Positions 1 to 64,000 of a stretch of 64,000 nt of DNA are shown here, in pieces. Under the pieces are notes generated by a model, which was given only the letters and a program-made list of their open reading frames with translations, was not told the origin of the DNA and did not search any database. Position 1 is the stretch's first letter; every line of letters begins with the position of its first letter. The translations under genes were made by a program, and so were the position numbers. The stretch comes from Ascidia mentula (taxonomy: Eukaryota > Chordata > Ascidiacea > Phlebobranchia > Ascidiidae), in contig OX387204.1 in the NCBI GenBank assembly GCA_947561715.1, positions 9,429,001 to 9,493,000 on the forward strand, read 5' to 3'.

Positions 1-15
1 GTATTTTTTGTGTAG

Positions 16-3000
16 GTTCTTCATATTCCATCCAAAATGAGTGAACACACTGGGAATCAAAATGGGAAATCAGCAGAGGAGGATTTTTTCTCAAAATTTA
101 GTGGAAGTTCGCTTAGTCCTGCTGCTAAATTGTCCAAAACAAATGGGAACACTTCTAGTGGTGGATTAAAAACTGTCACTTCTTCTCCTGCCATTCTAAC
201 AATGAAAAATAGTAATGGTAAATATCAACATTCAGCTGGTTTGTAACACTTTTCTTTAAACTGGTCAAAATAGTTAAAAAAATATAAGTCAATCATCATA
301 AAGTTCGCCAATTTTGATTTGACATAACTTATGCATAATTTGGTATTCATGATGCTAAAATTAGGATGAAAATGCATAGTTTTTGTGTACAGATAATTTG
401 GGAACCAACTTACTTACTCATGATGAAAGTGCTTTTTTTGAAACATTTACCTCTCAAAAGTCTTCATCATTAAAATCTTCTCCAGCCACCAACCGAAAGC
501 TTCCAAATAAATCTGCAGGTTTAAATTATATTTATTGTGTTGATGAGTTTAATCTAAATTTTTATTAAATTAATTCAATTTTAAAATACAAAACATATAT
601 ATTTTATGTTTTTTCAGTCACTTTACCTGTAAAAGGTCCAAGCATTGACTGTGCGCTGTCATCCTGGAGTAGCCTAAATACAAGTAAAGAAACCTTACAA
701 AAACTCCAGGGTGATGCTCTTTCTCCCAGTACAATAAAATCAAAAGAAGATGAATTCTTTGGTTCCCTAATTTCGACTGTGCCATCTTCTACAACAGCTC
801 CTGATATATCTCAACCAGTTGTTGAAGAAGTTATGTCAAAATTTGCTGAAGAAAAGGAAGTAGAAGGTTCTGATGAATGGCCTGATATGGGATATCAGGA
901 CGATGAGAAAAACATAACTACCAACATAGAATTTAAACAAACAACCGTTCCATCCAAAGTTTTTCAGCCAGATGTAGTTGCATTGTCAGCTTTGCCAAAT
1001 GCAAAACAATCTAACATTTTGTCCAAAAAGAAAAAGGGTAAGAGTATCTTTATCTGATAAATACACTTTACAATTTTATTAAATATTGAACCCCGCTATT
1101 TTAACTTTTGGGGAACTACATTCCAATATGACATATATTACTACAGCAATAGCCAGCAAAATATTATGTTTTGTTGATATTTTATGTGGGTATTTATGAA
1201 TAGGATCAGGTGCCAAAAAGGGTGGATTTGGTGCACAGAAAGTAAAAACAAACTTTCAATCACTCGAAGATAGTGCCAAAAAAGCAGAAACACTGCAGGA
1301 AAGCTTCCCTAAAACCAGACTGGAAAGGTAGAAAAAGCTTTTTTAACTGTGCATTTAGTTGCAAAAAAATACAATTGTTTTATGTTAACACAGTGTCACA
1401 TCTACGAGATTATCATGTTCTGAAACTACAAATAGAGTAGATAAAAATTTAACTAATGAGCAGAAAGGTGTTGCAGAACGACTAGGAATGGGAACAAGAA
1501 ATACCATCATGTCCCATACAGCAGCAATGCAAACAATTGAACAGGTATAAATATCGTACTGTGTAATGTTGTATTGAGTATTCTGCATAATAAATTCCAA
1601 CCTGTTTTCCTTGGCATATCCAGAAATGCAATGAAAAATTAGTTTCTCTTTCAGCGATGTCTTGATTCCTGGATATGGTTGTGGCTAAACTCCTGCATTG
1701 TTTTATTAAACATATGTAAATTATGGAACTTTATGTGTTTCAACGATGGAAAGTGTATTTATAATTCATTTTTTGTTTTTCTTTATTAGGTAAACCCAGA
1801 AAGAAAAAAGTGTCAAAGTCTGGTGGGTGGAAGGAGAAAGAACAGGTATTTGGATTATGATAATAGCAGCAGCAGTGACGATGATGAGGTTGAAGATTTC
1901 TTTATTGTCAACAAATCACCGTCATATTTGCAAGATCTTAAAAATAACCCAACAAGGAAAAGTGACCAGCATAATTCAAAGTACGTGAGGAAAATTTTAG
2001 TTTAAATGTGTTATTCAAACGTAAATTGTTAAATGTTTTTTATCATATCTGCTCATGTTTCCAGACCTGCAAGACCAACAGCATTACATGCAACCATGGA
2101 TGCCAATATGAAAAACAAACTTAAAGATGCCAAATTCATTTCATCAAGCATGTTTACAGAAAGTTCTGTTGATCATGAGGTGGGAGATGTTTTTTTATGA
2201 AATGTATTGTTTTAATTGTAAAATTTAACATGTTTTTTTGTTATTTTCACATTAGTGGTAGTATACATCCAATTTTAAATTCAGTTATAGATTACAGTTT
2301 CTTTTGTATGGTGTTTTGGTTCAAAACAATTAGAATGTGTTGAATGATTATTTTGTTAGACATTTAAGTGTAATAATTATCAGGCATTGGATATAGTGAG
2401 GCAACAACCAAATAAACAAATGCACAGGAGGCGAATGACTGTAGCCGGTTTGGTTGTGCCACAGTCTGGTAATTCTAATGAAACTAAAGAGGTAACTAAG
2501 TACTTTGGTGAAGGGATACTATACAATAAGGTTTTGTCATCTCTCTTTGATGATTAAACCAATGCATTAGTTTTAGATACTAGGTGTGCTTGTTGTGAAA
2601 TACCATATATCATATGTTTGGACCTAATCCAAAGATAAAATATGGTGATATGGAGTATGTATGCAAAAAATTATTTATTCGTACCAAGGTATATAATGCT
2701 TGAGTTGTTTTATTGGGAACTTGACTAACCCAGTGGTTTTTGTAACTCTCAATATGTAGACTGTACAATATAGTTTGCCTGCCTATTATGACTTTTTGCT
2801 TCTAGAGCAAGCACCAGCTTATTTACACATTCTGTGCAGAAAAAAAATTTACATTTGCATAAGCATGGAAAATTATACCAACTCCAATTAGAAAGATAAA
2901 CAGGCACATTATTGTTTTGCCATGCATCTGAATTTAGTTAACCCTGTGGTTCCCTTTTTTTTATAAAACTATTATGTCTTGGACCCCTTTACTAAGGTAC

Positions 3001-4837
3001 ATTTCTAAAAAAAATGAGATTAATCGTTTGGCCAATTTGCCAAGCTGTTTTATGCGACTGTCTTCAGTATGTAACAATTACGGCTTTCTTACTTTTTCCA
3101 CTGCCACTTGTTGTGTGTGACACAGGTGGTAACTTTACTTTTACAATATAAGGACCTCATGGATTTAAATAAGAACTGATGATGCTGTTTTTAACAAAAC
3201 GTGTATATACTCATAAAATAAAGTGTCATTCCAATATATTTTTACCACAAAAGTTCATTTTATGCATCCATAGTCTCAGATTTTGCTGAAACCTGGCACA
3301 TAATTGCGCACATATATATTAGGATGTAAAATATCCCAAATTTTGTGTTCCAACTTCAAGTGGATCAAAAGTTAAGCCCTAAACATTGGCCACATGGTGA
3401 TAATTTTTTAATAAATGCCCATTTTTTTAGAATATCATTGGTATAATATCTGTATTATCTACTTTCATTCCAGCACACTAGGGACTGAAGAAACGATTTT
3501 TGGTTCTTGTTTCGTTCAATTTCTGAAGCAACACACAGTAGTTGTAATAACAAACTAATTTTTCTGTTTTTGTCAGTTTTACCATGTAAGCACTATAAAC
3601 TTTTTTATCTGGAGTTTTGCAGAGTTGTCATTCATCTCATGGTCTAAATGTAATGTAAATTTCGTTCTTAGTTCAGAAAGAGAAATTTACAATGCCATAT
3701 ATTGCAGCAAAGCAACTTTGGGCCCTGTCAGCAAATTTGTATTTTTTCTAGGTGCCTATGTATGGTTTCATGCTACATATTATTGATTAAGTAACGCTAG
3801 TATTTCAAAATACCCTATTTACTATTTACATGGCAAAACAGTAATAGGTTGCAACTTGTTAATGAGGTACTATTTTACACTTTTCCAAGATTCAGTAATA
3901 TTTCTTTATCTTTGATAAAAAAAAGTTGCCCAGCAGTATTTAAACAAATATTCTTTATCTTGATCTTGAATATCATATTCAAGTATGAAAATGCATTTTC
4001 TCCTTTCAGATACCTACCATATACAAAACCCATTAAATACTTCAGCCAAAAACATTTTTTGTGTTAAGCAGCAACTATTTAGTGACTGATTATCTTGGAG
4101 CCAGAATTGAATATTTCAATGCTCTAAAAATCATGAATGTTTGTTCGCAAAATGTTTTGAGGTTACAGGAAATCTTCCCAATATATGACAGAACTCTTTC
4201 TATACTGTGGGGTGATTGTGTAGAAACCCAGAATGGGATAATTAAGTCACTTTTGCAAATTATAATTAAAAAAAATGGTTTAGTTCAATTCAGTATTTGT
4301 TGACTAGTCTGGTTTGGTGGCAGTTCATATTTGTCTGCGGAATTTTGTATTACTAAGTGAATCTAACTGGATCATTACTGCACAAAATGATTACTGTGCA
4401 TGGAAATATGGATTTACATGCAGAAGCATGTTTGACATGAATAGCCTCATGGCTTAGTTATTACACAATCTTTTTTATCTAATGGATTGTTTAATAGAGT
4501 AGTTATATACTTTTTGTGCCAAAAAGTGTACTTTAGTAGGTAATGATTTTTTATAATTTCAGGCCAGAGCGCGTTTGAATAAGTTCGAAGGTCAAACATC
4601 GATAAGCAGTGATGCCTATTTTGGAAATGATGACAAGTAAGTTGTTCACAAAGTATGTAGCATTTTTTTAAAAATTTTCCTTTTAGGACATCAGCCCATC
4701 GACTTTCAACACCCAACTTACCATCCCCAATTCTTTCTGCTGACATTTCTCAGTTAAAAGAAGGTGTCAGAAACATGGCTGGAAAATTATCAAACATGGC
4801 CTCAGATGTTTACAATGCAATACCAGTAAGCTACTAA
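16..4837 (+). CDS. ARFGAP2/3: ArfGAP2/3 (COPI-associated Arf GTPase-activating protein), C-terminal part
   Basis: ArfGAP2/3 stimulates GTP hydrolysis by Arf1 on Golgi COPI coats. The catalytic zinc-finger exons lie left of the window; ten downstream exons are visible: 16-217, 393-518, 618-1037, 1204-1327, 1394-1544, 1790-1980, 2065-2179, 2384-2491, 4563-4636 and 4687-4837 (stop). Family signatures are clear: the KKGGFGAQKV block (exon 4), AERLGMG followed by a Ser/His-rich segment (exon 5), the ISSSMF-type repeat (exon 7), ISSDAYFG (exon 9), and the terminal amphipathic ADISQLKEGVRNMAGKL segment that contacts membrane and coatomer. Between exons 2 and 3 there are acidic FF motifs (DEFFGS). 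Exon 8 (about 36 residues, basic) has no counterpart I recall and may be lineage-specific or alternative. The protein ends shortly after SDVYNAIPVSY, as human paralogs end near their RYGSY. ARFGAP2 and ARFGAP3 cannot be told apart from this part alone. Confidence 0.88.
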
Positions 4838-5999
4838 TCTTAAACATGTGGAGACAAATCCTTTTAATCACATGGCCAATTTGCCAAGCATTGTGATATG
4901 ATCAACCAAAATCAATATGTACCATGAAGGTTTTTATTGAGGTTCTATATAAATTACACTGCACCCACCTAACTTAAGGTTGTTGTGGCTTCTCTTGTAT
5001 GAAGCATTCTTTAAGCGAGTTGTAAAAATTTGTTTTCTTGGACCCAGAATTTTAAAAACTCAATTCAGGCAAATAGTCATAATTTGAATGCAGTTAACAT
5101 GTCATGCCATGATAGCTCTACTAAGCGACCTTGTGTGTTTTTTCTTCAGATCAACAGATAAAAGTATATGGAACCAAGTTTCAACATCATTTTATCATTT
5201 CCTTTCAATATTCTATAGTCTAGAAAAAGACCGGAAGTTATGAAAACTTTGCTGAAAACGGATATTTTTGGTACCTTTTTGACTGTGTGCATATCTGGTT
5301 GTGTTGCACTCGAAATATGCTCTTTCTTTTGTATCAGCAACTTACTTTTTTGTGAAAGCAAGTAACAATTGGGTGGCCATGTTTTTGAAAGATTTTAATT
5401 TATTGTGCAATGCTCCAAGTTATAATATGTTGCGCTTCTAGGCTATTCTGTGCTTATGTTTCCTATTCTCAAACACAAATTCAAGAGACGGTTTTTTTTT
5501 TATTATTATTTGTACTTTAAAACTCTCAACATTCTACATTTCTTCTTGCATCTGTATTAATTAATGAATTTGGGCAAAGAAAGAATGACAAATCTCTGTT
5601 GTCAAGTTTGAACTTATATTGGTGTGCTTGGGTGCTATTTGTGGTCATAGAAAATGTGGACAAACAGTGCCATTCTTTATCCTGTATTTATTTTATGTTT
5701 TGGCAAAGGGTATGAATACACCACTATTAAACTATACAATGCTTCTGTATTGGGTGAATTAAGGTTTAGATTATGAAAACTGTAGCCCTGTGCAAATGTT
5801 TTGTTTATTTGTGCCGGAAAGTGGAAAAAAAATAAATTGTGGTCTTTTAACTCTCTTGTATCCCGCAATCTATGTGGTCTCACTTTTACCTGAAGTTTTA
5901 GACTAAGCCTTTTTCAAAATTTGGCAATAGGAAATAACTTCAAATTTGTAGCCACTTGCTTTATTGGCATGCACTGTTTTGGTCCAAGATTAGGACAAA
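4838..5999. other. intergenic spacer between convergent ArfGAP2/3 and TMED gene A
   Basis: No coding exon is supported here. It should hold the 3' UTR of the plus-strand ArfGAP gene. A 16-base segment near 4874 (GGCCAATTTGCCAAGC) also occurs in the last long ArfGAP intron near 3031, perhaps a remnant of a dispersed repeat. The right end carries the poly(A) signal of the minus-strand TMED gene. Confidence 0.6.
5960..5965 (-). terminator. AATAAA poly(A) signal of TMED gene A
   Basis: The minus strand reads AATAAA about 35 bases after the stop codon at 6000-6002, a normal distance for a very short 3' UTR. Confidence 0.6.
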
Positions 6000-8343
6000 T
6001 TAGTATTTTCGTCCAGGTCGTGAATAATCATCAATTCTAAACAACCGCTTGAGAAAAAAAACCTGCACACAAAGTAAGTATTAGCTAAAATACTACAGCT
6101 TAAAATCGGTACCTTTTTGACAATTATTAGATAGGCTAAACGGCTTAAAATGTCCAGGACGTCTACCACTAGAGGCGCCTGACTGTATATCGGTTATACT
6201 TTGATATTTCTTGTTCATTTACTAGGTTATGGTAAATCACTACAAAAAGTAAATTCTGCATGGGCATTAAATCATTAGGACACGGCACAGCTATGGAATT
6301 AGATGTTCCAAGTCGCTTTAAACGTATCTGTTATATTAAAGGTCGCATTTCTAATACTAAGGTCCCAGGACACCTACCGGATATATACTTTTGATCGCAA
6401 AAAAGTACCAAAATACGAAAACAACTTTCTAATCCTGCGCTGAGTTCAAAATTTGTCAAACTTAGGTGTAAATGGTTGAAAATCCAACAACATGAAGTAA
6501 GTCCTAAACACTGCGCCCGTCCAGTTAATAAAGCACAGGTGGTTTCGAGTAATTTCATGGTGAAAAAAAATGTTTTCCATAACATATTGTAATCGGCTGT
6601 TTTGATGATAATTATTGGCTTCGTTGATATTTGCGAAGATGTATAAAACCATAAATCTTAATTAGGCATAGGCACATACCTGGCCGAAAGTAACCAACAA
6701 AATAACACCGATTATCGCTGATGAAATAATAGCAATTCTCCGATTGTTAGACAGAACGAGATTCCAGTCCTTTTCTCCGTAAACTTTTTCTCTGATTACT
6801 GCGTGTTTCATCAGTGCAACATCACGTGCTCTCTGGAAAATACTATCCTAAACAGACAAATGCAAAAAAAATTGTTAGGTGAAAATTGTTTTGTTTTGTT
6901 CTATTCAAGGAGAAAAAGTTGGTTGGCAAAAAAGTCTTACATATAAATTGTACATGGTATGGTTTTCAATGTTTTCCTGATAGTTGTAGTGAAAATCTGT
7001 AATATCTTGGTGATGCACGACAACTATTTCCATGTGAACTTTTTTTTCGTTGTTACTTTCAGCAACAGTGTTTTCAATGCAAAATTTGTATTCCCCTTAA
7101 CAAAAAAGATTGTGTTACTGTTGGAAGTTTAGTAACTCACCATACGAGTTTAATGCCACATATATCAATCAAAAATTATTCTTCCAACATTCAACAACCA
7201 TTATTTAACCTTGAGTTGTGCAAGTGTGATCAAAATCTGCGCTCTTAGCTGGTTTTTGAAGATTCTCAACAATGGAACCATTCGGAAAGCGCAAACTTGC
7301 CTGTAGAAGACCGTTTGACGTAACTGAAGGGGGCGTTTCATCCTGCACGTTTCGCAATCAATATTACTTATTCATTAAACCATTGCAACAGTACATTATT
7401 GCCGTGTTATTGTTTTTAGCTTAAGTTATAAGTTACACCTATTTACAACCTAACAGCATGGTCTAAAATAATTGTGCCATCAAACAACCTGGAAGGATGC
7501 AAGCAGCTGCGCCCCTTCGTCACATTCTTCATAATAGCATTCTTCTGTGCCTTTTTGTATTATGACGATTGCACGAAACTCGTGTATTATATCATCGTGC
7601 ATCAAATTCTCGAAAAAATGTTTGGCCGATGCTGAATTGTACAACTCATTATAATATTCGTGTTCTGTTACTAAAAAATACAAAATCAGGTCAGAAGCAA
7701 CACAGGAAAGTGTCTTGAGTTAAGGAAATAATCAAAATCGCTATAAACCACTTTTAGTTTTCCCCTTAACTGAAATGTTGTAAATAGCCCACCACATAGG
7801 CTATAACTGTTTCGAGCATTTGTTGTTCACATTTGTGAAAATTTAATATTTTCAACATTAAATCCTATACACTTTCTTGCAAAGACAAACCAATTTCGTT
7901 TGCTATAACAGTATCGCAAAGTTTATTTTTTCTCATGGCGGCCTTTACTTGAAACCCACGCTGAAATCGCAACATAAATTTTTGCTTTCTTATTATTACC
8001 CAATACATGCTTGAGAATTGATTCTGGGAATCATTTCCCATTCTGATGCAATTTGGTCCTGAAGATTTCCACCTTATTATATATTTGAACCTAATTCTTA
8101 ATTTGCTTTTATAGACACTGATGATGAAGCGAAATATACATGTCTAATTAAAGAAGACTGAAAGATTTTAACCTAAAACGAAAGTTTCCTAGACAGTTGT
8201 TATTACCCAATACATGCAAGAAGTGAACTCATATCACTATACTGCATTGTCGTTTTAGTAAACTTACCGTGGTTATCTCTAGCTGCCATGCTAATTGAGA
8301 GTAGGAAAACTGTTAAACTTTCAATCCTCTTTAAATACAGCAT
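6000..8343 (-). CDS. p24 family cargo receptor (TMED6-like), copy A
   Basis: p24/TMED proteins are type I membrane proteins that cycle between ER and Golgi in COPI/COPII vesicles. Six exons: 8268-8343, 7489-7670, 7210-7342, 6941-7095, 6680-6847 and 6000-6062, giving 258 aa. The start at 8343 is chosen because it supplies a signal peptide (MLYLKRIESLTVFLLSIS). The GOLD domain follows, with the TEECYYEEC cysteine motif (exon 2), LRFPNGSI (exon 3) and YKFCIENTV (exon 4), so the usual Cys pair is present. Exon 5 carries the coiled coil and most of the membrane helix; exon 6 finishes with VFFLKRLF and a short basic tail, resembling the LYFLKRLF end of vertebrate TMED6 with a diphenylalanine-type export signal. 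All phases close. The TMED6 assignment rests on tail and cysteine context; another gamma-class member is possible. Copy B lies 504 bp upstream on the same strand. Confidence 0.87.
7993..8217. mobile_element. short retroposon (SINE-like or truncated LINE) with 18-bp target duplication
   Basis: An 18-base direct repeat (TTATTACCCAATACATGC) stands at 7993-8010 and 8200-8217 and encloses a 189-bp insert in intron 1 of TMED gene A. A duplication that long is typical of target-primed reverse transcription (LINE/SINE). The insert ends with a GATGATG...GCGAAATATA...ATTAAAG segment; a similar segment occurs near 50490-50540 and a looser one near 3178-3230, suggesting a shared 3' tail. No poly(A) tail or obvious Pol III boxes were identified, so the family is left open. 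Confidence 0.7.
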
Positions 8344-8846
8344 ATTTAATAGGTGATTCAACTTTTCTGTCAACAAATATACAGTATATATTTTACTTCA
8401 TTTCTTGTTACAAAAAAGTTTCCCAGCACCCAAAACACAAAAATTGTGTAATAATCGGCCTTCGTGAAACCGTAAATGCGCGTGGGGACAGCATGTGCGT
8501 TCAACATATGGTAGCAGATCACTTCATTTATTTACAAGGAAGCTGCGCGGAAATTAATTCAGTTACATAGGGAAGTAACATGCAATCGTGGTTATGGCGC
8601 TTTTCAAGAAATAACAATACCCATACAGTTATAACAGAAGTTCGTTACCAATTTAAGTCCAAGCAACTGATTGTCGCCTCTTAACAGCCTAACTAACCGT
8701 ATCCATTCTTGGCGATTTTTAAGCGAAAGCTATAAAACAAAGATGTTTTAACCAAAAAATACAAGATGAATGCCAAGTAAAATTCAGAATGAAGTCAGCG
8801 CAAATCGGAGAGAAACGATTTTGTCCATTCCATTTTCTCATTATAT

Positions 8847-11040
8847 CTATAGCCTCACGGATGAACCGTTTTTATGCCTTGAGTCGACAATAAACAATCT
8901 TTTCAGGTAATAAACCTGAAAGAAATGGCAGTTTTTTTTACAAATGCATGATCAAAATATTTCCTGCAACTTACCTGGCCAAACGTAACTGCGACGATAA
9001 TAATTATCATCAACAAAGACACTTCCACAACCAAATCATTATTCGACATTGCCAAAACCCAGTCCCGTCGTGCCATACTCTTTTCATGTTTTATTGCTAG
9101 TTTTATGTGTGCCACGTCGTGAAATACTTGAAACATCATATCCTATTGCAATGTAATATTTCTGTTAATTTTTACTGGAGCATCATATTCAATTTATTAA
9201 AATGTGATAAAAGGACTGAAGGGGTGGCTCACGCGTTTCAGTGTGATTACAAAGATTGTACCGTACGTATTTGCGATCATATACAATTTATTTATTTTTT
9301 GGGTGTAATTTCATAAAAAAGAGAGTGTGGCATCCTCAGTTCAGCTATAAAATGAATTTTCAGCTCTAAAGCAAAACAAAACCTAAGAAATTAACATTTC
9401 TGTTGTTTTTGAATAAAAGATCGCACGGACGCTGATCGTCTGCCACACTTTTTTGGTGTGTTTTGGATTCCAATTTTTATTTATTAAACAAAGCAAGCAA
9501 ATAGTTATATTTAAGCATAAGAAAGGTTGTGCGACGCCAATTTTGGAGTTTATATCTTCCTAACAAGGACGGCATTAATTCTTACGCGACTTCTATAAAA
9601 ACATAAACGGGGCGTCGCGGCACAGAGTCTTGAAATCGGTTGGCCACAGTAAATGTTAATGAATTATCTTATCTTGCCTTTCTTCAGACAAATTTAAATC
9701 TTTTGTTGTTTCTAAACAAGTGTTCATTATACGTACATACAATCCATAGATAGTGTCGTTGCTCAGGTGAGCAGATCGATGAAAGTCAACTATTTCCTCG
9801 TGGTGCAACACCATAAAATGCATTTCAATTTTTTTCGAGGACAACGAATCAACTGTGTTTTCAATGCAGAATTCGTACAACCCTGTAAATACGAATAAAC
9901 ATGTTGAAACAAATTTAGACATGCAACAAATAGTAGCGTACCTGCGTTGGGGCAATAAAGTTGAAAGTTTCCTTCCTTCGCAGGCGTTCTCATTTCCGCT
10001 GCGATACTACCATTAGGAAACCGTATGGAGGCGCGAAGAAGATTTTTGGACTTTATGGAACCTGGAGTGTTCGACTACCGAATATAAAAGCAACGTTGTT
10101 TTTTTCATGACTCTCTCCTGCAAAGTCTATAGGTATACAACCTGAAATGCAGCAATAAGTTCTGAATTTCGTTCGCAATCCTCATAATAGCATTCGGTAG
10201 ATGCCCGCGGAATGGTAACGGTCGCTGAGAACTCGTGAAAAGTAATGTCTCTCATTAAGTTGTGAAAGAATTCCTTTGCGATCGGTTTTCTGTACTGCTG
10301 TAGTTGTTCTGCTTAAAACACATGGTTTTGTATGTAGACTACAAGGGAAAGTTTTTATTCATATTCACTGATGTTAGTAGGGTAGGCCTAGACCGGGATT
10401 GCCTGGGATGATTTATTTTACGTCATAATAGAGTTAAGACAATCACCTTGCCGATTGTCTTAACTGCACATTAAATTTAGATTTAAACTTAGATGAAGTG
10501 TTACCAAAATATTTAGATCAACGTTCAGTTCATTTATTTCAACGGTTTGTCAAACTGCCATGTTTTTGTGGTCGGGGATACGTGATAATAAATGGCAAGA
10601 AAACCTTATTTTTTGAATTTTTAGGCAAAATGGTTTAGTTAAATAAGAGAAAACAAAAGCTGAATTAACGGTTGATTTTTCAGTGTTTGAGTTTCATAAA
10701 CAGAGCTCATCTGTTAACTCTAAATTTCTAAGCTATCCATGGTAAATGACCACACTATGCGATACCGTAAACCCAAAAGAATGCTACAGCGTGTTCAAAT
10801 TCTGATATACTGCGTAAAATAATGCAAAATTCAAAAAATATGTGTTATTGTCAAGCCTGTTTGTAAATAACTGCACTGGAGTTCACCACGTATTTCTTGC
10901 CGAAACCCAAATGTTCCATGTTTCAAGGTTAAGTTTGTGTACTAACCATTGTAGTCATCCTGTATCCCTTCCGATTTTTCGTCACTTGTCTCACAAACCG
11001 CGGAAATAATCACACTCAGCAAAATAATCAATTTGAACAT
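8847..11040 (-). CDS. p24 family cargo receptor (TMED6-like), copy B
   Basis: Tandem paralog of copy A with the same six-exon plan and identical intron phases: 10947-11040, 10142-10311, 9942-10074, 9737-9882, 8975-9142 and 8847-8915, giving 259 aa. The start at 11040 opens a good signal peptide (MFKLIILLSVIISAVC). The GOLD domain shows STECYYEDC, IRFPNGSI and YEFCIENTV; exon 5 holds RRDWVLAMSNND followed by a hydrophobic helix, and exon 6 begins VYYLKRLF then a basic Ser-rich tail. Exons 3 and 5 are exactly as long as in copy A (133 and 168 bp), while exons 1, 2, 4 and 6 differ, so the copies arose by tandem duplication and have diverged substantially. Role as for p24 proteins generally; specific cargo unknown. 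Confidence 0.87.
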
Positions 11041-11583
11041 CTTTACAATGGACCTTATGGCGAAAAAAACTTCAGCACGCTATATACCACTATATCTGCG
11101 CTCCTAGTCGACGCAAATCAGCGAATAATACAGCACGTTACCCCGCCATATGGAGCGCGTTCTTTGTTATGCGGCAATTGTTACCGATCCGGAAACACGT
11201 AAATGAGGCGCAAGTATCCACTCGTTACCACCATAAGAAAAGTATAAGTTACTCAATAGCAGAGCAAACGGTTGCAACATCCCAAGATGAGTCAAAATTC
11301 TGTTTATGAATGCCACCCAACGGTACAAATAACACCAAACGCATGCTATCGCGTGTTTGCAAACTTTATCTACAGTCAGGTGTTCAACACAATCTGCTTT
11401 GGTCTCATTCACAAGGACAGATACACACAAAATAGGTGAAAACATACTTTTCATGAAAAGAATGTTGTTTTGAAAAAGCAAAATAGAATAAACAAATAAG
11501 CTTTTTAAAGAGATTCTACTGCACAATCCTGAATGAGCTTCAGCTTTTTTTTCGTCAACATAAACTCTTCATTATAATAAACT

Positions 11584-12030
11584 TCATCTTGCATCAAAAA
11601 CAACCACTGCAAAGAAGTAGGAAACACTTGACTGTTTCTGTTAAGGAAATGAAAGTTTATAAAATCATACTTCTCTTGGTTCGCTTTTTGTACATTATCC
11701 TACAGCCACATTCCCTGCATCGAATTGGGTCTCTGGCTCTTATTTCATTTTCCTGGTGACACTCTTGCAACACAGTAAGATACATATTGTTCAGATATAA
11801 AGAATATGTAGCCTACAAGTACAATATTACAACTGGCTCTACACAAAAATTAGCTTGCCATCATCAGTATTTTGATCAAATAATGACGGAAACATTATAT
11901 GTAAGTTACCTCCACAAATGTAAACCATGGCTTTTGGCTGTCCAGGAATGGGAGCCTCCCCTGGTCTTGGCGTACGACCTGGTGTTCGCCCGGAAGGGGT
12001 GCTAATGAAAGAACTCGGTGTTTCTGACAT
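11584..12030 (-). CDS. POLR2K: RNA polymerase I/II/III subunit RPABC4 (RPB12)
   Basis: Small zinc-binding subunit shared by all three nuclear RNA polymerases. Three exons (11910-12030, 11671-11763, 11584-11606) give 78 aa against about 58 in human. The conserved core is unmistakable: [19 protein letters not shown], then [17 protein letters not shown] and a terminal VVFDAR. The four zinc ligands are the two CxxC pairs. Two oddities: an N-terminal extension of about 33 residues rich in Thr, Pro, Gly and Arg ([17 protein letters not shown]), and Cys in place of the Tyr that follows the second CxxC in human. The last exon is only 23 bp. The minus-strand start at 12030 is the first ATG of the reading frame. 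Confidence 0.93.
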
Positions 12031-12920
12031 TTTTTCAAAACTTAGCTATAACTGTTATAACCTTGCTGGAAAGTAATATACTTAAACTTTAATAACTGTG
12101 TTAGCATTACACTTGGGTTGAGATTGGGTGCCGGCTATAGCCAACATGTATATATATTAGAATATAGGCTATATATTTTTTTTCTGTGCACATTGTTGAA
12201 AAAATAAGAAATAATCTTCCATACACATCATATGTCAGTTTTTGGAATAAATAATTTCACATGCAATAGTGGTAATTCTCATGAAGAGAAAATAGATCAA
12301 AAAGGGGTTAGTTATTAAAGGCAGCTATTAAAAACGTTAAATAGCGGTTTGAAATAACCAAATGCAGGTGTTACTTAGATATTGAACAAGTCAATTTAAT
12401 TGCAGTCTACCTTGAAAAGGTCTAAATAGTTAAACCAGGTATTGGAGCACTTATCCGCCACCTCTGTCAACTGGGTACAAACAAAATTTTCACAACAATG
12501 CAAAGCACACGCCTCTCTGCAGCACGTGACATATTGTATGGGGATAAATTAACGTCTTCGCCAAAGGAACGAGATTGGTGGTAATGAATTAAAAGTTTGC
12601 GTTACGCACTGAAACATTGCTTATTTGCAGAAAATATGTCTAGTGAAAATCAGAAGACCTGATGCAGGTATGCATAAAATTTATGTTACAAAATATTAGA
12701 ATTGCTACGTTTAACAACCTTTTTGATCCTAATGATGCGAACCGTCACCGAAACATAGTTCTTCTTGGAAAAAACGTCGACATACATACAGACTATACAT
12801 ATGAATGCACTGCAGTTTTTAGACGTACATTTGCCTGAAGCATGTATATTGTTGTAGCACAATAAAATGATTTTGACCAAAACTAACTTTTCGTTGTAGT
12901 GTTAATATCGCTACAGGTCT

Positions 12921-12965
12921 CATCGAATCCAAGTGTCAGTGTTCGACACCATTGTGGATTCGATG
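12921..12965. other. nested perfect inverted repeat (possible structured RNA)
   Basis: An 11-base outer arm (CATCGAATCCA) is matched exactly by its reverse complement at 12955-12965. Inside, GTGTC and GACAC form a second 5-bp stem around a 7-base loop. The arrangement could fold as a two-step hairpin of 45 nt. It contains TTCGA-type words reminiscent of tRNA T-arms but no complete tRNA cloverleaf. Function unknown. Confidence 0.4.
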
Positions 12966-14625
12966 CTGATTATATGCAGTTACTTAAATGAATAAAGTTA
13001 AAATATAATTTTGTTGCTTTGATGGGTTTTACCGTATCTCCACATGTTATTTTGTTGTCTTTGAAACATATAACATTTTCAGAACAGACCAAGCAATTAG
13101 TCTGTGTTGCCAAACTGATCAAGCTGTGTTTTCCATAGCAGAAATAGCAATAAGTTAGTATATCTCAAGCATTCCTTGTATTGTCAGTTTCTGATAATTA
13201 TTTGGTTGGATAATGTTTTTTCACCAATTTTGGTTGTAATTAAACTTTAATGCGTGCAAAATTATCATTTGGTGTTTTCTCCAGCAGGTTTTTGTTCATT
13301 TTAGATAATATTTAAATAACAACTTGTTCTGCAGTGTCATATTGTACTATGTTTCTGTATTGTTAGAAAGGAATTAAAAATGGGTTGATGTGTTATATAC
13401 TAAAAACAAGCATATTTGTGTGTTAGTGAACATGTGTCCTTGCATGCTAAATGTCTATGTTTTAAAGAAATAATATCCTAAAATAAAAATTGCTTTCTAT
13501 ACACAAAATTATTTTAGGAAACACAAGGTAATAAAAATGTTCCACATTAGAAGGTCAAGTAATGTTTTAATGATAAATTTTTACTGTGAAATAAAATATT
13601 TTTTGCTTGTTCGAGGTTAAATTTAACTTTGTTTTAAGTATTGTTGTGTGGAATTTTGGCTAATGAATATTAAGAGGGTTTATTATCGTGGCAAGTCACG
13701 AGTTTGAGCTAATTTTAGTTTGGCAAACACAGCCATGTCATACCCTGAGGCAGCATGCTGCCTGTCTAGCCTATGTACACCACCATTGTGGATGTTTACC
13801 CCTCTTCTTAACTTTCAGTAATTGCGAAGTTTGTCCACAGCACCATAAGAAGCTTTACAGTTAGGTAAACAACACTTCAGTACTGCAGTTACGTTTGGTG
13901 CACTGTGTTGGGTGAGAGAAATGTGCTCTTTTGCATTTGGGCATGTATTTTCCTGTGTATGCCAGGGACAATGAACAATGACTGCAACCAATTTTTATTG
14001 GTGTGCTGTCAATTTGTATTGAAGTAAAATGATCTGGTTCTAACTGCCAGTAAGTAGTTGAAGTGGATGTATGTAATACCGAAATGTTGTTCCGCAGAGG
14101 TTTTTGGGTTTACTTTTTTAGTTACTTTTTTTTTAATTTAAATTTGTCAAAAACATTTTCATTTGGTTATTACTAACACAGATGTAACAATTCTGTTCAA
14201 ACTATTTGTTTCCATTCTTGCTGTTACGTCAGCACGTTTGTGGAAGATTACCTGTGATCGGATTTCAACGATGATTATACTGCGCTAGACTGCACTGTCT
14301 GATCGCGCTCAACGTCTACCGTGGTCGGAATGCGACGTAGTCGGTTTCCGTCCACGTCGTCTAGCACAAACTGTCAATTTGTGCAATCCAGGAAATGATC
14401 TTCCTTCATTTAAAACTGATAGTGACATAACTAATAGTTTTCAAAAAAATGAAAGCACTGTAATCAGATAACCATGTAACTTGCCAACTGTTTTTAAAGG
14501 ACCAAGGAATTTTTATATCAAGCCTGTGTAAGAGGGGCTGTGCATTATATTGCTTTCTGGAGGAGAGATTGTTGGATGTTAACTGCAGACAAGTCCTCTT
14601 CTATATAGGAAAGTGTGTCTGACTG

Positions 14626-14633
14626 TGACGTCA
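14626..14633. promoter_or_regulatory. perfect CRE palindrome (TGACGTCA)
   Basis: The full 8-base CREB/ATF site lies in the most CpG-rich part of the spacer, about 20 bases after a TATA-like CTATATAGG. This makes it a plausible core promoter for a 5' non-coding exon of the HIVEP-like gene, 2.2 kb upstream of its first coding exon. Inference only. Confidence 0.35.
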
Positions 14634-16891
14634 GTGTCGAAGCGCTCGCCGTGTCTCCTTACCACGAAGGACAACAATGGGAGTGAAGTGTTTTGGTGCG
14701 CGGGGCCTTGCTCGTTGTAGCGTGGAAACAGACGTCGCGTCACACTCGAAGCAACTGCGCGTCTGCGCTTGGTCTTGCGTGAGTGGGTTGTAATGTGTTG
14801 TGAATTTTGTTTATCGAAGGTTTGGTTGGTGTCATGGTGGCACAAACTAATTTTTATATGGTTTCCACTGTTAAAGTGAGAAACCACTAGTTTCTATTGG
14901 TGAGAAACGTTTGAGAAAATTATGTTTCCCGGACTAGACAGTGAGTTGCAGTTAGTAAACATTTTTCCCAAAACAAGCTCTATTTGCCCTAAGTTTGGGT
15001 ATAGTGCAACTGTACTAGTATGCAAGCTATACAATTTGCCGGCGCGTTTTCTTGTGTGCTTTTTTGTCCCGTAGAGGTAGCCGATGGTATTCTACACGTG
15101 TGGATTTCGATCGCATTTTGTATACAATGGAAATATCGAATTGCATGTGTGTGGGTATTGTCAAACGACCTCTTCAGAGACTCTTGTGTTAACAGCTTGT
15201 CATGAAGCCACCTGCCAATTCATCGTTAAAACTGATAAAATGTTAGGCTACATTATAAGAAAAATATTTAATTTCGTAAATATTTCTTCGACATAGCTTT
15301 TTGTTGAAAAGTTTTTTCCTTGTCTGTAACAAATAAATCTCGGGAAAATGGGTTTAAAATCAATGTTTTGTTAAGTAAAGCACTTGTTATGGCACCAGCC
15401 AAGGTACAATTATTTTCAGATATACCTGTTTTACCATCTGTCTCTTAACGGCACGTAATCGCAATTCGTTTCTCCTGTTGCTGCTTGTTTGGACAATCTC
15501 GCAATCGCGCCATCGAATCTCTTTGACCCGCCATTGAGAGTTTCATCGAAGCACATGTCACACAAAATTCAGCTTTAACCATAATAAGTTCCATAGGCTA
15601 CCTGTTGCGTGTACAAGTTTTTCTATGGGGAGAAATGCACACAAAAACTTAAGCTACGACATTTATTACCATACCGAACTAAATATTATTAAAAGATTAA
15701 CCGAAGTTGTTCGTGTTGGGAACAGGCAAGATTTTTGTCTCAAATCACGAAGAAATATTTTCCGTGGACATTTAATAGAGTCAACAGATACCAGGTCAAC
15801 ATTAAACGTGGCTTATAACATAAAATGAAGGCGAAGTGACAAAAGATAAAAAGTGTTTCGAACTGCACAAAAATATGCATGCTTGTGCTGGCCATGGAGC
15901 TACTTAGCATGCATTGTCTGCCACAGGCCCGTAGTATTTGGTGGTAATTAATTATTACGGAACAAAACGCATACGCTGTGACGATGCAGTACTTCCTCCG
16001 TGAAATAGGAAGCCGTTTTGCGGATGTGATGAGCTCATGGCTCTTGTTCTCCTACTCGCTCTTTTCTTTCCTGCAGCGCACACGATCTATTCTCATGTAT
16101 TATCCTTGTGGCCAATGCGTGGTTTCGTATTTTTGCAACTGCAGTGTTGCATAGGCCCACAATTATCTTAAATTGTTGATGGTGTGTTGCTTCCGTTACA
16201 ACTCTGGAGAAAGTACATGCTACATCTATTGTGTTCAGGATTTCGAAACGGAAAATATTAGTTGGACCTAGAACATCTGATGACCCATAGATTCGTAATG
16301 CTTTGTATTTGCCGCCAATCATTACAATCTGGACACGAAATAGTTAGGCCGCTTCTAACTTTTACAAATACCGTTATCATGGACGCAGCACGCTTCTCTT
16401 GTTGTTTTACACGCGTGGTGAATGATATTTTTTTTCATTAAACACAGCATTTTTTCAGGAGCAAAAGCGGCAAAATCTGTCCGTTTGCGCCAACTTACAA
16501 AACACTGTACAGTGCACAATAACAGTCACGTCGTTTCCTTCGGATTGTGACGTAGTCTATCTGCTTCCTGTGCCATTCTCGTGAAACCACTAAATAACGG
16601 CCTGGTATTGCAGACGCGTAAGCGCTTGGTCCACATACCTTCTGACTATGTGTGTTTACTGTTTATGACAACAAAAATTGAATCTGAGGGATACAAAACC
16701 GAAAGTAAAATCGCCGGCTTAAAGTGTTTTTGCTTGAAATATATGAAACTTGATTTAGAATCATCATCATGTGTGCCTTAAGTTTGTTTTACATTCATTA
16801 TTTTTATATGATGTGTTTGTATGTTTTTCAGGCATCCTTTGAATGTACCCATGTAGTGCATGGATAAGACCATGAATTCTGTAGTGTTGGT

Positions 16892-19800
16892 GTGTTGCAA
16901 ATGCTGTTGCTCTCCTATAGTGGTATGGCTGAATATGGCGTAACTGACTTGGCAGGAACAGCATTTAAGCCAGAGAATGGTATGAAAATGCTGTTTTCTG
17001 CTGTAGATCGTAAAGGCAACGCTCCTAAGTTTAGTCAAAAGCTATCTGTAGCAAATGGCGGAGTGTCAACTCACAAGCAATTTTCTTCCCATGATTTGGA
17101 AACTATTCATAAATCTGACGAAAATACTATGGATGATTACATTAAACTGAATTCTGTTCCTACTCCATTACCAGGGTTTGCAAGTGCTGGAGGATTGAGT
17201 CAACAATCCCTGATGTATCCCATGTTTCCCCTTCCAGGACATGCTATTATGCCTGCTCCTGGAGCTGTTTTACCTGCTGCAGTGCTGCCAATGGGACATG
17301 GATCTGATAGAATATTCCATCTTCGCTGCATTGCATGTGGCTTGATGTGCAAATCTACTGTGGATCTGCATCAGCATATAATGAAAAAACATCTAAATTC
17401 AGAAAATGTTAAAATCATCAATAACACCAGTAGTGCCTATGATTTACATAGTAAGACTGCTAGTGCAGAAACCCAGGTGAAAGAAACTCAAGGGTCATCT
17501 TCTGAAAACACCCAAACCTCTAAACAACAACTTCAGTTTCCAGTTGTAAAATCAAATTTCCCTTTATTCTCCATGCCAGGTCTGTCAACCAATGAAGACT
17601 CAGTATTAACTAAGACTTCAAATGCAAGTAGTGACAAAAGACAGGACTATCATGGCAGCAAAGCCGTCCCACAACTTCAACCCCACCTGAATACCAGTGC
17701 TTACCTTCATTCGCAGAACACTTTTGGGCACTTGCATCCATTTCTTGGACTAGCTTATCCAAACGTGATGAGTACTAGTAACATTTATACACCAGGCTCT
17801 ATTTCCACAGTTGTGCCGACACCAATGAGCCTTTGTACAATGAACCCATATCTCGGTTTTCCAAATACCCCAGGAAATGGACTACCCAGTCAGTTCCCAT
17901 ATATTTCTGGATTACCTATGATGGTCAATCACCTTCCAGACAGAACCAGTGGAAAAGACCATGCCGCTTTAAAGAGGCCATTAGTTGAACCTGAGGCAAA
18001 GATGAAAACCAAAGTTTCTGTGGACTCCAATGGATATTTAGAATCAACCGACAAGCGTGCATATGTTAGCACTACACCAGAACAAAGCAGACATGCTGAG
18101 TTGATTCGAAGAAGAATGTCTGCTCCCTTAATTGGGTTAAATAAAGATTTCCGTTTTATTAATTCCTATAACAGATTTGGAAATCGCCCAAGTTTATCAG
18201 GATTTGATTCTGTTGTAGAAACAAATGAGCCAGCTGACCTTCCACCAAAACATAGTCACAAAGTTAGAAGAGAATCAGTACCGGACAAGGCAACTACAAG
18301 TCGTTTAAATGCAAAGTCCATTGAGCAGCACATTAGTAAACTGATTTCAAACAATGAAAAAGTGCTTTTAAACCCTGTTTTAGAAAGAGTGAAACCAAGA
18401 AGGGTTTTCAGAAGAAATAGTCTGGACCCTGCTTCTCTTTCATCATATTCAACAGGTTTAACAAGAAAAAATAATGCAGAGGGGCTGCAATTAAAATATT
18501 TGGAAGATGCATCAAAATGCAGCAACAAACATACAGACATTAATGCTGTAATTACTAGACATTATCAAGGATTCCCTTCCGATCAAATGCCACTTCCACC
18601 CGGAATGACAACTTCTGAGTACAACAAAATGATACAGCTCACAAGAGCACCCTACTATAGCAATGCCCCATCAAATGTTTCTTCAGATGATCAAGAAGTT
18701 CCATCATTCATTGCTTCTGGTCATGGAAAAGGTGGTGAAGATTCGTTTTTGGGCAAAAGATCTCATTCAACTTCTGCAACACCCAACATGTCGAAAAAGG
18801 CCAGAAGGACAACATTTTTTGAATGCAATGACTGTGGTGTAAGATACAGAAAAGAAGAAAATTATGTCATTCACAAAAGGGTATACTGCAAATACCGAAA
18901 GGATGGCCCCAATCACTTATCTCAACCTCACAATGATATATTTGGAGGCAAGCATTTAAACATGCAAGAAACATTGGCAGAATCTGCAGTTCGACGGAGG
19001 GTGATCCCATCTTCTCATGCTTTGTCTACAATACATTCTGCCAGCAACAATGAAGGATTTTACACAAAAATCATTCCACCTTCAAGCAGTGAAAAGTATT
19101 TTTCTGATCCATTAAAGTCAATACATCAAGATCTTTGTCGAACAAAAAGTGCAGATGCAGCCTTGCAGTCTGAAGCTACCATGGAAATATCAAAACAGGA
19201 AAAGGAAACCAAGGGCATATGTACTGATAGTGAACACCTTGAGGGTACCGTAGGTCAATCTAGAATTGATACTCAAGGGCCAGTAAGTAATATACCAACA
19301 AGTAAATTACCACCTAACAAACGTCATGTACACTTGCTGCGATGTTCAGATTTATCAAAAGAAAGGTTATATGATGCAAGCTCTTTGACCCATTGTTCAA
19401 CTAACTCTCCCTTGTCGCAAGGGTCAAGCGAAAATGCTGTGCCACAAATTGATACCAGACCTGCAAATCTCAATGCCAAAAACTGTACTGAACCATCGGA
19501 CTTTAACTCCAGCATAGCTGGTTTTAATGAAATGTCTGTGCCAAGAAGTAATTATAAGTTACTTCTTCATCAAATAAGTTTGCGAAACATGCAGGATATT
19601 GAACTTTTAAGTGATACAAATGGAAAAAAGTCGCGCTCATCTAGAAGAGTATCAATGGATCACTCCACCCTAACCTCTACACCAACAAATGAAAAAAACT
19701 TCAAACACCATCGTTCTTTTTCAACATGTATACCACCAAGTGCTACTGCCCTTGCTGTATTTCCTCACAATAACCAACAAAGTGCTGATACGGGTGTATA

Positions 19801-22800
19801 TCGGCATAAAGCAGTGGGTAAACAGGACACAGCACCTCAACCTGAAAACTTTAATGCAACAAGACCACAAACAGGACGGGAAATAGATGTAATAAAAATC
19901 AACAAAAGATTTGAAGCCTTTGATCAGCCACTTGTTAAAGAATTCAGGCCAAAAATCGATGAGAATCATAATTTGAAAAGTGAGAAAGATGCAATAGCAG
20001 TACAAAATAAGGTTCCCTTGCTTCCACCTACAAGGTATTATATCATTATTTAGTTTAAAGTAATAGTAATGGGACATTTGTTTTGTATCAATAGAAGTAG
20101 TATTGCTGGAAATATTTTGATAGCTTGTTCACTAATAAAAACAAAAATTCAGAAAACTCAAAAAGAACAATGATAACTTGTTTTCACTTGCACTTAGCTG
20201 CACAGATGCTCCATGAGTTGAAGTTGCATCAAAACTAACGTTACAAAGATTTAATTTAAACATTGTATTTGTGAACTTTACAGTTTGAATGGTGTTAAAG
20301 TAACAAATGGAAAACTTGCCAATGAAGATCAGGTAAGTTTGAATATCTAATAAATGTGACCAATAATACAATTTCAATTTGTTAAACCACTTGTTAATGT
20401 TAATTTTAGCAAATTGATGCAAGGATAATGAAACCATGTAATTATACTAATCCAATTTTTTTGCAAAGATTTTTTTGTTCTTACATTGATGCAAAATTTA
20501 ATATCTTACTGATACTTAGGTTAGGTTTGTGGTTTATTTTTTTTTAACTTTGCTTATTTTAAGCCAGCAATGACCTTAGTTAGTAATTAATTTTTTATAA
20601 TGTATATACATAAATATTTTTGTAGTGTCCTGTTGTTGTGGAAAAAAAAACAACTGTTGACCTTTCCACAAAGCCAATCGCAATTTTCAATAAAGGTTCC
20701 AAGGTAAACATTTTGATATACTATTACTTAAATCCTAGTGTTAAATTTTGTTTCCACTCTATTCTGCACTATTTTTAGCATGTACCAACTACATCATGTA
20801 ATTTATTAATTGTAATATATTTTTAGTATGAACAAGTTTCATCCCCTGTGGTGACATCAACACTTCTCTTCCCACATCAACATCCAAGTGTGGCATGCAA
20901 CAGTCATGTGACCTTTTGTTGTGTTCTAAACACTCAACCAGCATATGTTGAAATCCCCAAGCCCAGAAAAGAAAACAAGAAGTCTTGTTCACAACATACA
21001 TCCATGTACAGTCAGTGGGCAGTCTCAGATCCAATACTTGTCCCAACTGATTTATCTGTGGTAGACCTTCTTAATGGTTGGAGGTAAAGTCATTCGTTGC
21101 TCTATAAAGTTAGTTTTTTTACTGAAAATGGCATGGGTCATTGGTAAAGTTCTCATTGTTCAGAGCACTAAATGGTTGCATGTTTGCTCCGTGCATCCTT
21201 TAAGCTAAGATAACTACACAATATGTAACTTATTTCTTTCAGGTTAAAAATCCCTAAATACAGGTAGGTTATAAAACTGTTTTGTACATTTTAGACGATC
21301 GAACGGAAATGATTACATGGGTAAAGGAGTCTTCGTCAACACAAATTGTTCTTCCGACCTCATTTGTACCGACAACAAGTCCTATGAGAAAGAGATTAGC
21401 AAACGACAGAAAAAGTGTGACCGCACTTCGCCAAATGAAATAGCAATCACGCCGGAGGCGGATTCTTCCAGTGATCAAGCCCGACCTTCTGTTCCCGTCG
21501 GTGACCCATCGACGCTTGTTCGATCTGCCGCCGCCATATACGCGTCATGCAGTGACTGTCGCATTCAGGTCGGTGCCGTTTCCTCTGTAACACCGAAAAC
21601 CCTTGGCCCTGCCCGGGACGAAGATGTGTCATTTACCACGGCGGCGACGACGACGACACAACTACCACAAGAAAGCGCGTTGAGCGAGTCGGATACCAGT
21701 TCTTCGCCCTCTCCTATGCCCCCTAAAGTCCCCAAGATAAAGAAACGTAAAAGTCGAAAAGAGAGATCAGCTGCCTCACCGAGGTTAGCCTAGAGATAAA
21801 TTATGAGACATTTTTTGTAAGAAAACAATTGGAAACAGTTGGTAGTAAACCAGTATCAACAATCTACAAATATACGCACATATCATGTAGGTTATCACTT
21901 ACCTTTCCCATGTAAATAGTTCTATGTTTTTTTCAGGGAACAACGCCGCTCGTTGTATAGTCGATCTCCACCGTCCCCATGCCTAAAAGTAAGAAAAATT
22001 CACTACCAATTTTGTGGTTAAATGTGTGGGTTGTTTCGAGCTCCTATTTTATGTACCAAAAGCAGGAATGGAACTAATGTACAAAAACATTTTTATATCA
22101 GTTGTAGGCTGTTCTTTACGTTAAATTGAAAAAAATGATCTGTTGATCGTAATAATATGTTTTTTTTTACGTTAATTATTTATTGACAGGCGGTTCATCA
22201 TGGAAAGGCGAACTCAAGCGACACCGAAGATCGATTTAGCGGTTGTGCGTTGTGTAACATAAAAGCCGGTCGATCTGACCTCATACGTGACGTCAATAGC
22301 GCGTGTAAACCTTGTCGCGAGTTGGTAAAAACAAGCGGGCATAAAGTGTCCGAGGCACCGTCTACCAAAGGTATCGCTGCTCAATCAATCGTAGTAAAAC
22401 CTAACCACTACCTTTCACCCCCTGCTCAGTCAAGCGCATATTTGGACAAAACAAGAGGTCAGTTCATGATACTAAGGACTATTGTTAAAAAAACGTTGGG
22501 TCGGTAAATTTGGTATCGATCGACTGAAACCTCTAATATTGCAGATATGCATGGTGTTAATTAAGTAATTAACGTTTGCTACATGTTTGATTGGCACCAC
22601 TAAATGATAGAAGTTGTTTTTCTATCCAAAGCACGTGGTTACGCTTTACTCTCAGAGTCCAAACCTTACCATACACCAACCATAACGCCACTTATAAATA
22701 ACGTCATCCGATATTCAAATCATCTGAAAAATGTTTGCATGTCATGTTTTCGCGAGGACAGTGTATACATTTTTGTTCACTTCATCGCCAACAAGTCATT

Positions 22801-25800
22801 GTTTTCAGCTTCAACTGGAAGCACGCAACATTGGGTTTCGACTATCGCCCATGAATCAAGTGGTAACGTTTTCCGCTATCCGTCGCCCAACTCCATCCGA
22901 AACAGCATGTCTGAGAAAGGCACGTGCGATGGCTGCAACTCCGGTTCATCCCCAACTAACCCCAACTTGTCGCCCGGGGTACCCTTAGACATGGAGCGAC
23001 AACCCATTGACGGCGTAAACGCAACTATGAGTCCTTCGCTCGCCGAAGTTGTGTCAGAGGTAATGCGGACTGCCGCCATGCAGTCGATGCGCCACTCTAA
23101 ATCAAAGAAGAAGCATCCACTGACTGGAAGTCGACCCTTACATCCAGTTTCTTATATCACATCCCCAAATGAATATGTTCTACCATGGACGTCTTTAAAA
23201 ACATCTGTTCATAACAAAATGGACAAACCCTGGCAATCAAACGAAATACGAGAACCTCCGGAGAAAAAAAACAAAACTTACACTGACAACATTCGGGAGA
23301 TAAATCGGTCTGAACTGTGTGACATCATTTTGACACCAGCTACCCCCACAAAGGAATATGATGTGCCGAGAGAGAATGTTTCGCCATCCAATCAACAACC
23401 AGCGGACAACAGTGCGTCTACAAGGAATTCGGAATATTTAAACGAAAGCGCCAAATTATTGATAAAAGTAAGTCAATATATTTTTATTTTTTTGATAAGT
23501 GTGAATTCAATATATGGTCAGAGATGAGACATGGGCACATGTCTGCAAAGATCATTTTTAACGTTTTGCGTTCCCCGTGAAATTAGGAGAGTTGGTTGAT
23601 AAGATCCTGGAGTCGATAAAAGACCCGTCGTCAAAACTAATGGAATTTGCACGTCTGATGGAAGTGTAGATTGATGAAGTCGAGATACTGACGCTCATTT
23701 GCGATTGAAAATAGGTTGAAAATATTGGCGGGTGCGTCTGAAGTGGATTGAGATGTTTATTCCCATCGATTAGGGTTTAGGATGGGTCCTGATTATGGAA
23801 TATTACCTGATGTTGTTTGATGTTGTAAGTGAAAGGAAACAAAATAAATCCAGCCTCATACAACAGTTTTTCTGTGGGGATGACGTCACATTAGCTATTT
23901 TATAGTCATTAGTTTTGGCAGCTGATTGGCTTGTGGCATTTGTTGACTCACGAAATACGCGGGTGAAGCACATATCTCATCACATCACTCCCTTGCAGAG
24001 AAATTCATGACGCTTTTCTTTTTCCAGGAAAATTACCCAGGATTTTCTCGCCACCAAACCTCCGTCAAACTAGCAAGCAAGTTAGGTAAGTTGTTTTGCA
24101 GGATTTTTTGTGCTCACACTGGAACAAGTTATGTTGTTATTCCATAAACGGAAAAACATTGGCTGACTGGTAGCGAGGTTATTCTCAATGTAAATTTTAA
24201 CTTTTGTATTTGCGCACATTAACCACTGTCTGCACAAATTTCCGAAATGTATTCTGCCGCACTAAACGTCTTCCACCTCACATCCACATGTCAGGTAGCG
24301 TTGATGCAACTACAGCGAAGACGAAATTTTGACGTCATAACAGCAAATTGGGTTCACAACTTCATCAACAACAACAACAACATTTAGTAAAATTCAAATC
24401 AAAAAAATGTTTTACGTTTGTAGAAAGTGACCCTGCAACAATTGAGATATCTGGTGATGAGTCTCCGGATGATGGTTCAAGTGAAGGAGAGGATGTGAAG
24501 GTTAGTTTGTGTAAAATTACGTTTTTTAAAGCGCTAAACGACATTTGGTTTAAATTTTGGTTTATCTGTAGATTTCGGAAAGATGTCTTTTAAGTCTGTA
24601 GTGAGTGTGTACCAACCCTTTATTTTGATGTATGGCAACAATCGATTTAAATTTTTTGAAGAATAATTTGTTTTTTATGTAGGAATATGATGACGTAGCT
24701 ACCAGCAGTGTGGCGAGACCTTACAAATGCGATGAATGTAGAGTGGCTTTTCGCATTGGCGGACATCTTGCGAAGCATCTGCGCTCTAAAGGTATGTTTT
24801 CTAAGTTTGATTGGCAATCTGTATGTTCCACATCAATATAGGTAAAATACGTTGTATTTTGATGAGACCGCGAATTCCTGTATTTTTGACAAATCCCCCT
24901 TTTTGCTTTTTTATATTAATTCTTTCACTACTGATAGCTTATATGTAGCTTCGATTTTTGTCGCCAAATATAACTGGTTGCGCGAGTCTCAAAAAAGATT
25001 GAATTATTCAAGGTCACACTGTCGCAATGCAAAAGAAGACGTTGAATCGCTTAAAACAGCAGCAACATCGCATCGGTGCGACGCCCTTGCGTGCCTCCAT
25101 GTCGGATGCAGTAGACTTCATCAATAACAACCAACTTGGAGAAGGTGCTGCAGCGCAAATTAATGGTAGCGAAACAGTTGTGTCATCAGCATCTTCAAAA
25201 AACTCGCAGCCGTGTGAGGTAAATGTACATAATTGAATTACGAAAGATATTTTTTTTTGTATTAAGTGTTCACGTAATGTTGCAGATTATGTCAGGTACT
25301 GAGGTTCTTGCTCGCTCTCAGGTCAAAGCCCTGTTTGAAGGAAATGACGAGTATGCTTGTGTGCCAAACATCGTCAATGATGACGTTTTTTCCGTTGATG
25401 TTACGACAGACGAATTGGGAGGCCCACATGACCCTCGGCCCTTTAAGTGTATTGCTTGCAAAGTAGCTTTCCGTTTCCAGGTTATACATTTGAAGCTAAC
25501 TTTATTTGTTTATTATTGTTACGTTTTATTGGTTAAAAGTTCATTTAGTTACTTAAAGTTGCCTAAAACATTTTTGTAAATGGCAGGGCCATTTGGATCG
25601 ACACTTTCGTTCGAATCTTCATTTAATAGCAGTTGGCCATTATGAACAAGAAGGTTCGGCCTCAATAAATTGCAGCGTTTCCGAAAGTGATGCCAACGGT
25701 GATTCACAACTTACCCAATCAGGTGAAATTTATCTTCAAACATTGCCAATAATCTCGTTTAATTTTTGTGACATTTCCAGATGACGAGCAAACTAGAAAA

Positions 25801-26190
25801 AATGGAACAGATGTTGGAGATGTTCATCTGAGTTGCCACGAAAACAATCGCTCTTCCAGTAATTCAGACCAAGATATTGAAGTTGTGGCAGTTTCTTCGG
25901 ATGGTGATGACGAGATCGTTTCACAAACAAACATCACCAAAATGTGCCATATCAAAGATGCGGCTTCTTCGCGACCTTACCAAATACTGCAAGGTGGCGC
26001 TTCGGCGCTAGATTGTCGGGCGCAAGGACACCAGCTTTTAATACGCTGCCACCAAGAACACAACGGTCTACTGTCTTCGAGGCAGCCATCAGACGGGGAA
26101 GTTTTATGCGAAAGAAACATTACGGGCGATGAAGGGGTTTCAATGCGCGTGAGTGAGTCTGCGGCGCATGTCCTTGCCGTGCCCTTGTAG
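16892..26190 (+). CDS. HIVEP: HIVEP/Schnurri-like large zinc-finger transcription factor
   Basis: Sixteen coding exons: 16892-20034, 20284-20332, 20626-20703, 20827-21083, 21243-21263, 21295-21783, 21937-21988, 22190-22457, 22809-23467, 24028-24085, 24424-24500, 24683-24791, 25013-25218, 25286-25480, 25587-25722 and 25781-26190; phases close to about 2068 aa. HIVEP proteins are nuclear DNA-binding regulators and BMP/Smad cofactors. Support: a giant first coding exon as in vertebrate HIVEP; an isolated CCHC finger (FECNDCGVRYRKEENYVIHK then YC) near residue 650; the cysteine-aromatic segment ending SMYSQWAVSDP in exon 4; and acidic stretches before C-terminal C2H2 fingers (PYKCDECRVAFRIGGHLAKH and PFKCIACKVAFRFQGHLDRH). 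A diverged finger (LRCIACGLMCKSTVDLHQHI) lies near residue 145. A canonical paired ZAS finger is not obvious. ATG 16925 (MAEYGV) has a better Kozak context (G at -3 and +4) than 16892 and may be the true start. A related multi-finger protein is the alternative. Confidence 0.78.
21243..21263 (+). other. 21-nt in-frame microexon of the HIVEP-like gene
   Basis: TTTCTTTCAG precedes it and GTAGGT follows, both strong splice signals. It enters and leaves in phase 2, adding seven residues (LKIPKYR) between GWR and RSNGND without disturbing the frame; skipping it also keeps the frame. That is the signature of a regulated microexon. Confidence 0.6.
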
Positions 26191-28840
26191 CAGCTCCTAC
26201 CTCGTGCATTTACCTCTCCTGCGAATCGCACACATTGTTGTACAAAGGTGTTTTCTTAAGTCTGGTACTTGTCCCTCATTACATAATGTGAGCTTGCGTT
26301 TGAAGGGTTTGTATGAATGTCGCATTATCAGATTATTTCCTCTGTGTTCAATTATCAGCTTAAAGGACAAGCTAGTTTTACTCGTCTTCCCTACTTTTGA
26401 ATGGTACGTTTGTTTTGTTTTTGATAAATTTTCACGTTTACAAACCTCTTTCGACTTCATTTGGCCAAACTAAGACTTCAATCAAATCCCTTCGGGCTAT
26501 GTTGTACCTGATCGGCTTATCACTACATAACATGTTTTGCCAGTTCAACGCATACTAGAGTCCTTTTCCGTGGTGCGAACATTCTTATCAGGTGTTTACT
26601 TCTGCTGGATTCGTTAGTGTTTTCAGCCAGGTACCGGTGCTTGCCAGTACAGCTATTGGCAAATCTTTGTTATGTGCTTACTACTCATTGGTTTTCAAAA
26701 CTGTTTCTTTTTATTGTTTTTTTTTACGACAAATGCCTTACGTATGTGTCGTAAAAACGTTGTTGTCAATTACCTTTCCGTGCTTTTGATGGTTAGTGCA
26801 ATTAAGCTTTGGCGCAGCACACGGTTATTGCAGCCAAATTGACCACTTTATGTAACTTGCCATTAATCCCGGTCAGGTACATCAACCATTGTCTACCGCT
26901 TGTCCAATTGTGTTTGTTTGCTTTATTTTTTGTGGACTGTTGTCTATTGAGATTAGGTGTCCTTTTTAGGTGCTGTGAAAGTTTCCCTTTGACCTTATAC
27001 GGCGTATTTCGCCTTTTACCAAATCGTGCCACAGTTCACGAATTTCCTATGGCTTAAAAATCAAATATTGGCGTTTCCGTGAAGTTAGTTCCTCAGTGTT
27101 TGTTCAATCCTGCGAGCAAGAGTTCCAGTATGGAATAACTTACGTCCCTTCCATTGGTTCCGGAATGGACACCTCATGTGATTCCTCTTTTATTTCGTCA
27201 ACAAATGTTCCACACGCCTTAACTTGTCTTGTGTGCTTATCCCTACCCGAAAGAGATTCCTTGTTTTGCTATTATGCTTTTGTCGTTGTGAATTATGTTT
27301 TGCGCTAACATGTCAGTTGTCATAAACACAAAGCAGTTTCTTGTTAATTATAAAAAGAGATTGTCCAGAATTTGGGGTGAAGAGTGACGAGAGGTTGTTC
27401 CCTTACATGTTCGGTAGTTAAGATGTAAAATATTAAATGAGAGTTCAAGTAGGCACATTAAACATTGGAATGGAAATTTATGACGTTCGCTGAATGCGAC
27501 ATTGTTCAGAATCTGTTTGCACATTTCCTTGCTACGTGACCTCCAACATGAGGTTTAGGAAAGCAGCGATTTGGTAGTACTGTAGCTTGGACCAATTCAA
27601 CTTTACAATTAGTTGTTGAAGTTTGCCATACGGAAAATCTTAAAACGAAATTTATTGGACAGTTCATGTATTCCACGCTGGTGAAATCATGACGTAGATT
27701 TGAATTAGCAAACTTTCTCGAAAAACGAAAGTATATTTGTTAGTAGTCATACAAGTAGATTTCAGCGAACAGACTGATCATGAAGTTTGGGAGGCCCTTA
27801 ATTGTTCTGTTTGTTTGATGGTCGTAAAGAAGAAACATTGCAAAACAACATCCAGCAAATATAGTATATGAATCGTAACTTGTTTCGTACAAGTGTGCCC
27901 GCTGGCGCCCTTATCCGAGTCGTTAAGTGCATAAACAGCACAGCGACAAGGCGAAAAGAGTGTCAAGAAGACGGTCATTTGTAACTTACTAACATAAAAA
28001 TCTCCAAATTGGTCACAACATACTACTAATTTCACATTATAAGTTTTAATATGGTTCGCTCATCGTTGCTTTGTGGGCATACAGTTGCTTTGCACAAAGA
28101 TTACAGCCATTCACGCCACTCCCCCCTTCTCGACCAATCGCGTTGGCTAAGGTTAATTGCACAAATTATAAAAGAGGATGCATCCTCTAATTTGCCTTTG
28201 TAATGACGCGACGTGTGTATTTAGAGTTGTTATAGCTGTATCATCATTAAAATTAATTTACGCAGGTTTTCCATTAAAATGTTTCAATGTGCGGTAGGAA
28301 TTAGTTTGTCTGTTTGTAAAATATGTATTGTAATACTGTTTTTATTTAGCTGTTTTAAGCCTCATTAACGTTCAGCGCCGACGACAAACAACATAGATTG
28401 TAATGACGTGAAGTTTCATTAGCGCAATGCCAATGACGTAAAAAGCGTGTTTCCGGATAGTATCTGATATCATGCTGGTCAGTTTTCACAACAACCACAC
28501 ATCGCATGACTGCGTCACACTGCAAAATGTCAGTTGGTAGTTGTTTTTTCGGGACAAGCTACTGTGTTATTACAGCATTAAAGCAACCACGGGACCACAA
28601 AGCGCTGTTGTCACGTATGACACGCACAGTGTTGCACTTTGCTGGTGGTTGAATGGAATTGTTCGTGTTGTGAAAATGTTAATTGTTGTAAATGTTTTTG
28701 TTATCATAACTGTTATGCTGTTATGCAGTTTTTATTGATGTATTTTTTTAACTCTCACTCAAATGTGTAATTGATTTATTTGTAATTCTGTTGTTATTTT
28801 TCGCAGTATCAACTGGTGTTGTAGGCAACTAACACTAGGT
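26191..28840. other. spacer: HIVEP-like 3' region and PAH 5' region
   Basis: No exon with coding support. The first part should be the 3' UTR of the HIVEP-like gene. An acceptor at about 28806 (TTTTTCGCAG) is followed 35 bases later by the PAH start codon, so PAH has at least one upstream non-coding exon here, or receives a trans-spliced leader as many tunicate mRNAs do; the sequence cannot decide. Confidence 0.45.
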
Positions 28841-33456
<4,616 letters not shown>

Positions 33457-33516
33457 AAAAAGGAAAAAAAGTTTATCTACGAAAGGATAGCAGTGACAAA
33501 GCAAATCACAATATCA

Positions 33517-33522
33517 AATAAA
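33517..33522 (+). terminator. AATAAA poly(A) signal of PAH
   Basis: AATAAA lies about 60 bases after the PAH stop codon, implying a short 3' UTR. Confidence 0.6.
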
Positions 33523-34376
33523 CTCCTGAACGATAAAGTGTACAAATACATGTGCTTCGAAATTTCGCCGGTTTTGCATTGTTAACCTGCTTACATACAC
33601 ACTGCTGCTATAAATTTATCGCTGTTCTGCTGCTGCTTGCTTGTAGTTCTGCTGTAATTTGATTGTGTTTTCGATGTTACAGGGAGTGGTTGTACAATTG
33701 CTATGCATTGTGTATCATATCTATTTTCCAAATGTGCTTGTGAATTAATTAAAGGTTGCGCATCATCTCGAGTTCACTCTGTTAAAATCATAATTTCTCC
33801 GCAAGAAAATTCCTGGCATATACTCGTAGTTGTTCACATACATTTACTGGCAAAACTATTCATCGCATGATGGTTTGACCAAGATTGCAAAACCATGTAG
33901 GCGTAATATTACTGCTTTGTTGGACGGTGCACTGGATGCCCCTGACTATAATCATAAAACTATACCCCCGGCATTGAAAACTAGGTAATTTTGGTTGGTA
34001 ACTTTTCGCATCATCTTACCAGAACCACATTTAGGACTCAAAAAAGTTGTTACATCATTGTATTTACCAGGTGGTGTTGGACGAAAGTTGTACAATTTTT
34101 TTGTATCACAATATACAGAAATTGATTTATACACACCACAACGCAGGAAAGTTTTATGCATATATTCAGTTGGATAAGACTTTTGTCACAGAACAACTCA
34201 AACATTAATCTTACCACATTACAATCATTTTGTGAACATATTTATCTTTATAAACGTGTTAATTTGTACCTATACCACTACACCAAATAATACCAAATTT
34301 TACAAAACCGACGTTTTTATCAACAACCATTTTTTCACCGAAACAACCGTTTTGTGTTGGACAAAATTTGACAACA
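33523..34376. other. convergent spacer between PAH and ALDH16A1
   Basis: AT-rich sequence between two convergent genes; no coding exon, RNA gene or clear repeat recognised. It should include the ALDH16A1 3' UTR on the minus strand. Confidence 0.5.
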
Positions 34377-37300
34377 TCAGTTGGCATACGTAACTCCCAT
34401 TGGCATCCAAATGTTTTTACACTGGGTGGCGTGGTACAAAAACTCCTCCCCTTGGCCCTGATCAGGATTAGTCCAGTCCCGTTTCAACCCGTAGTTTACC
34501 CAAGTCCTCTTTACATTTTCGGCCGACGAGTATTCGACAAACTTTGAACCCTTTGGTGATGGAAACACGCATTAAAGCTAAATAAGGTATCGGCATAACA
34601 CAACCTAGTAACACTGCGCTACAGACATGTTTGTTTTGAATCCAAAACGTATTACCGCAAAAACAACAATGGGTATAATTCTTGGACAAACGTTTTTTTG
34701 TACAATTTGAAATTAAATTATTGATATGTAATTTCAAAAGCGCTTTTAAGTGCCAAATATAACCATATGTGCATTTCTATGTTTTTTCACCAAGCAATTT
34801 TTTAAAGATATTTTAATTTTGGGAACTTACTTCAGCTGTTCCGAAATACCACATGGCATCTACGTTTTGATGCTCAACTAGAAACTTTGTTACGTGGTCA
34901 CGGCTTCCACTCAAGACATTAACAACACCCGCCGGTAGATCTGACGTGTCAAAAACCTACGAAAACATTGCACAATATTTTAGAAGCATTTGACATTGTT
35001 GAGCTAAACATGGCCCGATCAAATATCACAGAAAATTGAAAATGTTGTGAACAAGATCGTGAGAGCTTTTGGGAAATTCGTTACTTTCGTATTACACATT
35101 CCCATGTCAAGGCCATCGGGGATCGGCATTCTGTTGAACGCCGCATGCCAGTTTACAACTTTTAATTAATTTCACGTACCAACCGTAAATCACTTGCCAT
35201 TAATTATCACCTCGAGGGCCCTGCTCTATGGGCTTGTTTTCTGAAATTTACCACGGTATTTCCAAAAGCTACAGTTTTTAGATTTGACTACAAAAAACAT
35301 CCTCATACCTGGTAAAAATCAAGAGCAGGGATTGGGTATTTTTCGCTTGGAATTATAACAACACAGTTGGCTCGAATCACGGCTGGAGCGAAAAGTGAGA
35401 CAAACGCAAGTAGGGGGTTTGTGTCGGGACAAGCAATTCCAATCACACCAACAGGTTCCCTGATGCAAACCGTGCAACCATACAACTGTGTTTCCTGCCA
35501 AGTATTAATCACACTTTTGAAAAACTCCATATATACGGATCGGGAACACAGGTCAGTAACTGATAACAAAACTACATACTTGAACAACGCCGCCGAATTT
35601 ATCGGCATATGCTCCCCAATAAAACAACCTCTGAATAGAAAGATCCACTTCATGCAATGAAGATTCAAGGTTCTGGCCTAAGTTGTGAAAAAGAAACTTA
35701 CATTAGCCGTTGAAAATAAATATTACACTCTCACAAAACGTCCGTTGTTTGTAGCGAACCTGTTAGCTGGCTAAGTCGGTTCGCAACTTCACTGCGACGC
35801 AGTTCAAGATTTTCCGCCATGTAGTACACAATCTGCGCCCTATAACACGTGGACAGGAATCAAACAAAAATATATAACTCTAAACTTTCTGGAACGTATT
35901 CACAAATTTGAAACGCCATGAAGTGAATCATAAGCTCGAGTGCTCAATTTATATAATAAATAAATTACTAATCTGTTCATGTGGAAAACCGGACCTGTTG
36001 TGCGCCGCTCTTTTTCCCCATCCAGGGGCAGCTTTATGAGCCGCCTCGACTGCATTTCTTACATCTTTTCTATTGCTATCCCCAACATATGCAGCAATGT
36101 GTTTATTGTTGGAGTATATAGGTCTCGAATAGCAACCGTCTGGGCGTTTTTGCGCACCCCCGTAATATACCTTGTACGTGTGGTCAACTCTGCAAAAAAT
36201 TGATAAACATGAATTGATGCACGAGTATGTAAATTTCAATCAAAATCAAAGTGGTAATACCGAGAAATGACAAGAACTCAACAAGAAAAATCTATGTGCA
36301 CAAAGTATTATCAGTAACAGGAAATTTATCCAAATTGAGCGAATAATTCAATGAACTTGCTTGGGGAGACGAATGCCATTTTGTTGTATTTCTTGGTCAG
36401 TTGGTTGTCCCTGTCCAGGCGCAGGCATCATACTTTCACCAAAGTTTGATCCAAATGACTTCATGTCGATCTGAAAGCATAAATAACAGATGTTGGACTA
36501 TATAGACGACCCTTAAAAATTAAATATACTGGATTACTTTCATGCAAACGTTTTGTTATCATCCTGACATATATCAAAAACTATTTTTGATGGGTCGTGT
36601 GTTGTACAGTAAAAATGTAATGAAATGTTTATAAAAAAATAAGCAAACACTTGGTACCTCATCACATAGCGGCCGAGGTCTTTCTTCCCAAGACGGTCTA
36701 ACATATTCGAACAAACCTTCTTTCCCCCCATCTCGGCCAAACCCACTTTCTCTATAACCCCCGAATCCGGCCGCTGCGTCAAACATGTTGTGACAATTAA
36801 CCCACACAGATCCTGCTTTTATGGAGATTGCGAGTTCCAATGCTAAGAAAAGGGAAGTAATTATGTTGAAGGAAAGTAGAATTTTGAAGTTATAAAAGCT
36901 TTAAACATGTACTGTACATTTACCACGTGAATTTTAAACATATGAACCATTCTAAACAAATCGTTTTACTGCGGATTGAAATGAAAACTTTTTTTCCGAA
37001 CCTGTAGGAAGGTTGTCCGACCACACGCTTGCCGCAAGACCATAGTTTGTATTGTTTCCGATTGCTATTGCCTCTTTTGCAGTACGAAATGGCAAAGCAA
37101 CCAAAACTGGCCCAAATACCTTAACAGACGTTATGTCAGAGCGTCAATGAGTCAAATAATTAAACGCATATTGAAGATTTATTTATCAAACGTATACTCC
37201 TCTGCTTATTTGTTAAGGTTTTACGTTTTTCATGATGACAATGCTTGACGATACACACAAATTATATTGAACATTTCGGAAGCGAACGCTGACTGTTGGC

Positions 37301-39870
37301 TTGATAACTTATTATTATTTTACCTCTTCCCTGACAACCCGTGAAACGGTCTGAACTTTAGTGATAAGTGTAGGTGGATAATAAAGCCCGGTTTGAGGTA
37401 CAGGCACAGGTGCATGATAAACATCTGCCCCTTCACCTTTTGCTTCCTCCACATACTCTGTTATAGTTTTCAACTGTTGTTTGCTAACAACTGCACCAAC
37501 ATCAATGCCCTGAAAGGTATAATTGCAATGTTGAAAGAGATGGAAATTATCAAAACTGTTTTACTACTGTGTCTGCACAGTATGATGATCTACCAATTGG
37601 TTATGAAAAAACATCAAGATAAAAGTATAAAACCTTCCTTAAAATTACCAGAAATAAAAACCTCCATTACAATTACTTCTGAAATAACAAAAATCTGTAT
37701 GCACTGTACAGTACCACCAAAATTACAAAAAAATGTGTTATGGCTGCAATACCACTTTGATATTACGTTTTTACAATAGCTGGATCACCAAAACCATAGT
37801 ATTGAGGCAATGTTCACACAGCAAAAAAATTGTGTTGACCTTATCAAGTGAGTGGCCAAGTCTAAAGTGTGTCATTCTCTCCTTGAGTCGGATTATCAGA
37901 TCATCATATATGTTTTCCTGAACAATTAGCTTGGAACCAGCACTGCAAACCTTCGAAAGCACATAAACTCATACAATATCTTATAACAAAATGTTACTTC
38001 AACAACGAAATGTTTAGCACCTGCCCTTGGTTAAAATAAATTGCATCCACAATGCCTTCCACTGTGCTGTCCAAGTCTGCATTTTCCATGACAACCACTG
38101 GTGATTTACCTCCAAGTTCAAGCGACAACTTCTTTCCACTCCCAGCAGTTAAGCGCCTTAAAGTTTGTCCAACCTATGCAAAACATATACATGCTACACA
38201 GAATAAAGTACATCACAACACAACAAAATACAGGCGTGGATCCAGTAAAAGCCACTTTGTCAATGTCAGGATGCATTGCCAGTTTGCTACCAAATGCTCC
38301 ATTTCCAGTGACCACATTAAAAACACCTAAAAAATACTTCAGTTAACACAAATAAACATTAAGAAGTGTCTTGAAATAAGAAACCTACGTTTATTCAAAA
38401 TATTTTGCAAAAAAGATGGAAGTAGAACAAATATTTTGTGGAATACAATTTGTCAACTGTACGCAGAATGTTATTTATAACCTTATCCATAAATTTAAAC
38501 TTTATAGTGTAGGACAGTATTGACATTTGCATTATAACTCTTTTTATTATACAGCAAACAACAGTGTTTACCTGGTGGAAGCCCAGACTCATGACATATT
38601 TCAGCAAACAAAAGGGCAGAAAGCCTTGTAAACGTGGCAGGCTTTAAGACCACCGTGTTACCCATTGCCAATGCAGGACAAACCTGCCAAAAACACAAAC
38701 CATTGAGTTGAATCTGTGGCTATATGTTTGTTGTTCTTTAATCTTACAAAATTTGAAAAATTCAAGAAATACCCATACCATATTTATCATTACACGAGAT
38801 GTATGTAGAAAGGTCTACAGAAGAGCCACTTATACTGTGTTAAAATCACAATTGAACAAACCAACAGACAGACATGCAGTAAGTAGAACTGACCTTCCAG
38901 GTTAATAACATCAAAGGAAAATTCCATGGCACAATTGCTCCCACAACACCTAAGAAGATTTTCACACATTACACCACAATAAAGTCAAGTTGCTGGGTTA
39001 TTGCCCTCAATAAACAGGTATTTTAAGCATAAAAATATTTGGATAAACAGTAATCAACATTTTTATTTGCAGAATTTAAAGCTTGTTTGGAATGACCCAT
39101 CCTTCTGAATGTTCATCCTTCATACAAAATTTATTTGAAATACGCACATACCAACTGGTTTCCATCCTCGCATTTCTGTATCTGCAAGTTGGGCCCAGCC
39201 AGCATGGTGGTAGAAGTGTCGTGCCACTAGAGGGACATCACAATCTCTTGTTTCTCTGATGGATTTTCCATTGTCAAGAGCTTCCATAACAGCAATTAAC
39301 CTGTGATGTTTCTGCACATTTCTTGCAATGGCATAAAGATACCTACAAAAGTAAAAAAAACATAACATGGTGGAGTGTATGCATAAATTTAAAGAAATGC
39401 TAAAAACCTAGCTCTAGAATGTGGTGGTAGCTGAGACCATGATTTGTATGCTTCCTTGGCACAAGATACAGCATAATTTACATCATCTTCTTCGCCCTGG
39501 CACAGAAAGTTAAAACTAGTCAACAAACTATGGGCTACAATTAAAAAAGAGGACTATACCTGAATTGTTGTTGCCAATACCTCACCCGTTGCCGGGCTAC
39601 ATGTTTCATATGTTTTGCGATTTTCTGGTATCACCCATTTTCCATTAATAAAATGTCCAAGTGAGTTGTCATGCTGCTTCAGCCAGGCCTGCATAGTTTA
39701 GTACTATCGTTACAAACAGAATTCATAAAAGACAATGCAAATAATTTTTATACTATTTATCAAAAGTTATCAACCTTTGCAACATTTGGTGCTTCTGGAG
39801 CAGGCCCATATTCCATTGTACCAAATATTCTTTTGACCTGGCTTTCAGTAATCAAAACATTTGCAGCCAT
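34377..39870 (-). CDS. ALDH16A1: aldehyde dehydrogenase 16A1 (double ALDH domain)
   Basis: Eighteen exons from 39775-39870 down to 34377-34550; phases close to 818 aa (human 802). The N-terminus ([16 protein letters not shown]) and C-terminus ([10 protein letters not shown]) match ALDH16A1, which uniquely carries a full ALDH domain plus a partial second one. First domain: Rossmann/active-site blocks [38 protein letters not shown] (catalytic Glu) and [14 protein letters not shown], whose Cys (exon 37840-37950) is the canonical nucleophile; then [20 protein letters not shown]. Second domain: [56 protein letters not shown] and [16 protein letters not shown], with no catalytic Cys, as in the family. 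Mammalian ALDH16A1 lacks the first-domain Cys, so this protein is likely an active NAD-dependent aldehyde dehydrogenase; substrate unknown. Intron 13 (36190-36360) appears to use a GC donor. Confidence 0.94.
36190..36360 (-). other. probable GC-AG intron 13 of ALDH16A1
   Basis: The exon ending at 36361 must stop in phase 2 to join the exon starting at 36189. The only fitting donor on the minus strand reads AA|GCAAGT, the standard context of the minor GC-AG intron class; the neighbouring GT would break the frame. The acceptor is TTTTTTGCAG. The joined reading gives [18 protein letters not shown], which fits the family linker. Confidence 0.65.
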
Positions 39871-42346
39871 TATTGTTTTAACAACAAGATCACCTAAAAC
39901 CTTGCATATAGCAGCATTTAAACAAAATCACAAAAAAATTTGACAATATACTTATTTTTTAACTTTGGAGTATTTAGTCTCGAAAATGAATTAACTTAAT
40001 CATTGCACTGCAGACAGTTATATAGACTGTTTCCGTATCTAAGGTCTCATCAAACAAAGTGTGGCCATAGTGTGTTTCACATTAGTCATGTTGTTTGGTT
40101 CTAAGTTAGGTGTCAATCTGATCACTGTTGACTGAAAAGTATCACTAAGTGGAAAACTCTATGCCTGTTAGTTGAAAAGCTTGCCCATTGCTACAGTCAC
40201 CAACAGCACTGATAAGACTTTTTGATTGAAGCAGAGTGTCCTACTGTCTGCAGCTTATGATAGTTATGGGTCTTTTGTTCCTATATAAGTTAAATTTTCA
40301 GAAAAAGACACCACCAGCAGTATGTATAAAAATAATTTCCTCAGAGGTTTAAGGCATGTGTAAGTACTATATATGAATTTCACTTTCAAAAATTGCCTCC
40401 ACTATTATTACTTTGAGCAGAGTCGGGCAATACTTTTGTTGATATTTCAGTGTATGCAGTTAAGTGAGGCAAATTAATCAACATATTTATGGACTTCTTA
40501 CCTAAATATAACCAGCACTTTTAAACGAAAGGAGATGTGTACGTCAGGATTGCAAAAAAAAGTTTGCATGTTAAAACATGACCTAAGCATAAAATGTCAC
40601 CCATTTTGACAATTAATTAAATACACTTTCACAGTCAACTTTGGTCTGAGCTAAGTTAAATATACTATCTTTCATCATGCAGTTTTCCTAAAATTTGTAG
40701 TAATAGTAATCTTCACATGGCAATCGCAACCTCACAACCAAAACAGAGTTTGCATTATGGTTTCCACAAGTGTGCCAAGATGGGTCAAGTGATTTAATGT
40801 AAAATTGTCCCACATGTTTGTCTGTAAAATTATTTTAACTTTCCCTTTTACCAAATTAAACATTTCGCAATAATAAAGTATACTAAATACACCTATTTGG
40901 TTAAAACCTGCATATACATTTAAAGCAACATAAAAATGATGTTGTTAAACTAATAATAAATGCACTTAAAGATCTGGAATGGTGTGATAACATATAACCA
41001 GATTTTTCTACATTTAATTTCCAAGTGTCAAAGCTGATTTTTTGTAATAGACGTTAACATCAGCCTTTGCAACACTTTGTCAAAAAAAGTCCACCTGTAA
41101 CCACAGAAGTTATAGACCCGAGACTGATATGGCATATTGCCGAAATTGAATTAAACCATACGTTAGTCACGTAACAGAGACTATACAATATTTTGCAAAT
41201 GAGGAATGTTTACAACAAACGCAACATACGATTTTGCTCTAGAATCACTTTTGACCATTGTATTTGTCGATAAAATGTCCGAAGAATCCGCAGCAAATAA
41301 TATGACCTACACGCACAAAACAGCTAAAAAACATAAGCGAGATTGAAAACTTTCGAGTTTTTTTTTATGAGACTTGACTCTTGCAGCATTGAACACGCCC
41401 ACAAATGATGACACGCCCATTTTTTAAACGAGCATGTTGTGGAGTAAGATTTTTATCACAGGACAAGTGTTCAGCATTATTGGTTTCCTGGCATCAAGCC
41501 CCACAAGGAGGGTGCAGTCGGCATGATTCTAGTGGCCATGAATGCCATTTGTTTGTTTTAAAACTAAGATCACACAGACACACGAGATTTCATAAAAGCG
41601 CTGGCCCTCGCACAAGCACATGTTTTTTCTGGCATAAATCATAAGTTTTAATAAATAGCGACCTACTTCATTGCTAAGCAACGTGCTTAGTTTTTGGTTT
41701 GAAAAACATATTGACCTGCTATGTTAATTACTCGAACTTAGTGACACGCAAAAGCTAAACTCACTTACAATTTATAAAATCAATGTTATTTTTTTTGACA
41801 AGTGTTGAAGCACGGTGGTGATGGAGCATTTCTGCGATAATTTGTTTTCACTCCAAACTTAACACTTTTTCATTTATTTAGGCGTTTTTTCAGCCTTGTT
41901 TTTTACACGTCCGTGTAGATGCGGCTCAACCGACAGTAAACTCTGGAGACTCGTTTCATTACAAATTTTTTATTGGGTAGTAATCCATATCCGTGTCTTT
42001 GATTACATTGGCAGGATAAAAAAAGGCTATTACTTTAAATATATGATAAACACAAGCTTTCGCAAGGTACAAGTGGCCCAACACATTGGAATGCAGGTAA
42101 AAAAGCAGAAAAAAACTTCTGCTTATTGTGTCACTACCTACACCTCATAAAGGGATAAGTAACATCATTTTGACAACCATTTGATGACAAATATGGTTCA
42201 GCAGTGGAAGTAGAAAATTGGATGAATCGGCATAATAATAATCAGCACCAAGTGAGCATATATCATGGTACCTGAACAGACAAAAGCAAAATTCCAATCA
42301 TTATAGTTTTTGTGCTTACTATGACCTTATTTGGCACAATACAATA
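39871..42346. other. spacer upstream of ALDH16A1 and downstream of the sushi/VWA gene
   Basis: AT-rich, no coding exon supported. It should contain the ALDH16A1 promoter and the 3' UTR of the sushi/VWA gene. A minus-strand acceptor at about 42269 followed by an open frame could be an alternative 3' exon of the sushi/VWA gene, but neither frame there resembles a known domain. Confidence 0.4.
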
Positions 42347-45300
42347 TTATGATGTATTAGTAAGAGCCAGTATTATAAGTATAGTATGGGCCAGTCTCTT
42401 CATTCTCAGAATTATGAGCAAATCCATAAACAGTGTTCCTATGAAGTAATAATTTTACAGAAAAAAAATTATTTAGTTTGTTTAAGATGTAAAGGGTAGA
42501 AAAAAAAATACCATGGCCTGTTGTGTTTATTTCCTCCATAACAACTGGATCATACAACAAAGACTTGTCAAAAGTTTCTGTCTTCGAATTACGAAGTATT
42601 TTGAATGACTGTTGGTAAGAATCTCCAATGCTAGCAACAGTGAGTTCAATTTCTTCGCAAACAATTGTATTACTTACAAGTTAACGTTTGCCATGTAATT
42701 ATAATTACCATATTTTTGAATAAACTCTGTAATTTGATCTTTGCTGGAGAACAAATTAGTATTTGTTACAAAAATAATCTGATACTTTGAAGTTATTTTT
42801 GGTCTTCCAACAGTGTTTAAGTAAGTAACTGAATGCAAAAACGCCTGTCTACTAGCTGAGCATCCTCCAGTGTGTTGAATATTGTCAACAATAAATTTGA
42901 TAAAGTTTATATCATAACTTGATATCTCCAACTCAACCTAAATATAAATTTTAAGTCAAAAAAAGTGCCATTACACATTATCCAGTACATATCACCTGGA
43001 ACACGTCTTCTATATTTCCGGAACTGCAAACCACGTTTGGGTTTCCACTGATTTGAACAACACCAACCAGTATATCACCCTCCTCAATAGCACCCACATT
43101 TTGATGAATTATCTTGTATACAAAATTTAAATTGTCCTTGAAGTTTTCCTCTGTAGTCGAGCCAGACATGTCCAAAACAATGAGTAAGTCCTTCTTGCAA
43201 TTGTCACAAGCTAAGTAAGAAGCAAAACAGAACAATTAAATCAATTAGTATTTTTGTATCATTGTCAAACGTCCACAAATGTTTGCAAACACTCTTTAAT
43301 GATTTTCCATTTGTTGAAAAAATACCTTCACATGTTGGTATAGAAGAGCTCCACTGTACAGAACCATCAGTTTGTGGCAAGTTACACTTGATAGTTTTAT
43401 TTCCAAGCAGCAAATAACCATTATGACAAGTTACAGTACATTCTGCATTGTATTGATTTCCGTTCGGGCAAGATAAAACACCATTTTTTGGTTCAATTAA
43501 AGGAGGCTGACATAAAAGGTCTTCACAAAACAATTTGTTTTCAAATATAAAATGCATGTTAATTTATTGTCAGGCATGTAACCTGTTTCACACTCGGGTG
43601 TTGAATCAGACCATGTTAAAACACTGTTTGCATTTTCAAGACAAATAATAACCTGTGGTCCAACAAGGAAACTTCCCTCAGGACAAAAAAACAAACATTC
43701 AGACAGAAAGAGATTTTTTTCAGAACAAACAACAGTCAAATCAGTACTATTATAAATTTCTGAACATAGTTTTTCTGCAAAGGTAAAATAACATAATCAA
43801 TAACAAATTAGCAAACTACATTTTTCTTACGCTTGCAAGTTGGCGGGGCAAAATTCCATTCATACACATTTTCAAACTTTTCTATACACTGAAGTAATAC
43901 ATTTCCCTCCAAAACAAAATTATTTTCACAGTGGAACTCACACAAACTTCCTACGTGTGGTACAAATGTACACACTGCCTGGCCATGTGAAACATGCATT
44001 CGCCTACATCGAGGACCTGGAAACAATAAACTGAAACATTTGCAACATTAAGTAAACTGCAACTAACCTGGGCAGAAAAATGTAGTTAGGTCATGGCTGA
44101 TTTTATACACAGTTGGTCGATAATCTTGGATGTCAGAAGCGTAGAAATTCAAGTTTGTCTCCAAGTTGAAAATCTCACCAGGATTCAGACTGACCACAAA
44201 AATATTTGCTCCTGTAATAATTTCACTTTTCTCAATGCTTTTTTGTGTACATAATCATTTATCTGACTGATCTTTCTTACCTGTTTCCATAAGAATTTTA
44301 GTTTCTGCGATATCGTGGTTCCCTGGATTACCATACACAATATAAACCAACAGTGGCTTTGCAACTGGTCTTCCAGTTTGTACTAAAAAGTCACTAATAA
44401 TTTTCAAGTAATGCCTACTTGAAGGACAATCTGCTACATGCAATAGATTTTGAGCAATTTTCCTGACACCAGGAAATGTGTTGTTATCCATTAGTTCATC
44501 CTAAATGTGAAAGTTACATTTAGTAAGGACCATAAATGGGTCGATATTGAACCTACTGTTACTGTGTACGTTGAACCACACATATCAGAGTTTGTTTGTG
44601 CCACTCTAAACCATATATGCTCGCTTACTGCCAAAGGAAATAGTTTTTCAATCAGAGATGTAGCAAACATAACAGAATGGTCATATTCATTTTCTGGAAG
44701 TGATCCATTTAATAAAATCATGACATCTATGTAAACCTTGTCACATGCTTTAACAAACACAATTTTTTTTTAAATTTTGGTTTAGTGTCATCAAAAGCAT
44801 TGGACTCACCGATATTCAACAGCGAACCATTTTTCAAGCTTTCTACTCAAACATAAAAAATTTTTAGGAATAGTAGGAAAGTACAAAACGAAACTTACCA
44901 GAGCAAACATTTGTTGAAATGTTCCACATCCCTTCACTATTGTCAGGGGATGGATAACAGTAGTGCTTTTCTTGTAGTTGTGCATCAGGACATGATACAA
45001 TGCACATAGAACCAAGTTTGTTGGAGTTAGTGCAACTGACATCATCTTCATATAAAACAGTCAATGGAGGTTCACACAAGGCCTCTGCAAACATTTTTTT
45101 AATTAAATATATTATCAAAATTCTAATGTTTAAACAATTTAGAAGTAGAGCACAAAATTTCATTCAGTTAGCGTGACCTCTGTTTGCACACCCAGGTAGG
45201 TTTTGCATATGTTGGCTTATGATTGCCGAAACAATTTTATCAATTAAAATCAGTAAATACAAAGATTGCTTTGAAAAAAAAAATTTTTTTCCCATTGGTG

Positions 45301-48300
45301 AAACAGTCTTTTCCAAAACATATTGGTATCACACAAAGTTTTACATCCTGCTTTTGTGAAATTTATGCGAAAAACTTATGGGTAGATTAAATCCAAGTTC
45401 AATGGACTGACGTAATGAGTTCAATTTACTGACCTCCAATTGCTGCAAAGTTACTGTGTATTTTTGTTGAAACATCACTGAATGTGACAATGCTGTGTTT
45501 TTTATATGCGCTGTTTTTAGGTCAAGGTATGAAAAAGGTTGAAAACTACTGTTTTTTATGAATAAGTAATTGCAATAAAGCAAGTCTTTTGGTACTGTAG
45601 TTCACATATAATTGGTGGTTTGTTTATTTAAAACAAGGGTATCTAACCACTTGCTTGCAAGAAAATTTTGTGATGGTGTTAGTAACCAACATGTATATTT
45701 ACATGATTATTCATTTGTGAAATGAACTAGTTAAAACAGCAATTTTATGCCCAATATGTAGAGCACAAGTGCAAGTTCATCTGCAGTGACAATCATCAAA
45801 ATGTGGTGAAAACCAGAACATGGCCCTTCATTCAAAAGGAAAAACTTGTTCACTGCTTTATTAGTTTCTGATTTTAATGTATATAATTGCAGTACAACAC
45901 CGGTTTATTGACATTTGTTCAATGTAGAAAGTTTCAGGCAACAAAATTGTTGGATTATTATTGTAACTTGCACTGGCATTACAGCAAAGGCACTGCAGTC
46001 AAGCAGCCTTGAGTAACTTTGTTGCAATAATTTTGTATTGGCTTAAGTTAAGAATCACAGAGAAAAAATGGTTTCTGCTTCTCTCCATTTTTCGTTAAGA
46101 ATGGATCAAATTGTTCTCATTGTGGTGGGTGATATGCTAGGCTTACAAAAATAGCAAATGTGACATCTTACAGCAACATACCTTCACAGACAGGTTCAGG
46201 AAAATCCCATTTTGAATTAGATGCACATAAAATACTCGAAACTCCAACAAGCATAAAGTTGTTGTTGCAAGTGAAAGTACACACAGAGTTTATTTCATAT
46301 GCATTTGTGCATGAAGTTTTTCCATTTTTTAAATCTTTTACCATTTGGCAGGTTTTCTGTTCTTCTATAAACACAATTTTTGCAGTGTCTCTATTTGACA
46401 GCAACCTTATTTAACACAGCTGACAAATTTAGTGTTGTTAAAGTAAAACCACGATCCTACAAACAAAACATCTTATAGGTGGCGTTATGATAAACAAAAG
46501 TGTAAAATAAACACTCCTAACTTGTAATTCACAAACATACTTTCCAAAATAATAATGTTTTGGAGAATTAATGTTCATGTTAGAGCATTTCGAACACACG
46601 TTTTTTAACAAAACAAAAATTACTAAAATAAACAATTGATCAACTTTTATATCTAAACACATAACAGTATTTAGTGGCAGTCTGACATTGAAATTTACAA
46701 CTAAATTAAAATACCTTATTTTGGAATATAACGTCTTATAGAAAATAGTTGTTATCTTTCAAACTTAACTTTGTGAAACTTTTTCCACTCCTATGACAAA
46801 TTATTAGAATATGCATTGTTTGTATGCATTTCTAATGCTTGACAATGTTGACATGTATAGCAAATACCAAGCATGGTACATTGACTAACAATTGATTACA
46901 AACTGCTGTTATAATACCTTCACAAGTGGGTGGGGTTTTACTCCACACCCCATAGCTGCCACATATTAGTTCCTCTTGTCCATTCAACAAATGCCCTTCT
47001 GCACAACTATATTTACAGGAAGAGCCAAAAAAGTCAGTATCAGTACACTCCACTAAACCATTGCTTGGACTTTCCAATGCAGTGCAAACGATGCCTTCAA
47101 AGATAATATATTTCCGCAACATATGAATACACAAGATTTTTTAACCTTAATTAAAATACAATGTTAGGAACACAACTCATGGGTTTCTTATAATTCTGAG
47201 TATAAAGAGACTGGCCCATAATGTTATTAACACTGTCATGTTTGAAAGAAGACGTTTCAGCAACATGACAGTGTTAATAACAATATTGACTAGTCTCTTT
47301 ATACTCAAAATACATTGTATTTCAAATAAAAGAACTTTGTCAACTACACATACGTTCACAATCCGGAAATTCATCTGACCATTCCCCTATACAAAGAATT
47401 GTACTTCTTCCACTGAGGACATAACCATGATTACATTGATATGTACATATTGAATCCTGTTGATTGCTATTGGTACATGTCACATTTCCGTTTTCAAATA
47501 GTGTAAGGGGTACACATGTAGTTATTGGTTCTGTACATAATGTGTATGTTTAATCTCAATAATTTAGACATCATTCCCAATAATTTGCAGCAGTTTTTCA
47601 AAGTGTGTGAACTCTATAGCCAAACAAACAGGTTTGAGGACAAGTAATATTTGCAAAGCATAAAAAAACAAGTTTTCATATGAAGTAAACACACCTCAAA
47701 ACATGTGAGAAATAATTTTGTCATACAACCGTTTAATTTTGCACAAAAAGAACTTAAAGGCTGAATGATAAGAACTTAAAGGCTGAATGAAATATTAATG
47801 ATAAATATGGAAAATAAAATGGCATAGACACAGACAACACTATAAGGGTTATCGAGTCATATTCTCACTAAAAATCACATCTTAAGTACGATCACAGCGA
47901 GTCGCACTGGAAAGTGATGGGTTGAGATAAGCCTCATATGACGTTAGGTGATCACCCAGCTGTGCTGGCCAAAGCAAAATCCATTGAAACAAAAATGCTA
48001 ACTCGGTTCAAAGAATATTTTCCTTTGGCAGACTTAGTCGTCTTGAGGGCTGTCCAAATATGATAGTGCAATTTGGAGGCGATTGGGATCAGCTGCAGAT
48101 TGTGGTTGTCACATCATCGTAGGTCTTGTTTATGATTAATTGCACATGTTGATGAAGTCTTTTTCGCACAAAATTACCATAAGAATAGCATTGGATTTAT
48201 ATTCACAATACCCATTTGAACTTAAAAGTGACCGCTACAAAAACCATTCCTACTTAAGGAGGTATATTATGTGTCAGGTTTTATTCTGAAACCTTGCAGT

Positions 48301-51300
48301 ACTCTGTGTATGTTGTGGTGTTTTGGGTATTAGATTGATGAAAATCTAATTTCTACTTCATTTTATAATTTTATGCTTGGTTTTTGATATAACAAAGTGT
48401 AGAAAGGTAATATCTTTATCCTGGATTGATCATGTACATTTTTGGTGCATAAATTATTTTAGGTGTGCATTATTCATACTATTTAGGTTTTCAGTAGCAC
48501 ATAAACCACTTTGTTCTCCTCAGGGTATATATTTGCAATTTATTACGATTCCTTAAATATCCATCATATACAGTAGCCATTCTATAAAATTTAACTCATG
48601 TATCTTATGTATAGAATTTCTCTCTGACTTGATTGTGTTGCCAAACCCATCACAACATGATTGGCTTGTGGCGAAAACAATCAATTTCACAATTAGTTTA
48701 ATTTTTTTTTTTCAAAAAGTAACATTTAATAACTTTATTTTAATATTGTCCAGCATAACAATAGAAAACTTCGTGAAATATTAGTAATAAGTTTTGTGTT
48801 TGACAAAAATTTTCTTTCAACAACAAAGTGATGAGATTAAGCCTTGGCAATATAAGAAAGTTCTGCTTTTACATATATTTATTGTTGTTGTTTTCCATTC
48901 TTTTTAATTATTTTTTTATAATTCTACTCAAAGCACACTAAAATGTTTTAAATGACTAATGCGTAACAGAGATACATTTAATACAGAGGTCAGCAAACCA
49001 TTTCACCAGAGCTGAATGCAGATCTTTTCCCCAATGGCCTGGCTCTGCAGAAATGGCAAGCTTAAGTAGGAAAAATTAATAACATACATAAGTAATAATC
49101 ATTAGGTCCATTAGCATTGCGGATTATTAAAAACATATTTAGGCGAAAGCGAATCAGATTTGGCCGAATAAATTTTGTTAAAACATACTCACATCCCACT
49201 AGGCTTTAAAGTGAATTAAAATGCAATTAAACACTTTCTTGTGACCTGTGGGCATTCCCACAGTTAGCCAAGGATTGAAGTGGCTCGGTTTAACACAAAT
49301 ATGAAACATGAAAATGAATAAAGTGTGATTCACTGCTCAATGTGCTTAAGGAATGAACTTTGAGATGGTAATGCTAATTAGGTGTTCAATTTGCAACACA
49401 CAGTGGTGTGAAACTTATTTCTGGTGTGAAAGTATGGCAGTGTACAAACAACATGCTGACATTGTTACATAGAGCAACCGCAGTGAGCAAAACTATAAAA
49501 CAACTTGCATTATTATTGTTGAAAATCGAGGAAAATTTATACTTTCTCAAATGTAATCGTTATAATGAAATAACGATATGAGGCCAAGGTTTTTAATTTT
49601 AAAAAACAGAGGGATGCATATTGGTATTTTTATTGAAATAAGGCGAGAAATGTCCACCTGGAAGTCGTCTGTCACAATAGAAGGAGGACGTCACAAAGCA
49701 ACTAGTGATATATGAGGGTTTATTTTGCAGTTGAGTAAGCATATATACATGCGCTGTTGTTAAGGCGATTTTGAGCCAGTTTCGGGCAGTTTTAGTTTTG
49801 TGCGCTTTGAATAAGGTTGCTACTTGGTGCAGGGTTCTGTAGAAAATTGAACTTTTTGAAATTTATTGCAGTTTAATGCAAGGTTCATCTCTCCTTCACA
49901 CAATAGCATCAAAGCCAGTTGCTGAATAATTGCCTAAGTAACCCCCCCAGGGCTGTATATGCCCCCTGTAGGTCATAAGATCTTCCAGGAGGCTCAACAA
50001 ATCCTTGCTGTGTACTGTGCCATCCAGGAGCAATATTTTTTTAACTTTAAAGAATATTAGGTTCCTATATAAATCACAAGACCCAACAACAGTTATTGGA
50101 AAACAAGCAGAACTTAAAAACAGATATCTTTGGTTTAATTGCCATATAGATCCTTAACCTGCAATTGTACTATCTTCAAACCTTTTCACATCTGAAAAAA
50201 ATGAATCAACAAGTACAAGTCTATGCCAGGTTTAGGATTATAAGGTGGACATGCCTTCATACTAGTGACATTAGCCATTGGCTATGGTCAAGCTTCATGT
50301 CAATATTAGATTTGTGTCACAGTTCTCCGATATAACCTTTCGGCATTCAAGTATGTAAGCATGGTGTAAGGAGTATTTATTATTATTCCGTATTGTCGAA
50401 ATTCATCTGTGCCAAGGTAAAATTAATTACAGTAATATAGATAGACCTTGCATGAACTTGCTTCTGTTTTAACACACTGCTAGAAAGAGATGATGCCTTC
50501 TTTAAGGCGAAATATATTTTTCTGCTATTAAAGCAAAGTTTATATTACTTTTTCAGTCATATACATACACTGTTTACAAAATTCACACATATTGCTATCC
50601 GCCAGCACAAAGCTCTTGCTAATCATGAAATTATTATCACTGCTGATATGCACATTGGTTAAGATTTCAAACAACTATAGAGATACATATACCTTGACAT
50701 GATGGAACAGGATTAGTCCATTCCAAGAAGTTCTCACATTTTGCGAATTCCTCGCCATTTATATCATAACCGGTGTAACAACTAAATGAACACAAACTTC
50801 CTGACTTCATCCCAACTGTGCATGTCATTTGGCCATTGACTGGAGGTTCAATTGTTGTACATTTCCCTTCTGTAATTCCATAAAAAAACAATTGGGTACA
50901 GGAGTTGATCTTATCTCAACAATTGGTCAGAGTAGACTTTATAATCATACATCAGTGTTTGTGTAATTAACTATTGTGCATTAGTGTGCAACTTGTGAGA
51001 TAAGATCAACATTAGTGTACAGAAAAAAACTAACTTGTGGCAACTATGGGCAACACAAGCAGAACAACAAGTTTGGCAAAAAAATTAAATGGGTACCATT
51101 TACATATATTTATCTCTTATTTGTTTGCAAAAAATATCGTTTGCAAACTAGGTAAACATAGAATATATTTATCCACAAAAACAGTTATGTTGTTATGCAC
51201 TTACTTGAACATATTGGATCTTCATTAATGTTCAGCTTCCATATATTACTTTCACAAACTGCTTGTGTAGCACCTGATAGTTCCCAGAAAGTATCACAGG

Positions 51301-51427
51301 AAAATGTAACAACTGATCCAATTTGTGTGCCATTAGTATAAGATGATCGTATAGTGCCCAGGCTTAAAAAAGATGGCGTATATTCAATACAGTCCGCAAA
51401 AGCACCTAAAATTAAAATCAAATCCAT
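42347..51427 (-). CDS. mosaic extracellular protein: nine sushi (CCP) and two von Willebrand A domains
   Basis: Seventeen exons are supported: 51205-51427, 50693-50869, 47354-47530, 46918-47094, 46182-46364, 44899-45084, 44810-44845, 44557-44747, 44281-44500, 44068-44211, 43831-44016, 43583-43774, 43326-43520, 42996-43210, 42709-42937, 42512-42652 and a doubtful last exon 42347-42438, about 987 aa. Each sushi module occupies one phase 1-1 exon with four Cys and a Trp (for example CTDTDFFGSSCKYSCAEGH). Order: six CCP, VWA-1, three CCP, VWA-2. VWA-2 has an intact MIDAS (LIVLDMSGSTTEEN); VWA-1 has Asn for the MIDAS Asp (MILLNGSLPEN) and is probably non-binding. MDLILILGAFA may be the signal peptide, but the same stretch reads as a splice acceptor (AATTTTAG, phase 1), so an upstream exon is possible. 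No protease domain, so this is not factor B. Likely secreted or surface adhesion/immune protein; no named ortholog recognised. Confidence 0.75.
47193..47311. repeat. 49-bp-arm inverted repeat (fold-back) in an intron of the sushi/VWA gene
   Basis: The arm 47193-47241 and the reverse complement of 47263-47311 match at roughly 85 percent of positions; both include GAGTATAAAGAGACT and GTTATTAACACTGTCATGT, with a spacer of about 21 bases. It would form a strong RNA hairpin on either strand. The outer part of the left arm (ATTCTGAG...GGCCCAT) recurs almost exactly, in opposite orientation, at about 42386-42415. Confidence 0.7.
47748..47790. repeat. 22-bp tandem duplication
   Basis: Two adjacent copies of a 22-base unit beginning AAGAACTTAAAGGCTGAATG. 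Perfect apart from the last base, so a recent duplication. Confidence 0.8.
49690..50160. repeat. diverged interspersed repeat, copy 1
   Basis: Shares with 51820-52620, in the same order and orientation, a block around CAAAGCAA...TTGCAGTTGAGT...GCATATATACATG and a block around ATATAAATCACAAG...CAACAGTTATTGG. Family not recognised; middle parts differ in length. Confidence 0.5.
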
Positions 51428-53420
51428 TTTGTTTTGATTAAGAAAACTGCTATTCATAATCCACATAAAAACTATTAAACAAAAACAGTGGTATTGGCAC
51501 CCATGAAACCAATAGGGTTAGACACCCATGTGAAGAGGACCCTTATTAGTCAAGCACCCATGTGAATATAATTTCCTCATGGAGAATCACCGTCTGCTAT
51601 AGAAATGCAGCAGGTTGTATCCTTCAGTCATGATTTTGGTCCATAATTAAGAAGATTTTTGATGAGTTCCATAAAATGAAATTCTTTGCTTAAATGAAAC
51701 TGCCTTGCACACATATTGGTAGAACCAAATCTCCAATGAGGAGTTAAAATTTTAGTAAAAACCTAAGGTGACCAAAATTTAATATTATATTACAAGTTTT
51801 GGGTGGATCACGATATAATGATGATGTAACAAAGCAATCATTGATGTATGGAGGGTCAATTTTACAGTTGAGTGAGCACATGCATGTATGTTTTTTTGTT
51901 TTTTTTAGGTCCCTATTCATGGTTCTGACTTCGCGTCTACAATGGGACTGATGCCACAATACTGCAGGTAAAAATGTTTTTGTTTATGCAAAGCTGAAAT
52001 TTATGAAGAATATAAATATATACCAAGCACCAAAAATTATGTTTAGACGAAAAAAAAGTCTGGAATTAACTGCAACTAGCGTGTCTAGCAGCTGAATTGT
52101 ATTGATGAGCATGTTTAGTGTCTCTTTAGTGGGAAAATTGCCACATATAAAACAAGACTTATAATCAAATTAAAAATGTGTTCGTCAAATTCTCCAGGCC
52201 ACTTTAAAAAGTTTTAACTTAGTTGTATACACTAACAAAAAACATTATAGATAAGCTTTAGTGTTTGTCTGCTGTCAGTTTCCATATGATCAAGTCTATT
52301 CTTCGCAGTAAAAATGCTCTAAACAGCCAAAGTTAAGTCAAGATGTTTTTCTTCGCCGAAGCGGAAATTTTCGTTTTGGGTGCTTGGTGCATAAGTTCTT
52401 CGACAATTTCTGCTATGCCTAAACATAAAATTTTTCCACAAAAAGGATTTAGGGCTATGCAAAGCGTGTTTTTGTAAATAACTCCTATCTAAACCAATGC
52501 ATTTCAGCCACAAATATAAGTCACAAGCCCCAGCAACAGTTATTGGTAAACAGCGCTGCATTATTGCAGAGGACCTTGAAAACACGATTTCTTTTGATTT
52601 ATTTGCCACATATATCTTCATGCAAAAAAAAACAGTATAGTTAGAACAATACCTGCATTTAAGTAAAAAAAAATTAAAAGAAGCAAAAAATTAACAGCCC
52701 ATGAGAGTAGAAAAAACAAATAACTAATTTGTAATTAAAAATTCAATCAAAGAAACTGTTTGTGTCCAGTTTGCAAATTACACCAACCTGATATTGAATG
52801 ACAAAACAACAGGGTCCACAACTCCAAATACATTGTGTATGTCCATGTGTATAATACCCCAAAGTTTCATTCTACAGGTTTCTTTTCGATGTACATCAGT
52901 GTTTTAAAGGATTCAAAACAATTTTGATACAATATTTAATAATGTATATAAAATACAACTTTATGCTTGGGGTTCACAGACCTGAAAATAGTTTCAGAAA
53001 GTATTCTATAATTGAATTCTTTATTTCTATGTAGGTCACCCTATTTTTCTTTAGTTTCATAACATCTTACCAAACATACACAATTTCATGTGTTTTGGTT
53101 GCCAGAATTTTATGAAAGCTGAAGGCCAAACACCCTTGAGTCAACAAAACCAATGTCCTATTTACTATGGGCGGCCAAGCAAAATGGGCCATAAAATATG
53201 TGAATCAAAACACATCAAATTCATGTAAAACATTTTCACTTAAAAGAACCTCTAATGTGAAACAATTTAGTAGAAAGGCCAAACAAAATTTAAGGCCAAG
53301 CAAAACTCAGAAAACAAAATTTTACTTAAAAGAGACCAATAATGGCAACTGGGCTGCCTACTGTTTGCAGTAGTCGTTGCAGCGATTTCGCGCCAATTAT
53401 GCTGTCAGTTTCAATTATAG
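51428..53420. other. repeat-rich spacer upstream of the visible first sushi exon
   Basis: No supported exon. If the sushi/VWA gene has a further 5' exon it should be on the minus strand here or beyond, but no convincing signal-peptide exon was found. The interval holds copy 2 of the interspersed repeat shared with 49690-50160. Confidence 0.4.
51820..52620. repeat. diverged interspersed repeat, copy 2
   Basis: Homologous to 49690-50160 (blocks ACAGTTGAGTGAGCA and ATATAAGTCACAAG...CAACAGTTATTGG). On the minus strand the second block reads LPITVAGACDLYLW, a short open stretch that might be the remains of an element-encoded protein, but no domain was recognised. Confidence 0.5.
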
Positions 53421-53790
53421 GGTTGACATTTAAACCACCTCACGGACGTTTGTTGGAAATATCATTCTTTCTGAACTAAAATAGTTATCAAGGCATTGCA
53501 TAGAGGTATTTTAAAAGCAAGCAAAACATATTCCATCAACGATACGTTTGTTTCGTTCAACACATGCTTCGGCAATGCTACACACGTCCTAAAGTATCAA
53601 AATTCTTGGTCTTTAGGCAAATCTACCAAAAAACAAAATGCTCTTAGTGTGTAACAACGTTTTTGCATAAACGAACTAAATATTAGAGTTATAATGTTGC
53701 AAAGTCTTAGTGAAAACTAATGTTGAGTAGCCACGCAAGAAACGGGGAAGTCCCGTTTCGCCCGTCCGTGAGGTGGTTTAAGTGTTTACC
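53421..53790. mobile_element. MITE with 28-bp terminal inverted repeats and 9-bp target duplication
   Basis: The ends are inverted repeats: GGTTGACATTTAAACCACC... at left and the reverse complement GGTAAACACTTAAACCACC... at right, identical over CACCTCACGGACG. Both sides are flanked by the nine bases CAATTATAG (53412-53420 and 53791-53799). A 9-bp duplication is characteristic of Mutator-like elements. The 370-bp body has no coding capacity, so it is non-autonomous. A perfect sub-terminal hairpin (GAAACGGG, 5-base loop, CCCGTTTC) lies just inside the right inverted repeat. Confidence 0.85.
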
Positions 53791-53873
53791 CAATTATAGC
53801 GCCCCCTTAACGTACGGCACTGCAAGTATAGTGTAGGCATAGAAAACTAAAAGTAAAGTATTCTATGGTGTAT

Positions 53874-53945
53874 GTGTAGAATCCTATAAATTGACTTGTT
53901 CTGGTTCCATACTAATTGCAACTCAAACTCGCTCACTATGTGACA
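53874..53945 (+). repeat. direct repeat, left copy
   Basis: GTAGAATCCTATAAATTGACT followed by a TTCCA...AACTCAAACTCG stretch recurs at about 54374-54450. The pair brackets the BEL/Pao fragment. Confidence 0.6.
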
Positions 53946-53964
53946 AACCACACAGGTTTTTTCT

Positions 53965-54300
53965 TTTTTCTGGCGATGCGGGCCTGTCCTTTGGGTGTAC
54001 GCGCACTTGGTGGAACAGAGCTTCAACGCCAGCTACCAATCGTCCTTCCGGAAGCGAGTCACCACGCCCACCAAGCTGCTCATAGGATCTGGACCCTGCA
54101 TTAACCCATCATTTAACGCGACTCCTTTGCATTTGGTAGCGCAATCGATTACCACACTTTTCCAGCCGTTTCTTTCTCACGTTCACAGTCTACAGGAACG
54201 GCAAAACCCTTGTCAACCGTGCATGGCTGTGATACGAAGGTCTTCATCTTTTAGCAGTCGTCTTTTCAATCTAACAGCTCGTTTTTTCAGCCATCACTCG
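53965..54300 (-). mobile_element. fossil BEL/Pao LTR-retrotransposon fragment (reverse transcriptase start)
   Basis: The minus strand retains recognisable BEL/Pao-type reverse transcriptase words such as ALNDGLMQGPD, SLVGVVTRF and ALFHQVRVHP, in the family's order. Only the beginning of the RT domain is present; gag, protease, integrase and true LTRs are not seen. It is broken, with at least two breaks in this short stretch, hence an old dead copy. Its higher GC content contrasts with the AT-rich surroundings. Direct repeats of about 70 bp lie on both sides (near 53874 and 54374). Confidence 0.75.
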
Positions 54301-54373
54301 ATTGTCGGTCACCTTCGGAGCACCCGGTCTTCATGAAAGTGGAAGTTGAAAATGACCTCTATGGTTGAAACGT

Positions 54374-54450
54374 TGATGTAGAATCCTATAAATTGACTGG
54401 ACCTGTTAGGGTTCCACACCAATCGTAACTAAGTTTAAACTCGATGACCA
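54374..54450 (+). repeat. direct repeat, right copy
   Basis: Second copy of the GTAGAATCCTATAAATTGACT repeat, 500 bp from the first and somewhat diverged (small insertions). Just before it stands GTTGAAACGTTG, a word common at retroelement 3' ends. Confidence 0.6.
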
Positions 54451-55342
54451 TGTGTTTTCTATTCCATCCCAGAACCTGCATGTTGAAGTTACTACTTTAT
54501 TTCATTTGTAACTTATGTTGCAGTACAAATTTATGACATCAATTGAGGGAACCAATCTGGGGGATACAGTTAGAACCATGAACATTTAAGATGTGGTCGG
54601 GACATAGTTATCAGGGACAAAAAGGGAAAAGGACATTTTCTTCAACTCTCGTTTGCAAAGTTGTTTCAAGTAAGTACTAGTCATAAGCAATTTGTAATTT
54701 AATTGAAAAAAACAAACATTTAAAATCATTAGTTATTTGATAAGTAGCATGTTTATTTAAACTAATGTAAACTACATTGTACTTAAGAAAGCTGTCTAGC
54801 TCGCAAACCACAAAGAAACAATTCGAAACATTGAGCAGGAAGTACACGATTTTTGGAAACACTCTGTACAAAGTTGGGGGATCAAACTACCAGGCATGCA
54901 CCTTTTGTATTATATTAAGGCAATCCTGTCTTGGTACAGATACTCTGATAATAATTTGAAAAGGAACCCCGCATGGAATCTTTCATATTTATTTATGTAA
55001 CCCTAGGGGTTCCGCAGAAGTTACTTGGATTTTGGTTTTCATTTAGGCAGCCTATGTTTGCCCAAGTCGTAACCCAAGGCCACCATGTGTAAAGAATTGC
55101 CCTTACATTTTTTAAGTAAGTGGTCCAAATGAACGATGTGTGACTGTACATAAAGGCATGTATAGTTCCCGCTTTGCTGAAATTGTTTTTTTTTTATTTG
55201 TAGAAGAAGAGCACCACTAGCAGCAACAACACCTCATTCGATACGTTTCCTTTAAAAAGTATCATCCGTACTATCATCCGATTTCGATTAATGCAAATAA
55301 AACAAATGAATGATTTGACATACGGCCTTGTGTTGAGTTCGT
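54451..55342. other. spacer, nothing recognised
   Basis: AT-rich sequence between the BEL/Pao fossil and the ACGT-dense patch; no exon, RNA gene or clear repeat recognised. Confidence 0.4.
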
Positions 55343-55612
55343 ATACGTTGTAATAACGTCATTGGAATGGTGCAGACAATAACGTTTTGTTTACGTTATG
55401 TAAACACGTGAAGACGACGAAAGAATGCGTGGTTGTGCTAACGTTTCAATGTTACGTTAAAATTCAACGTTTGCAAAACACTTGGAAATTACGTGATAAA
55501 AAACGTTTTAACAACGTTGATGGTAGTCTACACTTTTACGTCAGAAAAACGTTTTGCATACAACGTCTTATCGTCCTGCAATAACTTTTTATTAACGTTT
55601 ACAAAACGTTAA
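55343..55612. repeat. ACGT-dense degenerate repeat patch
   Basis: About sixteen ACGT tetramers occur in 270 bases, most as AACGTT or TACGT (ATAACGTTTTG, GCTAACGTTTC, AAAAACGTTTT, ATTAACGTTTAC). CpG is otherwise rare nearby. The unit spacing is irregular, so this is a clustered motif rather than a clean tandem array; a MITE interior or methylation-free island are options. Confidence 0.55.
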
Positions 55613-55698
55613 TTTGTTAGCTGGGGTTACCTTAACTGTCGGTATACTACTATGAACGTGAGCCCACCGCCCCCCCTCCTCCAGCACCAACCAAGTAT

Positions 55699-56169
55699 TT
55701 GATTTTTCGACTGCCCTTCCTTTGCCCTGTAAACTATCACATACGGCAAGAATTACGACAATTTATTAACACACGCAGTTTTCTCCCCATCAAACTGCGC
55801 ATGATCCATGATACCACTTCCCTCTCCAAACTCTTCAACTTTAAAGACAAGCAACAGCTTCTCCATCGCTGTAATGTTGTGTACCAACTCACCTGCTCCT
55901 GTGGGGCCACTCACATTGGTGAGACCACACGCAATCTTGCCATTCGCATGAAGAAGCATCATCCCTCAACAAAAGCTGAAAGCGAGGTCAGCAACCATCT
56001 GTGGGGAAATTCGGATCATCAGGTTAAATTCAATTCGCCGAAAGTTCTACACAATTGTTACATAAAATCTAAATTACTGATTCTGCTGGAAACACTTTAC
56101 ATCCAACACCATAAACCAGCACTCAACGTAGATGACAGCTCCAAACCTCTATACCTATTCAACATCTAG
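55699..56169 (+). mobile_element. Penelope-like retroelement fragment: GIY-YIG endonuclease end
   Basis: An open frame of 156 codons ends in a GIY-YIG endonuclease domain of the kind fused to Penelope-like reverse transcriptases: VVYQLTCSCGATHIGETTRN supplies the paired GIY/YIG strands, followed by LAIRMKKHH (Arg), a VSNHL helix and LLETLYIQHHKPALN. The 55 or so residues before it (FINTRSFLPIKLRM) correspond to the linker after RT. The RT itself is absent upstream, so this is a 5'-truncated copy. Within the fragment the frame is intact. Confidence 0.8.
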
Positions 56170-56648
56170 GTCCGTAGTCCGTACTGCAGCCTGACACCAT
56201 AGTATACTATGATTTAACCCAATGCATTTTTCATTTTGCGTACAGTGTTACTCACGCGTGACGAAAAGAATTTCCATTCCATGTTTTAGTATTCTATGAT
56301 AATTGATAAAACAGCTACTGGGACAGGGTGTTATTGTTGTTACTGCATTTATGATCGCTAACGTGATACACGAACTTTTGAAAAAACGACAGAGACAAAC
56401 CGTCAGTTAAGTCGTTTTGTCCACTCACAGCAAAAGATAGAAGTAGGTTTTTGAATTTTGAGGTTGGCAAAGACCGCCGAGAAAGGCCGACCAAATTAGA
56501 TGATGATGCACAGTGATTCTGTCATAGTACCACTTTTTGAGTTCGCGTCATAAATGATTTATTTAGTTCGCCACAATCAACCACTAATGTATTTTTCGCA
56601 ATATAGTTCGTAACTAAAAATGTTGGAATCATCAAATTAAAGCCGACA

Positions 56649-56865
56649 CAAAAGTAAGGATAAAGTTATGACATCACACCCAAAATTACGTCATGTAATG
56701 TCACTGAGAAAAGAAACGCACCATCCCCGTCTTATCGAAGTTCAGAGTAGTGTCGTTGCTGCCATATACCCTTTGGTCTTCCGATAATCAGGGACAAATA
56801 ATCCTTTGGTTTGTGACGTCATAGTGACATATTTTTGTGTGATGTAAAACCTGTCCTTACTTTTG
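56649..56865. mobile_element. MITE-like inverted repeat element, about 217 bp
   Basis: CAAAAGTAAGG at the left end is matched exactly by its reverse complement at the right. The similarity continues inward imperfectly for about 50 bases on each side, including ACATCACAC and TGTCAC/ACGTCA words. No clear target-site duplication was seen and it has no coding capacity. Confidence 0.5.
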
Positions 56866-58252
56866 GGGTAACGCAATCTGTGGATTCTCCTGTGTTTGAA
56901 ACTGTCCGATATCTGCAATATAAGGAGCCTTCTCCTATCTAAACAATGCATTTTTTCGACCCGAGCGCCTTGTGTGATGTCATCTTCGCCACAGCGCAAA
57001 AGGTTTACGATTTTTGGTCGCCGCTACTTTTTGTGCAGTTTTCTACATTTTTTAGTTGACGTAGAACCGAAAAACTTTGGATATATGTTTGAATTGTCCA
57101 CGATGCCGCAGGAGCAAACTGACGTACTCATTTCAACATGCCCTTTTTCTTTTTCCGAATTTGCACCTTTTTTTTGCATCACTTTGTGTCATTTACCTGA
57201 GGAAGCGAGGGTTACTCGCGAAAGCTCGTGTACGTTATAATATACAAGTCATTCTTCTCAAAGAGTGCCAATAAACCAGGACAATTCAGTATCATTTAAA
57301 TAAGTGTACACATGTGTTCGCTAGTTTCTTTGTTGCTGTTGTGCTTTGTGTAGCTATTACGCTGTTTGTTTGGAGTTTGGACAAGATCTCTGTATAATGA
57401 GTGAATTCTTGTGAATTGATTTTCGTCTCTGCTTAAGTAGTGACGGCATAGCTGGGTTTTTTTTTCAGTAAAAAAAATCTGTCAAATGACCGAAATGCCA
57501 GCAAAAATTTAGGACATTTTCAATTTATTTGGGTCATTTTCGATTTAATATTTTCCACCGTCGTCCGCTCGAAAACGATTCGCCGAGAATGATAAAAACG
57601 ACGTCATCAGGGGCAACACAGATTGCATTTTCGCCTAGCGATGAGACGCCCGAAGCACGAATAATCTACTACCAATCAATTCCCTTTGGGACATTGTGTC
57701 CGAAACGGCTTTTATTTTTTGTGACATTTCTAAAAAAATGGGTCAATGACAGACAAATGACACAAAAAAAACCAGCGGCACGGTGACGTAATGTTTTTGG
57801 TGCAACGGATTGGTAACAAAAATATTTGGCTTGTTTTACGTGTCTGTGGTATTGGTAAACAATATTGTTACCAATGGAAATTGTGTGTAACATGCTACAT
57901 ATTGTTCAAAGTGCCTAAAGTGAATGGTAAAGCTTAAAATGTTATTGGTAAGTTATGACTAAATATAACAATGTGTTAATTTCAGGGTATAATAAAATTG
58001 TTTTGTAAAAGTGGTGTTGCTGGAAGAGTTTTATCTTGAAAAATAATCTGCTGCTCCCTCATGTAACAGCACAGACTGTGTGCTGCACAGTTATATGGAT
58101 TTATAAGTTCTCAACTGGGAATTTGTTTTATTTGCACATCCCGTTGGTCTGTTTCATTTTTTAAAATTACCACAATATTATAGATGTTTTTTGTAGTGAA
58201 TTTGACAGCATAATTATTGAAACTGAGAAACAGACCAGTACTTGAATTACGA
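56866..58252. other. spacer and promoter region upstream of MAPKAPK5
   Basis: No supported exon. Near 57197 a CCTGAGGAAGCG...TACTCGCGAAAGC word resembles retroelement tails. At 57851-57875 there is a 25-base near-perfect palindrome (ATTGGTAA...TTACCAAT). The MAPKAPK5 transcription start should lie in the right part. Confidence 0.4.
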
Positions 58253-61200
58253 ATGATGGACGATAGAAGTAGTGATGTCGATGGAAACAATGCATTGGAA
58301 ATCAAAGTACATATTAAAGTGTAAATGTTACATCAAATCAAACCCATATTATTTCTCTAGCATTTAAAAACTATATTGCATTTTAAATACTGAAATTATA
58401 CACTATTAAAAAAGTTTGGCAATGATTAATGTTTTACAAATGCTTTCTCACTGTAACATGATGTTGCCCACAGACATCATCTATCACTGATGATTATGAT
58501 GTAGACTGGAATCAAAAATTGGGAACTGGCATTTCAGGACCAGTTAGAGTTGCAACCAAGAGAAACACTGGAGAAAAATTTGCTATTAAAGTTGTTGTTG
58601 ATAGACCAAAAGCTCAACAGGAGGTTACCTACTGTTTAAGATGCTTGAAAATATGTTGTTATATTCTTATTCATTTTGATTGTTTAGGTTCAGATGCATT
58701 GGAAGTGTGGTGGTCATCCACATGTGGTTACATTGTATGAAGTTTTTAGAAATGATTTACAGTTTCCTGGTGAATCTGAGTCACAATCACGGTTATTGTT
58801 GGTTCTTGAACTGATGGATGGCGGAGAATTGTTTTTTAGGATTAGCAAACAACATGGCTTCACTGAAAGACATGCTGCTGGAACTACAATGCAGGTGGTA
58901 TATAATTGATTTGTGACATCAATGGCATTCCACAAAATATATTGTGAAATCACATGACATATTTTTTATACCTTAGCTCATTTGAGTTATATGTAGTTGT
59001 TTCAACCTAGGCCCACTAACAATAGGATGTAGGACATCAAAGAATGTTTACAAAATTAGTGTGTAAGTGGTTTACTTGCAACTGTTAGCTCATTAGTAGT
59101 TATTGCATGCTGAATTTATTGTAACAACTAACATTTTGTGTAAAATTGGCAGTGTTGCTTCTGTATATAAATATAAGGTTTATGCATGGTGAAAATGTAC
59201 TGTTTAGATTGCAATGGCAGTGCAGCACTTACATCAGAAAAACATTGCCCATCGTGATTTAAAGCCAGAAAATCTTCTTTATAAATCATCTTCTGAAAAC
59301 TCACCTATAAAGCTATGTGACTTCGGTTTTGCAAAATTAGACAAGGGTGATTTGATGACACCACAGTTTACTCCTTATTATGTTTCACCTCAGGTATAGT
59401 TGTGTTTGATAATTAATTAGTTGGAAGTTAATTTGTCAAAGAGAATTATAGTGGCTTTTATCATGCATAACATTGTTTACAGGTACTTGAGGCACAGAGG
59501 AGACATAAGAGGGAAAGAAGCAGCATTAACACAACCATTCCGTATACATATGACAAGGTATGACTATTGTTAAACTAAGTTTAGAATTGTATGTCAATTC
59601 ATGGTAATAGTTGTAACCTGAAAGCCAATCTAGTTGAATGTAACAAATGTTTGATTTGTTTTATCACAAAAGAACTGTCGTTGTGACCGTCATGACATTA
59701 TGGCCTATAAATGTCATTTGTTTTATCTAAGATTGAACCATTGTGACTGAAAGGCATTTTTGTGTGCTTAATATATTTAAAAAGGTATAAACGATTCAGT
59801 ACAATCAAGCAACAGTGGAAATGCATTGTTGTAAACATTTGGTGTGCACTGAGCTTGCCATATAGTATAACAGAGTTACAGATGGCACTACCTACTGCTG
59901 TTTTGTACCGTACATTAAGTGTAGAAATAGGTTTGCTGGAAAAAATGTTTTACATTTACCCTGGCTCTTCTATTCACCCCTGTAAACTATACTCACACCA
60001 AGCTAAAACCATTTACCTGGAAACACTGGGTATCGAAAATTTCACCATATGTTTAGAGCTGTGACATGTGGTCCCTTGGTGTGATTATTTACATTCTAAT
60101 GTGTGGATATCCACCATTTTATTCTGAACATCCTTCATCAAGACGTGCAATAGATAGAAGTATGAGGAGAAAAATTATGAATGGATCTTACAATTTTCCT
60201 GAGAGAGAGTGGGCAAGAGTATCTGACAGGGCCAAAGATGTGGTAAAAAGGTAAAATACTATAAAAAAAATAAATGTGTCAGTTCTACACTTTTTTCAAA
60301 ACAAGGTTGCTGTGTGTTGATCCACATGAACGTATGTCAATCGAGGATTTAGTTAAACACGCATGGCTAACTGAGGAGGCTCCAAACACATTGCTACAAT
60401 CCCCTATATATATGGCAAATAAGGTATATATTTTCATCAAATTGTTTAAATACATTTTAATCATACTGTCTAAATTCATGCTCAGGCATGCACCACAACT
60501 GGGGATGGGTAATACAGAATAACAAACTTGGAGGATTTAAATCCCAAAGTATTGGAATTCAAATGAAACAATAGGATTTGGTTTATAACTTTCTTGCAAG
60601 TTTTGATTGGTCTCATATTTTCTTTTTGTCAATCGCATCTCGCAAAAAATAGGCACACACACTGACATTATTTGTTCATCTGCCATGGCTTAAAAAAAAT
60701 ATTGGCTGTGCGATCTAAAATTGGCATGTGCTAAACTTGCTTTTGTGCAATAAAAACATGGAATTAAATAATATAGAATGCCAGAAACAAATAAGATTTA
60801 CCAACATGGTGTGGTCTTCAACATATGTGCGAATGTTATGAGTATGCAACAGAAAATAAGGCAATACCAATACACCCACAACAGGATAGGATTCTGTATT
60901 TTGTGTCAGATTTAACTATTCTGGATACGTGTGTTTTTCTGTATTGTCCATCCATAACCACTGCTACCCCCTATCAACCTTTTTCTAAAAAATTGTTCAC
61001 CTGAATAACCTGTGTACTGGACACATTCTGTTTTCTGTAAAATATATGCAATTACAGACTAACTTACAAGAGGTGGCTGCATTGCACGAGTCTCACCTTC
61101 GCAAAATGCGGATAACTGAACGACCTGTGGACCTCAAGCCGTTTGATTCTGTCATTAACCCAATTTTGGTCAGAAGACAACAGCTAAGCAGGTAGGACAA

Positions 61201-61608
61201 TGTTTTGCTGAAGTAGAATTTTTTGACAAATGTTAAGTTTTTAGACAAGGAGAAAACAGAATTTCTTGTCAAACACCAGTAGATGATCCTACTACAGTAG
61301 AGTCCCTAAGAGGTGTAATCGCAGCATGTATATTTCCTCTTCCTGACAGCGAACAAAACAGAGAGGCATTGGAGGATGCTATCAAAATAGCACTTAAGGA
61401 AAATGAAAGCAATCCATCACTAAAAGAGGTTTACAACCGATTGTCAAAAATTATTTACCACAATTATTTACAATACCACAATTTTCCAATTTAGTTGGTT
61501 GATAAATATTCTTGGAATGGAAATCATTTTGATGATCATGTGGATTTAAACACAATGTCACATGGAGTAAAAGAAATACTTTTAATGATGAACAACCAGC
61601 AAGTGTAA
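58253..61608 (+). CDS. MAPKAPK5: MAP kinase-activated protein kinase 5 (PRAK)
   Basis: Serine/threonine kinase downstream of p38 and ERK3/4 MAP kinases. Ten exons: 58253-58306, 58474-58623, 58688-58894, 59208-59393, 59483-59557, 60057-60250, 60306-60423, 61058-61191, 61245-61428 and 61495-61608, giving 471 aa (human 473). Kinase landmarks: [11 protein letters not shown] glycine loop, [12 protein letters not shown] (Lys), [20 protein letters not shown], and the activation segment [16 protein letters not shown] with the MAPK-phosphorylated Thr of [15 protein letters not shown] and [20 protein letters not shown] are diagnostic of PRAK. The C-terminal part keeps the VNNPIL-like [10 protein letters not shown] block (basic, NLS position), the [10 protein letters not shown] helix and DKYSWNG...HVD, which align with the ERK3/4-docking end of human MAPKAPK5. 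Two in-frame ATGs open the gene (58253, 58256). It converges with AARS2; the stops are 202 bp apart. Confidence 0.95.
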
Positions 61609-61810
61609 TGTGTTTGTTGATTAATGTTTTATTCAGTTTTGTCTGACAGCACTGTGAAACATACTTGTTTTACGGTGCTTTTGGTATTTTTATCTGTAAA
61701 TTACTAAATTACAAAAAAAATGTGAATGTTGCATTTGAAATTCAAAAAGAGTTTTCACCAGGTACACAAAAGTTATTGTTTCATGACAAAAAGCTCTGCT
61801 GATAATTTTG

Positions 61811-64000
61811 TTACAAATCAATTACTCTTGTTTTATCTGCTGATGAATATTGTAATCTGAGGCTTCTTGAAAGATTTTGTAATGTGGTCCTGTAGTTTTC
61901 CTTTGCATCGAATGAAATTTCTTCAGAATTTAGACGGTATTTTAACACTCCAATGGTCTTGATTGCTGCCAATATGTTTTCTGGTTCCAAATTTTTGTTA
62001 TTTGCAAGGGTAACTATTTGGCTAATTTCCATCTGCAAAAAGGCAAAGTTAAAAACCACCTAATGGGATGATATAATTTTACCTGAATTTGCTTAGTTTT
62101 TTCCAATGCATCCTTAGCTCGACTGCCTGTTAGAGCATGCAGAACTGTTTTTGCTTTGCCTTGATGGTTTACTTTGGTAATGCACAGTTCACTGCAAAAA
62201 CAAACAAATTTTCTCTATAAACATAACAAAATTATAACCATAAACCTTATCGTATAACAGAACATAAATTTTACAAAAAATTAGCAACTAAATTTACCAT
62301 TCAACCAAAGAATATTGATCTTGTTCAGCTGTTTGCTTTGTTGTGTTACAAAGTTTAATAATGTCACTTGATGTATAATATCCAGCTATTTCTACAATGA
62401 ACTTGTTGAATTTTGTTCTTGATTTCAGAATTACTGCAGTTTTCCACAAATGTCTGTAACAAACATCACCCACTTTACATTGAAACAAAGGCAATACAAA
62501 GCAGCATAAAACCTGAGTGTGTTGCTTAACACATCGCAAAATACATATGCACAGTTTGCTGACTTCCACCGCTCTTTATCAATGTTTATTATAAAAGGTT
62601 GGCCAATAGTTATTGTGGACAGGGTAGGTAATGACTCTGATGGTAAAAGTTGGTACATTGACCATGCACTAATGTCATGTGTTTGTGCAATTGGGTATTT
62701 CTGTGAAAAAATAGAAGCTTATGTTAACCATGTCACTTAAATTATGCATTTCTTTACAATTACCATTTCTTCCACTTCCAAAGACAACATATCTGACACA
62801 AGATGTTTACTCTGACTACAATCAAATGATTTATCAAACAGAATATAAACAGGATTACATTTTGAATTCCATTGATATTTCTTTGTTTCCACTACACCAC
62901 TGTTTGAAATAATTGCAACACAGTTTGCTGAAATCCGACTTTCTGTAATTTACAAACATACAACTAATCAATGACAACACTTATGCTTGTCATAAAATTG
63001 ATCAAACCTTTCGAACTTGGGACTGCAACCAGTTCAGTTTTTGGAACTTTTAGGTCATGCAAATGTTTTTCCACCTTCAATAAATTGATGTCTATTGTTT
63101 TGTTGTCTTGCTTGATATTTTTAATTTTTTCCTGTTTTTTTGGTTCTATAAGTCTGGAGACAAATAGTTATTTGGGTAAATTTTATAACTGTTGTAAAAT
63201 ATGTAACAACATAAACAAACTTTTTCAACTCATTGTTGTCAAAAGTTAAATTGTTGTGAAAAGCATGATTTTTGATGTATTCCAGTGGATATCCATTGTG
63301 CAAAATTTTGGCCATTTTTCTTACTGGAAATAAAAATGTATTATGTTTACATGATCTTTTTTAATTACAAGCCACAAATAAAGATGTCTTACCCCATTAC
63401 TTTCTACATACAATAACCACAATCTAAAGACCACTGATCTAGGAATGTACCTGGAAACATTTCCCCTGGGTTAAGCTTGGAAACTTCTTTTTTTATCACT
63501 TCATTGCCCTTGTCAATTATGTCATAAAATTCTCTTTCTGCTTCATCTATGACTTCCATTATAAGGTGCTGCTTGCTCTTAAGTCCAGGATAGCTGCAAG
63601 CCTAAACCACATATTATGTTCAACAGCATGTTGGTAATACTAAGTCATGTATTTCGCTTACTAGAGATGTAACAACAGCAGGCACCAAACTGGACAGAAA
63701 CATGCGTGGTGCTTCCAGAGTTTCAATTCCAGATCTTACTGCCCGCCGCAACACCTAAATACAAACATATTGTATCCTTAAAATCACTAATAACAACAAA
63801 AAACACATCCTGTATGAGCCATGAAATTGGGAACTATCTCTAAAACTGGTGTACAGTTTTTGGTTTAGGACACGTTTGCATTTAATTTGCGCAACTTTTG
63901 CTTTATTTTATCGGTTTAAAAATTAAGTGATTTCCATCAGACCAAGTTTGATATTGATTTTAATTTACTTGCTTTAAGCTTGATTCAGGAATATCAAAAA
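61811..64000 (-). CDS. AARS2: mitochondrial alanyl-tRNA synthetase, C-terminal part, with degenerate editing domain
   Basis: Nine exons read into the window from the right: 63662-63754, 63451-63601, 63221-63323, 63008-63153, 62764-62942, 62513-62700, 62298-62453, 62083-62191 and 61811-62032, giving 448 aa to the stop; a further exon may end at 63969. The first two exons match the end of the AlaRS aminoacylation domain: LRRAVRSGIETLEAPRMFLS, LVPAVV, YPGLKSK and EREFYDII, then the mitochondrial-type PGEMFP. Downstream alignment to human AARS2 is weak but colinear: ILFDKSF for LLDRTNF, IGQPFIINIDKERW for the GDQV...VDEAWR region, and LHALTGSRAKDALEKTKQI for LLAVTGEQAQQA. The editing-site HxxxH (HTATH in human) is replaced by ANCAYVFCD, the CxGTH motif is absent, and the C-terminal C-Ala domain is missing: the chain stops about 85 residues after ALTG. 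The fold is kept but proofreading is probably lost. Confidence 0.85.

Follow-up and report, generated by a model that had tools for sequence, protein, structure and literature searches.

An ascidian alanyl-tRNA synthetase, probably mitochondrial, that appears to have lost its editing domain

Introduction

Can an animal mitochondrion be served by an alanyl-tRNA synthetase (AlaRS) that no longer proofreads its own product? AlaRS is the textbook case here, its serine errors being held unavoidable. The question is raised by a gene at the end of a 64,000-nucleotide stretch of Ascidia mentula DNA (G000:C72:9429001-9493000, hereafter the window), taken from an assembly of 195.8 Mb in 79 contigs. A first-pass annotation of the window had described a mitochondrial AlaRS without the metal site of its editing domain and without C-Ala. 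We consider it likely that the gene encodes a working AlaRS, most likely mitochondrial, that has lost post-transfer editing in cis, with C-Ala cut to a helical stub and with errors that would be cleared in trans or tolerated.

Results

The AlaRS gene and its catalytic part

From sequence alone, in this one genome, we read an AlaRS gene of 15 coding exons that encodes a protein of 798 residues. The window carries its last nine exons (x1 to x9) on the minus strand, from 63754 down to 61811; the introns between them are of the GT-AG type and 50-127 bases long, and the last exon closes with a TAA stop at 61811-61813. The interval 61811-62942 of the minus strand, to which the first-pass annotation had assigned the gene, corresponds exactly to its last five exons, x5 to x9, joined across GT-AG introns; as a gene it is incomplete in the window, since its other six coding exons are upstream, past base 64000, in the flanking locus L009 (window-equivalent positions 64040-64201, 64643-64787, 64853-65047, 65233-65378, 65687-65875 and 66037-66249, with borders set by eye). 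The model frame is stop-free in all nine window exons and is the best of six by codon score, which also penalises stops in the competing frames, in eight of them. Only in exon x6 does one antisense frame come out ahead, at 0.01, with the model frame at -0.04.

As references we used the cytosolic-type AlaRS of the same genome, the E. coli enzyme and a set of 80 bacterial AlaRS loci retained from 592 confirmed ones. A column counted as invariant if at least 95% of these bacteria agreed and the cytosolic enzyme had the same residue. PF01411 matches residues 32-529 of the 798-residue protein with 466.6 bits (model positions 1-473 of 552). TIGR00344 matches residues 32-534 with 445.7 bits, under its cut-off of 457.05, and covers model positions 1-475 of 847; the same model spans the cytosolic AlaRS end to end. 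Measured against the bacterial and cytosolic set, 76 of 86 invariants are kept in the catalytic part and 23 of 41 in the tRNA-recognition part, the ten altered catalytic positions including D175E beside the MGDTGPCGPC motif. Catalytic-part identity to E. coli is 133 of 246 aligned residues, close to the 135 of 244 of the cytosolic enzyme, and the eleven E. coli positions that we checked individually (70, 88, 93, 171, 215, 217, 218, 230, 236, 238 and 240) are unchanged.

Domain profiles were built from 81 sequences (of 82, one gappy sequence having been removed). The 798-residue protein scores 304 bits with the catalytic profile, 90 with the recognition profile, -1.3 with the editing profile and -4.5 with the C-Ala profile. 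The corresponding values for the cytosolic AlaRS are 338, 202, 260 and 104 bits, but this enzyme is part of the training set, so that only the scores of the 798-residue protein are independent. Shuffle tests, with 500 shuffles each against the genome's own cytosolic AlaRS and against E. coli AlaRS, agree with the profiles over the first half of the protein: against the cytosolic enzyme, residues 1-270 reach z = 133 and residues 271-455 reach z = 53. The tRNA-recognition domain, which ends in exons x1 (63662..63754, minus; residues 351-381, VLRRAVRSG..., from the GT-AG model and PF01411), x2 (63451..63601, minus; residues 382-432) and x3 (63221..63323, minus; residues 432-466), thus appears to be kept but diverged. 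With its catalytic core preserved, the 798-residue enzyme can be expected to charge alanine.

A second AlaRS locus and the mitochondrial tRNA-Ala

A PF01411 search of the 196-Mb genome gave seven matches among the scored candidates, which belong to two AlaRS loci. The first-pass annotation had also considered that this gene might be a pseudogene beside an intact mitochondrial AlaRS; no such second gene is present among the scored candidates of the PF01411 search, with the proviso that our genome searches score only the best first-look candidates and could miss a very diverged copy. Searching the genome with the window part of the protein returned its own exons and, weakly, the cytosolic AlaRS gene, and a DHHA1 search returned the cytosolic AlaRS only, again among scored candidates. 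This cytosolic-type gene has no introns and spans 967 codons in one frame (L010:2047-4950, on the same contig as the window); its product carries C-Ala and the full set of editing motifs.

The 798-residue protein has about 28 residues ahead of its first conserved segment, and its first 39 residues hold seven K/R and two D/E, with a helical moment of 0.39. As the sole AlaRS besides the cytosolic-type enzyme, and with a basic N-terminal extension, it is probably mitochondrial.

COX1 matches the genome at one place only, on a mitochondrial contig of 19,461 bases (L016 and L017, G000:C79), which is long for a tunicate mitochondrial contig. Read with code 13, AGG falls at glycines of the COX1 blocks GGFGNWL, DPGGGGDP and GSGAGTGWT, and TGA at a tryptophan; the contig uses the ascidian mitochondrial code, which marks the animal as a tunicate. 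ARAGORN found 15 tRNAs on it in metazoan mode, including one tRNA-Ala, and no tRNA at all in default mode. This tRNA-Ala(UGC), at contig positions 3405-3481, has A1-U72, A2-U71, G3:U70 and C73. The G3:U70 pair has been lost in 20 of 24 bilaterian phyla, chordates included, and kept in nematodes among others, according to the available part of a survey (PMC7033119) that excluded some tunicate tRNAs as too divergent.

At the two positions where AlaRS reads G3:U70, the 798-residue enzyme has changed. The Asn position is L (S in the cytosolic AlaRS, within RPDSTGRG), and the Asp position, which falls in exon x3, is H or, depending on the alignment, N (D in the cytosolic AlaRS). The 798-residue enzyme may therefore not itself read the pair. 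The retained pair would suit recognition by AlaX-type enzymes, going by the portion of PMC11415595 available to us, and would also suit a cytosolic-type AlaRS.

These observations bear on an alternative in which the gene is decaying or has taken on a non-translational role while mitochondria import the cytosolic-type AlaRS, which still edits. The imported enzyme would find in the mitochondrial tRNA-Ala a G3:U70 that it could read, and the 798-residue enzyme has lost the residues at the reading positions. Decay or another role is nevertheless hard to reconcile with the 76 conserved catalytic invariants and an open frame of 15 exons, and only eight codons are open upstream of the start of the cytosolic AlaRS in its own frame, so that no targeting sequence is visible there. 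We regard this alternative as unlikely.

The editing-domain region

We favour instead a functional, most likely mitochondrial enzyme whose own editing site is gone. The expected editing-domain stretch begins in exon x4 (63008..63153, minus; residues 466-515), which has no detectable similarity, and continues through exon x5 (62764..62942, minus; residues 515-574) at the place of the editing barrel. Exon x6 (62513..62700, minus; residues 575-637) follows, then exon x7 (62298..62453, minus; residues 637-689), a shortened remainder of the SAD part, and exon x8 (62083..62191, minus; residues 689-725), which reads CELC without GGTH and then LTGSRA. As the first-pass annotation had claimed, HxxxH and CxxxH are absent throughout the spliced sequence, in which the frame is open; CAYVFCD, in exon x6, stands at the expected HxxxH position, and SFDCSQSKH, in exon x5, at the expected FYAEQGGQ block. 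In the alignment, E. coli H564 falls on Y, H568 on D, H670 on a gap and C666 on Cys, but this stretch, including the Cys, is aligned without significant similarity, so that the exact ligand columns are soft. In the bacterial reference, 79 of 80 sequences have the ligand at each of these columns, with one gap each.

Invariant columns give the same picture, with none of 16 kept in the barrel and 7 of 39 in the SAD part. Against the cytosolic AlaRS, shuffled sequences often match the observed score: residues 456-560 reach z = 1.0 (85 of 500 shuffles at or above the score), residues 641-720 z = 0.3 (185 of 500) and the whole stretch 456-720 z = 0.5 (147 of 500). Of the two flanking landmarks that the first-pass annotation had recognised, GQPF...DKERW stays at chance level in this test (residues 561-640, z = 0.6 with 134 of 500 against the cytosolic enzyme and z = -0.6 against E. 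coli), whereas ALTGSRA stands (residues 700-760, z = 4.9 with 0 of 500 against the cytosolic enzyme and z = 3.3 with 3 of 500 against E. coli). LTGSRA and the helix that follows it are the recognisable last segment of the editing domain. When residues 456-720 were set against the editing profile in a profile-profile comparison, the probability was 0.1%, no different from that of three shuffled copies (0.1 to 0.2%). Pfam tRNA_SAD and DHHA1 are both found in the cytosolic AlaRS and neither in the 798-residue protein, where PF07973 (tRNA_SAD) has no match up to E 1. Since residues 1-270 of the same protein reach z = 133, the loss here exceeds general divergence.

The editing domain thus appears decayed beyond recognition, its similarity being at the level of shuffled sequences, and loss of editing in cis by the 798-residue enzyme is strongly supported at the level of the predicted protein. 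It is quite unlikely, in our view, that this diverged region retains an editing fold and clears misattached amino acids at a different, metal-free site. Such a site could be housed in the roughly 250 residues that still occupy the editing-domain position, where the last segment LTGSRA remains recognisable and R575 (E. coli numbering) is kept; the near absence of barrel and SAD invariants, a three-way alignment with 67 gapped columns in its SAD part and a similarity that shuffling reproduces all speak against it.

A six-frame search for missing exons used barrel, SAD, editing, C-Ala and catalytic profiles on 1264 segments from window positions 50001-64000 and L009; the same profiles do recover the cytosolic AlaRS gene, a member of their training set. 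Exons restoring HxxxH and CxxxH, which the first-pass annotation had named as evidence against its reading, were not found in this interval, where the editing profiles reach no better than E 2.8. That value belongs to a segment at 61636-61689 (minus; SAD E 3.3), which we rejected as an alternative editing exon because it is at chance level and its 18 residues lie downstream of the stop. A candidate C-Ala exon at 55357-55581 (plus; E 3.9) was likewise at chance level, as were two hits of the catalytic profile away from the known exons, one at 56704-56787 (minus; E 0.17) and one in L009 (E 2.4), and the barrel profile matched no segment outside the known exons of the same search space. PF07973 had no match at the 798-residue AlaRS locus in the genome search either. 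Although the gene model comes from sequence alone, introns of just 50-127 bases in the window, this chance-level result in 1264 segments and the missing PF07973 match make it very improbable that an intact editing domain is masked by misassembly or by exons that were missed or are used alternatively.

A helical remnant of C-Ala

The statement that C-Ala is gone needs qualification. Its globular part with the GG motif is absent, and about 75 residues weakly like its helical part remain, most of them in exon x9 (61811..62032, minus; residues 726-798 and the TAA). A weak match to the helical beginning of cytosolic C-Ala covers residues 722-792; in the shuffle test, segment 721-798 reaches z = 3.4 (8 of 500) against the cytosolic enzyme and z = 1.0 (83 of 500) against E. 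coli. One of eight C-Ala invariants is kept, and PF02272 (DHHA1) has no match in the 798-residue protein, which ends after the helical stub.

Candidates for compensation

Mice whose Aars2 is defective in editing do not survive embryonic development (PMC10234152, as far as its available text goes), so that loss of AlaRS editing plausibly needs compensation. One route would be a catalytic site that excludes serine. L219M stops serine use in a Methylomonas AlaRS mutant, as described in the accessible part of PMC12143591, and we mapped L219M and V204 to E. coli L230 and V215 through neighbouring residues named there. Both positions are unchanged in the 798-residue AlaRS; we therefore rejected built-in serine exclusion, and serine mischarging is expected unless prevented otherwise.

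A second route is editing in trans. In the genome search, PF07973 exceeded its cut-off at three places among scored candidates, namely the cytosolic AlaRS, a ThrRS-like gene and an AARSD1-like gene. The free-standing AlaX/AARSD1 protein proposed by the first-pass annotation is thus represented by a gene with both metal motifs; its mitochondrial import is only suggested. The AARSD1-like gene (G000:C70) reads HSSQH in joined exons and MCCGTH in an open frame, and its first 155 residues match NF040865 with E 1.9e-23 and 83.4 bits (cut-off 300), the gene being partly assembled. Ahead of the conserved start the frame stays open, and an in-frame ATG there (L018:1016-1132) adds 39 residues that include six K/R, lack D/E altogether and have a helical moment of 0.44. 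As a control, 14 of 365 open 39-codon ATG stretches in the window are acid-free with at least six K/R, and 4 of the 14 also reach this moment. Of 40,000 anchors placed at random, 7.1% would gain 30 or more residues from an upstream ATG in the same frame; for 0.22% the gained stretch is also acid-free with at least six K/R. A pyrimidine tract ending in AG, a possible splice acceptor, lies just before the second ATG, so that the extension may be untranslated. The second ATG has a stronger start context than the upstream one.

The extension and the mitochondrial G3:U70 are, at this level, suggestive as signs of compensation. It is possible, though we hold it only tentatively, that in this tunicate lineage mitochondrial alanine proofreading has moved to the free-standing AARSD1, which would have acquired a mitochondrial form by way of the upstream in-frame start and would read the retained G3:U70, leaving the AlaRS editing domain and C-Ala free to decay. 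Under our preferred reading more broadly, the 798-residue AlaRS would be expressed, imported into mitochondria and charge alanine there, and it would also mischarge serine and glycine. These errors would be cleared in trans, the form of AARSD1 with the targeting-like N-terminal extension being the first candidate, or else tolerated. In eleven roughly outlined mitochondrial frames, 173 of 3584 residues are alanine, so that tolerance would touch about 5% of positions. ANKRD16 is termed vertebrate-specific in the available portion of PMC7373986. A literature search, with most subscription journals outside its scope, found no paper on AARSD1 in mitochondria.

Comparison with known synthetases

The literature below is cited from the portions of each paper available to us. 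Like human and mouse AARS2, the 798-residue enzyme is a second, probably mitochondrial animal AlaRS in which the G3:U70-reading pair is replaced (Met343/Gly444 in the human mitochondrial enzyme, PMC7033119). AARS2 edits, however, and its C749A and V760E forms are editing-defective and lethal in mice (PMC10234152, PMC6451123), whereas no editing motifs are present here. C-Ala is central to tRNA recognition by human mitochondrial AlaRS (PMC7033119), and its globular part is absent from the ascidian protein. The mitochondrial AlaRS of C. elegans offers a closer parallel in that its C-Ala is trimmed to a short helical piece of 54 residues (PMC10485164), and nematodes have a mitochondrial tRNA-Ala with G3:U70 (PMC7033119). 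Retained G3:U70 and trimmed C-Ala, which co-occur in nematodes, are thus joined here as well. The nematode enzyme is, however, drawn with a prototype editing domain, and what is accessible of that paper reports no editing loss (PMC10485164); in the ascidian protein the domain is unrecognisable.

Editing has also been lost naturally in a eukaryote through truncation of the editing domain in microsporidian synthetases (PMC11415595, PMC7373986), but these are cytosolic enzymes of parasites, and ours is a probably mitochondrial enzyme of a free-living type of animal. Mitochondrial PheRS is likewise a mitochondrial synthetase without editing, for which higher specificity compensates (PMC11415595); the known serine-excluding change is absent here. 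Charging and editing lie on separate genes in the alaS/alaXp fission of Portiera, which differs in being a bacterial endosymbiont whose alaXp derives from its own alaS (PMC5322561). Our literature search, most subscription journals lying outside its scope, found no report of editing loss in an animal mitochondrial AlaRS and no paper on tunicate AARS2. If a chordate mitochondrial AlaRS does lack an editing site, then either editing in trans can replace it or serine and glycine at alanine codons are tolerated, and both outcomes are directly testable.

Other observations at these loci

A fourth tRNA_SAD match (L014, G000:C2:11805043-11805147; 18.2 bits, E 0.61) lies below the cut-off. The tRNA_SAD search contained one ThrRS-like gene with an editing domain (L012, G000:C69), so that the cytosolic and mitochondrial ThrRS may share it. 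Rfam found 0 families in the window. The 798-residue AlaRS gene is intron-rich, unlike the cytosolic-type gene. It stands tail to tail with a plus-strand gene at about 58250-61608 of the window, which we take from its motifs to be a MAPKAPK5-like kinase gene and whose final frame ends at 61608, some 200 bases away from the AlaRS stop at 61811.
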